Source: a virus
Length of the DNA stretch: 64,000 nt
Virus record (IMG/VR): IMGVR_UViG_3300041583_000345
Span: 1-64,000 of that record
Direction: 5' to 3' (one strand)
Shown piece by piece: positions 1 to 64,000 of this stretch. Every line of letters starts with the position of its first letter. The first letter of the stretch is position 1. The translations under genes were made by a program, and so were the position numbers. The notes under the pieces are model-generated. The model ran no database searches, was not told the DNA's origin, and saw only the letters and a list, made by a program, of their open reading frames with translations.

Positions 1-127
1 ATACTCCCTAGCAGGACCATCTTCTCTATGAAGTTTATTATTAATGTAGTAACATTTATATCCGTCTGCATGTTCTACAGCAGGTCCATCTTCTCTATGA
101 CGCTTACCATTAATGTAGTAAGATTTA
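1..127. repeat. 127-bp direct repeat, copy 1
   Basis: Bases 1-127 are identical to 1201-1327, inside two HREDGPA-repeat paralogs. The identity then stops abruptly. It may extend left beyond the window. Confidence 0.9.
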
Positions 128-234
128 TGTCCGTTTTTAAGCTCTATAGCAGGACCATCTTCTCTATGAAGATTACCTTCTAAGTTGTACCATCCAGTTC
201 TGTCACTATATATCTTTACTTTGTATTCTTTCAT
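1..234 (-). CDS. HREDGPA-repeat protein, 3'-truncated by window edge
   Basis: Begins at the ATG at 234 (MKEYKVKIYSDRTGWYNLEG) and runs off the left edge, so the C-terminus is missing. It holds three copies of a ~20-residue unit built as G-K/N-x-H-R-E-D-G-P-A followed by G-x-K-x-Y-Y-I-N, a MORN/YwqK-like pattern of short beta hairpins. It is one of five paralogs in the first 2 kb. The first 127 bases are identical to part of the paralog at 1069-1434. Function is unknown; such repeats usually act as a binding scaffold. Confidence 0.75.
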   Translation of the reverse strand, partial: MKEYKVKIYSDRTGWYNLEGNLHREDGPAIELKNGHKSYYINGKRHREDGPAVEHADGYKCYYINNKLHREDGPAREY

Positions 235-247
235 AATCTTTTATTTA

Positions 248-730
248 TTAATCCCACCAATTTTGAATATTATGTTCTATATATTTCCAAAGAATGCGAT
301 GTGATTTTTTTTGTTTTGTATTTGATTCGTGAAAAAGGACTTGATTTAATTCTCTGATTTCATCTGCATTGTTCCAATATTCGTATTTATGCTTTAAATA
401 TCCTGAATCCTCTCCTTTACCGCTATCTTCAAATTCAAAATCATATACATCTTCACCGTAAATTTTTTCTATTTTAGATTGATATTCACATCCATAAAAA
501 TCATCGTAGACCTTATCTAATAGTCTAATTGTGGTTCTTATGCGTTGGGCTTTTATAAGAGAATCTAAACCATATGCTGTTTCGCCTTCTAAGGTAGTTG
601 CTAACCTTCCAAGTTGGTGTTTGAATAAATCTATTGCGGACATATAATCCCTATCGTATCCCTTCCAAATAATTGGGAGGAATGATAGGGTTCTTTTTAT
701 TTGTGTATATTTTCTTTTAAACCAGTACAT
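248..730 (-). CDS. hypothetical protein inserted in repeat-gene array
   Basis: A 160-residue protein beginning MYWFKRKYTQIKRTL. It has a basic N-terminus, an acidic middle (EFEDSGKGEDSG) and a Trp-rich C-terminus. No domain is recognised. It lies between two HREDGPA-repeat paralogs but has no such repeat itself, so it looks like an insertion into that array. Its ATG is preceded by an AT-rich stretch with no Shine-Dalgarno, as is usual here. Confidence 0.7.
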   Translation of the reverse strand: MYWFKRKYTQIKRTLSFLPIIWKGYDRDYMSAIDLFKHQLGRLATTLEGETAYGLDSLIKAQRIRTTIRLLDKVYDDFYGCEYQSKIEKIYGEDVYDFEFEDSGKGEDSGYLKHKYEYWNNADEIRELNQVLFHESNTKQKKSHRILWKYIEHNIQNWWD

Positions 731-767
731 TATTTATATAAATTTAATGTTTTTGAATTTCATAACT

Positions 768-1064
768 CTATACTTTAGATAGTTTATACTTTACTCCTTC
801 AATCTCTACAATCTTATTTTCACAAGATTTGTTTCTGTTATTGAATTCTTCTTCGGTTAAATATTCATCATTAATATAGTAAGCTTTATCTCCATTTGCA
901 AACTCAAGAGCAGGACCATCTTCTCTATGTAGCTTTCCATTAATGTAGTAACATTTATCTCCGTTTGCCCACTCTACAGCAGGTCCATCTTCTCTGTGGA
1001 GTTTACCTTCTAAGTTAAACCATTCTGTTCTGTTATTATATACCTTTACTTTGTATTCTTTCAT
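768..1064 (-). CDS. HREDGPA-repeat protein (98 aa)
   Basis: I take the ATG at 1064 (MKEYKVKVYNN) rather than the in-frame ATG 39 bases upstream, because MKEYKV is the start of the other paralogs and the longer form overlaps the previous gene. It has two H-R-E-D-G-P-A units and then a conserved tail, NNRNKSCENKIVEIEGVKYK, that all complete paralogs share. Function is unknown. Confidence 0.8.
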   Translation of the reverse strand: MKEYKVKVYNNRTEWFNLEGKLHREDGPAVEWANGDKCYYINGKLHREDGPALEFANGDKAYYINDEYLTEEEFNNRNKSCENKIVEIEGVKYKLSKV

Positions 1065-1068
1065 AACT

Positions 1069-1434
1069 CTATACTTTAGATAGTTTATATTTAACTCCTT
1101 CAATTTCTATAATCTTGTCTATGCAAGATTTGTTTCTATTGTCAAATTCTTCTTTGGTTATCTGTATATCATTAATGTAGTAATGTTTACTTCCATTTGC
1201 ATACTCCCTAGCAGGACCATCTTCTCTATGAAGTTTATTATTAATGTAGTAACATTTATATCCGTCTGCATGTTCTACAGCAGGTCCATCTTCTCTATGA
1301 CGCTTACCATTAATGTAGTAAGATTTACTACCATCTGCATATTTAACAGCAGGACCATCTTCTCTATGAAGTTTACCTTCTAAGTTAAACCATTTTGTAC
1401 TATTTTCTGTAACTTCTACTTTATATTCTTTCAT
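1069..1434 (-). CDS. HREDGPA-repeat protein (121 aa)
   Basis: The longest complete paralog, with three H-R-E-D-G-P-A units where 98-residue relatives have two; it differs by one 23-residue unit, which suggests unit gain or loss. It shares the conserved tail (IEGVKYKLSKV) and lies 4 bases upstream of the next paralog, so the genes are probably co-transcribed. Its middle is identical in DNA to the paralog at the left edge. Confidence 0.8.
   Translation of the reverse strand: MKEYKVEVTENSTKWFNLEGKLHREDGPAVKYADGSKSYYINGKRHREDGPAVEHADGYKCYYINNKLHREDGPAREYANGSKHYYINDIQITKEEFDNRNKSCIDKIIEIEGVKYKLSKV
1201..1327. repeat. 127-bp direct repeat, copy 2
   Basis: Identical to bases 1-127. It covers most of two repeat units of the paralog at 1069-1434. 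Recent duplication or gene conversion is the simplest explanation. Confidence 0.9.
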
Positions 1435-1439
1435 AACCT

Positions 1440-1736
1440 CTATACCTTAGTTAGTTTATATTTAACTCCTTCAATCTCTACAATCTTATTTTCACAAGAT
1501 TTGTTTCTATTATTGAATTCTTCTTCGGTTAGGTACTTCCCGTTTATGTAGTATTCCTTACCTCCGCTTGCACCCTCAATAGCTGGCCCGTCCTTTCTGT
1601 GACGTACTCCGTTAATATAGTAAGACTTACTTCCGTCTGTATACTTTATAGCAGGTCCATCTTCTCTGTGGCGTTGACCTTCCAAGTTGTACCATTCTGT
1701 TCTGTCACTATATACCTTTACTTTATACTCTTTCAT
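1440..1736 (-). CDS. HREDGPA-repeat protein (98 aa)
   Basis: Paralog with two repeat units, one altered to H-R-K-D-G-P-A, and the shared C-terminal tail ending KLTKV. The DNA is less like the other copies, so this is probably an older duplicate. It sits 5 bases after and 4 bases before its neighbours, in the same transcript. Confidence 0.8.
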   Translation of the reverse strand: MKEYKVKVYSDRTEWYNLEGQRHREDGPAIKYTDGSKSYYINGVRHRKDGPAIEGASGGKEYYINGKYLTEEEFNNRNKSCENKIVEIEGVKYKLTKV

Positions 1737-1739
1737 GGC

Positions 1740-2036
1740 TTATACTTTAGATAATTTATATTTTACTCCTTCAATCTCTACAATCTTATTTTCACAAGAT
1801 TTGGTTCTGTTGTTGAATTCTTTTTTAGTTAGACACTTCCCGTTTATGTAGTAACATTTATATCCGTTTCTCCACTCCATAGCGGGACCATTTTCTCGGT
1901 GATGCTTTCCATTAATGTAGTAAGATTTATCTCCGTTTGCATACTCTACAGCAGGACCATCTTCTCTATGAAGTTTACCTTCTAAGTTAAACCATTTTGT
2001 ACTATTTTCTGTAACTTCTACTTTATACTCTACCAT
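1740..2036 (-). CDS. HREDGPA-repeat protein (98 aa), first of the array
   Basis: The promoter-proximal paralog, starting MVEYKVEVTENSTKWFNLEG. Two repeat units (HREDGPA and the variant HRENGPA) precede the common tail. The N-terminal sequence is nearly identical to the 121-residue paralog, so N-terminal cassettes have been shuffled among copies. It follows the DUF932-type gene by 29 bases. Confidence 0.8.
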   Translation of the reverse strand: MVEYKVEVTENSTKWFNLEGKLHREDGPAVEYANGDKSYYINGKHHRENGPAMEWRNGYKCYYINGKCLTKKEFNNRTKSCENKIVEIEGVKYKLSKV

Positions 2037-2065
2037 AACTTTTATTTATTAATCCCACCGTTACA

Positions 2066-2893
2066 TTATATTAAAGAAGTTGCTAGTTTAAATAAGTCTT
2101 TATTAACCTGTATATCCTTTTCAAAGGATTTAATCTTACGAACCTTTCTTACTCTGGCTCCTTTTAAAGCTGCGTGAAAGTCTCCGTTAATAATCTTCTC
2201 CTGTATAACATTGAATACTGTCCAGAGGTCTTCTCCTTTGTCTTCCGATCTTTTTGGCTCTAAGATATCATTAATAGTCTCCTGATCGTATTCTAGAGTT
2301 TTAACTCCTGCTCTAATTAATAAAGCATCCAAGGCTAATTTATTTTTTTCTTCCGGAGTTAGTATTCTATCTCTCATATCATTCATTACCTCTACTCTGC
2401 TTGGTAGATCTTCTACCGCCTGTCTTACAACGTTTCTAAGCTCCTCAAAAGAATAACCTTTATGCTTTATCTTGAAATCAGAGAACTTCTCATCGGCAAT
2501 GACTAACCCATTGCTACACACCAATCTAAATATACCCACAGAGAACTTAAATGCCTGCATTCCATCGTGACTGTTTGTTAATATAATTCTTGGAAAAGCA
2601 TCATCCCCATCACTTGAAGTAATTTTGATGTCTGGGTTCTGAAAGGAAACCATGTGTTTTGAAAAGATAGTACTATCCCCTCTACCTTTACGTTGAGCTG
2701 CTGTAACTGGAAACCAGTTTAGCTTTGCTAAATCATCTATGATTGTTTCTGTATTTACAAATAAATACTTACCGCTAACATCGGGGTTAGTTGGAGCGGT
2801 GGCGAATACTAATGGCGACTGTTCTTTAATTTGTTCTTTTGTCAAATAAGAATCTAAACCTTTTCCGAATTTTGAAATAACATCTTGTAACAT
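2066..2893 (-). CDS. DUF932-like phage protein
   Basis: A 275-residue protein with features of the DUF932 phage/plasmid family: a central segment FRLVCSNGLVIADEKF, a following KIKHKG stretch and a C-terminal TVFNVIQEKI helix before a basic end (ARVRKVRKIKSF). Size fits the family. Its biochemical role is not known; members are common in phages and plasmids. It is the first gene after a promoter motif at 2924-2935 and leads into the HREDGPA array. Confidence 0.7.
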   Translation of the reverse strand: MLQDVISKFGKGLDSYLTKEQIKEQSPLVFATAPTNPDVSGKYLFVNTETIIDDLAKLNWFPVTAAQRKGRGDSTIFSKHMVSFQNPDIKITSSDGDDAFPRIILTNSHDGMQAFKFSVGIFRLVCSNGLVIADEKFSDFKIKHKGYSFEELRNVVRQAVEDLPSRVEVMNDMRDRILTPEEKNKLALDALLIRAGVKTLEYDQETINDILEPKRSEDKGEDLWTVFNVIQEKIINGDFHAALKGARVRKVRKIKSFEKDIQVNKDLFKLATSLI

Positions 2894-2923
2894 ATAACTT
2901 TTATTTTAATTAATTAATATACC

Positions 2924-2935
2924 TTAATATAAGAA
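2924..2935 (-). promoter_or_regulatory. phage promoter motif
   Basis: Minus-strand core TTCTTATATTAA, 31 bases upstream of the DUF932-like gene. One instance of the recurrent TTCKTATMTTWA motif. Confidence 0.6.
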
Positions 2936-2966
2936 ATATAAAGGTAAGTAACAACTATAAAGTAAA

Positions 2967-3104
2967 TTATTTTAGTCTCTTTACAAATTTATTTACTACT
3001 AACTCCTGGTACTCTAGTCCTAAGTGTTCTTTATCTTCTGCTAAGCTGTAATCCGATGCTTTACTATGTACTGTTAAATTAAAGATAGGAACTCTACCAT
3101 ACCT
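2967..3104 (-). pseudogene. ORF without start; possible frameshifted extension of upstream gene
   Basis: An open frame of 45 codons with no ATG, reading RYGRVPIFNLTVHSKASDYS and then an acidic, helix-like stretch ending FVKRLK. It overlaps the stop of the gene at 3094-3390 in the +1 frame. The composition is protein-like, not random. Either that gene once continued into this frame (mutation or sequencing error) or a +1 shift near its stop fuses them. Confidence 0.4.
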
Positions 3105-3390
3105 TTACTGCTTCTAGTAACTTCCAGGTATCTATTGCTTCATCTGATAGTTCTAATTGATGGTAGTGTTCCAGTGCTGAATTTAAAGCTTGTTGCCATT
3201 GGGATATAGGAAGAGATATCTCAAACATTTTATCAGCGTTTTCAAAACTAACCTCAAAAAGCAAAGCAGATCTTCTATTACTCTGCATAGCTTTTTCTAT
3301 CCCACTCACAATTGCATCAGTAACATTCTTTTTTTTATTACTAAATAGAGTTTCAAACTCAGCTGTATTTTTGAAATGTAATTTTGTCAT
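3094..3390 (-). CDS. hypothetical protein
   Basis: A 98-residue soluble protein, MTKLHFKNTAEFETLF, with a helical C-terminal half (QWQQALNSALEHYHQLELSD) and no recognised domain. Its ATG overlaps the stop of the gene before it by one base, so translation is coupled. Beyond its stop the +1 frame stays open for 45 codons (see 2967-3104), so the annotated end may not be the ancestral one. Confidence 0.65.
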   Translation of the reverse strand: MTKLHFKNTAEFETLFSNKKKNVTDAIVSGIEKAMQSNRRSALLFEVSFENADKMFEISLPISQWQQALNSALEHYHQLELSDEAIDTWKLLEAVKVW

Positions 3391-3707
3391 TATTTTTTGC
3401 TTCCTGAAATATTCTTTAATTTAATCTGGATTGAACTATCAATAATTTTATTGGTATACTTGCTAGGTACCTGCTTATTAGTCCCCCACATAAAGACTGG
3501 TCCCAGATATTCACGTGTTACCATAGGAACTTCTACTGTACTAAGTCTAGTATATTCTGGTTCAGTAATTCTTCTTTCACCGTCAAAGGATCTAAAGTCT
3601 CTTCCGGTTACTCTATGCCAGCCAACTACTGGGTGGTTTATTTCTAAACTACCTGCTAAATTAAAATCATAGTATAGCTTTTCAGTTTCACCTCTTTTTT
3701 CTGCCAT
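3390..3707 (-). CDS. hypothetical protein
   Basis: A 105-residue protein starting MAEKRGETEKLYYDFNLAG, rich in beta-type residues, with a basic C-terminus (IQIKLKNISGSKK). No family recognised. It is the first gene after the promoter motif at 3730-3741 and overlaps the next gene by one base. Confidence 0.65.
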   Translation of the reverse strand: MAEKRGETEKLYYDFNLAGSLEINHPVVGWHRVTGRDFRSFDGERRITEPEYTRLSTVEVPMVTREYLGPVFMWGTNKQVPSKYTNKIIDSSIQIKLKNISGSKK

Positions 3708-3729
3708 AACCTTTATTTTTTATCTTACA

Positions 3730-3741
3730 TAAAGATACGAA
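3730..3741 (-). promoter_or_regulatory. phage promoter motif
   Basis: Minus-strand core TTCGTATCTTTA, 23 bases upstream of the ATG at 3707. It lies just outside the 3' end of the gene at 3745. Confidence 0.65.
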
Positions 3742-3744
3742 CTA

Positions 3745-4113
3745 TTAAGCAAGGGGCATACCTTTTGGAGAAACTTTTTTACTTATTTCTAAAAGTAATT
3801 CAGCTTCATTTTTAAACATTTCATCCTCTATTCTTTGCCTATCCTCACTTATAGCGCTTTTCATTATATTTTGTATACTGGTGGAGAATCTGCCACTAAT
3901 ATCGTTTGTATAATAAAATTTATGGTTTGTAATTTTTATTGTACTATCCGTTATAAGTACGAAATAGTTTAATTCTTTATTATCAATATAATAATGCTCC
4001 CTTAAAGGGTCCATCAGTAACTTAGTTTTAGGGTGTTGTAGTAGGTTACTTATAATAAATTTTAATTGTATCTCTTTTGGAGTGGGTGGGTATTTTGAAA
4101 ATATTGATCTCAT
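3745..4113 (-). CDS. hypothetical protein
   Basis: A 122-residue protein starting MRSIFSKYPPTPKEIQLKF. A beta-rich middle (YFVLITDSTIKITNHKFYY) is followed by a helical C-terminus. No domain recognised. It lies 5 bases after the glucosaminidase-like gene and is probably co-transcribed with it from the promoter motif at 4709-4720. Confidence 0.65.
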   Translation of the reverse strand: MRSIFSKYPPTPKEIQLKFIISNLLQHPKTKLLMDPLREHYYIDNKELNYFVLITDSTIKITNHKFYYTNDISGRFSTSIQNIMKSAISEDRQRIEDEMFKNEAELLLEISKKVSPKGMPLA

Positions 4114-4118
4114 ATTAT

Positions 4119-4682
4119 TTAAAATTTAGATTTAAGATTTTCTTTTTTAACTATGTTTTTTAGTTTAGTAACATATTTTGGATCCTCAGCATAATTTTGA
4201 GATAGGTAATCATAGTACTGAGATTCTAGTCTTATTTTATTTAGATAGGCGTTGGTAAATAAAGCATAGTCATATAAGCTTTCCATCCAATTATCATATT
4301 GGGCATGTCCCATAGCTGTCCCATTTGCTGTAGTAGACCTAGCTCTGGCTTGTTTCATGCCAAATAAGTTATTAGCGTATGTAAATGATTTTGAAGAGAA
4401 ATTTCCAGTTTCTAATTTTGCTTGAGCTAAAACAATATGTGGGAATCTAAAGTTTAAATTTTCTATTCTTTGAATTAGTTTTTCTTCTGTAAATTGGTTA
4501 AAATCCCCTAGGATTATTAATTTCTCTTCATATGTTAAATTATCTACTCTTGCTCTATCTACTGCTGATTTTAATCCTAAAATTGCTATTAAAACAATTA
4601 ATACCATAGAACCTTTAAATAGTGCTTCACCAAATTTTAATTTAGTGTAGATTAATAAATTTTTATTATACCTGTATAGCAT
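4119..4682 (-). CDS. membrane-anchored glucosaminidase-like peptidoglycan hydrolase
   Basis: A 187-residue protein with one membrane helix near the N-terminus (about residues 20-40, VLIVLIAILGLKS) and then a glucosaminidase-family (PF01832) domain. The motif HIVLAQAKLETGNFSS carries the usual catalytic Glu, followed by NNLFGMK and YDNWMESLYDYA. The family cleaves the glycan strands of peptidoglycan. An anchored form could serve in genome entry or lysis. It is 12 kb from the main lysis genes. Confidence 0.75.
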   Translation of the reverse strand: MLYRYNKNLLIYTKLKFGEALFKGSMVLIVLIAILGLKSAVDRARVDNLTYEEKLIILGDFNQFTEEKLIQRIENLNFRFPHIVLAQAKLETGNFSSKSFTYANNLFGMKQARARSTTANGTAMGHAQYDNWMESLYDYALFTNAYLNKIRLESQYYDYLSQNYAEDPKYVTKLKNIVKKENLKSKF

Positions 4683-4708
4683 ATTAATGTGATTTAAGTT
4701 AATACTAA

Positions 4709-4720
4709 CAAAGATAAGAA
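4709..4720 (-). promoter_or_regulatory. phage promoter motif
   Basis: Minus-strand core TTCTTATCTTTG, 27 bases upstream of the glucosaminidase-like gene. TATCTTTG matches the Bacteroidota -7 consensus TAnnTTTG exactly. Confidence 0.7.
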
Positions 4721-4739
4721 CTATAATTCAAACAACCTA

Positions 4740-4889
4740 CTAAAATAGGTCGAAAAATGAGATATCTATTGTTTTATCACGTAGTTTTTCATTACGTTCA
4801 TGTAGTCTGACTAGATCGTCAGCTACTTTTCTCTCTAAAGATTTATGTTTTTTAAAAGTTGAAAGCTTTGCTGTTTTCGTCTTTTTCAT
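4740..4889 (-). CDS. small basic hypothetical protein (49 aa)
   Basis: ATG at 4889, MKKTKTAKLSTFKKHKSLER, then a charged helix (DDLVRLHERNEKLRDK) and the end ISFFDLF. It fills the gap between the HNH gene and the promoter at 4709. Highly basic N-terminus, possibly nucleic-acid binding. No homology recognised. Confidence 0.55.
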   Translation of the reverse strand: MKKTKTAKLSTFKKHKSLERKVADDLVRLHERNEKLRDKTIDISFFDLF

Positions 4890-4901
4890 ACATATACATA
4901 G

Positions 4902-5534
4902 TTATTGTCTTGAGATGTACTCTTCCCCGGGACGTTTTTCTTCCTCATATAGTCCCAAGTCTTTAAGATGCTCTATCATATGTTCATCCATCTCCCAGGT
5001 AAATTGTTCTCCATCTTTATCAACGTAATCTTCCATTCTCTCTACTTCTTTATCCGAGATTGGTGATACAGCGTATAAAAATGCACAATTATAACAGAGA
5101 AACTCTAGATTATCTAAATGATAGTTTCTTTTATTACCATCTTTATGGTTAAGTATAATAGGTATTTTAGTATCCTGTACCCTTCTTTCGGCAAAGCCAC
5201 AGTGGTTACATTTCTCCTCAACTAAACATTCCTGTATTATTCGTAGCTTAACCTTCTGTGGATTAAAATGATCTATAGGTACTCTACCTTCTATAAGATC
5301 CATAAGAGGTGGTTCCTTTCCGCTATTGGTTAAGTGTTTAGGAATTCCTTTTCCGGCTTGATTCTTATGAACCTCAAGTAATGATTTACCTGATTCATCT
5401 TTATACAGCAAAGCGTATTTCTTAAAGTGAGGATAAGAGACATGAAGATATCTTGACGCTGCTTTATTTGAGCGAGTCATTTTTTGTGCCCGTAGGACGT
5501 CTTCCTTTGATAATATTTTGGTTGGTCTGGACAT
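4902..5534 (-). CDS. HNH endonuclease-like protein with N-terminal helix-turn-helix
   Basis: A 210-residue protein. The N-terminus (LSKEDVLRAQKMTRSNKAAS) looks like a helix-turn-helix. The middle holds a zinc pair (KCNHCGF), the HNH-type core ILNHKDGNKRNYHLDNLEFL and a second pair (CYNC). The family cuts DNA and is common as free-standing homing nucleases. The C-terminal 50 residues are acidic. Its ATG touches the stop of the zinc-ribbon gene upstream. Confidence 0.75.
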   Translation of the reverse strand: MSRPTKILSKEDVLRAQKMTRSNKAASRYLHVSYPHFKKYALLYKDESGKSLLEVHKNQAGKGIPKHLTNSGKEPPLMDLIEGRVPIDHFNPQKVKLRIIQECLVEEKCNHCGFAERRVQDTKIPIILNHKDGNKRNYHLDNLEFLCYNCAFLYAVSPISDKEVERMEDYVDKDGEQFTWEMDEHMIEHLKDLGLYEEEKRPGEEYISRQ

Positions 5535-5912
5535 TTAGTAATCTATACCTTGTATATGTGTTCCACTTTCTTCTTCTTCTTCGTCCTCTTCTTTATCCTT
5601 ATCCAAAACCTTAGTTGTAGCTTCTTTTACATCCTGAATAGTTTCAAAATCATCAGAGTCTAAGTCTAGAGCGTCTAGGAAGGTGTTTTGTCCTGCTATT
5701 TCTGCTGCTTTAATTGCAATTGCTCTAAATTGAGCTTGAGGCATAATAATAAGATCGTTGTAAGTATGGTCTCCTGTTCCCTCTAAGGTAGTTATACCCA
5801 CTACGGGTTCTATAGTAGAACAGTTAACACAGACGTGGTAATTATATTTAATTTTTCTTAATTCTGGAAAATCATTGCCGCATTTGGGGCATTCAATCAT
5901 TTTTAACTCCAT
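5535..5912 (-). CDS. zinc-ribbon protein with acidic tail
   Basis: A 125-residue protein. The N-terminal zinc ribbon uses MIECPKCGNDFPE and YHVCVNCST; the C-terminus is strongly acidic (DKDKEEDEEEEESG). A start at the internal MIECPKC (5900) is possible. Such small ribbons often bind DNA, RNA polymerase or protein partners, but the target cannot be read here. Promoter motif at 5938-5949. Confidence 0.65.
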   Translation of the reverse strand: MELKMIECPKCGNDFPELRKIKYNYHVCVNCSTIEPVVGITTLEGTGDHTYNDLIIMPQAQFRAIAIKAAEIAGQNTFLDALDLDSDDFETIQDVKEATTKVLDKDKEEDEEEEESGTHIQGIDY

Positions 5913-5937
5913 ATAACCTTTTATTGATTTATTTTAC

Positions 5938-5949
5938 TAAATATAAGAA
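5938..5949 (-). promoter_or_regulatory. phage promoter motif
   Basis: Minus-strand core TTCTTATATTTA, 26 bases upstream of the zinc-ribbon gene, with TTG about 20 bases further upstream in the position of a Bacteroidota -33 element. Confidence 0.65.
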
Positions 5950-6022
5950 CTATTATTCAAGGAATCAACTTTATAGTGAGAAACTTTTACCGCAATTGTT
6001 ACATTCTCTTAGTTCCGTATTA

Positions 6023-6370
6023 TTACACGCCAAAAGATTCTCCACAACCACAAGTTCTACTTGCATTTGGATTAACAAATACAAACCCTTTTCCGTTTAA
6101 TCCTCCCACATAATCCAGCTCTGTACCTATTAAATACAAAAAGCTTTTTTTGTCAACGGCAATCTTTATTCCTTTGTCTTCAAAGATCTTGTCGGTTTCT
6201 GTAATAACATTATCAAATACGAGTTTGTAGGTAAGACCTGAACAACCACCACCTTCAACACCTACCCTAATAAAAGTTCCTTCGGGGCTGTTTTCGCTTG
6301 CTATTAAACTTAAAACATGTTGTTTTGCATTTTCTGATACTGTTATCATTTTGTCTTCTATAACTCCCAT
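6023..6370 (-). CDS. IscA/SufA/ErpA-type iron-sulfur carrier
   Basis: About 115 residues from the ATG at 6370 (MGVIEDKMITVSENAKQ). An upstream in-frame ATG at 6421 would overlap the previous gene and adds no conserved sequence. It has the family motifs GVEGGGCSGLTYKL and the C-terminal SRTCGCGESF, giving the three conserved Cys that hold iron or an Fe-S cluster. A-type carriers deliver Fe-S clusters to target enzymes. In this genome QueE and two ferredoxins are candidate clients. Such a gene is unusual in a phage. Confidence 0.85.
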   Translation of the reverse strand: MGVIEDKMITVSENAKQHVLSLIASENSPEGTFIRVGVEGGGCSGLTYKLVFDNVITETDKIFEDKGIKIAVDKKSFLYLIGTELDYVGGLNGKGFVFVNPNASRTCGCGESFGV

Positions 6371-6386
6371 TCCATGGGTATGTTTA

Positions 6387-6791
6387 CTATTTAATAAATT
6401 TTGAAATAACATTCCAGACATCTTCTGGTTTCTTAAATTTGACTATCTCTTCTTTTTTACCTACATCAATAGTTATTGTTCCGTCCCATTCCTTGTCCGG
6501 TACCAACTGGTAGAGGTACATCTGTATAAGGGCAAGTTGCTCTTTTGTAAAATGCATCTTCATTAGATTTTCTATAACTGCAAAGAATTGTTCTTCATAT
6601 TGAGTCATATCCATTCCAATCTCTTCTTCCATGAAGTCTCTTCGCTCTTCTATTTGACGCATTTGGTTAAGAACCTCTATGAATAGCTTTTTGTTCATAT
6701 AATCTTGGTTTGGTTCTTTTTGTTTAATCCTATACCCTAACGGATATACGGAATGTAATACTTGTCGGATTTTCTTTCTAGGGTCTACCAT
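6387..6791 (-). CDS. hypothetical helical protein
   Basis: A 134-residue protein, MVDPRKKIRQVLHSVYPLGY, mostly helical, with an acidic stretch (EERRDFMEEEIGMDMTQYEE) and a C-terminal DVWNVISKFIK. No family recognised. Its start overlaps the stop of the small gene at 6785-6949 by 7 bases. Confidence 0.65.
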   Translation of the reverse strand: MVDPRKKIRQVLHSVYPLGYRIKQKEPNQDYMNKKLFIEVLNQMRQIEERRDFMEEEIGMDMTQYEEQFFAVIENLMKMHFTKEQLALIQMYLYQLVPDKEWDGTITIDVGKKEEIVKFKKPEDVWNVISKFIK

Positions 6792-6949
6792 GTCTGTTCA
6801 ACTACTTCAAATATTTTAGTAAACTCATGTACCGGAAGATCTTTAAACTTAGCAAAGGTTTCTACTGCTTCATCGTGCGAGCTTGATGCCCAGGTCATAA
6901 TAGTTTCTTTTGTAGGGTCTACTTTACTAAAATATGAATATGCGTTCAT
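6785..6949 (-). CDS. small hypothetical protein (54 aa)
   Basis: ATG at 6949; starts MNAYSYFSKVDPTKETIMTW and ends EFTKIFEVVEQTW. It fits exactly between its neighbours with short overlaps, as real phage genes do. Function unknown. Confidence 0.6.
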   Translation of the reverse strand: MNAYSYFSKVDPTKETIMTWASSSHDEAVETFAKFKDLPVHEFTKIFEVVEQTW

Positions 6950-6967
6950 AAGCTAAAAGATTGTACG

Positions 6968-7342
6968 TTACATTTCTTCTTCGGATGGTACTTCGTTTTG
7001 GTCAGGATTCTCTCCTGCTAAAGCTTTTCTAATAATTCTATCGAAATATTCAATGTATATAAAGAAACCTATAATAGTTTTATCTTTTAAGTTTCTATCT
7101 CTTTCTACCCTCATATCAAATTCTCCTAATCCTTTTTCAAGTCTAGTTTCTAATTCGATTGCAATATCGTTTTGTTGGGTAGTGGTGATCTGTCCAAACT
7201 GTGTTGGGATGAATTGAACTTTAACTCCTTTCTTCTGAGGGTCCTCATTCGTATCTACTTTTAACATAAACTCATGTCCTGAGAATTTAATCTTAGCGGC
7301 TTCTGTTAAAACTTCTTTTACTAGTTTTTCTAATTGTTTCAT
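6968..7342 (-). CDS. hypothetical protein
   Basis: A 124-residue protein, MKQLEKLVKEVLTEAAKIKF, predicted as a mixed alpha/beta domain with an acidic C-terminus (NPDQNEVPSEEEM). No domain recognised. It is the first gene after the promoter motif at 7347-7358, only 4 bases upstream of its ATG, so its leader would be very short. Confidence 0.65.
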   Translation of the reverse strand: MKQLEKLVKEVLTEAAKIKFSGHEFMLKVDTNEDPQKKGVKVQFIPTQFGQITTTQQNDIAIELETRLEKGLGEFDMRVERDRNLKDKTIIGFFIYIEYFDRIIRKALAGENPDQNEVPSEEEM

Positions 7343-7346
7343 ATCT

Positions 7347-7358
7347 TAAATATAAGAA
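7347..7358 (-). promoter_or_regulatory. phage promoter motif
   Basis: Minus-strand core TTCTTATATTTA ending 4 bases before the ATG at 7342. If used, the mRNA would be nearly leaderless. Confidence 0.55.
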
Positions 7359-7385
7359 AAGTATTTCGGGTATACAAATAAATAG

Positions 7386-7559
7386 TTAACCAAACAACAT
7401 TTTTTTACTCTTTAATGTTCTTTCGTTAATAATTTCATACTCTACTACCTCTCTATTCCTACTAAACTGTTTAATACACCAGTCAATTTTGTCAGTTAAA
7501 AACTCAATTTCTTCTTTTTTTCCGTTTAAGAGTGTAAACTCTACAATGTATTTTTTCAT
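7386..7559 (-). CDS. small hypothetical protein (57 aa)
   Basis: ATG at 7559, MKKYIVEFTLLNGKKEEIEF, then FLTDKIDWCIKQFSRNREVV. It has the look of a small beta-alpha domain. It follows the first glycosyltransferase gene by 3 bases and so may belong to the glycan transcript. Function unknown. Confidence 0.6.
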   Translation of the reverse strand: MKKYIVEFTLLNGKKEEIEFLTDKIDWCIKQFSRNREVVEYEIINERTLKSKKMLFG

Positions 7560-7562
7560 AAT

Positions 7563-8318
7563 CTACCGTTTTGTTAAATCTTCTTTTAATTTTTCTGATG
7601 GTTTTGGTACTGTGAAGAATAGGGTTGATTTGGGTAGAGGTAAATTTCCTTTATGTGCGGTATAAGACTCTTGTATAGTTAATATACCTTCATCCCCTTG
7701 GTCTCTCCTAGTCTTTACAATATATGGTACACATATCTGATCTCTTATACTTCCGTTAGAGAGCTCTGCATACACGCTAGTGCTTAATTCATTAGCTTCT
7801 TTATTATTTTTTCTGAGTAGTATTGCTGTTTCGTAGTGATCGTAGTTATATGGCATTCCGTTTTCATAATACCTTTCAAGCTGTCTATTAACAATAGATG
7901 GTTTATCGTTATTATATACATACGAAGTTACCATCCCCTCCACGTACACGCTTTGTAAATCTGCATGGTGATGAATAGCTGTATGGTATTTATCCCCCAG
8001 GTAGTGTTTTACTATAGCTTTAGGTTCAACTGTGAAATAGCACGGTGAATCCATCCAAATAGTATGAGTATGTTCCGGTAGAAATGCCTTTGTAGGGTTC
8101 CATTTTAAGAACCTAGACATCATCCTAAAGGACTTATCATTATGTTTCTCCAAAATATTTACATCCCAAAAGTCTGATGTTATATCTTTCCTGTTTGTAA
8201 ATGCAATATATTCTACATCTTCTTTATCATGAACAAAAGGAAAAAAGTTTCCTACCTCTTTTAAAGGGAGACTTTCATCTGCAAAGAGTGCTGTATAAAC
8301 TATTAATTTTAACTTCAT
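7563..8318 (-). CDS. DUF616-like glycosyltransferase
   Basis: A 251-residue protein that reads like DUF616 (TOD1/MUCI70-type) glycosyltransferases: N-terminal KLIVYTALFADESLPL, then EYIAFTNRKDITSDFWDV, the segment SFRMMSRFLKWNPTKAFLPE and TIWMDSPCYF in place of the usual W-x-D nucleotide-sugar site. It is the last gene of a glycan block and probably decorates host surface or virion glycans. Confidence 0.65.
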   Translation of the reverse strand: MKLKLIVYTALFADESLPLKEVGNFFPFVHDKEDVEYIAFTNRKDITSDFWDVNILEKHNDKSFRMMSRFLKWNPTKAFLPEHTHTIWMDSPCYFTVEPKAIVKHYLGDKYHTAIHHHADLQSVYVEGMVTSYVYNNDKPSIVNRQLERYYENGMPYNYDHYETAILLRKNNKEANELSTSVYAELSNGSIRDQICVPYIVKTRRDQGDEGILTIQESYTAHKGNLPLPKSTLFFTVPKPSEKLKEDLTKR

Positions 8319-8332
8319 ACTTTTTTACTTAT

Positions 8333-9058
8333 CTATATAGACTCTACTCTATCTATAACCTTTGTATAACCCTGTTTCATTAATTCTCTTGAAATCTCAT
8401 TCCGTAAAGATGCGTGGTTATTCTTCCAGTGGGATGCATTTTGGTCATTACCGTATTGCATACCTTTTATACTGCCCCATTCTTCTTGATTGTCAACTGT
8501 GTGAGGGGGTACCGCTGTTTTAATTCCGCCGTACATGTAGCTAAATCCTGAAAGTTGTATATCTTCTCCGTTCTCCCATGATATAGGATCTTGGTACCAT
8601 AAGTACTTTAAAGTGGATCTCTTCATAAACCATGAATGTCCTACTAAATCTACATACTCTAACTTGGAACTCTTAGTCCCGTTCCATCCATATTTTTCAA
8701 GAGGATCGTATGCGTCTCCTAAGAACTTAACTCCTGTTGAGCCTAAAATTAGATCCTCTTTACAGTGTTTAAGACAGGATTCGAACCACTTAGGTCCTGG
8801 TATAGTATCGTCATCAAAAAAAGCTACGTACTCTGTTTTAGCAAGTAGTCCATAAGCAAATCTAGCGTGAAATTTAAAGTTAGCATTACTGTAGGCAACT
8901 GTAGTACCTAAACTGTCTAAATTGTACTGTTCACCTTGTTCTGGTTTATTTGACCATATCATTATATCCTGTGCAGGAACTGTTTGACTTTTTATAGCCT
9001 CAATCTGTTCCTTTAAGTACTCAGGTCTTTTATAACAGTTTAATATAACTGTAATCAT
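8333..9058 (-). CDS. family 2 glycosyltransferase
   Basis: A 241-residue GT-A enzyme. It opens with ITVILNCYKRPEYLKEQIEA, typical of GT2, and has the metal-binding DDD in VAFFDDDTIPGPKWFE. The C-terminal part (GHSWFMKRSTLKYLW, WENGEDIQLSG) fits the acceptor side with its ED motif. It starts 4 bases inside the wecB-like gene. Sugar and acceptor are unknown. Confidence 0.8.
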   Translation of the reverse strand: MITVILNCYKRPEYLKEQIEAIKSQTVPAQDIMIWSNKPEQGEQYNLDSLGTTVAYSNANFKFHARFAYGLLAKTEYVAFFDDDTIPGPKWFESCLKHCKEDLILGSTGVKFLGDAYDPLEKYGWNGTKSSKLEYVDLVGHSWFMKRSTLKYLWYQDPISWENGEDIQLSGFSYMYGGIKTAVPPHTVDNQEEWGSIKGMQYGNDQNASHWKNNHASLRNEISRELMKQGYTKVIDRVESI

Positions 9059-10041
9059 ATTAACTCTTTAATTAATTTACTGGTATTTCCTTCTCCATAT
9101 GGACACTTAATATCAATATAGTAATTATTTATTAATTCTCCAAATAATTCCCGTAATTGTTCTGGTGTGTGACATAGATAAAGGTGTCCTGTCTCTATTC
9201 CTTCAGGTCTTTCTGTTACACTTCTACACACTATCACTTTTTTATTAAAGAATGTACCTTCTTCCTGAACTCCTCCACTATCTGTTATTATTAATTTAGA
9301 TTCTAACATTATTTCCAGTAGTTCATTGTGGGGTAAAGAGGGTACTACTGTAACGTGTTTCAATAGATACTTATGTTTCTGTATTTCCGGGTGGTGGTGT
9401 AGTGGTAGTATGAAATCTAACTCTCTGTTCTGCTCAGCTAATTTGTCTATCTCTTCAAACCACTTATCTATCCACCTATGGTTCTCCCACCGGTGTAGAG
9501 TTACTAATACCTTATTACCATAAATTGCTTTACCTTTAAGAGGTAAGAGAGTATCCAGTATAGAGTTACCCACAGTATGTACCACTCCTCTTACCTTTTC
9601 CTCTTTTAAATTTTGAGCTGATACTTCTGTAGGTGCTAAGTTTATATCAGCTATTCTAGATATCATCTGTCGATAACCTTCTTCAGGGTAGGGGTGGTTA
9701 AGGTCATGAGATCTTAATCCTGCCTCTAAATGTATTATTTTTTTCTTTCTACTAAATGCTGCTAAAGCGCATGCTAAAGCAGATACTGTATCACCATGTA
9801 CTAAAACTGTATCATAATCTCCGTCTGGAAATTGTATTAAGCAGTCACTTATTATTTGATCTAATCTATTAGTTTGATTTCCTATTTCTATATGGTAATC
9901 TACTTCTATGTCGTTTAATAAATCTTTATGTTGTCCTGTAAATAGAAGCTGACAGTTATCTAGTGTCTCTACTAACGGTTTTACTTTTAACCATTCAGGT
10001 CTTGTTCCAAAACATATTAAAATCTTATTTACCATATACAT
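9055..10041 (-). CDS. wecB: UDP-N-acetylglucosamine 2-epimerase-like
   Basis: A 328-residue protein with WecB-family motifs: ILICFGTRPEWLKVKPLVE at the N-terminus, VHGDTVSALACALAA, HLEAGLRSHDL, the site ITDSGGVQEEGTFF and RPEGIETG. The family interconverts UDP-GlcNAc and UDP-ManNAc. Slightly short (usual ~370) but all core motifs are present. It would feed ManNAc to the glycosyltransferases on either side. Confidence 0.88.
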   Translation of the reverse strand: MYMVNKILICFGTRPEWLKVKPLVETLDNCQLLFTGQHKDLLNDIEVDYHIEIGNQTNRLDQIISDCLIQFPDGDYDTVLVHGDTVSALACALAAFSRKKKIIHLEAGLRSHDLNHPYPEEGYRQMISRIADINLAPTEVSAQNLKEEKVRGVVHTVGNSILDTLLPLKGKAIYGNKVLVTLHRWENHRWIDKWFEEIDKLAEQNRELDFILPLHHHPEIQKHKYLLKHVTVVPSLPHNELLEIMLESKLIITDSGGVQEEGTFFNKKVIVCRSVTERPEGIETGHLYLCHTPEQLRELFGELINNYYIDIKCPYGEGNTSKLIKELI

Positions 10042-10718
10042 GTCTTTAAGGAAGTACTCTCTCCTTTAAGGTAGCTTCTATTATTCTCAGTCAAGTAACC
10101 ATTTAAAGTTGATCCAATGTCTAAGTAAATGTTGTGCTTATTCTTCTCCCAAAACTTAGCGGCTAACATATTACCCAACGGTCCGGCACAGAATAAAAAG
10201 AGTTTTCCTTTATATTTCTCAATAGGAAAATTCTCTACCATATCAAAATTATCTATAAATGCCTCTGTGGTGATAGGTACGTGTTGATCTATAATAAAAG
10301 GAAGCTTGTGTACTGTAGCATTTGCTCTTGCGAATAAAATCACATCATGTTTACTATATTCCGGAATAAAGTTTTCTTTATAGTAGGGGTAGTTACTATT
10401 TACAAAGAGGTTAGCCCAGGTTAGGGTCTCCTGCTTTGATTCTATTCTCATCCAATCCACAATTGGTTTAGGTTGGCAGCATTTACAGCTTACACCTACA
10501 TAATACTCAGGATCTTTATATTGGAAGGATCTTATTAGTTCAGTTCTAATTTCAGAATGTAGTTCTGGTTTAAATGTCCAATTATCTACATTAGTAATAG
10601 CTTGGTTGGCTAGTATGGCGAATTCCCCATCAGCGTACTTGCTAAAACTAAAGTTTTCTTTTTTCTTTAATTTTGCAAATATATACTCTATATCTTCTCT
10701 AAAACTATTCTTTATCAT
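10029..10718 (-). CDS. GT-D-type glycosyltransferase-like protein
   Basis: A 229-residue protein that resembles the GT-D (DUF1792) group: FSFSKYADGEFAIL stands where those enzymes have R-F/Y-G-D-G-E, and LFLFCAGPLGNMLAAKFWEK with IYLDIGSTLNGY matches their C-terminal nucleotide-sugar region. It overlaps the UGDH remnant and wecB by a few bases. Substrate unknown. Confidence 0.6.
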   Translation of the reverse strand: MIKNSFREDIEYIFAKLKKKENFSFSKYADGEFAILANQAITNVDNWTFKPELHSEIRTELIRSFQYKDPEYYVGVSCKCCQPKPIVDWMRIESKQETLTWANLFVNSNYPYYKENFIPEYSKHDVILFARANATVHKLPFIIDQHVPITTEAFIDNFDMVENFPIEKYKGKLFLFCAGPLGNMLAAKFWEKNKHNIYLDIGSTLNGYLTENNRSYLKGESTSLKTCIW

Positions 10719-10962
10719 TACTTATTGCTCTTCCTTTTTTAGCTTCCCAATCTCTTTCAGGTCTAACCTCTAAGTTAGTTTTCCATCCTGGTTCAATAGT
10801 ATTCATTGGAGTGCCTAATTTATTTCCTAATTTAATAATAGCATTAACATCTTTGGGAAAACAAGTTCCTCCGTAACCGTGTCTTCCGTCTGGTCCGGGT
10901 ACGTGTAAATGGCTATCTCCTACAAATCCATTTCCTATAATACCTACTTTATAACGTGTCAT
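10705..10962 (-). pseudogene. internally deleted UDP-glucose 6-dehydrogenase remnant
   Basis: About 85 residues against ~400 for the family. The N-terminal Rossmann start KVGIIGNGFVG runs almost directly into the catalytic block GYGGTCFPKDVNAIIKLGN, which holds the active-site Cys. Most of the NAD domain and all of the C-terminal domain are gone, yet the frame is open. Start taken at MTRYKVG (10962); an ATG at 10971 is also possible. Probably non-functional for oxidation. Confidence 0.75.
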
Positions 10963-11581
10963 AAAATGCATTCTGTTTTTCTTGTCTTTCTATTTGTTTT
11001 GGATGATAGAGTGCGTAAGTTTTATCTAAAGGTAAATTAGAGTAGGTTTCAAACCCTTCTAACTTCTCATGCACTTTATTCACCCATTTGATCTCCGGTT
11101 TATTTTTCCAGATTCTCATTTGATAGTCCGGCCAGTTAATCCAGCCCTCTTTATTTACATTCCACCCCCATTTCTGTATATGATCTTCTGTTAAGCCTTC
11201 TACTGTATTTACTCTAGGTACTAGATAAACTTCATTGTCTGGGTTCTTTTCAACAAGAAGAGGGAGTAGTTTAATAAGCTGTTCATTAGGTATCTCGTCT
11301 GCATCAATTTGAAATATAAAATCCCCAGTACAGTATTCGGTTAACTTATTTTTCCAATCTGCGAAATGACCATCGAAATACCCTCTATAAAACTGTACGT
11401 TGGGTAGTTTATTAAACTCTGATAGGAAATTTTCTATCTCTTCTGTACCGTTTGCTTGGTCATATAGTATAACGATTTCATCTCCTATTCTTTTATTATT
11501 TAACAAGAATGGAAGGAGCTTCTGTATTTCAAGAAACTCATTACAGAGTGTTACTGCATATGACAATTTTATTTTACTCAT
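10949..11581 (-). CDS. family 2 glycosyltransferase
   Basis: A 210-residue GT2-like enzyme: LSYAVTLCNEFLEIQKLLPF at the start, DEIVILYDQANGTEE, then DFIFQIDADEIPNEQL with the D-x-D metal site. Resembles the small GT2 enzymes of lipopolysaccharide core synthesis. It overlaps the UGDH remnant. Acceptor unknown. Confidence 0.78.
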   Translation of the reverse strand: MSKIKLSYAVTLCNEFLEIQKLLPFLLNNKRIGDEIVILYDQANGTEEIENFLSEFNKLPNVQFYRGYFDGHFADWKNKLTEYCTGDFIFQIDADEIPNEQLIKLLPLLVEKNPDNEVYLVPRVNTVEGLTEDHIQKWGWNVNKEGWINWPDYQMRIWKNKPEIKWVNKVHEKLEGFETYSNLPLDKTYALYHPKQIERQEKQNAFYDTL

Positions 11582-11588
11582 AACGTTA

Positions 11589-12038
11589 TTACTTTATATC
11601 ATAAAAGTTTATAACTTCAAGGGCATCCATAAATTCATTCTGTTCAAAGAATTTTGCTTCCGGCATATCCATTTTATGGGTCTGATCTTTTGGAAAACTC
11701 TTTGTAGTTCTCTCTTCTGGAGTGATTCTAATAGCTTTTACTGCTGACCATTTCCATTCCTCTTTTGATGAACCGTCTAAGAATACCATTCCGCTTCCCG
11801 GTAAAGTAATGGTGGCGGGTGCCCATACTCTTTTGTCTTCATCTGTAAATAATAAATCCCTATATAGTTCAGGAGAAGTTTCTATTAAATCAGCTGTTAC
11901 TTTTCCTCCCTCAGTCATTAGGGTTGAAGTTGTAAAACCACATCCTAAACATAACCATGTTGTTGTATCCTTATCTATGTGCTGCTCGTAACATGCATTT
12001 CCTTTGCATCGTTTACATTCTACTAATTGATCTTGCAT
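11589..12038 (-). CDS. zinc-ribbon hypothetical protein
   Basis: A 149-residue protein with an N-terminal zinc ribbon (VECKRCKGNACYE and WLCLGCGF) and then a beta-rich domain (VWAPATITLPGSGMVFLDGS). No family recognised. It sits inside the glycan block, 4 bases after a GT4 gene. The second half resembles phage virion-type accessory proteins, but this is only an impression. Confidence 0.6.
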   Translation of the reverse strand: MQDQLVECKRCKGNACYEQHIDKDTTTWLCLGCGFTTSTLMTEGGKVTADLIETSPELYRDLLFTDEDKRVWAPATITLPGSGMVFLDGSSKEEWKWSAVKAIRITPEERTTKSFPKDQTHKMDMPEAKFFEQNEFMDALEVINFYDIK

Positions 12039-12041
12039 ATC

Positions 12042-13322
12042 TTATAATTTTGGTAACTCTAATTTAGGTAAATTTAATTCTATTTTCTTTGGGAAGATTG
12101 GTATTTTTTCATCTAAAATCTTTCCTAATAATTCTGTCATAGCATCAAAGCTAAATAAGCTTCTACTTCTATGTCCTTGCCTTTTTGCTAATTCCAATAA
12201 CTTTTTATAGTCTTTTACTATTCCTTTATATGCTGTTGACACCTCCCCGGCATCTGGTGTGAACCAGCTTGCTTCCGGTAAGATTACTTTTGGTACTGAT
12301 GCTGATGGATGTACTTTTGTTAAAGTTCCTCCAATTAGAGTTGTGTACTCTCTATGTAAAAAATCTAGATGTGCCGACCAGGCTGAAGCTATAATAGGTT
12401 TGTTGGTTAAGGAAAACTCTAATAAAGGTCTTCCAAATCCTTCTCCTTTAGTTAGGCTAATCATTGCTTTTACTTTTGAATGATTATATAGTTCATTTAT
12501 TTCCTCATCAGATACCTCTCCATGAAGAAGATATACGTTAGGTACTGTGCCTTTTACAGTTTTTCTAATACTGTCAATCTTATCTAATATTTTTTCCCTA
12601 TCCATAATAGAGGTTGTAACTTGATGAGTTTTTAATATTAAGGCCGGTGAATTAGGTTTATTTTTAAATGTTTCTAAGAAAGATTTTAAAGTGTATCCTA
12701 TATTTTTCCTGTCCTGGCCTAAATCTCCTTGCATCCAATGTCCCACTACCAGGTAGCAGAACGATTCTTTAATCCCATCTAACTGTTTATTAATTTCCAA
12801 CTCCTTATTTGACTTGGCTGGGAAATATTTATTTATATCAGCTCCTTCAAATAAAACTTCAATAGGAGTTGTTATTTCCACCTCCCCAATTATACCTTTT
12901 GTTTTACTATCCTCTTTACTATACACCGAATTAATAAAAACATTCTTGCTGTGTTCTGATGAGGTAATTATTAAGTCCATGTTATTACATCCTTGAATCC
13001 AAGAAACATCACAAACTGTAGTCTCTATTCCGGCTGTTACTCCAATATTATACTTCCCTATTTTTTGGAATTCGTTTGGGACTGTAATTTGTATCCATAC
13101 GTCTGGTTGGTCTTCTATTTTATCTATAATCTTAGAGATAAGATCTACTTCTTTGTGATCTTTTAAGTACCCAAATCTTGTATTACCCCATCTTTGGGAT
13201 AATATCTTTATATCCCATTCCGGTTTTGTCTTTATTAACGCTTTGATAAAGTCTCTAGATCTTGCTGAATATCCACTATAACAGTCTATAGGACAGCTTA
13301 TTACGCATGTTGTTTTACTCAT
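12042..13322 (-). CDS. GT4-type glycosyltransferase
   Basis: A 426-residue GT-B enzyme. N-terminal CPIDCYSGYSARSRDFIKAL resembles the GT4 GYS motif, and the C-terminal half has LTKGEGFGRPLLEFSLTNKP, the E-x7-E nucleotide-sugar site. It is followed by a second GT4 gene one base upstream, and the two are likely to act in sequence on a glycan. Confidence 0.82.
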   Translation of the reverse strand: MSKTTCVISCPIDCYSGYSARSRDFIKALIKTKPEWDIKILSQRWGNTRFGYLKDHKEVDLISKIIDKIEDQPDVWIQITVPNEFQKIGKYNIGVTAGIETTVCDVSWIQGCNNMDLIITSSEHSKNVFINSVYSKEDSKTKGIIGEVEITTPIEVLFEGADINKYFPAKSNKELEINKQLDGIKESFCYLVVGHWMQGDLGQDRKNIGYTLKSFLETFKNKPNSPALILKTHQVTTSIMDREKILDKIDSIRKTVKGTVPNVYLLHGEVSDEEINELYNHSKVKAMISLTKGEGFGRPLLEFSLTNKPIIASAWSAHLDFLHREYTTLIGGTLTKVHPSASVPKVILPEASWFTPDAGEVSTAYKGIVKDYKKLLELAKRQGHRSRSLFSFDAMTELLGKILDEKIPIFPKKIELNLPKLELPKL

Positions 13323-13323
13323 C

Positions 13324-14769
13324 TTAATAACCTGTTAATTTATGTGTTATATATTTCTTTTCCTTTGGTTTTACTTTAATTAAATCAAAAGAGGGTCTTG
13401 GTTTAAATTCTTTAAATCCTTTTTCCAGTACCTTTGTAATATTAATACTCATTGTTGAGGCAGACATTTGCGATTCTTCTGATGTTACCCATTCTCTACC
13501 TTTTAAGCCGTTTACTTTTCTTTCTTCAGGAGTCATACTATATACTTTTAAAAAAGCTATTGCGGCATCTTCAGGTGAACATCTATCATCAAAAATATAA
13601 GGGGTTGGTACAGATCCTGTTAAAGAGATTGAAGACGGATAGACCGGTACTGCCCATTCCCCACACTCCCTAACTGTACCTCTATGGTTGGAAGGAAAGT
13701 CAGGTGAAAAATCAATCCACTTACCGTCTTTTTCAAACCTCATTTGATCTTGCATACCTCCTGTAACATTGGCAACAATCATCTTACCTGTCATCATTGC
13801 TTCTGTTAAAGATAACCCCCAACCTTCGTTTGATGAAAGTAGTACTGTAACGTCTGTAATATTGTACAGCATGTTCATTTGTGCTGGTGATATTCTTCCC
13901 TGTGAAAAGTACACGTTAATATAATCCGGGTCACAGAAAGCTTCTTTCACTGCGTTTAAATCTGTTCCGTTCTGGTCTATGGCCTGTGTATGCATTAGCA
14001 GTGCACATTTCTTGGAAGCTTCTTTGCCAATCATATCACAAAATATTCTATACGCAAGAATTGTATCTGCTGGATGTTTTCTCTGTATATTTCTGGAGTT
14101 AAAATAAATTATAAATTCTATGTTTGGATCCGGAATTGTGTTTTTTCTAAAATCTACTAATTGAGCATACAGTTTATGTTGCTCATCAATTGGGAAGAAT
14201 GCAGTTTCATCAATACCGTGGGGAACATACTCTATAATTTTATCTTTAGCTTGCTCTCCTAATACAATCTCATTAATATTCTTAGTCTGTTTTGAAATTG
14301 CCATTAATACATCCACTGAATCGTAGTACTGTTTATTGTATAGGGGTGCGGGATAGTCATCCCAGATATTTAACCAAAAAATTGGAATTTGGGATCTAAT
14401 CTCTCTTTCTATTTCGAATAACCATGTCCAGTATCTTGGATCTGTGAAGATAAAGATTGCATCTGGTTTTTCTGTTTTAAGGAGTTTTCTTATTATATCA
14501 GCATCTCCATAGCCTGTGTTTGGCCTTACAGATACGTTTGAATCAGATATACCAACTTTTTTATTAATATCTTCAGATAGATCAAATGTTTTTCCTATTT
14601 CTGGATGGTTTAATGCTGCACCTAAATTGAACCAATTAAAATGGTGTGCGGTTCCTACTACGAACTCTCTTGCCATTGTAGCTACTCCTGAGTGCATTCT
14701 AATATCATCACATAGTAATAAGATTTTTTTCCTTTCTGCTTTAGGTACGTAACCGAGTTTACTGTTCAT
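13324..14769 (-). CDS. GT4-type glycosyltransferase
   Basis: A 481-residue GT-B enzyme. It starts KILLLCDDIRMHSGVATMAR and has the C-terminal donor site LLSSNEGWGLSLTEAMMTGK with the two glutamates seven residues apart. The second GT4 gene of the cluster. Its ATG overlaps the stop of the small ribbon-helix-helix gene before it. Confidence 0.85.
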   Translation of the reverse strand: MNSKLGYVPKAERKKILLLCDDIRMHSGVATMAREFVVGTAHHFNWFNLGAALNHPEIGKTFDLSEDINKKVGISDSNVSVRPNTGYGDADIIRKLLKTEKPDAIFIFTDPRYWTWLFEIEREIRSQIPIFWLNIWDDYPAPLYNKQYYDSVDVLMAISKQTKNINEIVLGEQAKDKIIEYVPHGIDETAFFPIDEQHKLYAQLVDFRKNTIPDPNIEFIIYFNSRNIQRKHPADTILAYRIFCDMIGKEASKKCALLMHTQAIDQNGTDLNAVKEAFCDPDYINVYFSQGRISPAQMNMLYNITDVTVLLSSNEGWGLSLTEAMMTGKMIVANVTGGMQDQMRFEKDGKWIDFSPDFPSNHRGTVRECGEWAVPVYPSSISLTGSVPTPYIFDDRCSPEDAAIAFLKVYSMTPEERKVNGLKGREWVTSEESQMSASTMSINITKVLEKGFKEFKPRPSFDLIKVKPKEKKYITHKLTGY

Positions 14770-14957
14770 TATTTTAATCTAATGTTATGTTGTTTGTGAA
14801 GTTTCTCTTTAAAGTCCCTATCCGTAAGATAGAGATAAATTGCCCGATCTGCAAGCTTTTTAAATGAAAAGTTGTCTTGCAAACAAGCCATTTTAAATTC
14901 GCTAAAAAGAGGTTGGGTTATTTTGACTGAGGTCAGTTTTTCTGTTTTTGGGATCAT
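14769..14957 (-). CDS. ribbon-helix-helix-like small protein
   Basis: 62 residues: a short strand (KLTSVKITQPLFSEFKMACL) followed by two helices (FSFKKLADRAIYLYL, DFKEKLHKQ). This order fits an Arc/MetJ-type DNA-binding fold. It is first in the glycan operon, so it could regulate it. The call rests on pattern only. Confidence 0.5.
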   Translation of the reverse strand: MIPKTEKLTSVKITQPLFSEFKMACLQDNFSFKKLADRAIYLYLTDRDFKEKLHKQHNIRLK

Positions 14958-14992
14958 AACTTTCTATTTATTATATATAAATATATATTGTT

Positions 14993-15940
14993 TTACAAAA
15001 CAGTCTTCCATTCATTACAAAGTTTCATTTTTCCTACATCGCAATAGGTACATGCAAACTTCTCTGGTGTTGTATTTTGTGAATGGTCTTTAAAAGTCAT
15101 GTCTTCATTAAGCATATCTTTTAAGGTCTGTGTAAAAGTTTCTCTGAATTGTTTACTTTTTCTTGGTCCGATAGCGGGTCTAAACTCTTGTACTCTTTTT
15201 TGCATAGAAGCAAAATCAGCATTTACAGGTACTCTTCTCTTTAGAATAAAGTACTCCACGTTTATTTTTTCTACCGGTATATTAAACTGTTTAGAGAAGA
15301 ACTCTCTATATAAAGCCACTTGTGCTATTTTTTTATCATCTTTCTTTTGGTAATCTTTCCATCCAGAAGTTGATGTCTTGATGTCCATTATCGTCCAAGT
15401 ATCTGCTAAGGGACTGTAAAATACTAAATCTACTAATCCTTTAAACATCACCCCAGGGGTAATTTCCTGGTATAGTAAAGTTTCGACTCCGGCAAGTTCC
15501 ATAGTTTTAGTAGAAAAATACCCTGCTCTATTCTTTTTAAGATAATCTAAAATATGTTTTCCATCTAAGTAGAACTCCTGTAGTACCTTAGCGTTTATAC
15601 CCGGGTCTAATGTACCCTTAGCTTGTGCTCTAGCAACCTTAAATGCCTGTACCATTTTAGCATAGAGCAACGAATTTAAATCCATTTCGTTTGCTTTCTT
15701 CACCTGGTCATGAAAGAGTACCTCCAGCCATTCTTGAATAGTCTCATGCATTGCACTACCAAAAATAGTATGTATGCTAGATGTAAACGGTACTAGTTTA
15801 TTGTTGTACTGGTAGTGCCACATTTTCGGGCAGGTCTGAAATGTAGAAACTGCTGAGTAGGAAATGTGTTTATTTTTTTTGCTTTGTTTTATTTTGCTTT
15901 CCCAAACTTTTTTTACTTCCCCTTTTACCTTCTTCGACAT
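14993..15940 (-). CDS. PD-(D/E)XK nuclease, RecB/Cas4-like
   Basis: A 315-residue nuclease. Motifs in order: YSAVSTFQTCPKMWHYQY, HTIFGSAMHETIQEWLE, the catalytic block FKGLVDLVF followed by WTIMDIKTS (D then D-x-K), QVALYREFF, and a C-terminal CTYCDVGKMKLC. Four cysteines in the CxPK and CxxCx6C positions suggest the Fe-S cluster of AddB/Cas4-type enzymes. It would trim DNA ends in recombination or degrade host DNA. Confidence 0.82.
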   Translation of the reverse strand: MSKKVKGEVKKVWESKIKQSKKNKHISYSAVSTFQTCPKMWHYQYNNKLVPFTSSIHTIFGSAMHETIQEWLEVLFHDQVKKANEMDLNSLLYAKMVQAFKVARAQAKGTLDPGINAKVLQEFYLDGKHILDYLKKNRAGYFSTKTMELAGVETLLYQEITPGVMFKGLVDLVFYSPLADTWTIMDIKTSTSGWKDYQKKDDKKIAQVALYREFFSKQFNIPVEKINVEYFILKRRVPVNADFASMQKRVQEFRPAIGPRKSKQFRETFTQTLKDMLNEDMTFKDHSQNTTPEKFACTYCDVGKMKLCNEWKTVL

Positions 15941-16175
15941 AACTTGCTTTTAATCTTTCTAAATATAATGTAGCATCCATAAGTTCCTCTTGTAAATGGT
16001 CAATCCACCCCAAAAAGTCAATATCGTCTCTATCTAACGTTGTACCGTACTTCCTAATACCTACTTGAGATCGCTCTTGAAATTTATCTTTAACTGATTG
16101 AACATAGGGGTCTCTATTTTCTGCGGTGGCTGTTGAACTTATCGTCCAGCTAAAAAGTTCACTATTCTTACTCAT
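15870..16175 (-). CDS. MazG-like small protein
   Basis: 101 residues. The central segment RSQVGIRKYGTTLDRDDIDF followed by HLQEELMDATLYLERL fits the small phage MazG-like all-alpha family, in which E-E-L-x-D-A holds metal for NTP pyrophosphate hydrolysis. The basic Lys-rich tail overlaps the nuclease gene by 71 bases. Promoter motif 22 bases upstream. Confidence 0.6.
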   Translation of the reverse strand: MSKNSELFSWTISSTATAENRDPYVQSVKDKFQERSQVGIRKYGTTLDRDDIDFLGWIDHLQEELMDATLYLERLKASYVEEGKRGSKKSLGKQNKTKQKK

Positions 16176-16196
16176 ATAACTACTTTATCTATATCT

Positions 16197-16208
16197 TTAA
16201 GATACGAA
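16197..16208 (-). promoter_or_regulatory. phage promoter motif
   Basis: Minus-strand core TTCGTATCTTAA, 22 bases upstream of the MazG-like gene and directly after the terminator at 16212-16230. Confidence 0.65.
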
Positions 16209-16211
16209 AAA

Positions 16212-16230
16212 AGGTTGGAAAAACCAACCT
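16212..16230 (-). terminator. Rho-independent terminator
   Basis: On the minus strand a stem AGGTTGG/CCAACCT with a 5-base loop is followed by six T. It ends the lysis/membrane transcript just before the next promoter motif. Confidence 0.85.
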
Positions 16231-16261
16231 CTTTCTTGTATATTTATTAAATCCTTTGCTT

Positions 16262-16492
16262 CTACTTAATACTCATAGACGCTTTATCAAAATTAGCTTT
16301 TGAAACTTCCACAACTTCTCCTCCCTCTAATTGTAATCTAAATGTCTTAGGTTTTTTTTGTATTACTCTCAATACTTTTTTAACCTTATCTGCTTTTTTA
16401 ACAACTTTAGGGGCTATTATCTCCGCTTTAGGTGCTTCCACAGTTACTGGTGAATTTACTTCTATTTCTTTTGTACTAAATTTTTCTTGCAT
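16262..16492 (-). CDS. small protein sharing a C-terminal domain with its neighbour
   Basis: 76 residues; the N-terminal half is rich in Ala, Pro, Lys and Val. The C-terminal half (KKVLRVIQKKPKTFRLQLEG followed by GEVVEVSKANF) matches the C-terminus of the membrane protein encoded just upstream (KRVIQKSPKNRRVEF and GWVSKTEL). It looks like a detached copy of that domain. Function unknown. Confidence 0.65.
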   Translation of the reverse strand: MQEKFSTKEIEVNSPVTVEAPKAEIIAPKVVKKADKVKKVLRVIQKKPKTFRLQLEGGEVVEVSKANFDKASMSIK

Positions 16493-16514
16493 AGTAATTG
16501 TTATTAGTTTATTC

Positions 16515-17639
16515 TTATAAATATGTAATTTTATGCTCGTCTTGGTCTTGTTTAAGTTCTGTCTTACTCACCCATCCTACTGTACCATCAGTAAACTCTA
16601 CTCTACGGTTCTTAGGGGATTTCTGTATAACTCTTTTAATTGTTTTTTTTTCTGGTAATTCATTATCATTTTCATCTGTAATTTTCCATTCTTCATTATT
16701 CTCTAACCCGTCATTAAGAGTTGTATTCCAATCTTGTGTTTCGCTTTGTAAATCATCGTATGAATCCACAGCCTTTTTTATACCCTTCCCTATATCTTCT
16801 ATATCTTCGTCTTCCCCATAAAGAGTCTTCTTAGGCTTTGCTTGATTAAAAGCAAAGTTTGCTGCTATTACTAAAGATATTGCTAATGGGTCGAATACAA
16901 ATATTATTGTAAGCAAAAGGTAGTTTATAATTCTATCCATTGGAATACCTGTTAGTCCTGCTAGGTATTTTAATGGTCCTAGTTCTCCTGAAGTAGAAGA
17001 TTGGGTGTTTAAATTCAAGATTTGTAGTTGATATTTTTGTAGACTATCAGCAGCTACTTCTCTTTTAGATTGTATACTTTTTCTATTTACTTCTTCTGTA
17101 TCGATGCGTTTTTGAGCCATTCTAAGCTCTGTTGTAGATATAGTAGTACGGAAGCCGGACGTTGAGGAGGTATCTCGGACTTGTATTTGACTGCTTTTCG
17201 CAGTTGATAAATTATTAATATTGGTTGAAATACCCTTAAGTTCTTGATCAAACCTTGTAACATCGTTTTCATAGAAATTTTTCTTTTGTTCTAAAAATTC
17301 AATTTTGTTTTCTACAACCGATAACCCTGCATAAGTTTGTTGGTAAGCAGCGCTTAGAAAACCATAGATACCCATGCTGGTAATTAATACTAAAATTACT
17401 GTAGCAATACTCAAATACGCTCTAAGCCACTTATTTAATGTCCCCCAGTATTGGTACAAAAGTGAAGCAATAACTAATTTAGCTACCTCTAAAGATCCTG
17501 CCATTATAATTACCTCTGTGGAGGCGCCTGCAAATAGTTTTGATAGCCCACTCACACTGTAAAATGCTGCAGAACCTGATACTGATAGTGCTGCAAGAGT
17601 GATTATAAGGGGGAGTATATTTCTTCTAAGTTTTTTCAT
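16515..17639 (-). CDS. multi-pass membrane protein with coiled-coil and small C-terminal domain
   Basis: 374 residues. Three hydrophobic segments lie in the first 120 residues (ILPLIITLAALSVSG, VIIMAGSLEVAKLVIASLL, LSIATVILVLITSMGIYG), then a coiled coil (ENKIEFLEQKKNFYENDVTR), another membrane segment near residue 245 (IINYLLLTIIFVFDPLAISL), an acidic linker and a C-terminal RVIQKSPKNRR domain. Similar proteins occur in large marine phages, function unknown. It lies in the lysis region. Confidence 0.75.
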   Translation of the reverse strand: MKKLRRNILPLIITLAALSVSGSAAFYSVSGLSKLFAGASTEVIIMAGSLEVAKLVIASLLYQYWGTLNKWLRAYLSIATVILVLITSMGIYGFLSAAYQQTYAGLSVVENKIEFLEQKKNFYENDVTRFDQELKGISTNINNLSTAKSSQIQVRDTSSTSGFRTTISTTELRMAQKRIDTEEVNRKSIQSKREVAADSLQKYQLQILNLNTQSSTSGELGPLKYLAGLTGIPMDRIINYLLLTIIFVFDPLAISLVIAANFAFNQAKPKKTLYGEDEDIEDIGKGIKKAVDSYDDLQSETQDWNTTLNDGLENNEEWKITDENDNELPEKKTIKRVIQKSPKNRRVEFTDGTVGWVSKTELKQDQDEHKITYL

Positions 17640-17663
17640 TATTATAAAAGGAATGAGCTTAAT

Positions 17664-18299
17664 CTATTTCTTATTAAGGTTAATTTTCCAGTACATTCCA
17701 ACTCCAAGGTAAGGGTTAATTTTTGAGTCTGGAGCTGGTTGAAATCCAAGATTTAACTGGTAGAGGTAATCTTTTTTGGTCTTTAGAATAAGCCCACCAC
17801 TAGCATTATTGAATACATCTGTTTTATTTAGTCCTAGATTAAATCCATAGTATACTTGAGTTTTAGGACTTTCTTTTACTGTAATTGTTTCTTTTACGGA
17901 AGGAATATTCAAATCCCATTCTATTTGCCTACTTACAATTTGATTTTGAGTAATTATGTCTGATATAACCCCTTTTCCGTAGGAACTTACAAGAACGGTA
18001 TCTCTATATTGATATTTAGTGTAAAAATCTTTAAGTATTGCAAGAGTGTCTACATCTGCGGGTACTTTTATAATTTCCTTTTCAACTCTTGTTATCAACT
18101 TTGGTTTATATACGATTGTGGTTTCTTTTACGATTTTAATTACCGTATCTGTTTCTTTTTTTACTAATTCGTACTTTTTACCATTAATATTTACTTTTTC
18201 ACCTACATTATTTCCTTTATTAGAGCAATTTCTAATTAAAAGAAATATACACAGTAGTAGTAGTATTATTGTTTTACTATCAAACTTTGAATTTAACAT
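17664..18299 (-). CDS. membrane-anchored protein, spanin candidate
   Basis: 211 residues. One N-terminal membrane segment (TIILLLLCIFLLIRN) with a Cys directly after it, then an extended region rich in Thr, Val, Ile and Lys and a beta-rich C-terminus (YYGFNLGLNKTDVF, PYLGVGMYWKINL) like an outer-membrane or surface strand. Position and build suit a spanin that links the two membranes at lysis. No family match is evident. Confidence 0.5.
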   Translation of the reverse strand: MLNSKFDSKTIILLLLCIFLLIRNCSNKGNNVGEKVNINGKKYELVKKETDTVIKIVKETTIVYKPKLITRVEKEIIKVPADVDTLAILKDFYTKYQYRDTVLVSSYGKGVISDIITQNQIVSRQIEWDLNIPSVKETITVKESPKTQVYYGFNLGLNKTDVFNNASGGLILKTKKDYLYQLNLGFQPAPDSKINPYLGVGMYWKINLNKK

Positions 18300-18323
18300 A
18301 TATTTTTGAATAAAGTTATATAG

Positions 18324-18335
18324 TTAAAATAAGAA
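18324..18335 (-). promoter_or_regulatory. phage promoter motif (one mismatch)
   Basis: Minus-strand core TTCTTATTTTAA, 24 bases upstream of the ATG at 18299. Confidence 0.5.
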
Positions 18336-18354
18336 ATATTTTTCTAACATACAA

Positions 18355-18450
18355 CTACTCCCTTTTAAAGGTTACCCATAAGTAACAAAATACTAATATT
18401 GATAAACTTACTATTAACCCCTGTATTAATACTATACTAGAATTTTGCAT
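18355..18450 (-). CDS. 31-residue membrane peptide, lysis candidate
   Basis: ATG at 18450, MQNSSIVLIQGLIVSLSILV, then FCYLWVTFKRE. One membrane helix with polar ends. It starts 2 bases after the endolysin stop, which argues it is real. Possible roles: antiholin, small holin or a spanin partner. Confidence 0.6.
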   Translation of the reverse strand: MQNSSIVLIQGLIVSLSILVFCYLWVTFKRE

Positions 18451-18452
18451 TT

Positions 18453-19070
18453 TTATTTTTTTACAAATTCGTAATATTTTTTAGTTTTTACATTTCTATC
18501 GTCTAAACCATTTGTACCTCCATTAATACGCTTAGTTAATTTTAAGATAGAAGCATCATTTATTCCACCATCACAAATAGACCAAAGTTTATTCTTATCA
18601 AAAAAGAACATAGCTGATTCGAATGAAAATTCAGTTGCAACTAAATCGGGGTTAGTCATAATTTCTGGCTTACATAAATAATCAGAGAAAGCTTGGTAGT
18701 TCGCCTTACCTGTTAATTGTAATGCTCCTCTACCTCTAAATTTCCAACCATCACCTGATGCCTCATCTCCATTAGACATACGAGATGCATAAACTCTATT
18801 AGCAATCATCTCTGGTTTTCTAGCATAATGTGTTGCTAGGTCTTCATTTATAAAGTATTTTTTAAATGTACCTAAGAGTCCGGATGCCCCATAATTTAAA
18901 TTCTCTGAGAATAATTTAAAGTTTCCGGTTTCGTGTGCTGTTTGAGCAAAGAAATGTGCTGCTCTTAGCGGAGTTAATTTGTAAAACTCCATAGCTTTAT
19001 TCATTGTACCTGGTCCAAATATTCCGTCAGCAGTTGTTCCAATCTTTCTCTGTAAATTTTTTAAACTCAT
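18453..19070 (-). CDS. GH19 endolysin
   Basis: 205 residues. A short N-terminal stretch (NLQRKIGTTADGIFGPGTMN) is like a peptidoglycan-binding repeat. The rest is a glycoside hydrolase 19 (chitinase/lysozyme) domain: AAHFFAQTAHETGNFKLFSE with the catalytic Glu, then DGWKFRGRGALQLTGKANYQ and LTKRINGGTNGLDDR. It should cleave host peptidoglycan at lysis. It is flanked by holin-like and membrane-peptide genes. Confidence 0.88.
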   Translation of the reverse strand: MSLKNLQRKIGTTADGIFGPGTMNKAMEFYKLTPLRAAHFFAQTAHETGNFKLFSENLNYGASGLLGTFKKYFINEDLATHYARKPEMIANRVYASRMSNGDEASGDGWKFRGRGALQLTGKANYQAFSDYLCKPEIMTNPDLVATEFSFESAMFFFDKNKLWSICDGGINDASILKLTKRINGGTNGLDDRNVKTKKYYEFVKK

Positions 19071-19109
19071 AAACTAATTTTAAGGTTTTGTATATTCTTC
19101 GGACATACT

Positions 19110-19373
19110 TTATTCTTTTTTGCCAAATATCTTTCCTGCTTCAGCAATCCCAAAAGACCCTAAGGTAATAATTACGAATGAATTGTATATCAATTCGTTA
19201 ATTACTAAATCTTTTCCAAATAATCCTGATATTATATCTGCTGTTGCAAATATTACCATTACTGCGAAAGAAGCAAAGCCTACTATGTTCTTTTCGTTAA
19301 GATCATTACTATCTTTAAAAATGTCTTTGAAAGCCATCCAATTTTGTTTTATTTTATTAAACACAAATAACAA
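19110..19373 (-). CDS. holin candidate
   Basis: 87 residues with two membrane helices (IVGFASFAVMVIFATADIIS and YNSFVIITLGSFGIAEAG) and charged ends (DIFKDSNDLNEKN, GKIFGKKE). Size, topology and place directly upstream of the endolysin fit a holin that lets it reach the wall. Confidence 0.65.
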   Translation of the reverse strand: MLFVFNKIKQNWMAFKDIFKDSNDLNEKNIVGFASFAVMVIFATADIISGLFGKDLVINELIYNSFVIITLGSFGIAEAGKIFGKKE

Positions 19374-19586
19374 TTTTAGTGAAACAATACTTTATTATAA
19401 ATAGCAAAGATATTTATCTGCAGTGTATTCTTTCATTAGACATAATGTTCTTTCTTAACTTTCTCTAATGTTTACCCTATAATTGAGTAGGTAATTATCA
19501 TAGAGACATAAAATAATACATATTTCATTAACCTTTTATTTTAACATGACGACATTTTTAAATAGTTTTTATTTTCCGTATATACA

Positions 19587-19612
19587 AAAGGAGGCTCCTA
19601 CACCTCCCTTTG
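19587..19612 (-). terminator. probable Rho-independent terminator
   Basis: On the minus strand GGGAGG and CCTCC form an imperfect GC-rich stem followed by TTTT. It lies 37 bases past the stop of the zinc-ribbon gene at 19649. The 215 bases from there to the holin gene show no convincing gene. Confidence 0.55.
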
Positions 19613-19648
19613 CTACCTACAACGTTTCTTATTTCTAAGTAACGTCTC

Positions 19649-19879
19649 CTATTCTTTATCTAGGTTTTTAATTTCCCGAGGAAGAAACTCTTCATTCACT
19701 GTTCCGCATTTTTTGCAAGCAAATACTGGGATTGGAATGTAGGATGGTTTCCCGGTTCCGGAAATAAGCCCTGATACTTTTCTTAATATAAGTGATTGAT
19801 CAAAGTATACTCCCCCACAATCATCACATGTAACTCCTGAGGTCTGTGTAATGTCGACCTGTGGTTGTTGTACTTGCAT
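19649..19879 (-). CDS. zinc-ribbon hypothetical protein
   Basis: 76 residues from the ATG at 19879 (MQVQQPQVDITQTSG), which lies 1 base after the upstream stop; the longer in-frame ATG at 19927 would overlap that gene. Two Cys pairs, VTCDDCGG and FACKKCGT, form a zinc ribbon around a central hairpin (PSYIPIPV). Function unknown. Confidence 0.7.
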   Translation of the reverse strand: MQVQQPQVDITQTSGVTCDDCGGVYFDQSLILRKVSGLISGTGKPSYIPIPVFACKKCGTVNEEFLPREIKNLDKE

Positions 19880-19880
19880 A

Positions 19881-20204
19881 TTACTGCTGCGCTTTACGGT
19901 TTTTTCTGTAATAGTCTCCGTTAGCACTTGTCTGTAAGGAATTACTAGGTCCGCCTCCTGTGGTGGTTCCTTTAGCTGTTTCTTTTTTAGATCTACCTGG
20001 TTTTTTACGGGTAAGTTTTTTGGGCAGGTCTTCTACCTCTTCTTTAATATCGTCATACTTTTCTTTTACGTCATCTATAACGTCTTCTACTACATCAGGT
20101 ATTCCATCAGAGTCAGTGTCTTTTAAAATTCCTTTTTTTGTAAGAATTGCCCCGGTTACGGCTGCTACTAACAGAACCGCTAATAAGATAAAAATAAATT
20201 TCAT
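19881..20204 (-). CDS. membrane-anchored protein with calcium-loop motif
   Basis: 107 residues. An N-terminal membrane segment (FIFILLAVLLVAAVTGAIL) is followed by DTDSDGIPD, the calcium-binding repeat of thrombospondin type 3, an acidic helix (DVKEKYDDIKEEVEDL) and a basic, low-complexity tail. Its role is unknown; the phage may place it in the inner membrane. Confidence 0.65.
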   Translation of the reverse strand: MKFIFILLAVLLVAAVTGAILTKKGILKDTDSDGIPDVVEDVIDDVKEKYDDIKEEVEDLPKKLTRKKPGRSKKETAKGTTTGGGPSNSLQTSANGDYYRKNRKAQQ

Positions 20205-20235
20205 GTCTTTGTTTGTTTAATTTAATATAAATAGA

Positions 20236-20742
20236 TTAATTAATCGGAATCTTAGCGGGTTTCCAATATATCCCGTATTTTTCTTCTATAAAAAAGTAAA
20301 AGTCAATTAATTCTAACTCGGTATTCATTAGTTCACATTCGTATTGGTCCTTATCTAACTTAAAAGTAGTAAGAAACGCATTTTTGAGTTCCCCTAATTT
20401 AGTAGTCTCATCTTTACCGTAATCCTCCATAAGTCTCTTACGTCTGGATATATCTAGGGAAGTTTCTTCTACGTACCTACCTGGGTCGTTTCTAAGAAGT
20501 CTAAACTTCTCATTAATCCTATGTTCTACTACTTCAGCTTCATACCTATATGAACTATAGTCAAAGTCACCATTAAGTATTCTATCTCTTAAAGGATATC
20601 TACCAGTAAGAGGTTTAGTCTTAGTAGTATAAGATCTCCACCACGTGAATCTACTATAGGGCATCTTATAATAATTCTTCTTAAAGAAACTCTCTAACCA
20701 TTCCATAGAGTGAATCGGGGTATAAGGTAGCGTACTAATCAT
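20236..20742 (-). CDS. hypothetical protein
   Basis: 168 residues, MISTLPYTPIHSMEWLESFF, charged and helical with many Tyr, Arg and Lys. Its N-terminus (YTPIHSMEWLES) is loosely like the start of the acetyltransferase-like gene upstream (YTPIQGIVWI). No domain recognised. A promoter motif lies 4 bases before its ATG. Confidence 0.65.
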   Translation of the reverse strand: MISTLPYTPIHSMEWLESFFKKNYYKMPYSRFTWWRSYTTKTKPLTGRYPLRDRILNGDFDYSSYRYEAEVVEHRINEKFRLLRNDPGRYVEETSLDISRRKRLMEDYGKDETTKLGELKNAFLTTFKLDKDQYECELMNTELELIDFYFFIEEKYGIYWKPAKIPIN

Positions 20743-20744
20743 AC

Positions 20745-21182
20745 TTAAATATACGAAATATCTTTTATAAAGCCAACTTTTTCAAATAGTTTTTGGGCTT
20801 TAATATTCCAGTCATCTGTACATAGAGTAATAGTAGGAAAGTTAATATAGTTTAAACACCCTTTAATAAACTTTTCTCCGTATCCATCAGGTCTTCTAGG
20901 ATTAACAAATAAGTTGTAAAGGTAATTTTTTTCAAACCAAACATGGGCGAGTGGTCCATCTTGATCTACTCCTATAACTAAATCATGGCCTCTTTCTAGT
21001 CTCTCTCTAGCAATATCGAGATCCCACATCTCTGTCCAGTATACGTTACCATTAAATCCATTAATACTAGTTTGAATAGTATTTTCTAACGAACAAAATG
21101 TATGAGGTTGTATCCAAACTATTCCCTGGATAGGAGTATAACTTTGCTTATTAATAAGGGTGTACCAGCTTTTATTCTCCAC
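20745..21182 (-). CDS. GNAT-like acetyltransferase
   Basis: 145 residues. The C-terminal half fits GNAT enzymes: YNLFVNPRRPDGYGEKFIKG is the strand plus acetyl-CoA loop (R-x-x-G-x-G-like), and CTDDWNIKAQKLFEKVGF is the usual terminal helix and strand. Substrate unknown. Overlaps the next gene upstream by 11 bases. Confidence 0.65.
   Translation of the reverse strand: MENKSWYTLINKQSYTPIQGIVWIQPHTFCSLENTIQTSINGFNGNVYWTEMWDLDIARERLERGHDLVIGVDQDGPLAHVWFEKNYLYNLFVNPRRPDGYGEKFIKGCLNYINFPTITLCTDDWNIKAQKLFEKVGFIKDISYI
20746..20757 (-). promoter_or_regulatory. phage promoter motif
   Basis: Minus-strand core TTCGTATATTTA inside the 3' end of the acetyltransferase-like gene, 3 bases upstream of the ATG at 20742. 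Confidence 0.55.
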
Positions 21183-21402
21183 TTTTTAGTATCCTGGCTG
21201 CTTCTTGTATGGCTGCTGCTGGGTATTTTATTAGTATACTGTATGCTATTTTTTTAACTCCTTCGCTCAGTATAACTTTCCTTTGGGAAGTATCCCCTCC
21301 AAAAGGACGTTCGGTTACTGTTTTACCTCTATCAGGAGACTCGAATATCTTTAAAGATTTATCCCCCTGCATTTCATGCCATTTTTTGATTGAATCACTC
21401 AT
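21172..21402 (-). CDS. small hypothetical protein (76 aa)
   Basis: MSDSIKKWHEMQGDKSLKIF, with a basic middle and a helical end (ILIKYPAAAIQEAARILKSG). No domain recognised. Its ATG overlaps the stop of the small gene before it. Confidence 0.6.
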   Translation of the reverse strand: MSDSIKKWHEMQGDKSLKIFESPDRGKTVTERPFGGDTSQRKVILSEGVKKIAYSILIKYPAAAIQEAARILKSGE

Positions 21403-21529
21403 AACTTTTATCTTTATGTTTTAGTTTTCTCCTATATACATTATCATCACCGTGATGTTTCTGTACCATCCTCCGTCTCGAAAGTTGAGCTAATTCCCCC
21501 ATCGAGTATTGTTCCTTTCCTATCTTCAT
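21395..21529 (-). CDS. small basic protein (44 aa)
   Basis: ATG at 21529, MKIGKEQYSMGELAQLSRRR, then VQKHHGDDNVYRRKLKHKDK. Strongly basic. Its stop overlaps the start of the next gene (ATGAGTGA). I prefer this frame to the competing 38-residue ORF at 21447-21563 because of its composition and coupling. Promoter motif 42 bases upstream. Confidence 0.6.
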   Translation of the reverse strand: MKIGKEQYSMGELAQLSRRRMVQKHHGDDNVYRRKLKHKDKSYE

Positions 21530-21570
21530 TCCACGATTCTTCAAAATAAATAAAGTCTGTCATATATTAA

Positions 21571-21582
21571 TAAATATACGAA
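21571..21582 (-). promoter_or_regulatory. phage promoter motif
   Basis: Minus-strand core TTCGTATATTTA, upstream of the small genes at 21395 and 21172. Confidence 0.65.
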
Positions 21583-21616
21583 ATATTTACCAAAGAGGCA
21601 AGATATGGCAATAAAG

Positions 21617-21641
21617 AACCCCTCCGGTTGAGGGAAGGGTT
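21617..21641 (-). terminator. hairpin, possible terminator of the groES-groEL unit
   Basis: On the minus strand AACCC/GGGTT closes an inner CCTC/GAGG stem, followed by CTTTATT. The T run is weak. It lies 63 bases past the histone-like gene and before the next promoter motif. Confidence 0.45.
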
Positions 21642-21703
21642 GTTTAAATTCGCGCGTGGCACCTTCGGTGGAGGAGAAAAATGACCTCCCCCCGCCCATC
21701 GTA

Positions 21704-21871
21704 CTACTTGCTTTCTTCTACTGATGCTTTTCTGTATGCAGTAATAAGTTTCTTTAATTCACCCGCTGCTTTCCTAGCTCTCTGCTGGGATGCTTTTGTA
21801 GTTAAACTGTTGTTTTCTGATAAAACATTAAAGTTTGTTTCAATCGCTTCAAATAATTCATTTTTGTTCAT
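21704..21871 (-). CDS. Bacteroidota histone H1-like protein
   Basis: ATG at 21871, 55 residues: an acidic N-terminal helix (MNKNELFEAIETNFNVLSE) and then a basic helix (KASQQRARKAAGELKKLITA) ending YRKASVEESK. This is the pattern of the short H1-like (Hc1-type) proteins of Bacteroidota, which bind DNA non-specifically. It is 21 bases after groEL, in the same operon. It could help pack or mask phage DNA. Confidence 0.7.
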   Translation of the reverse strand: MNKNELFEAIETNFNVLSENNSLTTKASQQRARKAAGELKKLITAYRKASVEESK

Positions 21872-21892
21872 AATCTTTGTTTTAAAATTTAA

Positions 21893-23533
21893 TTAACCTA
21901 ATAGCATGTTAGGATCTATCCCTCCCATATCATTGTTTTTTTTCTCTTTTCCGTTTGAGACTACTGCCTCAGTTATTAATAACGTTCCTGCAACAGATGC
22001 TGCATTTTCTAATGCTAGTCTAGTTACTTTAGCTGGATCGATAATTCCACTGTTAAACATATCTACTAGTGTTACTGTTCTGGGATTATACCCTTGCCAG
22101 AAGTCGTTTTTCTCTATAATTGCTTCTTCAATATCCCCAATCCTATCATGATCGTATCCTGCATTTTCTAATATCTTATAGAACGGTCTTTCGATAGCGC
22201 TTACTATAATATCATAACCCACTGCTTCATCACCTTCTAAATCTTCAAGTTTTGATACTAACATCTTAGAAGCATTTAATAATGCAATTCCTCCACCGGG
22301 CACAATACCTTCTTCTAAAGCTGCTTTGGTTGCGTGTAAAGCGTCATCTACTCTATCTTTTTTCTCTTTCATCTCTACCTCAGTATGTCCTCCTACATGT
22401 ACAATTGCGACACCTCCAATAAAGGTAGATAATCTCTCCTGTAATTTCTCTTTCTCATAAGGAGATGTTGTTTCATCAATTTGAGTTTTAATTTCTTCTA
22501 CTCTTATATTGATTGCTTCTTCGTCTCCTTTTGCATCGATGATTGTAGTCGTATCTTTTGTGATAGTGATCTTGCCTGCTTTACCTAACCAGTCTGGTTG
22601 AAATTTATCCAGTCTCATTCCTTTTTCAGTTGATATTACTTTTCCACCTGTAAGGGTGGCGATATCTTCTAACATTGCTTTTCTTCTATCCCCAAATTCA
22701 GGAGCTTTTACTACAGCACAATTAAGAATACCTCTCATCTTGTTTACTACTAGGGTAGAGAGTGCCTCTCCGTCTATATCTTCTGCAATAATAAGAAGAG
22801 ACTTAGTTTGTTGTGAAACGCCTTCTAAGACAGGTAGTAACTCTTTGATTTGATTTAGTCGTTTATCTGTGATTAGTATCAACGGATCTTGAAGAACAGC
22901 TGTCATAGTGTTATTATCTGTAACAAAGTACGGAGACTTATAACCCCTGTTGAATTGAACACCCTCAACCGTTTCTAAATACGTTTCTCCTGTTTTTGAT
23001 TCTTCGATTGTGATAACACCATCACGTCCTACTTTATCCATTGCTGTTGCAATTAGCTCACCAACTTCAGTGTCGTTGTTTGCTGATATAGTAGCGACCT
23101 GTTTTAACTGTTCTTCGTCCGTGATCTCTTTAGATTCTCCTTCAAGAAACTCTACAACTTCTTTTACTGCTTTATCAATTCCTCTTTTAATTTCTACTGA
23201 GTTAGATCCTAGTTTGATTCGGTCTAATCCTTCTGATAGAATTGATTGAGCTAGTAGGGTGGAGGTAGTAGTACCATCTCCGGCCTGTTCTCCTGTTTTA
23301 ATTGCTGCTTGTTTCACAATCTGTGCTCCTAAATTTTCTACCTTGTCTTTTAATATAATGGACTTTGCTACAGTCACACCATCTTTAGTAGATACCGGCA
23401 AGCCGTTGTCTTGTTCTATAATAACGTTTCGACCTGAAGGTCCTAATGTAGATGTTACTGCATTTGCTAATTTATCTACTCCGGCTGCAAGTTTATTCCT
23501 TGCTTCTTTTGAAAATGTTATATTCTTACTCAT
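21893..23533 (-). CDS. groEL: GroEL-like chaperonin
   Basis: 546 residues, full length for the family. It starts [20 protein letters not shown] and has [34 protein letters not shown] (ATP site), the catalytic Asp region and [15 protein letters not shown]. It ends [12 protein letters not shown] without the usual GGM tail of bacterial GroEL. It should form the folding chamber with the GroES encoded one base upstream. Phage GroEL usually serves capsid folding. Confidence 0.95.
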
Positions 23534-23534
23534 A

Positions 23535-23843
23535 TTATGCTTCTTTTATAACTGCTAAAATTTCACGATCTTGTGCGATATAATACTCCTGTCCTTCGAA
23601 GTCAATTCGTAAAGTTCCTAATTTGGGAACAAGTACGATATCTCCTACTTTACAGGACCTAACTGTAATGAGTTTTGAAGGATCTAACTCGGACTGTCTT
23701 CCAGGTCCTACTGCTAGTACTTCGCCCATTTCAGGTTTTTCCTTCCCCATATCCGGGATTACGATATTACCGTACATCTGTTCTCCTTCGTCAATCGGTT
23801 TTAGAAGGATACGGTCATTTGTTGGTTGTAACTTTTTACTCAT
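23535..23843 (-). CDS. groES: GroES-like co-chaperonin
   Basis: 102 residues, usual length. LQPTNDRILLKPIDEGEQMY is the GroES start, the mobile loop follows (YGNIVIPDMGKEKPEMG), then GEVLAVGPGR and VGDIVLVPKLG. It caps the GroEL encoded immediately downstream. Confidence 0.93.
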   Translation of the reverse strand: MSKKLQPTNDRILLKPIDEGEQMYGNIVIPDMGKEKPEMGEVLAVGPGRQSELDPSKLITVRSCKVGDIVLVPKLGTLRIDFEGQEYYIAQDREILAVIKEA

Positions 23844-23845
23844 AA

Positions 23846-24031
23846 TTATTCAAATTCTATATCTGTTATGTCTTTAACAATATAATATTGTCCGTTATTT
23901 TTAAATGATCTATCACAATGTAAATACTCAACCCAAGCTTTTAATCCGTCGATATTTTCATTTACCTGACTCTCTTTAATAGTTCTTATTACTGTGTAAA
24001 GATTTCCGTGTATTTCTATAATCTGATTCAT
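23846..24031 (-). CDS. small hypothetical protein (61 aa)
   Basis: MNQIIEIHGNLYTVIRTIKE, then a short domain ending YYIVKDITDIEFE. Beta-rich, acidic. First gene of the groES-groEL transcript, 2 bases before groES. Function unknown. Confidence 0.6.
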   Translation of the reverse strand: MNQIIEIHGNLYTVIRTIKESQVNENIDGLKAWVEYLHCDRSFKNNGQYYIVKDITDIEFE

Positions 24032-24036
24032 TAGAA

Positions 24037-24048
24037 ATAATATATGAA
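24037..24048 (-). promoter_or_regulatory. phage promoter motif (weak)
   Basis: Minus-strand core TTCATATATTAT, 5 bases upstream of the ATG at 24031; two positions differ from the consensus. It would drive groES, groEL and the histone-like gene. Confidence 0.4.
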
Positions 24049-24082
24049 ATTTATTTCAATAAACAAACTCTTTTATATTTTA

Positions 24083-26446
24083 TCAGTGGCCTTCTGCCCA
24101 ATTGTTTGCTATCTCAGGTGGAGCTTTTAATGTTACCCCAGGAAGTATGGTTGTGTTTATCATAATCTCCTGTACATAAGGTGCGAACATTTCTGCATCT
24201 TTTTCATGAACATTTATAATAAGTTGATCATGAACCTGTGCTTGCACCTGAGCATCTATTCCTAACTCTCTGGCTTTACGGTTAATTACTAATGCTGCTC
24301 GGTTTACAACAGCTGCTGCTAATGATTGGAGTTGGAAGTTTAGACAGTTGTTAAGCCCATTTCGATAATCCCTATAAGCCTGTAAAACAACTACTTTTCC
24401 GTATCTTGATTCTAATTCTTTTCTAAATCTCCAATCTAGCATTCTATCCTGAAACTTAGTATAGGTTTTTTGTACTTTAGGTAAGTGTCTAACTCGTCCT
24501 AAGTAATTCTTAATATACCCATGAGCTTTTACTTGCAATCTTGAATCTTCTCTCCATTGTTTAAGCTGTGGAAAACCATCTAGATACCCCTGTACTAATT
24601 TCTCAGCTGTTTTTTGATCTACATCTAAAGTCATCTTAAGAGCATATGCTTCCATTCCGTAAGCAATTCCTAGTGAATAGGCTTTTGCTTTATTACGGGC
24701 GTTTGGGTCTAATTTCTTAAGGTAATTATCTGCCTTTTTATCTGCTGATACTCCGTTAGGAAATCTATCTCTATCTTCGTCTAACCTTTCTGTCTTAATA
24801 GCAACTGTAGAGTAGAAATCCCATCCTTTATTGAAGATCTCTTGAAGAGCTACATCTCCTGTTATTGAAGCAAAACAATGTGGTTCTAATGATTCGTAAT
24901 CTGAATCAATTACCTTTCTATCTTTTCCGGCAATCATGAACTTTCTAACTATATTCACATATTTCAGTATGATTGGTGCATCATCACCGGGTTCTAACGG
25001 TTTAGGTAGTTGCTGAGCATCTGAGCCATATCGTCCAGAGACTGTACCGTTCTGCTTAAAGTAAAAGTAATATTTTCCATCTTCTTGTCTATCTCTAAAT
25101 CTGTCTACATAGGTAGATTTAATCTTTAATAATTTATTATAAACACGTAGATTTTCTGCCCATGGATGTTCTTTGGCAAGCTCCTTTACCATATCCATAT
25201 CGAATTTATCTCTACCGGATTTAGTATTAGCTCCTTTTACTTTAGGTTCAATTCCCATATAACCGAAAACGATCTCGCCCAGATGTTTTTTCGACTGAAT
25301 ATTTAAATACTCTCCGTCGTTACTTTCTTTCCATAATGCCATGGAAATTCTGTGTCTTTCTAACTCGTCTATAAAGGACTCGTCTCCGGTTAATAGAAAT
25401 TGCTTTACTTTCTCTTCTTTTTCATTGGTAGGTTCAAATGCTTCGATATTCTTCTGTGTTAAAGAATACTTTCCTGTCTTCTCAGACTTTGAAAGGGGTA
25501 AGGAATACCTCTCGACTAAACTCTGTGCCCAATTACCTTTATGAGAAACAGGGTAGTTATCTGCTGCAGTATCTACTACCCATCTTTTTACTGCAGGAAT
25601 ATCTAGTAGAGATTTCATCACAATTTCTTTATTTTCTACTTGATCTATTAAAATTTCATCGTAAATCTTATTAATTAAATCAACATCTAAGTCCACACCA
25701 TATGCTTCCATTGGGACTGTTACTTCCCGGTAGATTGGCATAACTTCATCTTCGAAAAAGAATTTCTCTAACCCTTCCTCTTTAAGCTTCCCTAAATATA
25801 GGTTACATATACGTAATGTTAAATCCGTATCCGCACTAGCATATTTACTAAGTATACTAAGGTCTGCTTTAAAGATTTCGTAACTTTCTTTTGTAACCGA
25901 ACCTCCATTCTTCTTAATTGAGTCTTTTAATTCAAGTTGCTCCTGGTTGGCGGCTTCTTGAACGTCTAAACCTAAAGCTTCCTGGTTCATTATCGCTATA
26001 GATTTTAATCCAAATGGATTTCCAAAGCCAAAGGCTCCTTCTTCGTAGACTGTATGAACTAGTAAACCAGTATCAACCCAAATATCTTCTATAAGGTCTA
26101 CTCCAAAATAATTTTTTATAAACTGCACGTCAAAGGAAGCATTGTGAAATACAAGTTTTTTTCCTTTAAGCATCCTTATTAAATTTTTAGAGATTACTTC
26201 AGTGGATTGACCCCCTATAGACTGTAGTATAAGTTCTTCTCTGTGGTAATCCCAAACTAAGGTTGGTAAGTAAAATCCAACCCCTTCTTCACCGGACACT
26301 GACCATCCTATGATCTTATCTTTTCTAGGGTTTAGTCCTGTAGTCTCCGTATCGACTGCAATTATATCTGAGTTTTCAATATGTTGGAATAAGAGTCTTA
26401 AGGTCTCTTCATCTTGGACGGTGTAGTATTTTTTTTCTATCTGCAT
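24083..26446 (-). CDS. family A DNA polymerase with 3'-5' exonuclease domain
   Basis: 787 residues. N-terminal proofreading domain: IIAVDTETTGLNPRKDKIIG (Exo I, D-x-E), KLVFHNASFDVQFIKNYFG (Exo II) and KYASADTDLTL (Exo III). Polymerase domain: DSDYESLEPHCFASITG (motif A), ARNKAKAYSLGIAYGM (motif B) and QVHDQLIINVHEKD (motif C). It lacks a 5'-3' exonuclease domain, which a separate gene at 62112 supplies. This should be the replicative polymerase. Confidence 0.95.
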   Translation of the reverse strand: MQIEKKYYTVQDEETLRLLFQHIENSDIIAVDTETTGLNPRKDKIIGWSVSGEEGVGFYLPTLVWDYHREELILQSIGGQSTEVISKNLIRMLKGKKLVFHNASFDVQFIKNYFGVDLIEDIWVDTGLLVHTVYEEGAFGFGNPFGLKSIAIMNQEALGLDVQEAANQEQLELKDSIKKNGGSVTKESYEIFKADLSILSKYASADTDLTLRICNLYLGKLKEEGLEKFFFEDEVMPIYREVTVPMEAYGVDLDVDLINKIYDEILIDQVENKEIVMKSLLDIPAVKRWVVDTAADNYPVSHKGNWAQSLVERYSLPLSKSEKTGKYSLTQKNIEAFEPTNEKEEKVKQFLLTGDESFIDELERHRISMALWKESNDGEYLNIQSKKHLGEIVFGYMGIEPKVKGANTKSGRDKFDMDMVKELAKEHPWAENLRVYNKLLKIKSTYVDRFRDRQEDGKYYFYFKQNGTVSGRYGSDAQQLPKPLEPGDDAPIILKYVNIVRKFMIAGKDRKVIDSDYESLEPHCFASITGDVALQEIFNKGWDFYSTVAIKTERLDEDRDRFPNGVSADKKADNYLKKLDPNARNKAKAYSLGIAYGMEAYALKMTLDVDQKTAEKLVQGYLDGFPQLKQWREDSRLQVKAHGYIKNYLGRVRHLPKVQKTYTKFQDRMLDWRFRKELESRYGKVVVLQAYRDYRNGLNNCLNFQLQSLAAAVVNRAALVINRKARELGIDAQVQAQVHDQLIINVHEKDAEMFAPYVQEIMINTTILPGVTLKAPPEIANNWAEGH

Positions 26447-26468
26447 TTATAACCTTTCTAAGTCTACT

Positions 26469-26480
26469 TAAATATACGAA
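26469..26480 (-). promoter_or_regulatory. phage promoter motif
   Basis: Minus-strand core TTCGTATATTTA, 22 bases upstream of the DNA polymerase ATG. Confidence 0.7.
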
Positions 26481-26487
26481 TTATATT

Positions 26488-27075
26488 CTAATCCTCCAAC
26501 AATTCAGGAGGGTAATCTTCTTTTTTTATTTCTTTTCCCAAGTGTTTTTCTAACATTTGGAGTACTGCTAGTTTTTTACTTTTATCTCCTGTAAAATATG
26601 CCCAAGCAAGAGATCCTTTATGGTTTTCTATCTGCTGTTGAAAATTAGAACAAGTCTTTTCGATTAAAAGCTCATCATCTTTTTCTAATTCAAAATCTAT
26701 TTTATATAAACCTGCAAACTTAAGTAGCTCTAATAAATCCTCCTCTTCGTAGGATTGTTTCATTTTCTTGAAGTCTTCTTGCTTTCCTCCTTTATCTGGG
26801 TGAATATATTTGGAAAGGTGCTTATAAAGTTTTTTAAGTTTTGCTGGTTTAGTTTTTCGAGATTTTTGGTTAGTAGTTAGTTCTCCTCCTGGTGGTTCTT
26901 TTCTCATTTCACCTGTCTCTTCATTAACCCACATTTCCGCATTTTTATCTGCGAAGTATTTACCAAAGTATTTATTCCACTTACTTAGGTAAGTTGCAAG
27001 TTCATCTTCAGTTTCCTCTAATTCTAATTTAAGGAATTCATACTTATGGGTTAGTTTTTGGAGTGCTTTTGACAT
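26488..27075 (-). CDS. J-domain protein
   Basis: 195 residues. A coiled coil (KLTHKYEFLKLELEETEDEL) comes first, then a J-like domain near residues 78-115: LKKLYKHLSKYIHPDKGGKQ has the invariant HPD that stimulates Hsp70. The C-terminus is helical and acidic. It probably recruits the host DnaK, perhaps to replication or assembly proteins, and is encoded next to the polymerase. Confidence 0.78.
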   Translation of the reverse strand: MSKALQKLTHKYEFLKLELEETEDELATYLSKWNKYFGKYFADKNAEMWVNEETGEMRKEPPGGELTTNQKSRKTKPAKLKKLYKHLSKYIHPDKGGKQEDFKKMKQSYEEEDLLELLKFAGLYKIDFELEKDDELLIEKTCSNFQQQIENHKGSLAWAYFTGDKSKKLAVLQMLEKHLGKEIKKEDYPPELLED

Positions 27076-27329
27076 TAGTTTTCACCGTACAAATCAAAAA
27101 CTACTGCTTCGGGTTCTTGTATTTCAACTTCTTCTTCTTTAAGTATAAACAGCTTACCATTCAAAGGTTCTAACCTGTAGTTGCCTTTAAATTTTGTTTT
27201 TCTCATGTATTGGGTCAATGTTGGTACTAACCCCTCCACGGTTATGTCTTTATCTATAGTTAATTGCCAATTATCTCCTGGTGGAACACGGATTGCAATT
27301 AATTCTGCTTTTTCTACTGTTTCTTTCAT
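27075..27329 (-). CDS. hypothetical protein (84 aa)
   Basis: MKETVEKAELIAIRVPPGDN, a small beta-rich protein with an acidic end (EEEVEIQEPEAVVFD). No domain recognised. Its ends overlap QueF and the J-domain gene by one base, so all three are translated from one message. Confidence 0.6.
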   Translation of the reverse strand: MKETVEKAELIAIRVPPGDNWQLTIDKDITVEGLVPTLTQYMRKTKFKGNYRLEPLNGKLFILKEEEVEIQEPEAVVFDLYGEN

Positions 27330-28231
27330 TACTGACGTAGTGTTTTAGCAATTCGATAATTTGGGGATGTATAAAATTCAGGTATTAACATAGAATGTGT
27401 TGCCCTAATTGGGTTAATATCCAATCCCCCTCTTCGTGTATAAAGACATGATACCATTAGTTCTTCTGGTTTAAATGCTTCAGATAAATGAGCAAATATC
27501 ATTTCACAAATTTCTTCATGAAAATGAGAAACTGTTCTATGAGATACTATGTACCGGGCTAATGATTCCGCTGTAGGAACATTATTACCTTTAATGTTAA
27601 TGTATACATCCCCCCAATCTGGTTGGTTTGTAACTCTACAATTTGATCTTAATAAATTTGATGAGAATTTAATATTACCCGGTTTCCCTGTGCCTTCTAA
27701 TTGAGTTGCATCTGATTGAAATGATGTAAAGTCAATTTCGTCTAGATTAGCTACTTCGGCTACATCTTTGTAGCCTTCAAAAGAGAGTGCTGGTACTTCA
27801 TCAGAAGTTGAATAAAATGAAACTATGGTATCTGTTTCTAATAATTCATCTAAATCTCTTTTAACTCTAGCTTGGATACCTTTGATACAGTCTCTTGCCG
27901 AAATTCCAATTTTAGTCATATTAAATGAATTTAAATATAACTTTATAGATTTAGATTCTACGTGGTTTTCTGAATCTGAAGGGCATACAATTTTTAGCAT
28001 TCCTGCTACCGGTTGACCTTTAGATGTAATTGCTGATACTTCGTATGCATTCCATACATCTACACCAACAAATTCTTTTCCTGTTAATCCATAACCTTCT
28101 CGGTTTAAATAACGGGGGATTTTAACTAGTAGTTCAGGATTGTATTGATCTGAATATCCATCTCCTCCTACTTTCCCTAAATGTTTGCTAGCTAAAGCAA
28201 TTACTTCTTCGTAATTTTTAACGTTTGACAT
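27329..28231 (-). CDS. queF: QueF-like NADPH-dependent preQ0 reductase
   Basis: 300 residues, the length of the bimodular (E. coli-type) QueF. The C-terminal half has LLRSNCRVTNQPDWGDVYI with the catalytic Cys and Asp, SHRTVSHFHEEICEMIFAHL with the conserved HE, and YTRRGGLDINPIR. The N-terminal half has SKSIKLYLNSFNMT, matching E-S-K-S-x-K-L-Y-L. The enzyme reduces 7-cyano-7-deazaguanine (preQ0) to 7-aminomethyl-7-deazaguanine (preQ1). In this genome it should set the base put into DNA. Confidence 0.92.
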   Translation of the reverse strand: MSNVKNYEEVIALASKHLGKVGGDGYSDQYNPELLVKIPRYLNREGYGLTGKEFVGVDVWNAYEVSAITSKGQPVAGMLKIVCPSDSENHVESKSIKLYLNSFNMTKIGISARDCIKGIQARVKRDLDELLETDTIVSFYSTSDEVPALSFEGYKDVAEVANLDEIDFTSFQSDATQLEGTGKPGNIKFSSNLLRSNCRVTNQPDWGDVYINIKGNNVPTAESLARYIVSHRTVSHFHEEICEMIFAHLSEAFKPEELMVSCLYTRRGGLDINPIRATHSMLIPEFYTSPNYRIAKTLRQ

Positions 28232-28673
28232 ATCTATTTTTTTCTATTATTAAACTTGCAATTGCATATCTCTCTTTACTGTACTTTCTCATTTCACTCA
28301 TACCATTCATCTTAGGTATTTCCAAATCTTGTGGGCCCCATAGCCTTAAAACTTCCTTTTCAATATCATCCACTTTACCGGAAGGTAACATTGCGCTGGT
28401 ATTTACCTTAATTTCATCGTAGTACCCAAACATAGTATCTTTTATATATTCTTTCTCTTTTCCTTCTTTAAAAATAGCATGGTTATAAAGTATCCTATCG
28501 TAAGTTTCATAAAAGGCTGTTTGTCCTATTTTTACCACCTCTAATGTATACTCTTCAAAATATTTTCTGAATGTCATTAAGTATATCTTTGAAGCCCAGA
28601 GGGGTACTTTTTTCCATAGCTCAATCTGTGAATTCCTTTTTTGCAATAAACCTGGTTCTAGTTGTGTAAACAT
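28218..28673 (-). CDS. hypothetical protein next to QueF
   Basis: 151 residues, MFTQLEPGLLQKRNSQIELW, helical, rich in Tyr, Lys and Glu, ending SLIIEKNRYVKR. No domain recognised. It overlaps queF by 14 bases and lies in the modification region, so a role there is possible but unproven. Confidence 0.6.
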   Translation of the reverse strand: MFTQLEPGLLQKRNSQIELWKKVPLWASKIYLMTFRKYFEEYTLEVVKIGQTAFYETYDRILYNHAIFKEGKEKEYIKDTMFGYYDEIKVNTSAMLPSGKVDDIEKEVLRLWGPQDLEIPKMNGMSEMRKYSKERYAIASLIIEKNRYVKR

Positions 28674-28679
28674 CCTATT

Positions 28680-29198
28680 TTAATTTATAAAATTTAAGAT
28701 TTGATTAACTCTTTGTAATGGTGACCCTGTTACGGTCAGGTAGGGGGTTTTTAAATCGTTTAACAGTTTATTAAAGGTATTGTCTACATCTTTTCTCCAC
28801 CCTTCATTAACGCTTCTTACTCCGTCATCGACAGATTCAAATTCAATAGGAAAATAAATATAATGTGTGTATTCGCTTTGGATTCTGTTCCAAGTAGAGT
28901 CTATGTACCTATTTGCTTCTTTGGAACAGTTAGGCATTAAAGAACTATACACTACTAAATCCATATAACATCTATCTAAAAGTAGATTATTAGGTTTTAA
29001 TAGGGCTTCTAAATGAAATGAACTAATAGCTAATTGAGTTTCAGAAGTTCCTTTTTCGTTAATAGGGAATCCGTAACTTTTAACTGTTCTAGTCGATTCA
29101 TTAATAAATTTATATTCTGGTAGTTTATTCAATAGTAATTCATAGACTGTGGTTTTACCCGTACTACTCGCTCCAACTAATGCAACTCTTTTTATCAT
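28680..29198 (-). CDS. NadR/AAA_28-like P-loop ATPase or kinase
   Basis: 172 residues. It begins RVALVGASSTGKTTVYELLL with a clear Walker A, then KFINESTRTVKSYGF and NNLLLDRCYMDLVVYSS, as in the NadR kinase-like AAA_28 family of small-molecule kinases. The substrate could be a nucleoside or nucleotide. It starts the transcript that contains queF. Confidence 0.7.
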   Translation of the reverse strand: MIKRVALVGASSTGKTTVYELLLNKLPEYKFINESTRTVKSYGFPINEKGTSETQLAISSFHLEALLKPNNLLLDRCYMDLVVYSSLMPNCSKEANRYIDSTWNRIQSEYTHYIYFPIEFESVDDGVRSVNEGWRKDVDNTFNKLLNDLKTPYLTVTGSPLQRVNQILNFIN

Positions 29199-29221
29199 TC
29201 TTATAACCTATTACTTCTTAT

Positions 29222-29233
29222 TAAAGATACGAA
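29222..29233 (-). promoter_or_regulatory. phage promoter motif
   Basis: Minus-strand core TTCGTATCTTTA, 23 bases upstream of the P-loop gene; drives the queF transcript. Confidence 0.68.
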
Positions 29234-29244
29234 TATTTTCCTTA

Positions 29245-29568
29245 CTATACAACTGGTGCAATAGTTAATTTTAACCCATCTAAATCTTCGGTTACCGGTA
29301 TTTGACAGGTGAGTCTGCTGTTGGGGTTCCTTATCATATATACGTCTTCTAGCATAGAATCTTCTTCATCAGTCATTTCAGGCAGTATATGGTCTGATTC
29401 TATATAACATTGACAGGTAGCGCACATTGCCATTCCCCCACATATGGCTTCTATTGGGAACTCATTAAGTTTTAGAGCTTCCATCATATTCATATTCATA
29501 TCAGTAGGGGCAGTCACTTTATGTTCTATTCCTTCTCTGTCTATTACTGTAAAGGTAATGTCTGTCAC
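29245..29568 (-). CDS. 2Fe-2S ferredoxin
   Basis: 107 residues. ICGGMAMCATCQCYIESDHI has the C-x5-C-x2-C cluster ligands of adrenodoxin/plant-type ferredoxins, and the distal Cys is in SRLTCQIPV. The family carries single electrons. It is the last gene of the transcript with DpdA and the formyltransferase. Possible partners: QueE or ribonucleotide reductase. Confidence 0.87.
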   Translation of the reverse strand: MTDITFTVIDREGIEHKVTAPTDMNMNMMEALKLNEFPIEAICGGMAMCATCQCYIESDHILPEMTDEEDSMLEDVYMIRNPNSRLTCQIPVTEDLDGLKLTIAPVV

Positions 29569-30128
29569 TATACTGCTTTGCTTTTAAAAAACTGTACCCA
29601 AAGGTATAAACTCCTATCCCTTAAGACATCAAATAAATCATCTAAACTTTCTACTGTATGTGTATTAAATCTTTCGAAAGATTCTACACTACCTTCATCT
29701 ACTCCAGGTGTTACTTTATGAATTACACATCCCGCAGTTTCGTAGATACCTTTCTGGATGCCTTTGTAGGTCCTAACTTGAGGATCTTTTCCTTTAAGTT
29801 CCGGATAATCTACTATTAGTCCAGGGTGACCATTATAAATTGGATACGATTTGCATATCCCTTCAGGCATTATTCTTAACCAACCATGTAAGCTTATTAT
29901 GGGGTTTTTGTATGGTCTTAAAATAAGTTTAAGTTCCTCAGTAGTAGGTTTATTCTCTACAAATACTACTTTACCTTCTAACTCAGGATTAATAGTTCTA
30001 AGTTCTTTCGGTCTTTTATTTGTTACTATTAAATCCGGCCACCTATTTAAAGCTTTAGCTAAATCCACTATCTCAGTACCTGTTTGTGAAAAAAAAACTA
30101 TCCAAAATCTTTTTGGAATATTATTCAT
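29568..30128 (-). CDS. PurN-like formyltransferase, candidate dPreQ1 formyltransferase
   Basis: 186 residues, fold of formyl-tetrahydrofolate-dependent transferases. IISLHGWLRIMPEGIC stands where PurN has L-A-G-F/W-M-R, YNGHPGLIVDYPELKGKDPQ gives the catalytic Asn and His, and GCVIHKVTPGVDEGSV gives the catalytic Asp. A dPreQ1 formyltransferase (DpdN) has been proposed for phages that carry formylated dPreQ1. The gene is one gene away from dpdA and next to a ferredoxin, with no other purine genes, so I infer that role here. Confidence 0.72.
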   Translation of the reverse strand: MNNIPKRFWIVFFSQTGTEIVDLAKALNRWPDLIVTNKRPKELRTINPELEGKVVFVENKPTTEELKLILRPYKNPIISLHGWLRIMPEGICKSYPIYNGHPGLIVDYPELKGKDPQVRTYKGIQKGIYETAGCVIHKVTPGVDEGSVESFERFNTHTVESLDDLFDVLRDRSLYLWVQFFKSKAV

Positions 30129-30357
30129 TTTTATCCTTTCTATTTAAGTTATTATACTTTGTCCAGTCTGATCGATTTCTTTTTATATTAAGTTCTTCTA
30201 CTACTTTTAATATAACACTTTCTCCTTTAAGTCCCAACTCTATTCCAATATTTTTATAGCTAATCCAATCTTCAACATACCTTTTCCTTATATATTCTGT
30301 TTGGTCTTTATTAAAATTTGAATTTCGAGATACCTTTAAAATTCCTTTTTTATACAT
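30121..30357 (-). CDS. small helix-turn-helix-like protein
   Basis: 78 residues. A basic N-terminus is followed by FNKDQTEYIRKRYVEDWISY and KNIGIELGLKGESVILKVVE, which looks like a homeodomain-type or GcrA-type helix-turn-helix. It lies between dpdA and the formyltransferase, overlapping both by about 8 bases. Perhaps a DNA-binding helper or regulator. Confidence 0.55.
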   Translation of the reverse strand: MYKKGILKVSRNSNFNKDQTEYIRKRYVEDWISYKNIGIELGLKGESVILKVVEELNIKRNRSDWTKYNNLNRKDKNE

Positions 30358-31144
30358 TCCAGGCTTTCCTAAAAGACTTAATGTTCTCTAGTACAGATTC
30401 AATAGGAATAGTACTAATATTTGTGTCGATAAGTGTGTGCAGTTTAACTGAAGGTTTATCCCATGTTAACCCTCCGTATTCACCTACTTTCATTCCATAT
30501 ACTACAGGGTTCGAAGTATCCATCGAATATATCCAGTTATAGTCTGAGTCCTTATAGAACTGACCTTCCCAATATAGTGAGCTTCCTAATAGATGGTGAG
30601 GTTTATTTACGTTTATTACACCGTCTCTTAATAGGTCTCCTAAAAGTTTAACTCTTCCTAACATCCAACTTACGTACTTGTTAGGATGAGGGACAGATAC
30701 GGTATAGTAAGAGTAATCAAAGGATATAGCTATCATATCAACTCCACTTATCTTATCCATATAACCATAACAGGCTTTTATTTGCTCATATGTTTTACCT
30801 TGAACTACTCCAATTTTCTTTCCCGGTACATCTTTCTGTCGTAAGTTCCAACCAGCCATATTAGACATCGTTCTTTTTGCATCTTCTAATGCATCGGGAA
30901 CTATATACCATTCCGGCTTTAAATGTTTAACCCATTTTACGAATCCTTCTTCATTGAATGCTTCTTCTAATTCAAATATAGAATTATCCAATATAACTTC
31001 ACGGCCGTTTGCTACTGCTTCTTCGAACTGTGCTAAGTATTGAGTATCTTCTTCGAAAAGGTGTACGAGAGCATAACTATAATCAGTTACACTTTCTACT
31101 AACTGGGAGATACTCTTCGGGGATTCATGTGCTATTTTAATCAT
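30350..31144 (-). CDS. dpdA: DpdA-like DNA 7-deazaguanine transglycosylase
   Basis: 264 residues, the short phage type. It has the TGT-like barrel segments seen in DpdA: VILDNSIFELEEAFNEEGF (first catalytic-type Asp region), EWYIVPDALEDAKRTMSN, GVVQGKTYEQIKACYGYM (V-Q-G), MIAISFDYSYYTV and PHHLLGSSLYWEG. It should swap guanine in DNA for a 7-deazaguanine made by the Que enzymes. No RNA TGT features or long C-terminal domain. Linked to a formyltransferase and, in nearby transcripts, to QueF, FolE, QueD and QueE. Confidence 0.82.
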   Translation of the reverse strand: MIKIAHESPKSISQLVESVTDYSYALVHLFEEDTQYLAQFEEAVANGREVILDNSIFELEEAFNEEGFVKWVKHLKPEWYIVPDALEDAKRTMSNMAGWNLRQKDVPGKKIGVVQGKTYEQIKACYGYMDKISGVDMIAISFDYSYYTVSVPHPNKYVSWMLGRVKLLGDLLRDGVINVNKPHHLLGSSLYWEGQFYKDSDYNWIYSMDTSNPVVYGMKVGEYGGLTWDKPSVKLHTLIDTNISTIPIESVLENIKSFRKAWNV

Positions 31145-31355
31145 CTAAGTTCTCTAATTTTGATAATTCCTCTACAGCTTCATTCATTTCTAACATAGAT
31201 TTTTGAATCAAACTCATAACACTCTCTAGTTCAGTTACTGTATTTGCACTTACAGACTCTAGGGCTTCGGCGACAGCTGCTTTTGCAACAGAAAGAGGAA
31301 CAGTCTCTAACTTTAAGTCGTGATTAAAAATTTTATGTTCGTCTAAATTAATCAT
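31137..31355 (-). CDS. small acidic helical protein (72 aa)
   Basis: MINLDEHKIFNHDLKLETVP followed by an Ala- and Glu-rich helix (KAAVAEALESVSANTVTEL) that may form a coiled coil. It overlaps dpdA and the MazG-like gene by 8 bases each. Function unknown. Confidence 0.6.
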   Translation of the reverse strand: MINLDEHKIFNHDLKLETVPLSVAKAAVAEALESVSANTVTELESVMSLIQKSMLEMNEAVEELSKLENLDD

Positions 31356-31866
31356 TGAAAAATTGTTTAAGGTTAGGTCTATAGTAGTTAATAGACTTCA
31401 TTACTTTTTTATCTCTTGATCTATAGACAATATACCTTCCTTCCGCAATTTTCTCAAAATGGCAGGCCTCACCTTGTTCCTTACTTCTTTTGCTGACGGT
31501 AAGTATGGCTTCTTCCTCAGTTGTACAAGCTTTTGACATATTACTTCCTTGTACTTCTTGATATGCTGGCCATATCTTATCTTTAAGGCCGTGTAGCATA
31601 ACACCGTTCCCAAGGGAAACATAAGTAATATCGCAAAGAGCGTCCAAAACTTCCACGATGTCTCCGTTTTCGCAAGCTTGTTTATATTCCTCAAGTTCTT
31701 CGAGGATAAAGTCATAGACAAATTGCCATTCTTTTTTTTCGGGGATAATGGGTTCATAGTTGTTGGGTTTTCCAAATGTAGCGTTAAATATCTCTACTTC
31801 GTTAACGAAAGGTACACTCATAGAAGCTTTACTACCTTTATTTTCGTTAAATAAATTTAATTGCAT
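31348..31866 (-). CDS. MazG-like nucleotide pyrophosphohydrolase
   Basis: 172 residues. The all-alpha NTP pyrophosphatase core reads FILEELEEYKQACENGDIVE then VLDALCDITYVSLGNGV: E-E-x-x-E and E-x-x-D metal sites. The C-terminus (SINYYRPNLKQFFND) is typical of the phage subgroup. It hydrolyses (d)NTPs. As first gene of the dpdA transcript it may clear unmodified or unwanted nucleotides. Confidence 0.8.
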   Translation of the reverse strand: MQLNLFNENKGSKASMSVPFVNEVEIFNATFGKPNNYEPIIPEKKEWQFVYDFILEELEEYKQACENGDIVEVLDALCDITYVSLGNGVMLHGLKDKIWPAYQEVQGSNMSKACTTEEEAILTVSKRSKEQGEACHFEKIAEGRYIVYRSRDKKVMKSINYYRPNLKQFFND

Positions 31867-31883
31867 ATAACTTTTATTTTTTA

Positions 31884-31895
31884 TTAATATAAGAA
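31884..31895 (-). promoter_or_regulatory. phage promoter motif
   Basis: Minus-strand core TTCTTATATTAA, 17 bases upstream of the MazG-like gene; drives dpdA, the formyltransferase and the ferredoxin. Confidence 0.65.
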
Positions 31896-31921
31896 ATAGG
31901 TCCCGAAGGACCTACTGTTTT

Positions 31922-32125
31922 TTAAATGACTTTTATAATTCTAGATTCTGTAAGGCTTATAATCTTAAATCCTGTTTCGCCTTCAGTTTCTAACGCTTTA
32001 TAGGTCTTAGCTTCTGCCTCTGTTCCTGTTAAAGCATCTACTAGGTATACTTCTTTAATTTTTTGAATTCTACCTCTGTCATTTTCTCTTTCGAATTGAG
32101 CGGTTACTTGCCAATACTGTGTCAT
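31922..32125 (-). CDS. DUF4494-like small protein
   Basis: 67 residues. MTQYWQVTAQFERENDRGRI and KKIKEVYLVDALTGTEAEAK-type sequence with FKIISLTESRI match the pattern of DUF4494, a small family largely of Bacteroidota and their phages. Function unknown. It supports the host assignment. It shares a transcript with folE. Confidence 0.7.
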   Translation of the reverse strand: MTQYWQVTAQFERENDRGRIQKIKEVYLVDALTGTEAEAKTYKALETEGETGFKIISLTESRIIKVI

Positions 32126-32134
32126 TTCTGTTTT

Positions 32135-32839
32135 TTATTTAATTGATAATTCTATGTTTTTGTAAAACTCTGCTTTGGCCGAGTCTTCATGTAAAAATGC
32201 ACCGGACAGTTTAGCTGTCTGCATAGCGGCTCCTTGATGTTTTACTCCTCTACAGGATACACAAGCATGAGTTGCATTAATCATAACAGCTACTCCTTGA
32301 TTTCCTTCACAAATCTTATTAACTGCATTCCAGATTGCTACTGTTAATTGCTCTTGTATAGCACCTCTTCTGCTGAATTGTTCAACAATCCTATTAAGTT
32401 TAGATAACCCCACTACTTTTCCGTCTTCTGAAGCAATATAAGCAATACTCACTTCTCCTCTGATTTGCTGGTGATGGTGAGAACACATTGATGTTACAGG
32501 TATTCTACTTTCTTGAACGATTCCATCATATCCATCCGAAGGGAAAGCAGTAACCCTATCTAAAGGGGAGTATCTTCCTGCCCATAAATCATTTACGTAC
32601 GCTTTAGCTACTCTCATTGGAGTATCGGAAGAATTAGGATCTGCTTTATAATCTACCCCTAAAGCTGTAAGGAAATCTGCAAATGCTGTAGATGCATTTA
32701 CAATAATAGTACTTTTTTCAATTTCGGTAAGGGTAGCTTCTGGGCCGTCTTTTAGTTGTTTAGCTGCTAACTGTGTTGAGATTCCGTTTGCAAATCCTGC
32801 TTGAACTAATTCAGTTCCGGTAATAAACTTTTTTGACAT
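32135..32839 (-). CDS. folE: GTP cyclohydrolase I
   Basis: 234 residues. DTPMRVAKAYVNDLWAGRY, VTSMCSHHHQQIRGEVSIAY, GLSKLNRIVEQFSRRGAIQE and ATHACVSCRGVKHQGAAM are the family signatures, with zinc ligands Cys, His, Cys in place. It converts GTP to dihydroneopterin triphosphate, the first step to preQ0. The other pathway enzymes lie within 5 kb (queC 19 kb away). Confidence 0.95.
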   Translation of the reverse strand: MSKKFITGTELVQAGFANGISTQLAAKQLKDGPEATLTEIEKSTIIVNASTAFADFLTALGVDYKADPNSSDTPMRVAKAYVNDLWAGRYSPLDRVTAFPSDGYDGIVQESRIPVTSMCSHHHQQIRGEVSIAYIASEDGKVVGLSKLNRIVEQFSRRGAIQEQLTVAIWNAVNKICEGNQGVAVMINATHACVSCRGVKHQGAAMQTAKLSGAFLHEDSAKAEFYKNIELSIK

Positions 32840-32861
32840 TCTTATAACTTTTGTTTATATT

Positions 32862-32873
32862 TAAATATATGAA
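32862..32873 (-). promoter_or_regulatory. phage promoter motif
   Basis: Minus-strand core TTCATATATTTA, 22 bases upstream of folE. Confidence 0.6.
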
Positions 32874-32881
32874 TTACTTTT

Positions 32882-33301
32882 CTATATAACAAGATAATCT
32901 TGTACTGTTTTTGAATTTTTTTCTTCCCACGGGTACACCAGCCAGTCTCCATGTTCAATATGCTCACCAAAATAATCAGGGGCTATTGAGGACATGTCTC
33001 TGTATGCCAGTGTTGCGGTAATGAAAGATAGGGGAAGTATTTCCTCTAATGTCTTTCCGGTATCTGCTATATCGTCTAAGACTATAATTTTCTTACGAGA
33101 AACTCTCGGTAAATTTTTTGCTTGGCTAAAATCCATGTACGGTATTCCGTATCGATGTGAGAACATTATTGCAGGGATTAGTCCTCCTCTAGGTATTCCA
33201 GTAACTGCATAAATATCTAGGTTATCACCCTGTAACTTGTCTGCGATTGTATTGAGTTGATGAGACACCCATTCCCAATCTAAAAAAACCTTTTCTGCCA
33301 T
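32882..33301 (-). CDS. phosphoribosyltransferase-like protein
   Basis: 139 residues, type I PRTase: TGIPRGGLIPAIMFSHRYG at the start and the PRPP-binding loop KIIVLDDIADTGKTLEEIL. The hood region is short. Family members join bases to PRPP. Whether it salvages a normal or a modified base cannot be seen. Last gene of the queD-queE transcript. Confidence 0.8.
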   Translation of the reverse strand: MAEKVFLDWEWVSHQLNTIADKLQGDNLDIYAVTGIPRGGLIPAIMFSHRYGIPYMDFSQAKNLPRVSRKKIIVLDDIADTGKTLEEILPLSFITATLAYRDMSSIAPDYFGEHIEHGDWLVYPWEEKNSKTVQDYLVI

Positions 33302-33309
33302 AACTTAAT

Positions 33310-33675
33310 TTAAGTTTTAAATATTTGTTTTTTACCACCTTCGTATACGTAAGCGTGGTTATTTTCTATAAGAAGATTATTCAAGGAACTATTTTCTCCT
33401 TCGATAAAAATCTCAGCTAGCACCCTACCGAACTTTCCTTTCCCATAAGATTGAAGAGTAAATTTTCCGTCATTCTTTTCCATGTATTTTTTTGTAAAGG
33501 CTGTTGCTGCTTTTCCTTTTTTCTTTTCTTCTAGATCTCTTGTTCTGCTTTCCCAAGTATCAACGCCTTTAAGCCGTAATCTTGCTTTTACCCAGGTATC
33601 AAATCCTAAATCGATCATACAGTCTACTGTATCTCCGTCTACTACCCTTATTAATTTTGCTCCGTACTTATACAT
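33310..33675 (-). CDS. staphylococcal nuclease-like (SNase) protein
   Basis: 121 residues from the ATG at 33675 (MYKYGAKLIRVVDGDTVDCM); the longer frame at 33729 would overlap the previous gene. It has the SNase motifs VVDGDTVDCMIDLGF, KARLRLKGVDTWESR and GRVLAEIFIEGENSSLNNLL. SNase enzymes cut DNA and RNA with calcium. No signal peptide, so it should act in the cell. Confidence 0.85.
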   Translation of the reverse strand: MYKYGAKLIRVVDGDTVDCMIDLGFDTWVKARLRLKGVDTWESRTRDLEEKKKGKAATAFTKKYMEKNDGKFTLQSYGKGKFGRVLAEIFIEGENSSLNNLLIENNHAYVYEGGKKQIFKT

Positions 33676-33692
33676 TGTATCCCTCTTAATCC

Positions 33693-33986
33693 TTAAAAAT
33701 GTGATAATTCTAAAACTCCTGTTTTCCAAGTTAATGTAGTTAAAGGCTGTTGATCTGCTTCTGTTGCAAATTCAATTGTTTTATGTCTTTGCGCTACAGT
33801 ATTACAGAAATCTAATAATTCCTGTATAGTTACATACTCTTCTTTAGCTCCTTCCCAAGGATCTTCTGATATAAGGTAAATGTAGGGGTAGTTTCCTTCT
33901 TTATAGTCCCATACTGGACTTCCGTTAATGGTAATTACGTTTGACATTTTGTCAATACTTTGATTTAAAATCTGGTCTAGTGTCAT
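33693..33986 (-). CDS. hypothetical protein (97 aa)
   Basis: MTLDQILNQSIDKMSNVITI, then beta-rich sequence with YNYPYIYLISEDPWEG-like content. An internal ATG (MSNVITINGSP) could be the true start. No domain recognised. It lies 2 bases after the ferredoxin gene. Confidence 0.6.
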   Translation of the reverse strand: MTLDQILNQSIDKMSNVITINGSPVWDYKEGNYPYIYLISEDPWEGAKEEYVTIQELLDFCNTVAQRHKTIEFATEADQQPLTTLTWKTGVLELSHF

Positions 33987-33988
33987 TT

Positions 33989-34300
33989 TTAATTTATAAA
34001 TTTAAGTCCAAAAAACTCGTAGTTCCTATGAACATACTCTTCTTCCCCGGCTTCTATTGCTTCTTCTTCTGTATCAAATATTGCAGAAACTGGGCATTCA
34101 GGTAAACATGCCCCACAGTCTATACATTCATCTGGGTTGATGTATAACATTTTTCCTTGTAGTTCGTCTTTAGACATTCCAAATACCTCTGCTCCGGCTC
34201 CAGTAATGTCTATTGGACCGTGAATACAGTCTACTGGGCATACATTAACGCAGGCAGTATCGCATGTACTAACACAAGGGCTACCTATTATATAGCTCAT
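33989..34300 (-). CDS. bacterial-type 7Fe/4Fe-4S ferredoxin
   Basis: 103 residues. The first cluster region is [18 protein letters not shown] and the second is [16 protein letters not shown], the layout of 3Fe-4S/4Fe-4S (7Fe) ferredoxins. It lies 25 bases downstream of queE, so it is a good candidate electron donor for that radical-SAM enzyme. Confidence 0.9.
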
Positions 34301-34325
34301 TATCTTTAAATTAAATTTTTACTAC

Positions 34326-35141
34326 TTAGACGCAACGTTCTGATTCAAAAGCGATTATGTGCGGTCTCCAAGTCATTCTGTATCCATTATCTCTCACCCA
34401 GTCAAATAATAGGGGATATGATATAAATAGAGCTTCCCTACTGTCACCAGCCGGCATAAACCAAACTTTATCCTGGGGTATTTCTAATGTTTTAATGCAA
34501 TCTAATATTTCTTCCAATGCTTCTTGGTCTTTTCCGTCCCAGACCGGTTTTAAGTGGTAGCTTTTATGAAATAATATACTTTTTTTTATTGCATCATAGT
34601 TAAGCCTAAACTTATTATGCTGTTTAATCATTCTCTCATCAGTCACTTTACCTTCTGGGGTGAGTACACCGAGGACAGGGACAGAGTTGCTAAACTTAGG
34701 AGATATCGAAAGTAGATCGATAGGGTAATCAGTTTCCAGGTAATGGGACCCTTCGTTTTCCATTGTTATAAAAATACCCCTTTCATGTGCAAAGTGGGTT
34801 AATTCGTTTACTAACTTTGGATGCATTGTAGGGGCTCCCCCCGTCAACATCATTTCAGTAATATGAGGGTTATTCTTATACGCTTGAATTATATCATTAA
34901 AGTTGAATTTTCCTTTCTCTGGGTGTATAGAACTATACCAGCTATCACACCAGCCTCCTTCTCCGAAATAACATCTATGGGTACACCCTGTAGTTCTAAT
35001 AACTACTGTTGGATACCCTGCTCTTGAACCTTCTGACTGTACTGCTGTATACAGTTCTATGATAGGTAAAATTCTAGTATAATCTTCTATTCTACCTAAG
35101 CTCATACGATGCTGCGTTTTTAGCGTGTTCTCTAAATTCAA
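34326..35141 (-). CDS. queE: 7-carboxy-7-deazaguanine synthase
   Basis: 271 residues, radical-SAM. PIIELYTAVQSEGSRAGYPT and RTTGCTHRCYFGEGGWCDS are QueE-like, followed by MLTGGAPTMHP and DLLSISPKFSNSVPVLGVL. The cluster Cys are spaced C-x3-C-x7-C rather than C-x3-C-x2-C, with an inserted FGEGG. It converts 6-carboxytetrahydropterin to 7-carboxy-7-deazaguanine. It overlaps queD by 50 bases. Confidence 0.9.
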   Translation of the reverse strand: MNLENTLKTQHRMSLGRIEDYTRILPIIELYTAVQSEGSRAGYPTVVIRTTGCTHRCYFGEGGWCDSWYSSIHPEKGKFNFNDIIQAYKNNPHITEMMLTGGAPTMHPKLVNELTHFAHERGIFITMENEGSHYLETDYPIDLLSISPKFSNSVPVLGVLTPEGKVTDERMIKQHNKFRLNYDAIKKSILFHKSYHLKPVWDGKDQEALEEILDCIKTLEIPQDKVWFMPAGDSREALFISYPLLFDWVRDNGYRMTWRPHIIAFESERCV

Positions 35142-35559
35142 CTTTTGTTACTTTAACTCTTCCTTCGGTCTCTTCTAAGATAAACGGGGATACTTTATCA
35201 AATATAAATTTTGCAAAGCTTTCTGCTCCTGTTGCCGGTACAACTCTTACTTGAGATACACCTGCTTGTTCCATTTTTAAAAAAGAGTCTTTAAAGGGAT
35301 CATCTTCTGCTACTATATGAGTATGATCAAACATATAATCCATCCAATCTTTAGGGGACATACCGTCTATAGTTCCTTTAGCTCTTTTCATTCCGCCAAA
35401 ATCCCAAACCCAATTACGTTCATCTAATTCCCCTTCAAACCATAGTTGAAATGAAATTCCATAGCCATGTAAAAAACGGCAATGAGTTGTTTCTGCTCTC
35501 CATTGACGAAATACAGTAGAGTACCCGTCAAATACTTTTGTTGATGTAAATTTACCCAT
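35092..35559 (-). CDS. queD: 6-carboxy-5,6,7,8-tetrahydropterin synthase
   Basis: 155 residues, PTPS/QueD fold. HCRFLHGYGISFQLWFEGEL gives Cys and zinc His, WVWDFGGMKRAKGTIDGM follows, then the FDHTHIVAEDDPF and PATGAESFAKFIFDKV motifs. It uses the product of FolE. Slightly longer than the bacterial enzyme (~120). Overlaps queE by 50 bases. Confidence 0.92.
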   Translation of the reverse strand: MGKFTSTKVFDGYSTVFRQWRAETTHCRFLHGYGISFQLWFEGELDERNWVWDFGGMKRAKGTIDGMSPKDWMDYMFDHTHIVAEDDPFKDSFLKMEQAGVSQVRVVPATGAESFAKFIFDKVSPFILEETEGRVKVTKVEFREHAKNAASYELR

Positions 35560-35568
35560 TTCTTTTAT

Positions 35569-35871
35569 TTAAACTAATTCTTCGTATACTCCTACTGTTT
35601 CTGATATTACTAGCACTATTGCTGCTGCTCCAAAATCAAAAGGTATCAATATATAACCTAATATACGAATACCTGATTTAATAAATGACACTATCTGATG
35701 TTTTTTTGCATCAGGGTGGTTCATTGGGTTTAAGTGTGGTAATAGTGGGGTTTGTAGATTGTAAGGGTACTCTTCCTGTTCCGCCTTCAAAAATGAATGT
35801 CTCAGGTCTGCTTTGTAAAGTTCCTGTTCTAGGACTTCTTTTTCTACTTGGTTTTGTCTAAGGTTTGCCAT
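35569..35871 (-). CDS. small membrane-associated hypothetical protein
   Basis: 100 residues. A charged N-terminal helix (RQNQVEKEVLEQELYKADLR) leads to a Pro-rich middle and a hydrophobic C-terminus (SGIRILGYILIPFDFGAAAI and VLVISETVGVYEELV), which could be one or two membrane helices. Function unknown. First gene of the queD-queE transcript. Confidence 0.65.
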   Translation of the reverse strand: MANLRQNQVEKEVLEQELYKADLRHSFLKAEQEEYPYNLQTPLLPHLNPMNHPDAKKHQIVSFIKSGIRILGYILIPFDFGAAAIVLVISETVGVYEELV

Positions 35872-35914
35872 TTTTTGTTTTTAGAGTGGGGCTACGACAC
35901 TTGTGTCTTATAAT

Positions 35915-35926
35915 TCAATATAAGAA
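35915..35926 (-). promoter_or_regulatory. phage promoter motif
   Basis: Minus-strand core TTCTTATATTGA, 43 bases upstream of the ATG at 35871; drives queD, queE and the ferredoxin. A small palindrome GACACTTGTGTC lies between motif and gene. Confidence 0.6.
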
Positions 35927-35951
35927 ATATATTTTACTTATGCAACTATTT

Positions 35952-36068
35952 TTAAAAGTTTTTATAAGTAAAAGGGTCTCTTTTTTTAAGTTCAGCTATT
36001 TTCTTTCTATACTCTCTTTCTTTTCTCCAATTCCAAATTTTAGCTTTAATCCAATTTATTACTTTCAT
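35952..36068 (-). CDS. small basic protein coupled to carbamoyltransferase (38 aa)
   Basis: ATG at 36068, MKVINWIKAKIWNWRKEREY, then RKKIAELKKRDPFTYKNF. Its ATG overlaps the TGA of the carbamoyltransferase gene, so translation is coupled. Amphipathic and basic; could bind membrane or protein. Confidence 0.65.
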   Translation of the reverse strand: MKVINWIKAKIWNWRKEREYRKKIAELKKRDPFTYKNF

Positions 36069-37732
36069 ATCTTCTTGATTAAAAAATTATTTATTACCAG
36101 GTAGTTTATTTCTGAATCTATAAATCTCTCTATGGCTTGTTTAGGTGACATAGTGATTGTCTGGTCCTTTAAATTAAAAGAAGTATTTAACAGTACTCCT
36201 GCTCCTGTTACTCTTTTCATTTCCGATAGTAGATTATAATATTTTTCATTTTGCTTTTTACTTACTGTCTGTACTCTGCAAGTTTTATTTATATGGGTGG
36301 CAGCGGGGAAGGGGATTACATTGTGTGATGTTCTAGCAAAAGAGACTACGTTCATATAAGGGACTGGTTCTGTTGTCCCGAACCATTTATTTCCGTCTTC
36401 CTCTAATACTGAAGGTGCAAATGGTCTAAAACCTTCTCTTTTTTTAATTACATAATTAAGCTTTTCTCTCATTTTAGGATTTGCAGGAGAAGCTAATATA
36501 GATCTATTTCCTAATGCTCTTGCTCCAAATTCCATTTGACCTTGAAACCATGCTACTATATTTTGTGCAATTAAAAGTTCAGCTGTTTTTTTAATAATTT
36601 TTTCATCCGTAAGATGAAATGAAAGTACCCTATCTTCATATTTTCTAAGTTCTCTCTTTACCTCCGTGTCTGTGTACTCTGGGCCTAAGTAAGGGGATGA
36701 GTTCTCTTGGCTCTTTCCTTCATATTGGTAGAGACACGCTCCTATGGCTGAACCTGCATCAGAGGGTGCAAATGGTATATGTAAATGTTTAAAGTATTTA
36801 TATGCTTTAAAGTTTGCTACTCCATTATAAGCACATCCTCCTCCTATACATAAATTTTCAGATCCTGTGATAAGTTTAGCTTTTTCTACTAATACAAGAA
36901 ATCTCTCTTCATATACCTCTTGCAAAGCTGCTGCTAAGTTTTGATGTTCATGGGTTATAGGTTCTTCCGGCAGACGGGGGGGAATGCCCAGTAACCGGCA
37001 TAGATTTTTATTAAACATTATTTTATCTGAGTATTCCCATGTAAAATACTTCTGATCTATCCAGAATTTATTATCTGTAGTGAAAAAGATACTTTTAAGC
37101 TTGTCTTTAAATTGACTTGAATCTCCATATGGTGCAAGACCCATTACCTTATACTCTCCTTCATTAGGTTTGAATCCCAAGTAGGCTGTAAAGGTTGAGT
37201 AAAACATTCCTAGAGAATTAGGGAAATTAATTGATAAATGGTTGTAAATTCTATCCCCTCTACCTTCAGCGATTGTTGCTGTAGCCCATTCCCCTACTCC
37301 GTCTATTGTTAATATTGCAGAGGTTTGAAAATTTGAGGTATAATAGGTGAAAGCTGCATGGGAGAGGTGATGATCGGTATATGAAATTTTACCGGTATAT
37401 CCGATATTCTGTAAAAGGGTTTTTGGTGAATTGGCTTCTTGTTCTTTAAGAAATTTACGTTTTTGAAAAAATGTACTAATTGGTCTTTTTTTAAACGTAG
37501 TAACTACCCTATTTTTCTTTTTATCTGGGTTTTCATACCAACAAACTTCATCTATGTCTGTTAGTTTTATTCCTGATTCTTTAAGTAACCATTTAATTGA
37601 GTTAATCGGGAAGGAAGCATCATGTTTTATTTCTGTAAACCTTTCTTCTTCTACAGCATATAGAACTTTACCGTCTTTAACCAGACAGGCTGCTGAATCG
37701 TGATAAAAAGCAGATATACCTAGTTGTACCAT
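36065..37732 (-). CDS. NodU/CmcH-family carbamoyltransferase
   Basis: 555 residues, full length. N-terminal LGISAFYHDSAACLVKDGKV (with the metal His), YTDHHLSHAAFTYYTSNFQ, AILTIDGVGEWATATI and ENLCIGGGCAYNGVANFK, then the C-terminal YrdC-like part PFAPSDAGSAIGACL and MEFGARALGNRSILASP. The family moves carbamoyl from carbamoyl phosphate to a sugar or nucleoside hydroxyl. The acceptor might be a glycan or a modified base. Confidence 0.92.
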   Translation of the reverse strand: MVQLGISAFYHDSAACLVKDGKVLYAVEEERFTEIKHDASFPINSIKWLLKESGIKLTDIDEVCWYENPDKKKNRVVTTFKKRPISTFFQKRKFLKEQEANSPKTLLQNIGYTGKISYTDHHLSHAAFTYYTSNFQTSAILTIDGVGEWATATIAEGRGDRIYNHLSINFPNSLGMFYSTFTAYLGFKPNEGEYKVMGLAPYGDSSQFKDKLKSIFFTTDNKFWIDQKYFTWEYSDKIMFNKNLCRLLGIPPRLPEEPITHEHQNLAAALQEVYEERFLVLVEKAKLITGSENLCIGGGCAYNGVANFKAYKYFKHLHIPFAPSDAGSAIGACLYQYEGKSQENSSPYLGPEYTDTEVKRELRKYEDRVLSFHLTDEKIIKKTAELLIAQNIVAWFQGQMEFGARALGNRSILASPANPKMREKLNYVIKKREGFRPFAPSVLEEDGNKWFGTTEPVPYMNVVSFARTSHNVIPFPAATHINKTCRVQTVSKKQNEKYYNLLSEMKRVTGAGVLLNTSFNLKDQTITMSPKQAIERFIDSEINYLVINNFLIKKI

Positions 37733-37776
37733 AACTTTTATTTTTACTTTTATAGAAAATAGTGTTTATTTCTATA

Positions 37777-38079
37777 TTAAACTATTTTTATTGATTTACT
37801 TTCAACTAATATCTTAATTTTAGTTGATACCATTTCTATGTCCTTAGCAGTTACCTTGTAAGTCTTAAAAATGGTTTTTTGTTCTCTGTAATCTATCCCG
37901 TTTAAAGTAAGAATAACCTTAATTAGTTTTTCTTTTTCTTTTTTGGTAAGAGAAGATGCAGGTGATGAGCTGTTACCTCCTTTTTTTATCTTCTCTAGTA
38001 TATAGTATACGTCTTGCCATATGAAATCAATATTATTCCATATAAAATCAGCATTACCCCATGTATAAGGTATCTTCAT
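37777..38079 (-). CDS. hypothetical protein beside fibre genes
   Basis: 100 residues. The N-terminus repeats Trp-rich segments (PYTWGNADFIWNNIDFIWQD), then a Ser-rich linker (GGNSSSPASSLTKKEKEK) and a helical C-terminus with many Lys. Such short Trp-repeat proteins occur among virion genes of Bacteroidota phages. 10 bases after the large fibre gene. Confidence 0.6.
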   Translation of the reverse strand: MKIPYTWGNADFIWNNIDFIWQDVYYILEKIKKGGNSSSPASSLTKKEKEKLIKVILTLNGIDYREQKTIFKTYKVTAKDIEMVSTKIKILVESKSIKIV

Positions 38080-38089
38080 ATGCTATACT

Positions 38090-40171
38090 TTAGACCATTG
38101 AAATATATCCAATACCTGCTCCTGTGATTGCACTAATAGCTGTAGTATTAAATTCTAGGTTGCTAAAAGCACCAATGTGGGTTCTACCAATCTGGTCACC
38201 AATTGCTGCTGTACCAACCATACTTAATTGTATACTTTCTGGGGAACGGTACCTAATTGGGGTTTCAATAGCTCCAATACCTTGTTGTCTGTAAGTTACC
38301 ATAAGTATTTTCGCTGGTACACCGCTTCCAAATGAAACCCAATTCCCAGCTGTTGGGGTTGTTGATGATAATAATAATGTTTGAATTGATTTCAAGTAAG
38401 TAACCGCTGATGTAGAACCTGCTAATGCTGCAACTGCTACTGTAGATGTAAATATAGCTGCTTTGGCTATTGAACTACCAAACAGAGATCCTAGTAAAGT
38501 ATTGTTAGAAACATAGCTTGCCATTGCTGGTGCTGAATTTACTATTAATCCAATTGCTACTGCGTTTCCTATTGCTATATTAATATTAGAGTGTCCTCCA
38601 AGTGCTATAAGTGCTGCTGTATTAGCAACAAATCCTGTCATAATAAGACTATTTCCCGCCACTATACTAAAGTTTGCACTTGTAGCAAGGGTAAGCATCG
38701 CATCTGAATTAGTTGCTAGTACTTCTGATGCTCCTGCGTTTGCATTTACTAGTGTTAAAGCTGATGCTTTAGCTATGATTTGAGCAAAGGTTGACATTAT
38801 TAAAGTTATTCCTGCAAGATTATAAGTTATTGCAAAAGCATTGTCTTCATAATAAGGGCTTCCTTTAAATTCTCCCCATCTTGTAGCGTTTGCATTAATA
38901 GCATTAATTGAAGTTGTTTTATTGGATACCGATGTCATTGCATTTTCGGAATTAAAAATAATATCTCTTATTCCTACTGTGGAGGTTGCACCAACTAAAA
39001 TTCCAACTGATATTGTATTAGACGATAATATAGGCATTCCTACAGAGTCGTTAATAGCAAGTGTTAAATTAGCGTGAGTAGATAATGCTGTTACACCTGC
39101 TGAATTTCCAGCAAGAGCAGTCATTATTACTGAATTGCTTTTTATAAGTGTAAAGTTTGTACCTGTAGCTATATTAACCATTGCAGTATTATTGCTTGCC
39201 AATGCAGCCATAATAACAGTATTACCTGTTACGATAGAAAGATTAGCGCTTGCACCCAATGTTAGCATTGCAGCACTACTTGAGGCTAATGCTTCTGATG
39301 CACCTTCATTTGCGTTAACTGCCCCTATTGCAACAGCGTCATTTATAATATCGTCAATTGTTGCAAAAGATAAAGGGTTAATTCCTGCTAGGTTTGCTAT
39401 TGTATTTTTTAAATTTGCCGCAAAGAAGTTACTTTCTTTATATGAAGCTCTTGCAAGACTATTAGCATATATCGTATCTACTGCTATCTTACTATTGGAA
39501 ATAGCAGCTACAGCCAATGACTTTGAAGACATTTCAAACATAGCTATTTCACTATTAGCAATAGCTGTCATACTTCTTTGGGAGTTTGTAATATAACCCA
39601 AAGCGGCTGCATTTGTTGCTACTAGTTCCATACCTATACTATTAACTGATGTTCTTAAAACTAAATCATCATCTTCTATGATAGCTCTAATTGCATTAGT
39701 ACTAGCTATGATTTGTGCCATTGCAACAGGGTCGGCAAATACATAAGTTCTATCAGGATATGCTACTAAATCTAATCCTGCAAAAACAGCAGCAGCATAG
39801 CCAAGATTATCTACAGCATAAGGACTTTGTAAGTATATGTCCCACGCTACCTGATTGTTTATGATTTTAGTTAGGGTTGGCAAGTTAAGTGTTACATTTA
39901 GCATTGTTACAGGATTTGCAGACATTGCTTGTGCGGCTGTAGAGTTATTTATGCTAGCTGCTCCAAAAACAGAATCCGTTGCTATTGGGCTTGCAATAAT
40001 AGCAGTGATTGCTAATTGGTTTGCCGCTAAACTCTTTGTTTCACTTCGCATCGAAAGAGCTTCTTCAAAACCTACCCTTGTTCCTGCATTAGATAACCTT
40101 GTATCTAATTCTGCACCCAATACCGTGCCTGATTTTATTGCTGTTAACAGTCTTCTTGTTGATAATTGCAT
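38090..40171 (-). CDS. Ala/Ser/Asn-rich repetitive fibre-like protein
   Basis: 693 residues of low-complexity, strand-like repeats of about 10-12 residues (NSxAM, AIxAS patterns). Two long modules repeat: near residue 285 NEGASEALASSSAAMLTLGA and near residue 485 NAGASEVLATNSDAMLTLAT, each preceded by a W-x-x-x-x-x-SPY segment. The last ~100 residues differ (PIRYRSPESIQLSMVGTAAI) and may be a tip or attachment domain. Likely a virion fibre. Confidence 0.65.
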   Translation of the reverse strand: MQLSTRRLLTAIKSGTVLGAELDTRLSNAGTRVGFEEALSMRSETKSLAANQLAITAIIASPIATDSVFGAASINNSTAAQAMSANPVTMLNVTLNLPTLTKIINNQVAWDIYLQSPYAVDNLGYAAAVFAGLDLVAYPDRTYVFADPVAMAQIIASTNAIRAIIEDDDLVLRTSVNSIGMELVATNAAALGYITNSQRSMTAIANSEIAMFEMSSKSLAVAAISNSKIAVDTIYANSLARASYKESNFFAANLKNTIANLAGINPLSFATIDDIINDAVAIGAVNANEGASEALASSSAAMLTLGASANLSIVTGNTVIMAALASNNTAMVNIATGTNFTLIKSNSVIMTALAGNSAGVTALSTHANLTLAINDSVGMPILSSNTISVGILVGATSTVGIRDIIFNSENAMTSVSNKTTSINAINANATRWGEFKGSPYYEDNAFAITYNLAGITLIMSTFAQIIAKASALTLVNANAGASEVLATNSDAMLTLATSANFSIVAGNSLIMTGFVANTAALIALGGHSNINIAIGNAVAIGLIVNSAPAMASYVSNNTLLGSLFGSSIAKAAIFTSTVAVAALAGSTSAVTYLKSIQTLLLSSTTPTAGNWVSFGSGVPAKILMVTYRQQGIGAIETPIRYRSPESIQLSMVGTAAIGDQIGRTHIGAFSNLEFNTTAISAITGAGIGYISMV

Positions 40172-40195
40172 AAATTTTATTTTAATTTGATTTTT

Positions 40196-40813
40196 CTACT
40201 TTGTTACAAAAAAAGGTGTTAATCTACTTGTTTCATCTTCATCAAGTTCATCTCTAAAATTTCTATCGTCGGTTGCCCATGCCGATTGTAAATCAGGAGC
40301 TGCTACATTTAAAAGCCACTGTCCGAATGGGATGGATGTTACTGGATCTACTGCGGTAAAGCAGGTTTCGTCATCATCAGGTTCTAATGTTGTGCCTACA
40401 AATATTAAAAGCCCAATACCTTCTATAACTACTGAATCATCGGAGCTGGGTAAGGGTGTAGAGGGTGTTCTTAAATTTCCTCTATTTTCATATATTAAAG
40501 TTTCAAGCTCTGTTTTACTTCTCTCTATTACTAAGGGAGTTCCACCTAAAAGTGAAACACCATTTACTGTACTTATGTTAACACCGTCTACAAGTGTTGC
40601 TTGTTTTGTAGCTGATTCTGTAATCGCTGCATCACTTAATGGTTTATCAGCATCTGATGTGTTATCTACTAAATTTACTTCCGTATTAACCTTGTTAATA
40701 ATATCTGCAAAATTTGCTACGGATGAAGATACATTTAATTGTTGTTGTGCTACAGCGTTTGTTAATGCTGTAGTGGCGGACGTCAACCCAGCTACTTCTG
40801 TTTCTAAAGACAT
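40196..40813 (-). CDS. tail-fibre-like protein
   Basis: 205 residues. An N-terminal coiled coil (TSATTALTNAVAQQQLNVSS) is followed by VNLVDNTSDADKPLSDAAIT and NGVSLLGGTPLVIERS, both typical phage fibre segments. The acidic C-terminus (DELDEDETSRLTPFFVTK) may be a knob. It lies directly upstream of the large repetitive fibre. Confidence 0.7.
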   Translation of the reverse strand: MSLETEVAGLTSATTALTNAVAQQQLNVSSSVANFADIINKVNTEVNLVDNTSDADKPLSDAAITESATKQATLVDGVNISTVNGVSLLGGTPLVIERSKTELETLIYENRGNLRTPSTPLPSSDDSVVIEGIGLLIFVGTTLEPDDDETCFTAVDPVTSIPFGQWLLNVAAPDLQSAWATDDRNFRDELDEDETSRLTPFFVTK

Positions 40814-40817
40814 TTTG

Positions 40818-41021
40818 TTATTGGGTTATATAGTTTATAAAAATGGTTTGGGTATCTATAAGATTTGTTGCTACAGTAACCAGTGGTATTAAAGCAGCGT
40901 TTTGTGAGGCAGAAACGGCGGTTTCTATACGTCCATCTAAAGTAGAACTGATATCCCCAACTGTATCTAATAAATTTGTGGTTTGGGTGGTTAGGTTTAT
41001 AATTGATTCCTCTGTAGTCAT
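40818..41021 (-). CDS. small coiled-coil protein, fibre accessory
   Basis: 67 residues, MTTEESIINLTTQTTNLLDT, heptad-like with many Thr, Ile and Leu; similar in style to the next small gene. Probably a short trimeric stalk or adaptor in the fibre group. Confidence 0.55.
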   Translation of the reverse strand: MTTEESIINLTTQTTNLLDTVGDISSTLDGRIETAVSASQNAALIPLVTVATNLIDTQTIFINYITQ

Positions 41022-41218
41022 AACTGTTGTTTTAATATATACTTAGCGTATATATTCTGTGTTTGAATTAAATTAGCTGCTTCACTTATTCTAAGTGGGA
41101 GTGTAATCGAGCTTATTGTTAATAAATTTCCTAAACCATCATATAATACATCGTCTACTATCTGCACTAATCTAGGGTAGGTATCTTGTATTAATGTGTC
41201 TGTAAGGTTATTACTCAT
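41018..41218 (-). CDS. small protein, fibre accessory
   Basis: 66 residues. Its end (AANLIQTQNIYAKYILKQQ) resembles the end of the neighbouring small protein (TNLIDTQTIFINYITQ), so the two are likely paralogs. It overlaps that gene by 4 bases. Confidence 0.55.
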   Translation of the reverse strand: MSNNLTDTLIQDTYPRLVQIVDDVLYDGLGNLLTISSITLPLRISEAANLIQTQNIYAKYILKQQL

Positions 41219-41227
41219 TTATATACT

Positions 41228-41836
41228 TTATTTCTTTTTCGGTTCTGTTAATTCTCGTATTACTTTTAATTTAAATTCTGATATTTTTGAAGTGGGTATT
41301 TTGTATTTGTTTGCAATTTCTTTTACTATCTCCTGTGATATGCGGTTTCTTACTTCAGGTTTAAATTCTTTTATTTTCTCTCCTGATAGTACCTTGCGGG
41401 CTTCTAGTACTGCTAAAGTCCAATTTTGATTTTCTGCCTTATTGTCTGTATATTTACTTTCAACTAATTTATTGGGTTTTTGAGCTATTTCTACTGTGAC
41501 TTTCTTTTTACTAATTAGGGACTCACTTTTATTTACTACCTCTACAGTAACTTTCTTACTAACTTCTAAGACAAATTCATCTTGGTAGGGTACAAAATAG
41601 GTGTCTTCATCTACAATTACTTCTAGTTTTAATGTTCCTTTTAAGTGTTCTGGAAGTAATTTTAATTTTCCTAAATGGACTTTGCAGTTCCCTTCGGAGT
41701 TAATTACTCCGTTAAAAAGTAAACTTTGGTTGCTATTTTCCAATATTAAACGAGCTTTAGCGTTACTTAAATCTGCTCCTTCAACCGCTATTTTACATTC
41801 AAAATCTTCCTCTTTATCTTTATATATTATATGCAT
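41228..41836 (-). CDS. hypothetical protein, structural candidate
   Basis: 202 residues. A beta-rich N-terminal domain (EDFECKIAVEGADLSNAKAR) is followed by two copies of a K-K-V-T-V-E segment (SKKVTVEVVNKS and KKKVTVEIAQKP) and a helical basic C-terminus. It is the first gene after the tRNA array and heads the fibre-like group. No family recognised. Confidence 0.6.
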   Translation of the reverse strand: MHIIYKDKEEDFECKIAVEGADLSNAKARLILENSNQSLLFNGVINSEGNCKVHLGKLKLLPEHLKGTLKLEVIVDEDTYFVPYQDEFVLEVSKKVTVEVVNKSESLISKKKVTVEIAQKPNKLVESKYTDNKAENQNWTLAVLEARKVLSGEKIKEFKPEVRNRISQEIVKEIANKYKIPTSKISEFKLKVIRELTEPKKK

Positions 41837-41938
41837 AATACTGTTTAGTTACCTTATTTAATATAAATAGGAAGAAACTTATGTTATACCTTTTTTAAAG
41901 GGGTTTTAATATTTAACATATTGGATAATATTAAAAAG

Positions 41939-42011
41939 TGGTCCCTACAGGATTCGAACCTGTGACCTTCTCGTTATGAGCGAGCTGCTCTACCATCTGA
42001 GCTAAGAGACC
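41939..42011 (-). tRNA. tRNA with CAT anticodon (elongator Met or Ile2)
   Basis: 73 nt; all four arms pair; anticodon loop CTCATAA. A loop of this form is common in tRNA-Ile2, whose C34 becomes lysidine; Met is the alternative. Confidence 0.85.
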
Positions 42012-42070
42012 TGGTCTTTTTTAGAGTTTTGAAATAGAACTCAAGGATATATCGACCTATAAAACTATTT

Positions 42071-42146
42071 TGGTAGCGGGGGTCAGACTCGAACTGACGA
42101 CCTTTGGGTTATGAGCCCAACGAGCTGCCTACTGCTCTACCCCGCG
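42071..42146 (-). tRNA. initiator tRNA-fMet (CAT)
   Basis: 76 nt with encoded CCA. Initiator marks: unpaired C1-U72 and three G-C pairs in the anticodon stem (GGG/CCC). Loop CTCATAA. Confidence 0.92.
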
Positions 42147-42151
42147 ATTTG

Positions 42152-42265
42152 CTAATTAAAAAGGATTCGAACCTTAATCCTGTCTCTACTTTCATTCCCG
42201 TCATCTGCTAAACACAGATCGTAAAACTACTCCTTTCTGCTGTGCACCATTACACCGTAATTAAT
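42152..42265 (-). tRNA. aberrant tRNA-like element with ~40-nt excess
   Basis: A good T arm (AAGGTTCGAATCCTT) and a Gln-like D arm (GGTGTAATGGTGCAC) lie 114 nt end to end, about 40 nt too long, and no normal anticodon arm can be drawn. AT-rich ends pair partly. Degenerate tRNA or tRNA with an insertion. Confidence 0.45.
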
Positions 42266-42313
42266 CAAAGGATTGCAATCCTCCATAGTAAAGTTAATTA
42301 CTCTTTACATTTG

Positions 42314-42385
42314 CGGCCTATGAGAGTTTCAATCTCTCTACTCCATCGTGACAGGATGGGATGATAGTCAGTTCACCAATAGGCC
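42314..42385 (-). tRNA. tRNA-Asp (GTC)
   Basis: 72 nt. Acceptor GGCCTAT/ATAGGCC is perfect; loop CTGTCAC. D loop lacks the usual GG and the T loop is ATTGAAA, so tertiary contacts are altered. Confidence 0.75.
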
Positions 42386-42516
42386 AGTTTCACTTAGTGA
42401 GGATACTAAGCTAGATTTTAACGGTTTTATTTACTTTCAAACAAACACATTAGTGTCTTACCACATTAAAAAAAGTCAAATTACTGGGGGCTATATTACC
42501 TGCCTTTCTTCCTCAG

Positions 42517-42542
42517 AGGGTGGCATTAAGGATGTCCACCCT
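42517..42542. repeat. 7-bp inverted repeat in a tRNA spacer
   Basis: AGGGTGG and CCACCCT with a 12-base loop, in the 217-base spacer between tRNA-Asp and tRNA-Ala, which has no other recognisable content. Confidence 0.6.
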
Positions 42543-42602
42543 ATTATCCCTATTTATTTTATAGACTCCATAGATGTCTTATTAAGTACCTCTTACTTAT
42601 TG

Positions 42603-42675
42603 TGGGCCGGACGAGGTTCGAACTCGCATACTTTTCGTTGCAAACGAAGTGCTAAGCCAGTTTAGCTACCGGGCC
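42603..42675 (-). tRNA. tRNA-Ala (TGC)
   Basis: 73 nt; loop TTTGCAA; T arm GAGTTCGAACCTC. One C-C mismatch in the acceptor stem. Confidence 0.85.
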
Positions 42676-42877
42676 AAATTATTAAAAACTCTTTGTACAA
42701 ATTTCAGTGTAATATCACGCTCTTAACGCTATGAACCTAATCACCAATACCTTTACAATAAACACAACTGCTGATACAGTCTATAGCTATCCACTTTCAA
42801 TTGTGGTCTTTCTCGCCTTTTCTATCAGGGAATGCTTTCACTATGTCTATCTTTAAGCAAAGAATTTTTAATAAAAG

Positions 42878-42949
42878 TACTCCTGGAGGGTATCGATCCC
42901 TCTACTCTACCGTGAAAGGGTAGTGACTTAGCCAGTTGTCGACAGGAGC
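42878..42949 (-). tRNA. tRNA-Glu (TTC)
   Basis: 72 nt; acceptor GCTCCTG/CAGGAGT; loop CTTTCAC. T loop is ATCGATA instead of TTCGANN. Confidence 0.82.
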
Positions 42950-43031
42950 ATTTGTAACTTTTGTAATATTCCCAGAGTTACCAACTGTACCAACCTACGA
43001 TTTGGAGAGCATCCACGCCTATATGAGTGTA

Positions 43032-43096
43032 CCCGAAGGTATTTGTTATTTCAACTCATATCTGTAATCTCTATCTTCGATCCCTTGTACTTCGGG
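43032..43096. repeat. 65-nt spacer element with perfect 7-bp inverted ends
   Basis: CCCGAAG at the left and CTTCGGG at the right. Length and 7-bp closing stem mimic a short tRNA, but no anticodon arm or T loop is evident. An inner inverted repeat ATATGAGT/ACTCATAT overlaps its left side. Confidence 0.6.
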
Positions 43097-43102
43097 CTTT
43101 TG

Positions 43103-43174
43103 AGCGAATAGAGGGAATCAGACCCTCGTCCTCTGGGTGGAAGCCAGATATAATAATCACTATACTATATTCGC
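43103..43174 (-). tRNA. tRNA-Gly (TCC)
   Basis: 72 nt; acceptor GCGAATA/TATTCGC perfect; anticodon arm TCTGG-CTTCCAC-CCAGA; T loop TCTGATT. Confidence 0.87.
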
Positions 43175-43228
43175 ATTAAAAGTAAACATTGACCTCCCTC
43201 GGTGATATTATCGTTAAGCGAGGTTAAT

Positions 43229-43310
43229 TTACTTTTGAGCCTCTACAAGGAATCGAACCCTGTTCCTCCGGGTACAAACCGGGCACATTACCATTTATGC
43301 TTTAGAGGCA
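43229..43310. repeat. 82-bp direct repeat containing tRNA-Thr, copy 1
   Basis: Identical to 43501-43582. The unit is a whole tRNA-Thr with 9 extra bases on one side. Confidence 0.9.
43238..43309 (-). tRNA. tRNA-Thr (TGT), copy 1
   Basis: 72 nt; acceptor GCCTCTA/TAGAGGC; loop TTTGTAC; T arm CAGGGTTCGATTCC. Confidence 0.9.
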
Positions 43311-43500
43311 AAATAAAATAAGTTTTTTGTACCCAATGTACATCATATCGGTATTACCCGAGGTTTGATTTTTTATTTTTTACCTCTTTGTGCACTTGGT
43401 AAAAAATATTATTCCAAACTCTACCCTCCCTAGTCTCTATTTCGAAATTCACCTAGCTATCTGGGATTTATATACCGAGGGGTTATACCTCAGTCTTCAC

Positions 43501-43582
43501 TTACTTTTGAGCCTCTACAAGGAATCGAACCCTGTTCCTCCGGGTACAAACCGGGCACATTACCATTTATGCTTTAGAGGCA
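43501..43582. repeat. 82-bp direct repeat containing tRNA-Thr, copy 2
   Basis: Identical to 43229-43310, 272 bases away. The 190 bases between the copies hold no gene I can recognise. Confidence 0.9.
43510..43581 (-). tRNA. tRNA-Thr (TGT), copy 2
   Basis: Identical to the copy at 43238-43309. Confidence 0.9.
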
Positions 43583-43647
43583 GTTAAGTTAGAATGGTGA
43601 TTTGAATACCTTTTAAGTTCTCCTTCGAACGTCTAACTTATATTTTG

Positions 43648-43800
43648 TAGCCCTAGTTGGAATCGAACCAACCTTTGATAAGTTACTTACTCTAATGTTT
43701 TAACTTTTCTCTTCAAACTAGTATAAGAAGTGTTAAACCAAAAGCCGTAACGTTATCCCACTGATAGTAGTAGGAGCGATCCACTACTATATATAGGACC
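43648..43800 (-). tRNA. aberrant tRNA-like element, ~153 nt
   Basis: The T arm is perfect (GTTGGTTCGATTCCAAC) and the ends can pair (GGTCCTA with TAGGGCT, two G-U). Between them lie about 75 bases too many, including a strong hairpin (TAGTAGTGG/TCCTACTA). No normal anticodon arm. Either two broken tRNAs joined or a tRNA carrying an insertion. Confidence 0.45.
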
Positions 43801-43812
43801 ATTTTAATTTTG

Positions 43813-43915
43813 TAGCTATGTTAGGATTCGAACCTAATCCGGCTTTACAATTCTAAGTGAACTTATCGTTAAACTTAACCCTGGAGAGGTGCTATCAACT
43901 AATGATTTCACAGCT
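43813..43915 (-). tRNA. aberrant tRNA-like element, 103 nt
   Basis: Ends pair (AGCTGTG with CATAGCT) and the T arm is perfect (TTAGGTTCGAATCCTAA). The D loop is very short, and an inner TAAGT/ACTTA stem resembles a long variable arm. I cannot place a convincing anticodon. Confidence 0.45.
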
Positions 43916-43924
43916 ATAATTTTG

Positions 43925-43997
43925 TACTCGTGGCAGGACTCGAACCTGCAAAAGACCGTTTCTAAGACGGCCGTGTATACCATTCCACCACACGAGC
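43925..43997 (-). tRNA. tRNA-Leu (TAG) with short variable loop
   Basis: 73 nt; anticodon arm GCCGT-CTTAGAA-ACGGT; Leu-type D arm GTGGAATGGTATACAC. The long variable arm expected of bacterial tRNA-Leu is missing. Confidence 0.85.
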
Positions 43998-44000
43998 AAT

Positions 44001-44021
44001 TTATCCAATATGTCAATGAAC
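44001..44021 (-). repeat. tRNA leader repeat, copy 1
   Basis: 21 bases identical to 47691-47711. Each copy sits between a promoter motif and the first tRNA of a run. Confidence 0.75.
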
Positions 44022-44037
44022 CTATCTTTATTATATA

Positions 44038-44049
44038 TAAATATACGAA
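44038..44049 (-). promoter_or_regulatory. phage promoter motif inside tRNA array
   Basis: Minus-strand core TTCGTATATTTA, 40 bases upstream of tRNA-Leu(TAG); would start a second tRNA transcript. Confidence 0.65.
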
Positions 44050-44089
44050 CTATTTACTGTATATCCTAATTTTTTTATGTTTATTTTTG

Positions 44090-44159
44090 AGAGTAAGGTA
44101 GGAATCGAACCTACTCTGTTGGTTTTGCAAACCAACTGTTCTCCAAGAACAACTCACTC
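44090..44159 (-). tRNA. tRNA-Cys (GCA)
   Basis: 70 nt; acceptor GAGTGAG/CTTACTC; anticodon arm TTGGT-TTGCAAA-ACCAA; good T arm. The next gene upstream ends 6 bases away. Confidence 0.87.
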
Positions 44160-44165
44160 ATTTAC

Positions 44166-44675
44166 CTAGAATAATAGGTAAGGTTTCCACTCTTCAGGTA
44201 TAAAACTTGTTTTCTTTAATAACATTAAGTAGTGTGGTCTTTTTGGTTTAGGTATTTCCCTACCGTATTCTTTTAATGTTAAATTTGCTTTTTCGTTATT
44301 ACAAATTTTACAAGCAGTTACTAAGTTATCCCAAGTGTTTGGTCCTCCTTTTGATTGTGGTACTACGTGATCTAATGTAAGTGTTTTTCTGTTATTACAA
44401 CCGCAGTATACGCATTCATGTCCATCTCTTTTAAATACATTATCTCTTGTTAGAGCTACTTTCTGGTATTCTAGTTTTACATAAGTGTAGACTCTAATAA
44501 CAGATGGTTTAAAAATTTCTAGTTTGGGGTTTACAACTCCAAATGTTTCGGGGTGTTCAACTACTACATCAGCATTACCTTTATACGAAATCACGAAAGC
44601 TCTTTCGGTAGTAATGATGCTTCTTGCAATGTAGCTTGAATCAACCACTAATGTTTTGTCATAACGATTTTTCAT
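44166..44675 (-). CDS. HNH endonuclease (McrA-like), homing candidate
   Basis: 169 residues. The C-terminal half has CVYCGCNNRKTLTLDHVVPQ, SKGGPNTWDNLVTACKICNN: an HNH site with two zinc Cys pairs. The N-terminal ~80 residues are beta-rich and may bind DNA. It lies alone between tRNA-Cys and tRNA-Trp, the usual place for a homing nuclease that spreads tRNA clusters. Confidence 0.85.
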   Translation of the reverse strand: MKNRYDKTLVVDSSYIARSIITTERAFVISYKGNADVVVEHPETFGVVNPKLEIFKPSVIRVYTYVKLEYQKVALTRDNVFKRDGHECVYCGCNNRKTLTLDHVVPQSKGGPNTWDNLVTACKICNNEKANLTLKEYGREIPKPKRPHYLMLLKKTSFIPEEWKPYLLF

Positions 44676-44700
44676 GAGTTAATAATTAAGTTAATGTTTG

Positions 44701-44769
44701 CGCAACCCCAAGGAATCGAACCTTGTCCTATAGTTTTGGAGACTATTTGGCTACCTTAGCCCGAGAAGC
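44701..44769 (-). tRNA. tRNA-Trp (CCA)
   Basis: 69 nt; anticodon arm ATAGT-CTCCAAA-ACTAT; T arm CAAGGTTCGATTCCTTG. Two U-U mismatches in the acceptor stem. Confidence 0.8.
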
Positions 44770-44779
44770 ATTTTGTTTG

Positions 44780-44851
44780 AACCTCCACCAAGAATCGAAC
44801 TTGGATCTAAACTTTAGAAGAGTTTTGTTATGTCCATTTAACTATGGAGGT
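44780..44851 (-). tRNA. tRNA-Arg (TCT)
   Basis: 72 nt; acceptor ACCTCCA/TGGAGGT; anticodon arm AAACT-CTTCTAA-AGTTT. Reads the AGA/AGG codons frequent in AT-rich genes. Confidence 0.9.
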
Positions 44852-44856
44852 AGTTG

Positions 44857-44928
44857 AGGCTTTAGAGAGATTCGAACTCCCATTTTTCGGTTCGTAGCCG
44901 AAGGTTCTGTCCATTGAACTATAAAGCC
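44857..44928 (-). tRNA. tRNA-Arg (ACG)
   Basis: 72 nt; acceptor GGCTTTA/TAAAGCC; anticodon arm TTCGG-CTACGAA-CCGAA. A34 needs the host deaminase TadA to become inosine. Confidence 0.9.
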
Positions 44929-44933
44929 ATTTG

Positions 44934-45006
44934 TACCCATAGTAGGATTCGAACCTACAGCTTACAGGGCTTAAACCTGTTGTGTTTACCGTTTCACCAT
45001 ATGGGC
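44934..45006 (-). tRNA. tRNA-Leu (TAA) with short variable loop
   Basis: 73 nt; acceptor GCCCATA/TATGGGT; anticodon arm ACAGG-TTTAAGC-CCTGT. Again lacks the long variable arm. Its 5' 21 bases are also the end of the GIY-YIG gene. Confidence 0.87.
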
Positions 45007-45666
45007 ATTTTTTTTCATTTCACGAGTCTTCCTAAGACTTTCTCTTATCTTTTTTTTAGTTTCCTCACTCCTTGGTTTTCCGTATTGTGAGTTTTTATTC
45101 CCACACCCCTGTCCTATTTTAGCTTTTTTCATCTTAAGTATAGTCTCTTTCGAGTGTTTTTTTCCTAGAAAAGAGTTATGAATATGTCCGCTTTTTTTTA
45201 GACCTCTTTTTATTTTTTTAGAGATAGTGTCTTTGTCCTGCTGTGTTAGATTTTTTACCCACTCTTTTTTTGTATCTTTAAGTTTTAGTATATATGCCTC
45301 TCTCCAATCTACGTCCTGTTGTAATTTCTGTTTTCTAATCTCATTTGCACACCTAGAAGTTTCTATACTAAATCCATTTCCTCCTGTTATTAAGTTTAAG
45401 CAGTTTACACTGTTTAGATCCTGTTCTGTTATTAACTGCATTTCAGCTTGAACTAGGTCTTCTCTTGAATTAAAATACTTAATTATCTCAACCTTAAAAT
45501 TGTCTCTACCGTACTTAGTTACTTCGTAGCGTAGTCTTGTACCGCTTCCTAAATATCCGTCATCGATACGGTTAGTTGAATGCATTCCTAGGTAATATCT
45601 ACTGTTTATTATATTTGTTGTTTTATAAGTAAAGTGGTATTTCTTCTTTTTTGAATAGTTAGCCAT
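44986..45666 (-). CDS. GIY-YIG homing endonuclease with NUMOD3 motifs
   Basis: 226 residues. The GIY-YIG-like core reads FTYKTTNIINSRYYLGMHST and YLGSGTRLRYEVTKYGRDNF, then FNSREDLVQAEMQLITEQDL with the catalytic Glu. The C-terminus has repeated DNA-binding NUMOD3 segments (FLGKKHSKETILKMKKAKIG and YGKPRSEETKKKIRESL). Its last codons run into tRNA-Leu(TAA), so insertion or drift has fused the two ends. Confidence 0.87.
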   Translation of the reverse strand: MANYSKKKKYHFTYKTTNIINSRYYLGMHSTNRIDDGYLGSGTRLRYEVTKYGRDNFKVEIIKYFNSREDLVQAEMQLITEQDLNSVNCLNLITGGNGFSIETSRCANEIRKQKLQQDVDWREAYILKLKDTKKEWVKNLTQQDKDTISKKIKRGLKKSGHIHNSFLGKKHSKETILKMKKAKIGQGCGNKNSQYGKPRSEETKKKIRESLRKTREMKKNAHMVKR

Positions 45667-45713
45667 TTATGTTTGTTTATTATAAATAGCTAACTGTTTC
45701 AAAAAGTATACTG

Positions 45714-45785
45714 GGTGTAAGGAAGGTATCGATCCTTCGTCTTTTGATTCACAGTCAAACATTCTACCATTGAACTACAAACACC
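45714..45785 (-). tRNA. tRNA-His (GTG)
   Basis: 72 nt including the G-1 that pairs with C73; anticodon arm TTTGA-CTGTGAA-TCAAA. Two U-U mismatches in the acceptor stem; T loop ATCGATA. Confidence 0.85.
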
Positions 45786-45791
45786 ATGTTT

Positions 45792-45813
45792 GTAAGGCTC
45801 CCACTTTCCTTAC
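45792..45813. repeat. 6-bp hairpin in tRNA spacer
   Basis: GTAAGG and CCTTAC separated by 10 bases, in the 120-base spacer between tRNA-His and tRNA-Met. The remainder of the spacer holds nothing I recognise. Confidence 0.5.
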
Positions 45814-45905
45814 TTGTCAGTCTATAGTTGTCTCTTACGAGGTGCGGGTGACTGAATTATCCTCCACATATTTCTATGTTTGAACCCGAGCGGTTTTAAA
45901 TATAG

Positions 45906-45977
45906 TACCAATAGATGGAATTGAACCATCAACCTACTCCGTATGAAAGAGCCGCTCTACCATTGAGCTATATTGGT
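45906..45977 (-). tRNA. tRNA-Met (CAT), elongator type
   Basis: 72 nt; acceptor ACCAATA/TATTGGT; anticodon loop TTCATAC, the form seen in elongator Met of Bacteroidota. Ile2 is the alternative. Confidence 0.85.
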
Positions 45978-45983
45978 ATTTTG

Positions 45984-46069
45984 AGGAAGAAATCGGAATC
46001 GAACCGAATGCCTTTTACAGCACGATTATCTTAGCAGGATACCCTAATCACCATCATAGTTTATCTTCC
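45984..46069 (-). tRNA. tRNA-Ser (GCT), class II
   Basis: 86 nt; acceptor GGAAGAT/TTCTTCC; anticodon loop CTGCTAA; variable arm GTGC/GCAT; T arm TCGGTTCGATTCCGA. Confidence 0.85.
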
Positions 46070-46074
46070 TTTTG

Positions 46075-46148
46075 TCGATCTAGCAGGATTTGAACCTGCG
46101 GCTTATTCGGTATCAGCGAATTACTCTACCGGGCTGAGTTATAGATCG
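46075..46148 (-). tRNA. tRNA-Ile (GAT)
   Basis: 74 nt; acceptor CGATCTA/TAGATCG perfect; anticodon arm ATTCG-CTGATAC-CGAAT. Confidence 0.92.
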
Positions 46149-46151
46149 AAG

Positions 46152-46214
46152 TTGATTACAACCTGACTCCTTTCGAACTTTGAGAAACTCGTATCATTCA
46201 ATTTTTGTAATCAA
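46152..46214. repeat. 63-nt spacer element with perfect 8-bp inverted ends
   Basis: TTGATTAC at one end, GTAATCAA at the other. On the minus strand it also contains CTCAAAGTTCGAAAGGAG, a T-arm-like hairpin, so it may be a shrunken tRNA relic. Confidence 0.6.
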
Positions 46215-46281
46215 TCCTGTATGAAGAGTTTTTAATACGATCACTAGAACTCAAGGGCAGGACTTCCTATAAACTAATTGG

Positions 46282-46355
46282 AGGGTTGGGTGGGGGTCGA
46301 ACCCACGGAATCTTTTACTTAACAGGCAAATGCTTTACCACTTAGCTACCAACCC
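46282..46355 (-). tRNA. tRNA-Asn (GTT)
   Basis: 74 nt; acceptor GGGTTGG/CCAACCC; anticodon arm TTTGC-CTGTTAA-GTAAA; T arm GTGGGTTCGACCCCCAC. Confidence 0.92.
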
Positions 46356-46442
46356 TGAATTTAGTCTCTCCTAATAGTCACCCCTCTATAAGCTTCTCAG
46401 TTATGGTTCTGTGGGGTAGAAGCAACTAACTACGATGTAGTT

Positions 46443-46523
46443 GTTACGATTAAAGGACTCGAACCTTCATTGGGTATATCTACCGGTACTGCCAATGGAA
46501 CAGTCAACGCACCTGCATCGTAA
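46443..46523 (-). tRNA. tRNA-like element with 18-nt anticodon loop
   Basis: 81 nt. Acceptor TTACGAT/ATCGTAA is perfect, the T arm is normal (AAGGTTCGAGTCCTT), and ATTGG/CCAAT form a 5-bp anticodon stem. The loop has 18 bases (with the palindrome TACCGGTA) instead of 7, so no anticodon can be assigned. Consistent with an 11-nt insertion. Confidence 0.6.
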
Positions 46524-46531
46524 TATGATGG

Positions 46532-46604
46532 TGGAATCTGAAGGAATCGAACCTTCTCCTTTAGTTCTTCAGACTAGCGTGCGAACCATCTACACAAAAA
46601 TTCC
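46532..46604 (-). tRNA. tRNA-Phe (GAA)
   Basis: 73 nt; acceptor GGAATTT/AGATTCC; anticodon loop CTGAAGA; T arm GAAGGTTCGATTCCTTC. Confidence 0.9.
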
Positions 46605-46750
46605 ATATCCCTTCGTTGCTACTTACACTTTCTAGCTAGTGTGCTTTCACCCTTTCCCGTTTATTTTATATCGTCGTACTAATGGGGCTTACGCCACGAT
46701 ATTGGTTTGGCTTTTTTCCTGTTTCTTTCTTTCAGTAGCCTTCTGCCCGG

Positions 46751-46831
46751 TGGGGCAAGGTGGATTCGAACCACTCCCTTGCGGACGAGATTTACAGTCT
46801 CGCTGCCGTATCCGAACGACTTTCTCTCCCC
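46751..46831 (-). tRNA. tRNA-Tyr (GTA)
   Basis: 81 nt, class II; anticodon arm CGAGA-CTGTAAA-TCTCG; short variable arm; T arm GTGGTTCGAATCCAC. Confidence 0.9.
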
Positions 46832-46835
46832 TTTG

Positions 46836-46925
46836 ATTTTGTAATAGGACTTGAACCTATACGAAGACCTTGCGGTTACTTCAACCCTTGGAATGGGTCG
46901 TGTATCCCAATTTCACCACACAAAA
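46836..46925 (-). tRNA. class II tRNA with TCC anticodon
   Basis: 90 nt. Acceptor TTTTGTG/TACAAAA, a Leu-type D arm (GGTGAAATTGGGATACAC), a long variable arm (GAAG/CTTC) and T arm ATAGGTTCAAGTCCTAT. The anticodon arm ACCC-ATTCCAA-GGGT gives TCC, normally Gly, although the body is Leu- or Ser-like. A normal Gly(TCC) tRNA exists at 43103. Confidence 0.7.
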
Positions 46926-47024
46926 CAACTATCTTTAAGAAGACTGTAATCTCCAAATAAATAGACTAGTAAATGCAATTAACGATATTACAGTACCGTA
47001 TTTATATACACCCAACTAATTTTG

Positions 47025-47095
47025 TACCTCGTAGTGGAATCGAACCACTGCCAATTGCATGTAAAACAATTACGCTTCCATTACGCCAACGAGGC
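47025..47095 (-). tRNA. tRNA-Val (TAC)
   Basis: 71 nt; acceptor GCCTCGT/ACGAGGT; anticodon arm ATTGT-TTTACAT-GCAAT; T arm GTGGTTCGATTCCAC. Confidence 0.92.
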
Positions 47096-47154
47096 AAATT
47101 TAATTCTAAGCTTCGGACTTGATTCCTTCTATGAATTAATAACAGTCTCTTTTG

Positions 47155-47225
47155 TGCCCCTTGTAGGTAACGATCCTACTTCCCGATATTAAAAGTATCG
47201 TGCTTCACCTTAAAGCTTAAAGGGC
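47155..47225 (-). tRNA. tRNA-Lys (TTT)
   Basis: 71 nt; acceptor GCCCTTT/AAGGGGC; anticodon arm CGATA-CTTTTAA-TATCG; T loop ATCGTTA departs from consensus. Confidence 0.87.
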
Positions 47226-47282
47226 AATTCCGCATTTCTAAGATAGGTGGCATTTTTACACAGCCAGCGGACCTATTTGTGG

Positions 47283-47357
47283 TGGTCGGGTAGAGAAGAG
47301 TTGAACTTCCCGCCTCTCGCTTCCAAAGCGAGCTTCTCACCCCGAGAATACTACCCG
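47283..47357 (-). tRNA. tRNA-Pro (TGG)
   Basis: 75 nt with encoded CCA; acceptor CGGGTAG/CTACCCG; anticodon arm CTCGC-TTTGGAA-GCGAG. Confidence 0.92.
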
Positions 47358-47360
47358 TAT

Positions 47361-47426
47361 TAATCTACTTTTACCCTGGCTATATATGGCATTTCATATC
47401 TTTTACCCAGGCTATTTTGTAGATTA
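47361..47426. repeat. 66-nt spacer element forming a long hairpin
   Basis: Perfect 8-bp ends (TAATCTAC/GTAGATTA) enclose nested CCTGG/CCAGG and ATATG/CATAT stems, making one long rod. It contains two near-identical GGGTAAAAG segments. It fills the spacer between tRNA-Pro and tRNA-Gln. Confidence 0.65.
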
Positions 47427-47428
47427 TG

Positions 47429-47500
47429 TTAGTATACCAAGATTCGAACTTGGGCTATTTGATTCAAAGTCAAATGTGTTAACCGCTACACTATATACTA
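47429..47500 (-). tRNA. tRNA-Gln (TTG)
   Basis: 72 nt; acceptor TAGTATA/TATACTA with U1-A72; anticodon arm TTTGA-CTTTGAA-TCAAA. Confidence 0.92.
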
Positions 47501-47504
47501 ATTT

Positions 47505-47596
47505 AAAAACTACTTACACCTAATAAAGAAATCTCATCTTTTCTTCGCCCAGGGACGAATTAGTTTCATTGACTTAGGCGAATTACAGTAGTTTTT
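47505..47596. repeat. 92-nt spacer element with perfect 10-bp inverted ends
   Basis: AAAAACTACT and AGTAGTTTTT bound the spacer between tRNA-Gln and tRNA-Ser almost exactly. The interior has another TTCGCC/GGCGAA pair. Confidence 0.65.
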
Positions 47597-47598
47597 TG

Positions 47599-47687
47599 AG
47601 GAAGGTGTGGGATTCGAACCCACGGGTGCTTTAACACACCTCCAGTTTTCAAGACTGGTGCAATTAGCCGGACTCTGCCAACCTTCC
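47599..47687 (-). tRNA. tRNA-Ser (TGA), class II
   Basis: 89 nt; acceptor GGAAGGT/ACCTTCC; anticodon arm CCAGT-CTTGAAA-ACTGG; normal long variable arm. First tRNA of the array. Confidence 0.92.
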
Positions 47688-47690
47688 TTA

Positions 47691-47711
47691 TTATCCAATA
47701 TGTCAATGAAC
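47691..47711 (-). repeat. tRNA leader repeat, copy 2
   Basis: 21 bases identical to 44001-44021, between the promoter motif at 47729 and the first tRNA. Confidence 0.75.
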
Positions 47712-47728
47712 TTTAATTTCTTATAATG

Positions 47729-47740
47729 TAAATATACGAA
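47729..47740 (-). promoter_or_regulatory. phage promoter motif, main tRNA promoter
   Basis: Minus-strand core TTCGTATATTTA, 41 bases upstream of tRNA-Ser(TGA). Its upstream flank is shared with the motif at 47921. Confidence 0.7.
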
Positions 47741-47764
47741 CTATATTTCACACCTCCTAATCTT

Positions 47765-47902
47765 TTATGTCAAGTTTTTAACTTCTTTTTTTAGCCTTTC
47801 ATGATAGGTTTTGTTTTTTTCGATAAAATATGTTTCCATGTCTCTACCTTTCCATCTTTCAGCTAACATTTTAAATACTTTAGTGTCTTTAAATTTTACC
47901 AT
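47765..47902 (-). CDS. small basic protein (45 aa)
   Basis: ATG at 47902, MVKFKDTKVFKMLAERWKGR, then a long charged helix (NKTYHERLKKEVKNLT). It has its own promoter motif 19 bases upstream and precedes the tRNA promoter. Function unknown. Confidence 0.6.
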   Translation of the reverse strand: MVKFKDTKVFKMLAERWKGRDMETYFIEKNKTYHERLKKEVKNLT

Positions 47903-47920
47903 ATCTTTAATTTCAATACG

Positions 47921-47932
47921 TAAATATACGAA
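47921..47932 (-). promoter_or_regulatory. phage promoter motif
   Basis: Minus-strand core TTCGTATATTTA, 18 bases upstream of the 45-residue gene. Confidence 0.7.
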
Positions 47933-47974
47933 CTATATTTCACATCTCCTAATTTTTTTACACTTACTTTAATA

Positions 47975-48004
47975 AAAAAACCCGAATCTTTTGGATCCGG
48001 GTTT
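47975..48004 (-). terminator. Rho-independent terminator
   Basis: On the minus strand AAACCCGgATC/GATtCGGGTTT with a short loop is followed by seven T. It ends the single-gene unit at 48032-48184. Confidence 0.88.
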
Positions 48005-48031
48005 AGTTTTGGTTTGATATGTTTTATTCTA

Positions 48032-48184
48032 TCAACTTATACTATTCCCGGATATGTATCTCGGCTGCTTATATTCATTATTGGCTAACATAAAATCTGT
48101 AATATCGCCACATACTGAACTCGCCCATATAATGGACTGTATCACTGTTTGTAAGAGTGAGTGTATGTTTGTAATAGTTTTCAT
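48032..48184 (-). CDS. small protein, single-gene unit (50 aa)
   Basis: ATG at 48184, MKTITNIHSLLQTVIQSIIW, then ASSVCGDITDFMLANNEYKQ. It is bracketed by its own promoter motif (48204) and terminator (47975), so it is made alone. An amphipathic N-terminal helix; function unknown. Confidence 0.6.
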   Translation of the reverse strand: MKTITNIHSLLQTVIQSIIWASSVCGDITDFMLANNEYKQPRYISGNSIS

Positions 48185-48203
48185 TGTTTCTTTTTATCTT
48201 TAA

Positions 48204-48215
48204 TAAATATACGAA
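48204..48215 (-). promoter_or_regulatory. phage promoter motif
   Basis: Minus-strand core TTCGTATATTTA; TTG 20 bases upstream matches a Bacteroidota -33 element. Drives the 50-residue gene. Confidence 0.72.
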
Positions 48216-48252
48216 CTTTATCTTTTCAGTCCAACTTTATTTTAAATGTTTT

Positions 48253-48780
48253 TTATATAGTAATTTTACCTTTCACACCAGGTACCATTTGTTTAATTTG
48301 TTCTTTAGAGTATTTTTTAGAAATGGGGGTGTTTTTTAAATAAAGATCACCTACTACTGTTAAATCTTGGGGGAGGGAGGTTATTGGGGTATTATTTAAA
48401 TAAAGATAACCTACTACTGTTAAACCTTGGGGGAGGGAGGTTATTGGAGTATTTTCTAAATCAAGAGAACCCCCTACTGTTAAGTCTTTAGGTAATGCGG
48501 TGATAGGAGTATATGATAAATAAAGATAACCTCCTACTGTTAAACCTTGAGGTAGCGAGGTGATTTTGCTCCCATATAAATCAAGATTACCTTTTACTTT
48601 TAAATCTTGAGGTAGGGAGGTTATTGGTGTACCTGCTAAATCAAGATCATTTTTACCCCCATCCTTCATATATTGTTGGATTTTCTTTTGCGTAGCAATT
48701 AAAAAGTTCTTAGTACGTTCTTCAGGGGAACGTCTAGGGACTAATATTTTATTTTCTAATATGTCTATTAATTTTATCAT
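48253..48780 (-). CDS. leucine-rich-like repeat protein A (175 aa)
   Basis: A conserved head (MIKLIDILENKILVPRRSPE) and a helix (IATQKKIQQYMKDGG) precede five or so 20-residue repeats of the type ITSLPQGLTVGGYLDLxNTP, then a common tail (SKEQIKQMVPGVKG). Repeats with L-P-x-x-L and L-x-L should stack as a short solenoid. One of four paralogs; function unknown, probably binding. Confidence 0.8.
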   Translation of the reverse strand: MIKLIDILENKILVPRRSPEERTKNFLIATQKKIQQYMKDGGKNDLDLAGTPITSLPQDLKVKGNLDLYGSKITSLPQGLTVGGYLYLSYTPITALPKDLTVGGSLDLENTPITSLPQGLTVVGYLYLNNTPITSLPQDLTVVGDLYLKNTPISKKYSKEQIKQMVPGVKGKITI

Positions 48781-49247
48781 TATATAATAATTTCACCTTT
48801 CACACCAGGTACCATTTGTCTAATTTGTTCTTCATTATATTTTTTAGAGATGGGGGTATTTCTTAAATAAAGATTACGTCCTACTGTTAAACCTTGGGGG
48901 AGGGAGGTTATTTTAGTATTTCTTAAATCAAGATCATCTCCTACTGTTAAACCTTGTGGTAGGGAGGTTATTGGGGTACTATTTAAATTAAGATAACCCC
49001 CTACTGTTAAACCTTGAGGTAGGGAGGTTATTTTGCTCCCATATAAATAAAGAGAACCTCCTACTGTTAATCCTTGGGGGAGGGTGGTTATTGGTGTTCT
49101 TCCTAAATTAAGATCACCTTTACTTCCATCCTTCATGTATTGTTGGATCTTCTTTTGGGTAGCAATTATATAATTCTTAGAGCGTTCCTCAGGGGAGCGT
49201 CTAGGGACTAGTATTTTATTTTCTAATAGATCTATTAGTTTTATCAT
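48780..49247 (-). CDS. leucine-rich-like repeat protein B (155 aa)
   Basis: Same head, repeat type and tail as protein A but one unit shorter. Its stop overlaps the next ATG by one base. Several repeats are nearly identical in DNA to those of the neighbours, a sign of recent repeat exchange. Confidence 0.8.
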   Translation of the reverse strand: MIKLIDLLENKILVPRRSPEERSKNYIIATQKKIQQYMKDGSKGDLNLGRTPITTLPQGLTVGGSLYLYGSKITSLPQGLTVGGYLNLNSTPITSLPQGLTVGDDLDLRNTKITSLPQGLTVGRNLYLRNTPISKKYNEEQIRQMVPGVKGEIII

Positions 49248-49954
49248 TGTATATAAATTTCACCTTTTACTCCCGGTACCATTTGTTTAATTTGTTCTTT
49301 AGAGTATTTTTTAGAGATGGGGGTATCTCTTAAATCAAGATTACGTCCTACTTTTAAATTTTGAGGTAGGGTGGTTATTGGGGTATTAGTTAAATAAATA
49401 TTACTTCCTACTGTTAAACCTCGGGGTAATGAGGTTATTGGAGTATTCTGTAAATCAAGATAACCTCCTACTGTAAAACCTTGGGGTAGGGAGGTTATTA
49501 GAGTATACCTTAAACTAAGAGAACCTCCTACTGTTAAACCCTGTGGTAGGGAGGTTATTGGGGTACTATTTAAATTAAGATAACCTCCTACTGTTAAACC
49601 TTGGGGGAGGGAGGTTATTGGGGTATCTCTTAAATCAAGAGAACCTCCTACTTTTAAACCTTGAGGTAGGGAGGTTATTTTAGTCCCATGTAAATCAAGA
49701 AAACCTCCTACTGTTAAACCTTGAGGTAGGGAGGTTATTTTAGTATAAGATAAATCAAGATAACTTCCTACTGTTAAGCCTTGGGGTAGGGAGGTTATTG
49801 GGGTATTTTTTAAATCAAGATCACCTTTACTCCCATCCTTCATGTATTGTTGGATCTTCTTTTGGGTAGCAATTATATAATTCTTAGAACGTTCTTCTTT
49901 GGAACGTCTAGGGACTAGGATTTTATTTTCTAATATGTCTAATAGTTTAATCAT
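49244..49954 (-). CDS. leucine-rich-like repeat protein C (236 aa)
   Basis: The longest paralog with about nine repeats. Each unit carries Pro at the same place (SLPQGL) and often a second in NTPI. Overlaps protein B by 4 bases and meets the non-repeat gene upstream at one base. Confidence 0.8.
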   Translation of the reverse strand: MIKLLDILENKILVPRRSKEERSKNYIIATQKKIQQYMKDGSKGDLDLKNTPITSLPQGLTVGSYLDLSYTKITSLPQGLTVGGFLDLHGTKITSLPQGLKVGGSLDLRDTPITSLPQGLTVGGYLNLNSTPITSLPQGLTVGGSLSLRYTLITSLPQGFTVGGYLDLQNTPITSLPRGLTVGSNIYLTNTPITTLPQNLKVGRNLDLRDTPISKKYSKEQIKQMVPGVKGEIYIQ

Positions 49955-50703
49955 TATGAAATTCCTATTATATTAGTATATTCTTTTATATCGTTAGATG
50001 AAATTTGTTTATCTAACCCATCATACCCATCAATTTTCCCATTATCTAATACCGCCAAAGCAACAACTACTAAATTCTTCCAAGTTTTTGGAAATTTATC
50101 TTTAAGTTGATTTATCATTTGCTGTGACTTTACTTTAACATAGTAAAAAGTTACATTATTTGTATAGTAATAATCATTAAAGTGATCGGGGGCTTTGTAT
50201 GTTGTACACCATGAAGAATCTTTTCCACCATCCCCACAGTCTCTAAATGCAAATTGGGATAATCCAAGTTTACGAGATGCTTCGTGGGTGTGGGGGGACA
50301 TTATTAATAGGTCTGAATTCTCTAATACAGTATCGTAGTCGGATTCTAGATCTCTGGTAGATATATTTTCTCCTGAGTTGTTAATTTGGTCAACTTCATC
50401 TTGAAGGGCTTTAAAGGATTTAATTTGGTAAATATCTTTGGTTTTTGTTTTACCTTTTTCTGAGAGTGTATTGAACTCTTCAATGGTGTTTCTTAAATCA
50501 TCTATATCTGTAATTTGTTTTTCTGCCCATTGTTTTGCCATCCACCCTACATACTTACGTGTTGGGGAAGGGTCTATATCAGTTAATATTTTTAACTCCT
50601 CTTGGGTTAGTTTACCGGATTCAACATATTGTTTTGCCTGTCTTATGTTTTCTAATATTGAATGTTTATTTTCAATTAAGAGTTTTGAATAATTAAATTT
50701 CAT
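49954..50703 (-). CDS. hypothetical protein within the repeat cluster
   Basis: 249 residues. A helical N-terminus (ILENIRQAKQYVESGKLTQE) with an I-D-P-S-P-T-R-K-Y segment, then RDCGDGGKDSSWCTTYKAPD and HFNDYYYTNNVTFYYVKVKS, a block that recurs in large marine phages next to similar repeats. Function unknown. It interrupts the series of repeat paralogs. Confidence 0.65.
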   Translation of the reverse strand: MKFNYSKLLIENKHSILENIRQAKQYVESGKLTQEELKILTDIDPSPTRKYVGWMAKQWAEKQITDIDDLRNTIEEFNTLSEKGKTKTKDIYQIKSFKALQDEVDQINNSGENISTRDLESDYDTVLENSDLLIMSPHTHEASRKLGLSQFAFRDCGDGGKDSSWCTTYKAPDHFNDYYYTNNVTFYYVKVKSQQMINQLKDKFPKTWKNLVVVALAVLDNGKIDGYDGLDKQISSNDIKEYTNIIGIS

Positions 50704-50714
50704 ATTGTTGTGTT

Positions 50715-51362
50715 TTATATATAAATATTACCTTTAACATCAGGTACCATTTGTTTGATTTGTTCTTTACTATATTTTTTAGAGATGGGGGTCTTACTTA
50801 AATAAAGATAACCTCCTACTTTTAAATCTTGAGGTAGGGTGGTTATTGAGATATTTCTTAAATAAAGATCATCTCCTACTGTTAAACCTTGGGGTAGGGA
50901 GGTTATTAGAGTATTTTCTAAATCAAGAGAACCTCCTACTGTTAAACCTTGGGGTAGTGAGGTTATTGGAGTGTTTTTTAAATAAAGACTATCTCCTACT
51001 GTTAAACCTTGGGGGAGGGAGGTTATTTTAATCCCATGTAAATCAAGATAACCCCCTACTTTTAAATCTTGAGGGAGGGAGGTTATTGGGGTATCTCTTA
51101 AATTAAGGGCACCTCCTACTGTTAAGCCTTGGGGTAGGGAGGTTATTTTAGTATTTCTTAAATCAAGATAACCTCCTACTGTTAAACCTTGAGGGAGGGA
51201 GGTTATTGGGGTATTATCTAAATAAAGATTACCTTTACTCCCATCCTTCATATATTGTTGAATTTTCTTTTGCGTAGCAATTAAAAAGTTCTTAGAGCGT
51301 TCTTCTTTGGAACGTCTAGGGACTAAAATTTTATTTTCTAAGAGATCTATTAGTTTTATCAT
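50715..51362 (-). CDS. leucine-rich-like repeat protein D (215 aa)
   Basis: First gene of the cluster. Head MIKLIDLLENKILVPRRSKE, about eight repeats and the common tail ending VPDVKGNIYI. No promoter motif of the common type is seen just upstream. Confidence 0.8.
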   Translation of the reverse strand: MIKLIDLLENKILVPRRSKEERSKNFLIATQKKIQQYMKDGSKGNLYLDNTPITSLPQGLTVGGYLDLRNTKITSLPQGLTVGGALNLRDTPITSLPQDLKVGGYLDLHGIKITSLPQGLTVGDSLYLKNTPITSLPQGLTVGGSLDLENTLITSLPQGLTVGDDLYLRNISITTLPQDLKVGGYLYLSKTPISKKYSKEQIKQMVPDVKGNIYI

Positions 51363-51457
51363 TAAATTGTTAATGCCCTCTACTTTTTATATGTAAGTTG
51401 ATTGAGGTGGTCCATATATAAATATGACTATTAGTTTTTATCTTGATATAGTAGCTG

Positions 51458-51475
51458 TACGATCAACCGTACAAT
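51458..51475. repeat. hairpin in the 169-base gap after queC
   Basis: TGTACG and CGTACA separated by 6 bases, in the gap between queC and the repeat cluster. The rest of 51363-51531 shows no gene or clear promoter. Confidence 0.5.
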
Positions 51476-51531
51476 TAAGTCACCATGTTAGACACTACTG
51501 TAAAAGATAATATGTGTAGGTAATTTCTCTA

Positions 51532-52389
51532 CTACTTACCGTGTTGAGCAAGGATTTGTTTTACGTGTGCTTCTGCTACTTCATATGCAACTACCCCACT
51601 TTCATCTTCATAAGTTACAGGGTCAGGTCTACCTAAAGCTATAAATGCTTCAATACGTTCTACTGAAGAAGCTGATTTGTAGTCGCTATTACCACTTGGG
51701 TAGGGTTTGTAAGAGGTGTTTGTGCGTTTGTAAACTTCATCAAATTCTAGTCCTAGTTCTTTACATAATAATTCTCCGTCTTGTAAAATTGTAAATTTAT
51801 TTCCTTTTAAATAAGGAGTAAAATAACCTACTCGTTCAGCATCCCAATTACCTTCTCTGAAGGCTTTGTCATCTGCATCTCTAAACTCCTGTCTGCAGTC
51901 TGGATAAACTGAAAAGTCTCCCGCATGAATTCCTAAAGCAATATCACAGTTTTCTCCTGTACGGTTTGCTATCGATAATGCCACTGCTTGGGTAATAGAA
52001 GCAAATATTTTATTACGGTTAGGAACAACAGTTTCTTTCATGTTGCTATTTTCATAATGTCCCTCCGGTACATCTTTACCTCCTTCTACTAAAGCTGAAT
52101 CTAGTAAGTCTGCTAATCCGTCTAGTTTAATTTGACGGTAATTAATTGTATTGTAGTTTAACCCCACAATTGTGATTGTCCCTAATTGATCCTGTTCTAT
52201 TCTTTCTACATTACCATTTAGATAGTTAACTAATGATTGAGCTCTTTCTAACTCTACTCTGTGTTTTTGACCGTAGTCGAATGAAATACCTGTTACAGTA
52301 TCATATTCTTTTAATGCTCTAAGTAGTAAAGTGCTACTATCCATTCCTCCTGAAAGGCTAACCACGCAATGTTTTTTTGTTTTACTCAT
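51532..52389 (-). CDS. queC: 7-cyano-7-deazaguanine (preQ0) synthase, lacking the zinc cysteines
   Basis: 285 residues. The ATP pyrophosphatase loop CVVSLSGGMDSSTLLLRAL, FDYGQKHRVELERAQSLV, VPNRNKIFASITQAVALSIA and ALGIHAGDFSVYPDCRQEF are QueC signatures. It turns carboxy-deazaguanine into preQ0 with ATP and ammonia. In normal QueC four Cys near the C-terminus bind zinc; here the matching region reads TSYKPYPSGNSDYKSASSVE with none, though the following R-x-E-A-F is kept. Confidence 0.9.
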   Translation of the reverse strand: MSKTKKHCVVSLSGGMDSSTLLLRALKEYDTVTGISFDYGQKHRVELERAQSLVNYLNGNVERIEQDQLGTITIVGLNYNTINYRQIKLDGLADLLDSALVEGGKDVPEGHYENSNMKETVVPNRNKIFASITQAVALSIANRTGENCDIALGIHAGDFSVYPDCRQEFRDADDKAFREGNWDAERVGYFTPYLKGNKFTILQDGELLCKELGLEFDEVYKRTNTSYKPYPSGNSDYKSASSVERIEAFIALGRPDPVTYEDESGVVAYEVAEAHVKQILAQHGK

Positions 52390-52450
52390 TTTATTTAAAT
52401 TTATAACTGCCAGGTATTATTAAACGTATAGGCGAACGCTTCTTTATTTT

Positions 52451-52759
52451 CTATCCCTCAATGGTTGTCATTGACAACATCTCTTTTTGAATATCTTCCC
52501 AACGATCTGTATACTCTTTAAGAGTATAGCTTTTACTTTCCCCATTATTTAGTTTTTCGTTAGCCACTACTTTTAAAGCATGGTTAAAATTAGACGGATA
52601 ACATACGGTTTTAATATACTCTGTACTTTTTTCTCCTTTAGTAACTCTTTCGTATACTGTATAACCTCCTGATTGAGATTTAGCAATAAAGAAAGGTTCC
52701 ATTACTAGGTCTTGAATAAGTGTATCCCCGGCAGGGATTGAATTAGGTTTTCTTAACAT
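52451..52759 (-). CDS. hypothetical phage protein
   Basis: 102 residues: GDTLIQDLVMEPFFIAKSQS, a beta hairpin (GGYTVYERVTKGEKSTEYIK) and a helix (FNHALKVVANEKLNNGESKS). The pattern recurs in small conserved phage proteins of unknown function. It lies between thioredoxin and queC. Confidence 0.6.
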   Translation of the reverse strand: MLRKPNSIPAGDTLIQDLVMEPFFIAKSQSGGYTVYERVTKGEKSTEYIKTVCYPSNFNHALKVVANEKLNNGESKSYTLKEYTDRWEDIQKEMLSMTTIEG

Positions 52760-52795
52760 ATCTATAGTTTTTATTTATATTATTGTACGGATTTT

Positions 52796-53056
52796 TTAGC
52801 TGAGTATTAATTCTTTTAGGTCTTCTTTTGATAGAACCCCCACTTTTGTTAGTCTTGTTCCGTCCTCTCTAATCAATACGGTATGGGGTATGTTTCTAAC
52901 TCTATATTTGGCTGCTAAACCATTAGTATCTGTTTCAATATCTACGGTTGTAAATTTTACTTGTCCTTTATATTCTTTTGCAACACTGTCAAAGATTGGT
53001 GCGTATGTTTTACAGGGTGCACACCAGGTGGCCCAGAACTTAATTATTTCCTTCAT
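52796..53056 (-). CDS. thioredoxin
   Basis: 86 residues. Active site FWATWCAPCKTYAPIFDSVA, then VKFTTVDIETDTNGLAAKYR and NIPHTVLI with the cis-Pro. Shorter than host thioredoxin (~105), as in many phages. It can reduce the ribonucleotide reductase encoded 4 kb upstream. Confidence 0.92.
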   Translation of the reverse strand: MKEIIKFWATWCAPCKTYAPIFDSVAKEYKGQVKFTTVDIETDTNGLAAKYRVRNIPHTVLIREDGTRLTKVGVLSKEDLKELILS

Positions 53057-53196
53057 TATCTCTTAACTTTATTATAGGTGTCTGCTTTTGAAAATCTTTG
53101 AATAGAAGGTGTTACTGTTGAGTAGGTAGTTTTTTGTTTCCTAACTTCTAACCATTCCATTAACTGTGTGTATGTCTGTTTTGATGAGTTTGCCAT
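53056..53196 (-). CDS. small basic protein (46 aa)
   Basis: ATG at 53196, MANSSKQTYTQLMEWLEVRK, then a Lys-, Thr-rich end. Its stop overlaps the thioredoxin ATG by one base (TAATG). Promoter motif 26 bases upstream. Function unknown. Confidence 0.65.
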   Translation of the reverse strand: MANSSKQTYTQLMEWLEVRKQKTTYSTVTPSIQRFSKADTYNKVKR

Positions 53197-53221
53197 ATTC
53201 TGTAGGTTATTTTTATATATT

Positions 53222-53233
53222 TTAAGATACGAA
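53222..53233 (-). promoter_or_regulatory. phage promoter motif
   Basis: Minus-strand core TTCGTATCTTAA; drives the small gene, thioredoxin, the hypothetical gene and queC. Confidence 0.68.
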
Positions 53234-53326
53234 CTATTACGTGTATTTACAACTGTTTTACTCTGTACTTCTTTAGAGAATTTTATTTATTTCGTAAAAA
53301 TAGTAATCCTCTCTAAACAGTATATT

Positions 53327-53623
53327 TTAATTTAAATCCTCAATACCCAAGTATATAAAATCTAACTCACACCCCTCTCCTACTTGTTTATTAATTTCTT
53401 CCCAATTTTTGGACCAGTCTAAGTTAAGTGAGAAGGTTTTTGATTTGTGGGTCCTCCACTCTTTATCGGATTCTAGAGTGGTGGGTGGATTTATGCCTTT
53501 CACAATATTGGGGTGTAGTATTCTATTGGAAAAATCAATACCTGCATTTATATGTTTTTTTCTTGGCTTTACAAGATATAATGGCTAGTCTTTTCATTCT
53601 ATTTATAATAATCTTTCACTCAT
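53327..53623 (-). pseudogene. ORF interrupted by three stops near its start
   Basis: From the ATG at 53623 (MSERLL) the same frame meets TAA, TGA and TAG within 13 codons, then stays open for 85 codons: PLYLVKPRKKHINAGIDFSN and on to EINKQVGEGCELDFIYLGIE. The open part reads like a real protein but has no ATG. A decayed gene is likely; a non-standard start is possible. The rest of 53234-53326 shows nothing. Confidence 0.5.
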
Positions 53624-53630
53624 AACTATA

Positions 53631-54494
53631 TTAAATTAAAGGAAAAATGTCGTAGCCGTATTCTTCTATCCAATCGTATATACTACGTTTATTACCTAAT
53701 TGATACTTATGCTCTAAAAACGTTGAATTTTGTTTATGTAGCTTACTTAATATACGTTCCCTAGTATCGATATCAAAATTAAATGTGGGTTGTTTTATAG
53801 ATTTTCTCTGTGAATGGTCATACAGATGATATATGGGAGTATCCTTATAATTTACTACATCATATCCGTTTGTGTAGGAGCGTAATGTCATATCTAATTC
53901 TTCGAATTGCCAACCGGCATATGGATCGTAACCTACATTTGCTAACCAGTATATGTCGCTGATGTGATACCCACCGGCACCTAATGATCTATAGTAATCG
54001 CCTTTGTTTTCGATTGCTTCAGCGGTGAATCTAAATTTATAATTACAATGAATGTCACTTTTTAAAACGTTTACCATATGTTGGTTGTGCTTGCTATAAG
54101 TATCTACACCATCTTTTGAAGTATACACTTTAGGGTAACAGGTAATTAAGCAATCCCCATCGTAATTATCAACAGCGTCTACCATTATTTTATCCCACCC
54201 CTTATCAAACCTAGTATGAGCATCTATACATAAGTAGTATTTGTGGGATGGTTTTATATATAAATGAGCGTGTGCCCTAACTTGAGTTACGTTTCGTGTT
54301 TTATCTTCTCTTACGTTTATTAATGTTACATTATCTGGGAATTGTGATTGTTGCCACATATCTTCTTCGAAGTCCTGATTATATATTACTATGTCTAAAT
54401 TATTTGGTTCGTTGGCTTTGTCTAATAAATCGTTTACCGTATTAAGTAAGTCATTGTCTAATCGACAAGCTATAAAAACTAATATTGTTTCCAT
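53631..54494 (-). CDS. GT60-like N-acetylglucosaminyltransferase (Skp1 Gnt1 family)
   Basis: 287 residues resembling the GlcNAc (PF11397/GT60) family of Skp1-hydroxyproline GlcNAc-transferases. N-terminal ILVFIACRLDNDLLNTVNDL, then NVTQVRAHAHLYIKPSHKYY leading to LCIDAHTRFDKGWD (the D-x-H of Gnt1), and the C-terminal GYDPYAGWQFEELDMTLRSY with TNGYDVVNY and IYHLYDH. Known members put GlcNAc on hydroxyproline. It overlaps the next gene by 16 bases, and a prolyl-hydroxylase-like gene follows in the same block. Confidence 0.75.
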   Translation of the reverse strand: METILVFIACRLDNDLLNTVNDLLDKANEPNNLDIVIYNQDFEEDMWQQSQFPDNVTLINVREDKTRNVTQVRAHAHLYIKPSHKYYLCIDAHTRFDKGWDKIMVDAVDNYDGDCLITCYPKVYTSKDGVDTYSKHNQHMVNVLKSDIHCNYKFRFTAEAIENKGDYYRSLGAGGYHISDIYWLANVGYDPYAGWQFEELDMTLRSYTNGYDVVNYKDTPIYHLYDHSQRKSIKQPTFNFDIDTRERILSKLHKQNSTFLEHKYQLGNKRSIYDWIEEYGYDIFPLI

Positions 54495-55291
54495 TCTGTA
54501 ATTGACTTGTAAAATTTGTTATTAGGAAAATTATCCCATTTTATTTCGTGAAATTTATTTTTATTGAATAGGGGGTCGCAACTATAATGTGCTATGTGGT
54601 GTGATTCTTTTAATTCATTTATGTTTGGGTAATAACAATTTTTACCGTCTACCATTTTAATTTTACTATTGTGACATGCCACGTTAAGCCCATACATTAA
54701 AGCCCACCAGCTATGGCTAGTATTAGGATATTCGTCACTGACTTTGATTGATGTTTCTACTGCTTCGTGGTAGATTTTGTCAAATACTTTTTTCTTTAGT
54801 ATGACATTAAAACCTCCATTCATGTACTGATAATCATTGTGGTGTAAGTATTTGTGAATAATATTTCTATTGTCGCTGTTTACTTTTAAATGCCAATTTT
54901 CGTATGTAGCGTCTACAACTACTTCGTTATCACTAGGAAGGTAACCATCATATTTTTTTAAATGAAATAAATCAGCATCTATTATTTCTAGGTATTCTTC
55001 ATCATCTACATCTCTTGTAACTTGGTAAGCTGCTGTGAATACATTATTAACTATATATCGAGGTTCAGTAAAGTTAAGCATATCTAAAACGCTATCTACT
55101 AGTTTATGTGGTAGGCGTAGCCCCCAATCTAATTCCGTTGTTATTGCGTCGCTTTTATAATTGCGATTTACGATAGGAATTATAGCTTTACTATGAGCAT
55201 CTTCTCCGTACACTTTAAAATGGTTAAATTCGAATAAACTTATTTGCCACTTAAAATGATTTGTTGCTACAGCACAAGGAATACTAATCAT
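54479..55291 (-). CDS. HPAT-like glycosyltransferase candidate
   Basis: 270 residues. Order of features resembles hydroxyproline O-arabinosyltransferase and related peptidyl glycosyltransferases: CAVATNHFKWQISLFEF near the start (K-W-Q), EYLEIIDADLFHLKKYDG where those enzymes have the metal site, GGFNVILKKKVFDKIYHEAV, SWWALMYGLNVACHNSKIKM and IAHYSCDPLFNK. Identity is low by eye, so the fold is likely but the sugar and acceptor are inferred from its neighbours. Confidence 0.5.
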   Translation of the reverse strand: MISIPCAVATNHFKWQISLFEFNHFKVYGEDAHSKAIIPIVNRNYKSDAITTELDWGLRLPHKLVDSVLDMLNFTEPRYIVNNVFTAAYQVTRDVDDEEYLEIIDADLFHLKKYDGYLPSDNEVVVDATYENWHLKVNSDNRNIIHKYLHHNDYQYMNGGFNVILKKKVFDKIYHEAVETSIKVSDEYPNTSHSWWALMYGLNVACHNSKIKMVDGKNCYYPNINELKESHHIAHYSCDPLFNKNKFHEIKWDNFPNNKFYKSITEWKQY

Positions 55292-56483
55292 TAATGTAAG
55301 AGTAGTTTTTTAACTTGTAGTGGACATAAAAATTAACATAGTCTTTACCTTCAAATGGTTTTATTCTACCATGCTCACATACTGCTGATTCGTAAAATAC
55401 CATATCTTGTGGTTCGAAGAATATTTCATTTGTTTCGCCGTCATGTCCTTTTATTTGTAGTGCCCAGTCATCACCGAATTCTTTATAGCCGCATCCGCAA
55501 CGTAAATCTTTTGACATCATTATTATAGCACTAATTTGGTGTGTTTCAATTCTATCAGTATGTAAGATTAAACTACTATTTTTATGGTAATTTCTAAACC
55601 CATATATGAATGTTTTTTCTAATTCTTCACCACACCAAGCTTCTAATTTAGGTAATAAGTAATCGTGTATCTTATTTGTTAAATTAGGTATTTCCCATAT
55701 GGGATAAATTGTTGATGAACCGGGTTGAGTATTATCTTTACCGGCATATTCCTCTTTATAACTTTTATCGGCTACACTTATTATTCCTTCAACACAGTCA
55801 TTAAATAGTTTATCATCAAATTTAAATACTTCGAAACCATTTTTTGTTAATTTAGGGAAATCTAATGCTGATGAAAATGTGTGGGATTTTTTAACCATAT
55901 GTTCTTGTGCTAATCTATTGTCTTCTGCGCCGTTCCAATCATTTTCTCTAATCCAAGCAGTAATAATATATTTTTTTCCTTTTATTATGGGTTTACCGGC
56001 ATGTAATACATCATTATTTACTTTACCGTCTATCATGTTATTCCATAGTAAAGCTTTACCTTTAGTAGGTTTAAACGATTGTTTTAAAATAGAAAATTCT
56101 GTTTCACCACCTTCCAAACCATCATTTAAGTAAATCATTAGTGTTTGCGTTCGATTACCTGATGATAAGCAGTGCTGATTATAATGTTCGCCTAAAAAGA
56201 AGTCATAGTGGGGTTTAAATTCCTGCCCTACTTTATATAATTGTCCTTGTAATGCTTCTATTTTGGCTGTTCTAATTCCTAAAGTATTTGCTATTTTTTT
56301 ACTTAGTCTTAACACTACATCATTATCAGCAGGTAAATTACAAGTGGTTGAAGTTCTTGAACTATCAACTACAGCTTTTTTTGTAGCATCAGCTACAGTG
56401 GAAGGTTGATTATTTGCCTTTATTAATTTAATTAAAGCATCACAATCTTGTGTATTTAAAAAATCGTTTAATTCTATAATCAT
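55284..56483 (-). CDS. tandem 2-oxoglutarate/Fe(II) dioxygenase, prolyl 4-hydroxylase-like
   Basis: 399 residues with two dioxygenase domains. Domain 1 (about 1-185) is prolyl 4-hydroxylase-like: SSRTSTTCNL, iron ligands H92 and D94 in KPHYDFFLGEH, TLMIYLNDGLEGGETEF, and H161 with K171 in VLHAGKPIIKGKKYIITAW. Domain 2 (about 205-395) has H308 and D310 in LILHTDR and H371 in CEHGRIKPFEGKDY. Both seem catalytically complete. It overlaps the HPAT-like gene by 8 bases, forming one unit with two glycosyltransferases. Confidence 0.82.
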   Translation of the reverse strand: MIIELNDFLNTQDCDALIKLIKANNQPSTVADATKKAVVDSSRTSTTCNLPADNDVVLRLSKKIANTLGIRTAKIEALQGQLYKVGQEFKPHYDFFLGEHYNQHCLSSGNRTQTLMIYLNDGLEGGETEFSILKQSFKPTKGKALLWNNMIDGKVNNDVLHAGKPIIKGKKYIITAWIRENDWNGAEDNRLAQEHMVKKSHTFSSALDFPKLTKNGFEVFKFDDKLFNDCVEGIISVADKSYKEEYAGKDNTQPGSSTIYPIWEIPNLTNKIHDYLLPKLEAWCGEELEKTFIYGFRNYHKNSSLILHTDRIETHQISAIIMMSKDLRCGCGYKEFGDDWALQIKGHDGETNEIFFEPQDMVFYESAVCEHGRIKPFEGKDYVNFYVHYKLKNYSYIND

Positions 56484-56544
56484 TTAGTAAGATTTATGTA
56501 TTACTGTAGGGTAGTCTATGCTTTAAAAATTTCTTCTATTTTAT

Positions 56545-56640
56545 TCATAACTTCTTTAAAATCCACCTATCACATGATAAACAGTCTTCTGATGTTCTTG
56601 ATCCTATATCTATTCCTGTTACTGTAATAATTTTTGGCAT
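56545..56640 (-). CDS. 31-residue peptide copying the ribonucleotide reductase tail
   Basis: ATG at 56640, MPKIITVTGIDIGSRTSEDC, then LSCDRWILKKL. IGSRTSEDCLSCD is identical to the last residues of the NrdA encoded 450 bases upstream, including the redox Cys pair. The DNA over this stretch is also nearly identical. Likely a partial duplication of the nrdA 3' end that made a new small ORF. Confidence 0.6.
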   Translation of the reverse strand: MPKIITVTGIDIGSRTSEDCLSCDRWILKKL

Positions 56641-56652
56641 AGGTATAACTAG

Positions 56653-57081
56653 TTACTTAACTGTGTTTGCTTTTACTCTAACTTCATGCCACTTTACTCT
56701 ACCGTCTTCTACCGCTTTTTTTATGTTTTTTTGATGGCCATTCAAAAAAGCTGTCCCACTTTTTACCTCAATGAGATGAACAGTAGTTGTTTCTGGTTTA
56801 TCCAAATCTGTAAAGCCTAAAAAATCAATAGGTTTACCTAAATGATGAGTATTTTCCGGAGGTATAGGGAAAACATCCATAAAGGGTACAAAATTCTCAA
56901 TAGTTAATCCCCACTGCACAGAACCTGATCTTTTTTTAGCATCAGCAGATATTTTGCTTTTCTGTTTATCAAACGATACTTGCTGCTGTATTAATTCTCT
57001 CTTAAGTTTTTTTACTTGTATTATAAGGAATACTACTACACCTAATAGTGCAGCAGATACCAGTATATATAGTATATACAT
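56653..57081 (-). CDS. membrane-anchored Holliday-junction-resolvase-related endonuclease
   Basis: 142 residues. An N-terminal membrane helix (ILYILVSAALLGVVVFLIIQ) and coiled coil lead to a PF10107-type domain: VQWGLTIENFVPFMDVFPIP, GKPIDFLGFTDLDKP and VHLIEVKSGTAFLNGHQKNI with the nuclease D..E-x-K pattern. The family is related to archaeal Holliday junction resolvases. A membrane-tied nuclease could process recombination intermediates or incoming DNA. Confidence 0.8.
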   Translation of the reverse strand: MYILYILVSAALLGVVVFLIIQVKKLKRELIQQQVSFDKQKSKISADAKKRSGSVQWGLTIENFVPFMDVFPIPPENTHHLGKPIDFLGFTDLDKPETTTVHLIEVKSGTAFLNGHQKNIKKAVEDGRVKWHEVRVKANTVK

Positions 57082-57096
57082 ACTAATTAATTTAGT

Positions 57097-58812
57097 TTAC
57101 CCATCACAGCTTAAACAATCTTCAGATGTTCTTGATCCTATATCTCCGTTTATTACTGAGTCTGTTCTTAGGTAATATAGTGTTTTTATTCCTAACTTCC
57201 AAGCTTGTTGGTGAACTAGGTTGATAAATCTTGGACTATCTGTTGGATCAAAGGCTAAGTTTAAAGATTGTGTTTGATCAATGTATTTTTGTCTAACTGC
57301 TGCTTGTTCTACCAGAGCAAGTTGGTTTATTTCAGCAAATGTTAAGAATACCTCTTTATCCTCTACTGTCATAATATCTTCAGGTAGATTAGCTACAGAA
57401 CCTCTATCTTTCATGATTTGATCCCAAACTTCTTCTGTATTATGCCCTTTTACGTCTAAATATGACTCTAATGCTGGATTTTTTCTAATAAAAGTTCCTT
57501 TTGCTGAGTTAAAGGTATAAACGTTTGCTGGTACTGGTTCAATTCCTGCTGAAACTCCTCCTGATATAGTGGAATTTGATACTGTTGGTGCGATAGCCAG
57601 TAAGTGACTATTTCTCATTCCAGTTCCTTTGCACCATAACGGCTCTCCATACTCATCTGCTAGTTTTCTTGAAGCTGCTTCTGCTTTATTTTTAATATCC
57701 GAGAATATTTGATGTGTGTACGATGTTGCTGCTATCGAATTGAAAGGTATTCTTTCGTTTTGTAAAAATGTATGCCATCCTAATACTCCTAATCCAAGTG
57801 CTCTTCCTTTTTTAGCAGATCTTGCTGATCTTATCAAAGAATCTCTTCCAGAGGTCTTTGCTAGAAATTCCTCTAGTACTCCATCTAAGAAATAAATTGC
57901 TGTTTCTATCAAATCTGTATTTTTCCATTCGTGCCATTTCGTTAAATTTACTGAGGATAAACAACAAATAAAGGAATGTTCTTCGTCGGTAAATAATGTA
58001 ATTTCCGAACAGATATTTGTCATCGTAACTTCAAGGTTATTTCTCGTATATGCAGGAGGATTGTCATTATTAACGTTATCCTTAAACATAATATAGGGTT
58101 CTCCTGTTTCTACTCTAGACTTAAGTATCTCTACCCATGTCTCCATTGCCTCCGGTACTCTCCTGTCGAGTTTCTCCATAAAGCTATCATCCACTACAAC
58201 GCATTGGTGTAGGTTTAGACACTGTCTATTAGGGTCCCCTTTAGGTCTTCTAATTTGTAAAAATTCTTTAATATCTGGATGATTTATATCTAGGTTAACT
58301 GATGCTGCTCCTCTACGAACTGCGCCTTGGTTAGTTGCTATGATAGTAGAATCGTAAATCTTAGCCCAAGGTATTACACCTTCTGACTGTCCCATTTCTA
58401 AGGTTCCGATTTTTTGACCTCTACCTCTAACTTTAGATAATCCAATACCAACTCCACCTCCTAAGGAAGTCAATCTCATGAGTTCAGCATTGGTCAAGCC
58501 AATACCTCGAATTGAGTCGGGGGTATCAATTCCGAAACATGAGATTGGTAATCCTTTATCAGTTCCTGTATTTGATAGAACAGGTGAGGCTAAATTTAAC
58601 CACCCTTTCCACATATACCTGAAGAATTTTGGTGCTAAATCTGGTCGATCTAGTCTTTTTGCTACCGTATCAGCTACTCTCTTGTATGCTAATTTTGGTG
58701 TTTCATTTGGTAGTAAATACCCTTTTGATATTGTTGCTATTGAAACTTCGTTCATCCATTCCGGATAGTCTTTTCCTGCTTCCCAATTGTAAGTATCTAC
58801 TGGTGTATTCAT
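57097..58812 (-). CDS. nrdA: class I ribonucleotide reductase, alpha subunit
   Basis: 571 residues, shorter than E. coli NrdA (761) because it starts without an ATP-cone. Motifs: LASPVLSNTGTDKGLPISCF, LTSLGGGVGIGLSKVRGRG, RRGAASVNLDINHPDIKEFL, GLGVLGWHTFLQ and LLAIAPTVSNSTISGGVSAG. The C-terminal SEDCLSCDG carries the Cys pair reduced by thioredoxin. It makes dNDPs. Loss of the cone removes the usual dATP shut-off. Confidence 0.95.
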   Translation of the reverse strand: MNTPVDTYNWEAGKDYPEWMNEVSIATISKGYLLPNETPKLAYKRVADTVAKRLDRPDLAPKFFRYMWKGWLNLASPVLSNTGTDKGLPISCFGIDTPDSIRGIGLTNAELMRLTSLGGGVGIGLSKVRGRGQKIGTLEMGQSEGVIPWAKIYDSTIIATNQGAVRRGAASVNLDINHPDIKEFLQIRRPKGDPNRQCLNLHQCVVVDDSFMEKLDRRVPEAMETWVEILKSRVETGEPYIMFKDNVNNDNPPAYTRNNLEVTMTNICSEITLFTDEEHSFICCLSSVNLTKWHEWKNTDLIETAIYFLDGVLEEFLAKTSGRDSLIRSARSAKKGRALGLGVLGWHTFLQNERIPFNSIAATSYTHQIFSDIKNKAEAASRKLADEYGEPLWCKGTGMRNSHLLAIAPTVSNSTISGGVSAGIEPVPANVYTFNSAKGTFIRKNPALESYLDVKGHNTEEVWDQIMKDRGSVANLPEDIMTVEDKEVFLTFAEINQLALVEQAAVRQKYIDQTQSLNLAFDPTDSPRFINLVHQQAWKLGIKTLYYLRTDSVINGDIGSRTSEDCLSCDG

Positions 58813-59621
58813 TTAATTTTGTTTTTGTTGTTTCCGTAATTTATATTCTCTACGTAGTTAATTATAGACCCTTTTAATTTACCTCCTTTTACTGTAGTTC
58901 CTGTGTTTCTATTTCTCTTTAATGTTCCTTCATCGTACTTTTCTAAAGCTTCCATTAAGCTATGTAGTAGTTCTTTGCTCTTGTCTGGGTGTATAATTGT
59001 ATAGGTTCCTTTCGATTTTCCGTAATTACCTGCTAACTCTCCTGGTCGTTTTACTCCCCACTGTGAGCTCTTCTCTCCTGTGTGGTTTTTTATGAACTTT
59101 TCAAAATACTCCTTCCGTGTCATACTGCCTTTAGTCTGCTTACAGGAATACACTCTTTTTTCTATAGCTTCTCGTGACTGTTGGTTTCCGGAGTTACATA
59201 ATTCTCGTATCCTTGCAAGTCCTTTTTCTGAGTGGTATTTCCCGTTGTACTTAGCTTTTTTTGTTTCTTTTGCCTTATCTACGGTTTCAGTATTGAACAT
59301 TGGATTTTTCTCTAGAAAAAGCTTTCTCCGTTTTTCTACAGGGTAGGCTATTAAGCACAATTTTTTTCTTTGTAACTCCCCCTCTTCTGTTTTACCTGAT
59401 AGTAGCAACCATGCTACTTTATCTTGCATTTTCCCTAACCACTTGTACCGTATCCAATGTGCTGTTGCATGGTTTTTTATTGATAGTCTTACTAAGTTAG
59501 ATTCTTCGTTGGTTCCTTGTTCATATCTTGGAATAATGTGATGTTTATGTGTACCCCCTATTACTTTATTACTTTTTCTCTCCTCTAGGAATTTTTTATA
59601 AATTTCTTGCCAGTTTACCAT
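58809..59621 (-). CDS. HNH homing endonuclease between nrdA and nrdB
   Basis: 270 residues. The HNH core is GGTHKHHIIPRYEQGTNEES followed by NLVRLSIKNHATAHWIRYKW. The C-terminal half is rich in Lys and Gly with repeated NUMOD-like DNA-binding segments (GVKRPGELAGNYGKSKGTYT). Free-standing HNH genes often sit among nrd genes of phages. It overlaps nrdA by 4 bases. Confidence 0.87.
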   Translation of the reverse strand: MVNWQEIYKKFLEERKSNKVIGGTHKHHIIPRYEQGTNEESNLVRLSIKNHATAHWIRYKWLGKMQDKVAWLLLSGKTEEGELQRKKLCLIAYPVEKRRKLFLEKNPMFNTETVDKAKETKKAKYNGKYHSEKGLARIRELCNSGNQQSREAIEKRVYSCKQTKGSMTRKEYFEKFIKNHTGEKSSQWGVKRPGELAGNYGKSKGTYTIIHPDKSKELLHSLMEALEKYDEGTLKRNRNTGTTVKGGKLKGSIINYVENINYGNNKNKIK

Positions 59622-59674
59622 AGTATTTGTTTAGAATAAATAGGTAAGAAAAAGATTTTATTGCAACTCGAATC

Positions 59675-60649
59675 TTAAAAAGCGGTGTCCCAATCCATAT
59701 GTCCTTTACTATAATTTGTTACGCGCACAGCGAAGAAATCTGAAAATTGTTTACCTGCAATTACTGCGTCAAACCATTTCATTGTCTTTAATGCTCCTTT
59801 GTCAATTTCTGTTGAGGGTATTAATGGTTTTAGTCCTAAGTCCCCCATTTTGGTGTTTACTCTATGTTTAATAAAATTCTTAAGCTCTTCTTTGGTAAGA
59901 TTCTCTAAATCTCCCATTTCAAAGACTTTGTCTATAAAGTCATATTCAAGTTTTATAGCAGCTGTTGCTGCTTCTCTTATATCCTGCTCTAATTTAGCTG
60001 TTTTAAATTCTGGGTGTTCTTTCATTAATGTTCTAAATAACCAACAGCCTGCTTCTGAGTGTAGAGATTCATCTCTTACTGACCATTCTACTATCTGTCC
60101 AACACCTTTTAGTTTGTTTCTCATCTTAAATGAAAGTAACACTGCAAAGGAACTAAATAAGTTAACTCCTTCTGTGAAAGCAGAGAAGATAGCGAGAGAG
60201 ACAGCTCTTTGGTGCCAATCCGGAGATTCGTGTGAATCTCTAACATCCATTAGATGTTGAATTTTTGCCATTGTAGCTTCATCCTCCATAAACTCCGCAA
60301 AATTATCCAAACCCAGCTGTTCGTTTAATAATGAATAAGCTTCTGCGTGTATTGTTTCAAAAGATCCAAAAGTGACCGCCATTGCAATGACTTCTGGTTT
60401 TCTAAACCATTTTGTAACTAAATTAGTCCAGTAGTCATTTACTACTGTTTCGGTTTGTGCGAATCCTTTTAAGATTCCCCCAATAAGGTTCTTTTCATGA
60501 TCCTTTAGGTTAGAATTCCAGTCTGTTACATCTTGTGACATTGGTATTTCTGTATGTAGCCAGTGGGCTTGTTGCTGTCGGAGCCAGTAGTCGAATGCTT
60601 GTGGATATTCAAAGGGCTTGTAAACAATTCGTTCCTGTAAAAGACTCAT
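59675..60649 (-). CDS. nrdB: class I ribonucleotide reductase, beta subunit
   Basis: 324 residues. Diiron ligands are visible in LKGFAQTETVVNDYW, FGSFETIHAEAYSLL and WSVRDESLHSEAGCWLF, and the alpha-binding C-terminus is YSKGHMDWDTAF. It supplies the radical for NrdA. The HNH gene separates it from nrdA. Confidence 0.95.
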   Translation of the reverse strand: MSLLQERIVYKPFEYPQAFDYWLRQQQAHWLHTEIPMSQDVTDWNSNLKDHEKNLIGGILKGFAQTETVVNDYWTNLVTKWFRKPEVIAMAVTFGSFETIHAEAYSLLNEQLGLDNFAEFMEDEATMAKIQHLMDVRDSHESPDWHQRAVSLAIFSAFTEGVNLFSSFAVLLSFKMRNKLKGVGQIVEWSVRDESLHSEAGCWLFRTLMKEHPEFKTAKLEQDIREAATAAIKLEYDFIDKVFEMGDLENLTKEELKNFIKHRVNTKMGDLGLKPLIPSTEIDKGALKTMKWFDAVIAGKQFSDFFAVRVTNYSKGHMDWDTAF

Positions 60650-60722
60650 ATGTATTTATATATTTGAAGTTAAATTAGATGGGAATATCCTCTTGGTTAT
60701 CTCTCGGGGACGTTTTAATAAA

Positions 60723-60738
60723 TAGAATATATATTCTA
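60723..60738. repeat. 16-bp perfect palindrome
   Basis: TAGAATATATATTCTA in the 116-base gap between the helicase and nrdB genes. AT-rich; could be an operator or chance. Confidence 0.5.
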
Positions 60739-60765
60739 CTTTTGTCTGGTTTTTTAAGAACTTTA

Positions 60766-62103
60766 TTATAGTAATTTCTGTAGCGTTTCTGATGTTAAGT
60801 TATACTTAGGTTTAGCGGCTTCTGCTAATAGATCATCTAAGTCTGTTTTACCTTTAAATGATATATGTCCGTTATTGGTATCCATGTTTATGTCGTAAGT
60901 CATTCCGTCCATACCGTATCTGTTTTTCATAATATGAATTCGACCAGTTCCTAAAACTTTATCTTCTTTCATCCTAGATAAGGATAAACATACATCGGCT
61001 ACCATCATCTTATCATACGATCCTGCAGCTTTATCTCCTTCTATTATTGAATCTTTAGCTCCCATACGGTTAACCTGTGAAGGTGTTAAGATTGGTATTT
61101 TTAATTCTTTGGCTAATCCTTTAGTTGCGATAAAAACATCATCGATTTCATCTTTTCTTTCGGCGAATTTACCTCTTGAAGGTGCTCTTAGGTAATCAAC
61201 ATAATCAATGATTACTAAGTCTGGTTTATGCCCCATATCGGTACATTTCTGTATATGAGACTTAATAGTATTTACTGTTGCTCCCTTTGGTGGGTATTCT
61301 TTAACAATTAACTTCCCCTTTAGTGCGTCTACTGTCTTCTGAACTTCTTTTCTATGTTTGTTTACTTCATCTATAGAATATCCGGTAAAATAACAGTCAA
61401 ATCGTTTCCCAACATAGTCTTCTCCTAATTCTAAGGTGTAATATATAACATTATACCCTAGTTTTACAGCGTGGGCTCCAGCTGCTACCATAGTCCATGA
61501 TTTTCCACCTCCTGGGTTACCAAACATGATAATTAAATCTCCTGGTCCGAATCCTCCCTGTATAGCATCATTCATTATAGGCCAAGGTGTTGGGATAGTA
61601 GGCCTGTAGTCAACTCTGTATCGAGTCTCTACATCTTTATTGTATTCATGGCCAATGTTTTTATCCATCCCAGCTTTCATTGCCTTTTCAACTTGATTTC
61701 TAATCCCGTCGAAATCTCCATCTTTTAAAAGGTCTGCTGATGCTAAAATTGCAGCTTTCATCTCTTGGTTCTTACAAAAGCCTAAAAACTCTTCTTGAAT
61801 ATACTCTAAATCCTCTTGAGATGCTGCGTAAGAGTTTCTAAGCTCTTCTTTTAACGCTACGACTAGTACTTCATTCTCTACCTTCTGAAGTTCTACTTTC
61901 AGAACATCCATTGTTACTACTGTATGGTATTTATCAAAGTACCTGATAATTTCATTTATAATCCACTTATGTGAATCCGCATCGAAATAGACATCTGTCA
62001 ATACATCTCTGGTATTCTGTAGGAATGTTTTGTCTGTTAGTAGTGATCCTAGTACTTTTAATTGGAAGCCTTTTCCGTATTGCTGAAGTGATTTAAGTGT
62101 CAT
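60766..62103 (-). CDS. DnaB/gp41-like replicative helicase
   Basis: 445 residues. The N-terminal domain is helical; the RecA-like domain has GDLIIMFGNPGGGKSWTMVA (Walker A), VIYYTLELGEDYVGKRFD, DLVIIDYVDYLRAP (Walker B), ILTPSQVNRMGAKD and the arginine-type RIHIMKNRYG. It should unwind DNA 5'-3' at the fork with the family A polymerase. Confidence 0.92.
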   Translation of the reverse strand: MTLKSLQQYGKGFQLKVLGSLLTDKTFLQNTRDVLTDVYFDADSHKWIINEIIRYFDKYHTVVTMDVLKVELQKVENEVLVVALKEELRNSYAASQEDLEYIQEEFLGFCKNQEMKAAILASADLLKDGDFDGIRNQVEKAMKAGMDKNIGHEYNKDVETRYRVDYRPTIPTPWPIMNDAIQGGFGPGDLIIMFGNPGGGKSWTMVAAGAHAVKLGYNVIYYTLELGEDYVGKRFDCYFTGYSIDEVNKHRKEVQKTVDALKGKLIVKEYPPKGATVNTIKSHIQKCTDMGHKPDLVIIDYVDYLRAPSRGKFAERKDEIDDVFIATKGLAKELKIPILTPSQVNRMGAKDSIIEGDKAAGSYDKMMVADVCLSLSRMKEDKVLGTGRIHIMKNRYGMDGMTYDINMDTNNGHISFKGKTDLDDLLAEAAKPKYNLTSETLQKLL

Positions 62104-62111
62104 TGTATAAC

Positions 62112-63140
62112 CTATTTAAATATTGTTAATCCTCTAAAATTTTCCAACCAACCTTCTGTATTTTTGGTGATCCCTTCAATCTTATCTGTGTCCAGTAAGT
62201 GTAGGAATCCTCCTACCTGTAGTGACGGTATTGGGCTCTTTATTACTTCTAATATATGGTCTTTTTCTTTCTGATCCAACGCTGTAATGTGTAAATCCAT
62301 TAATTTAAAATTAGTTTCCACACGATCCCATTCGCTTATAATTTTAGGAAAGATTTTTTTTACTTTGGGGTCTGTTAACTTAGCTGCGCAGACATCGTAC
62401 ACATACTCTAATGTTGTGCCGGGTACATTTACCAGGTCAGGGAACTGTGAGATTATAGTCTTTATCCCCAAACCTTTTACTCCTGCTAAATTATCAGAGT
62501 TGTCCCCTAAAAGGGCTTTTACAACATTATAGTTTTCAGGAAGAACTTGTAATTCTCCTTGAATGTTAGCAGCTGTTAATAGAAGTTTTTTAACCGGAGC
62601 ATAAACCTCTACGTTTTCATCTACAAGCTGTAAAAAATCTTTATCTGATGAAATTATGGTAAGTTTCTTATTAGTAGACGATGCTGTTTTTGCTAAATAT
62701 GCTATAATATCATCTGCTTCAAGTTTTTCCATCATAACCTGCTGAACTGGTAAACATTCTATATAGTCCTGTGTTCTATACAGTTGTGCTATTAATGCTT
62801 CCTGTTCTTCGGCTTTTGTATCATATAGTCCCCAGTGCGTAATTCGAGATGTTGCTCGATTGGCTTTATAATTCTGGTCTATATTCTTTCTATTAGCAGA
62901 ACCTCCTTTTCCGTCCCATATTATAAGTACCCTTGTCGGGTCAAAAGTACGGGTTACAAATCCTAATGATCGCAGGAAACCAATTAGACCGCCTACATGG
63001 TGGCCTAAAGGGTTCATTGCCTTAAGGAGTGAAAAGCTTCGAATTAGCATATTCATAGCATCTATAACTAAAATATGGTCGTTTAACTCTCGGGGTGGGG
63101 ACTGTTTTAAATTTTTCAGAAGATCTGAATAGTCCGTCAT
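62112..63140 (-). CDS. 5'-3' exonuclease / flap nuclease
   Basis: 342 residues, PIN-like FEN family: HILVIDAMNMLIRSF, FDPTRVLIIWDGKGGSANRK, LEADDIIAYLAK, LTIISSDKDFLQLVDENVEV and ALLGDNSDNLAGVKGLGIKT. These Asp clusters bind the two metals. It removes RNA primers or flaps and replaces the 5'-3' exonuclease domain absent from the DNA polymerase. Confidence 0.92.
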   Translation of the reverse strand: MTDYSDLLKNLKQSPPRELNDHILVIDAMNMLIRSFSLLKAMNPLGHHVGGLIGFLRSLGFVTRTFDPTRVLIIWDGKGGSANRKNIDQNYKANRATSRITHWGLYDTKAEEQEALIAQLYRTQDYIECLPVQQVMMEKLEADDIIAYLAKTASSTNKKLTIISSDKDFLQLVDENVEVYAPVKKLLLTAANIQGELQVLPENYNVVKALLGDNSDNLAGVKGLGIKTIISQFPDLVNVPGTTLEYVYDVCAAKLTDPKVKKIFPKIISEWDRVETNFKLMDLHITALDQKEKDHILEVIKSPIPSLQVGGFLHLLDTDKIEGITKNTEGWLENFRGLTIFK

Positions 63141-64000
63141 TAGTCTAGTAGGTTTGGTGTAATTGTTTCTTCTTCTAAATCTCCTTCTTCAATTAAGTCG
63201 AAATCTATTGATCCAACAAGTTTTAACCAGTGCTCTTTATGGGCGTCTCTGTACTTATCGATAGCTTTTTTATCATCTTCAATAAATCCATGAGAGGTCA
63301 TTACTACTTTCCCTCTAGATTGTACTCCCCCTATGTGGTTCTTTTCAATCTGGATGTTTGTACGTTTGGCAAACTCTACCTGTAAACCATCTTTAACTGC
63401 TTTAATCTTAGAAGTGCCCGGGTTTGTAATATTACCGAAGGTAACTACTAAGGTAGCGTCGTACCACATAGACATTCCTCCTTTATTCTGCAGCTTAGGT
63501 TGTCCCATTGGATGCTCAGGTTTCATAGTCCATACTTTATTAATAGCTACAAGAGTATTGGTGTAGGGAAAGTTTTCTTTTCTTGATAATAAAATCTTTT
63601 GATTTAAATTATTACCAAACTGTGTGGACATCGCTCCCGCATTCCATTCATTGTTATTCTTATTAGAACGAACTGATAAGTCACATGGTATAGAACCGAT
63701 AGAATCCCAAAAGAAACATAAATCGAAAGGTAAGTTACCTTTAGCCTGCTCATCCATTAAGTCAGCCATATGTACAGCTACTTCTTCAATGGTATTTAAA
63801 GATCCTCGGTCTGCATATAGAAAATGTCCTTCAAAATCTACTACTTTACCGTTTTCATCTTTAACTTCATTAAATTGAAGCCCCATCTCCCTTGCATGCT
63901 CCCATGACCATTTCATCTCCGAGATAATAAATACCGGTAAGATACCCATTTTCTGTGCACTTACTGCTGCTTCTAATAAAGCAGTAGTTTTTCCTGTGTC
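63140..64000 (-). CDS. RecA/UvsX-like recombinase, 5'-truncated by window edge
   Basis: The frame runs to the right edge, so the first methionine seen (63949) is not the start. The edge holds the Walker A end (DTGKTTALLEAA). Then VFIISEMKWSWEHAREMGLQ, DLCFFWDSIGSIPCD (Walker B) and FPYTNTLVAINKVWTM fit a UvsX/RecA fold. It should load on single strands for recombination and recombination-dependent replication. Its stop overlaps the exonuclease ATG. Confidence 0.88.
   Translation of the reverse strand, partial: DTGKTTALLEAAVSAQKMGILPVFIISEMKWSWEHAREMGLQFNEVKDENGKVVDFEGHFLYADRGSLNTIEEVAVHMADLMDEQAKGNLPFDLCFFWDSIGSIPCDLSVRSNKNNNEWNAGAMSTQFGNNLNQKILLSRKENFPYTNTLVAINKVWTMKPEHPMGQPKLQNKGGMSMWYDATLVVTFGNITNPGTSKIKAVKDGLQVEFAKRTNIQIEKNHIGGVQSRGKVVMTSHGFIEDDKKAIDKYRDAHKEHWLKLVGSIDFDLIEEGDLEEETITPNLLD

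What the first reader, a model, noticed from the sequence alone, without database searches (positions are those of the whole stretch)
46836..46925. Class II tRNA with a glycine (UCC) anticodon on a Leu/Ser-type body
This 90-nt tRNA has a Leu-type D arm and a long variable arm, yet the loop ATTCCAA puts UCC at the anticodon. Bacterial LeuRS and SerRS largely ignore the anticodon, so this tRNA could put Leu or Ser at GGA codons, or it may act outside translation.
Basis: partly seen in the sequence, partly recalled or inferred. Interest (0 to 1): 0.6.

Follow-up and report, generated by a model that had tools for sequence, protein, structure and literature searches.

The report
tRNA-like half of a phage RNA
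What looks like a leucine-type tRNA with a glycine anticodon in a Flavobacterium-type phage is most likely not a misreading tRNA but the tRNA-shaped half of a conserved structured RNA module whose 'anticodon' differs from phage to phage, often in forms that could not read codons.

Summary
In detail: complement(46835..46925) folds as a 91-nt class II cloverleaf with a Leu-like D arm, long variable arm and UCC. Reading it as a Leu/Ser tRNA that misreads GGA does not hold up. The phage already covers all 20 amino acids, including a normal tRNA-Gly(UCC), and GGA is its commonest Gly codon. The tRNA has U73, not the Leu A73 or Ser G73. In the two nearest relatives the orthologue has UCU. In more distant relatives the tRNA in the same slot has AUG, UGG, CGA, UGA or no readable anticodon, mostly on G33/A33 pentaloops. 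In every case where it was read, a 98-100-nt leader directly precedes it, carrying two hairpins with complementary hexaloops (CUGUAA/UUACAG here; CGGCAA/UUGCCG, CUACAA/UUGUAG, CUGCAA/UUGCAG elsewhere). Leader helices covary strongly. The kissing signature precedes 10 slot tRNAs and only 1 of about 520 others. I conclude it is a non-decoding tRNA-like domain of a roughly 190-nt phage RNA module absent from Rfam. What the RNA does (tRNA mimic or decoy, or processing handle for the leader) is inferred, not shown. Expression is untested.

The parts
46835..46925 (-). class II tRNA-like domain (the finding), 91 nt, U73, no encoded CCA
   Evidence: orthologue with UCU in L016 and L042
46890..46892 (-). 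'anticodon' UCC; UCU in L016 and L042
46926..47023 (-). 98-nt structured leader that exactly fills the gap between tRNA-Val and the tRNA-like domain
   Evidence: R1 model trained without this sequence gives its only window hit here, 46927-47023, 19.8 bits, E 0.12; 99-100% identical in L016 and L042
46982..46999 (-). leader hairpin H1, stem ACGGUA/UAUCGU, hexaloop CUGUAA (46988-46993)
46939..46954 (-). leader hairpin H3, stem GGAGA/UCUUC, hexaloop UUACAG (46944-46949), complementary to the H1 loop
   Evidence: 6 of 20000 shuffles; 0 of 2610 window tiles
47024..47095 (-). tRNA-Val(UAC), constant upstream neighbour of the module
46749..46831 (-). tRNA-Tyr(GUA), usual downstream neighbour
43102..43174 (-). 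ordinary class I tRNA-Gly(UCC) of the same array (G1-C72, C2-G71, G3-C70, U73)

Best explanation
The feature is the tRNA-like 3' domain of an approximately 190-nt phage RNA module. The 5' part is a 98-nt leader built on two hairpins whose six-base loops are complementary and can kiss. Proposed working: the module is transcribed with the tRNA array (inferred). The host's tRNA maturation enzymes cut at the 3' end of tRNA-Val and at both ends of the tRNA-like domain, so the cloverleaf acts as a handle that shapes, protects and releases the RNA and lets it be bound by tRNA-recognising proteins (inferred). The anticodon loop is not used to read codons, so it drifts or diversifies between phages (the variation is shown by comparison; the lack of decoding is inferred). 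The most likely use of such a mimic in a phage is as a decoy or antagonist of a host tRNA-directed factor such as a defence nuclease, possibly one that also threatens the neighbouring tRNA-Tyr (inference only, about 0.25).
For: Syntenic orthologue has UCU in L016 and L042. Slot relatives carry loops AAUGA, GUGGA, GUGAA, GCGAA and others with A33 or G33; 389 of 401 distinct tRNAs in these arrays have U33, and 6 of the 12 exceptions are in this slot. Leader covariation: 90.4% of cells paired against 32-40% for slid controls, 17 of 28 pairs changed on both sides, no shuffle reaches it, kissing helix 100% paired with 2 covarying pairs. The window leader, not used in training, is the model's only window hit and has the kissing loops at matching positions. 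Leader and tRNA-like body co-occur with fixed spacing whichever of the two is used as bait. The kissing signature precedes 10 slot tRNAs and 1 of the other roughly 520. Val, leader and tRNA-like are 96-100% identical to L042 (Tyr 88%), while other alignable tRNAs are mostly 53-71% (two Met 64-84%).
Against: The window's own copy keeps U33, purine 37/38 and full tertiary contacts, so it could still decode. The leader model scores only 19.8 bits here (E 0.12 per 64 kb), and unrelated records give 19.5-19.6 bits, so family membership rests on position, synteny and the kissing loops together. The window trio's class II body is not obviously homologous to the class I tRNA-like bodies of the other phages; it may be a different tRNA placed behind the same leader. 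Helix H2 of the leader is poorly kept in the window. No expression, binding or phenotype data exist.
Confidence: 0.7

Rival explanations
1. One reading: a Leu- or Ser-charged tRNA that misreads GGA (adaptive or accidental mistranslation).
For: Class II body with Leu-like D loop including A20a; LeuRS ignores the anticodon. Nematode nev-tRNA-Gly(CCC) of this design is charged with Leu in vitro (PMC4300185). Other class II Leu-type UCC tRNAs with A73 exist elsewhere: L007 and L034.
Against: U73 instead of A73 or G73, U1-A72 and U2-A71, no C11-G24. Anticodon UCU in relatives would hit AGA, the commonest Arg codon (239 of 347 Arg codons counted). GGA is the commonest Gly codon. Most slot relatives lack U33.
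Confidence: 0.1
2. A true second glycine tRNA with an unusual class II body, charged by GlyRS.
For: U73, C35 and C36 are bacterial Gly determinants (PMC9976931).
Against: Lacks G1-C72, C2-G71 and G3-C70; C36 is U in the orthologues; the phage already has a normal tRNA-Gly(UCC).
Confidence: 0.05
3. A decaying tRNA pseudogene left in a shuffling array.
For: Arrays are mosaic and some phages lack the slot entirely; the anticodon changed by point mutation; some neighbouring tRNAs have weak stems too.
Against: Acceptor pairing is kept (G7.U66 versus G7-C66), every arm is intact, the leader is nearly invariant in the trio and covaries in the wider family, and the slot always pairs the leader with a cloverleaf.
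Confidence: 0.1
4. The leader is the functional RNA and the cloverleaf is only a processing mark that lets RNase P cut its 3' end; the anticodon is irrelevant. A narrower version of the best explanation.
For: The leader exactly fills the space between tRNA-Val and the tRNA-like domain (98-100 nt in all); the anticodon is free to vary.
Against: An ordinary tRNA would serve as well, and ordinary tRNAs follow structured spacers elsewhere in these arrays; it does not explain why non-decoding bodies were fixed so often.
Confidence: 0.2

Closest known systems
nev-tRNA-Gly(CCC)/Ile(UAU) of nematodes (PMC4300185)
   Same: class II Leu-like body with a non-Leu anticodon, in organisms that also have ordinary tRNAs for those amino acids
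   Different: eukaryotic, charged with Leu in vitro, no leader module; here U73 and an anticodon that varies between orthologues
Bacillus cereus tRNA-Other pseudo-tRNA (PMC3399842)
   Same: a tRNA-shaped element not used in translation, reported within larger transcripts
   Different: chromosomal, single case, no kissing-loop leader described, reported role in host regulation
phage tRNAs that evade tRNA-targeting defence (PMC10264068, PMC11555353, PMC13096335)
   Same: phage tRNA array; anticodon-loop changes and supply of tRNA-Tyr counter nucleases
   Different: those replace or resist as working tRNAs; a non-decoding mimic is not described in the abstracts and passages I read
bacterial Y RNA (YrlA) and tmRNA
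   Same: larger RNAs with a tRNA-like part (own knowledge)
   Different: no Rfam match to the leader among 4227 families at E up to 5; no tag reading frame seen
ROOL and GOLLD ornate RNAs (PMC12286853)
   Same: phage- or tRNA-associated structured RNAs (own knowledge)
   Different: hundreds of nucleotides; no Rfam match here

Membership tests
class II tRNA (cloverleaf) | 7-bp acceptor, D, anticodon, long variable and T arms; G18G19; TTC in T loop | tested here: met
decoding tRNA | anticodon conserved among orthologues | tested here: not met
   UCC here, UCU in L016 and L042, others in the slot
decoding tRNA | U33 in the anticodon loop | tested here: inconclusive
   present in the window trio, absent in at least 6 slot relatives
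tRNA-Leu (bacterial) | A73 | tested here: not met
   U73; determinant list
tRNA-Ser (bacterial) | G73, C72, G2-C71 | tested here: not met
   U73, A72, U2-A71; but the phage's own tRNA-Ser(UGA) also has U73
tRNA-Gly (bacterial) | U73, G1-C72, C2-G71, G3-C70, C35, C36 | tested here: not met
   U73, C35, C36 met; the three acceptor pairs not met
kissing-leader plus tRNA-like module (defined here) | about 100-nt leader with two hairpins of complementary hexaloops, directly before a cloverleaf, after tRNA-Val | tested here: met
kissing-leader plus tRNA-like module (defined here) | leader covariance model score above noise | tested here: inconclusive
   19.8 bits, E 0.12 in 64 kb; noise reaches 19.6 bits
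any Rfam 15 family (tmRNA, Y RNA and others) | match to the curated model over the leader | tested here: not met
mistranslating tRNA (nev-tRNA-like) | charged with a non-cognate amino acid | not testable with these tools
   needs acylation assay

The most novel reading that the evidence does not exclude
A previously undescribed family of phage RNAs joins a kissing-loop leader to a tRNA-like domain with a free or GNNRA-type 'anticodon' loop. It moves as a cassette through tRNA arrays of Flavobacterium-type phages and acts as tRNA mimics against host tRNA-targeting factors. A second leader and tRNA-like family in the same arrays, present in cultured phage immuto, would make this a general strategy.
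Probability: 0.35. Interest if true: 0.8.

Novelty: new variant of a known kind. Interest (0 to 1): 0.6.

Why it matters
Phage tRNA arrays are usually read as codon supply or as defence-proof tRNAs. A module whose tRNA-shaped part cannot or need not decode would mean that some annotated phage tRNAs are structured RNAs in disguise, and that anticodon-based annotation misleads. A related module sits in a cultured phage (immuto on Flavobacterium sp. LMO8), so the idea can be tested.

Tried and rejected
Misdecoding as main function: rejected on U73, orthologue UCU, codon use and slot relatives. Alternative register giving tRNA-Trp(CCA) or Leu(CAA): stems do not pair, and a separate tRNA-Trp exists at c(44701..44769). 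Pairing of the anticodon loop with the leader (UCCAA with UUGGA): present in the trio but not seen in the relatives I inspected, so dropped. Genome-wide pattern scan for class II Leu-type UCC tRNAs: most hits are coding sequence (Rhodoferax and relatives) or look like interrupted tRNA-Leu genes; L023, L026 and L034 look genuine and isolated. L105 hit of the leader model (E 0.0065): no array context, judged chance. Whole-record scans with the leader model: only noise-level hits. MAFFT alignment A2 of the tRNA-like bodies misplaces the anticodon arm, so arms were compared one by one.

Full report
What is there. The window is part of a 121,930-base IMG/VR virus record. By its ribonucleotide reductase its nearest cultured relative is Flavobacterium phage immuto (84% identity). 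From 41.9 to 47.7 kb it carries a tRNA array on the minus strand: 25 tRNAs by ARAGORN, plus tRNA-Trp(CCA) at c(44701..44769) found by Rfam and a probable tRNA-Ser(GCU) at c(45985..46069) seen as a weak tRNA-Sec match and read by hand. All twenty amino acids are covered without the finding, and a normal tRNA-Gly(UCC) lies at c(43102..43174).

The element. Complement(46835..46925) folds as a class II cloverleaf with all arms, UCC in a seven-base loop, a Leu-like D loop, and U73. The Rfam tRNA score is marginal, 30.8 bits. Against published determinants (PMC9976931) it has no complete set: Leu needs A73; Ser has G73, C72 and G2-C71; Gly needs U73, C35 and C36 (met) plus G1-C72, C2-G71 and G3-C70 (not met).

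Orthologues. A protein next to the array found two records with a 97% identical gene and the same array (L016, L017). Further relatives came from other proteins and from a tRNA-Val pattern. At the same place, between tRNA-Val and tRNA-Tyr, L016 and L042 carry the same 91-nt body with UCU. L042 is the more distant and shares UCU, so by parsimony UCC is a recent point change. More distant arrays have class I-sized tRNA-like bodies in the slot, with arms closed by pentaloops or other loops (AAUGA, GUGGA, GUGAA, GCGAA, a six-base loop and others) and usually no U33. In a census of 401 distinct tRNAs of these arrays, 389 have U33; six of the twelve exceptions are in this slot. Other arrays lack the module altogether.

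The leader. In every slot member where it was read, a 98-100-nt stretch fills the space between tRNA-Val and the body. I aligned 11 leaders, leaving out the window trio, and tested a structure of three hairpins plus a kissing helix between the loops of the first and third: 90.4% of cells pair, 32-40% when slid; 17 of 28 pairs change on both sides; no shuffle of 500 reaches the observed values; the kissing helix pairs in all sequences and covaries at two pairs. The structure was drawn from one of these sequences, which favours it somewhat; the kissing pairs and H1 covariation carry the argument. The covariance model from these 11 has one hit in the window, full length, 46927-47023, E 0.12. That score alone is weak, since other records give 19.5-19.6 bits by chance. 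But the hit abuts the finding, and the window leader independently has two hairpins with perfectly complementary hexaloops, CUGUAA at 31 and UUACAG at 75, against CGGCAA at 29 and UUGCCG at 76 in L143. Six of 20,000 dinucleotide shuffles and none of 2,610 window tiles show such a pair. Screening the upstream 105 bases of 531 distinct tRNAs, 11 show kissing hexaloops: ten are this slot, one is an AT-only chance pair.

Linkage. A leader pattern and a body pattern, each used alone over the whole viral collection, recover the same phages, with a fixed spacing of 52 or 53 bases between motifs in all 12 loci that hold both; the leader pattern's only other hits are two records without an array (L167, L168). 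Between the window and L042, tRNA-Val and the leader are identical, the tRNA-like domain is 96% and tRNA-Tyr 88% identical, while most other alignable tRNAs are 53-71% (two Met comparisons 64-84%). The cassette is thus conserved or exchanged as a unit.

Why not misdecoding. GGA is 298 of 603 Gly codons and AGA 239 of 347 counted Arg codons in 27 window genes. A Leu- or Ser-charged UCC or UCU tRNA would compete at the commonest codons of the phage. The precedent that looks closest, nematode nev-tRNAs, is Leu-charged in vitro but was not detected to misincorporate in the proteome (PMC4300185). Bacillus cereus tRNA-Other is a precedent for a tRNA-like element in a larger RNA (PMC3399842).

Mechanism. 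Shown: cloverleaf, variable anticodon, linked leader, covarying kissing hairpins. Inferred: co-transcription with the array, maturation by host RNase P and RNase Z, lack of decoding, and a mimic or decoy role. Phage tRNAs that counter tRNA-cutting defences are documented (PMC10264068, PMC11555353, PMC13096335), which makes a decoy plausible but does not prove it.

Limits. The window copy is still able to decode by its loop. Whether its class II body shares descent with the class I bodies behind the same leader is not settled. Weak stems occur in other tRNAs of this array (Trp, Ser-GCU), so the short anticodon stem is not strong evidence. The sample is some 14 distinct modules, three of them near-identical.

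Noticed in passing
L169:20246-20331 (MW353175), also L065, L114, L152, L162: A second module family: tRNA-like body AATCGGTTRGTGTAAT...ACCGATTCC (annotated 'tRNA-Cys' in immuto) behind a different conserved leader (GGGTTTATAG...AAACCCTGAAAGACCAAGGTTGGTAAAAAAG) at the start of the array.
   Followed up: partly
window 42153-42267 (-), 46444-46524 (-), and the 43582-43923 spacer: Further unannotated tRNA-like stretches with T arm and acceptor but expanded or odd middle parts between tRNA genes.
   Followed up: partly
window 47501-47597, 47358-47427, 43175-43236: Several inter-tRNA spacers fold better than shuffles (z about -3 to -4.6) as closed hairpins; similar spacer elements recur before different tRNAs in other phages.
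   Followed up: no
window 43924-43997 and 44933-45006 (-): Both tRNA-Leu genes (UAG, UAA) have short class I variable loops, unusual for bacterial tRNA-Leu.
   Followed up: no
L043 5847-6008 (-) / L170 (Arthrobacter phage Amigo): Annotated tRNA-Val(gac) is a class II Leu-like body with C33, or 6 bp plus pentaloop CGACA; the adjacent 'tRNA-Gly(ccc)' is also irregular; 15 Arthrobacter phage records hold the region.
   Followed up: partly
L007:3449-3534, L034, L023, L026: Isolated class II Leu-type tRNAs with UCC, A73 in L007 and L034: better candidates for true Leu-at-GGA tRNAs than the window one.
   Followed up: partly
window 47729, 47921, 44038 (-): The 15-mer TAGTTCGTATATTTA occurs three times on the minus strand, twice just upstream of the array and once inside it: possible phage promoter.
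   Followed up: no
window 44166-44675 and 44986-45666 (-): HNH-like and GIY-YIG-like endonuclease reading frames (by eye) sit inside the tRNA array.
   Followed up: no
window 48253-51362 (-): Tandem paralogous genes with leucine-rich-type repeats (TPITSLPQGLTVGGSLDL) next to the array.
   Followed up: no
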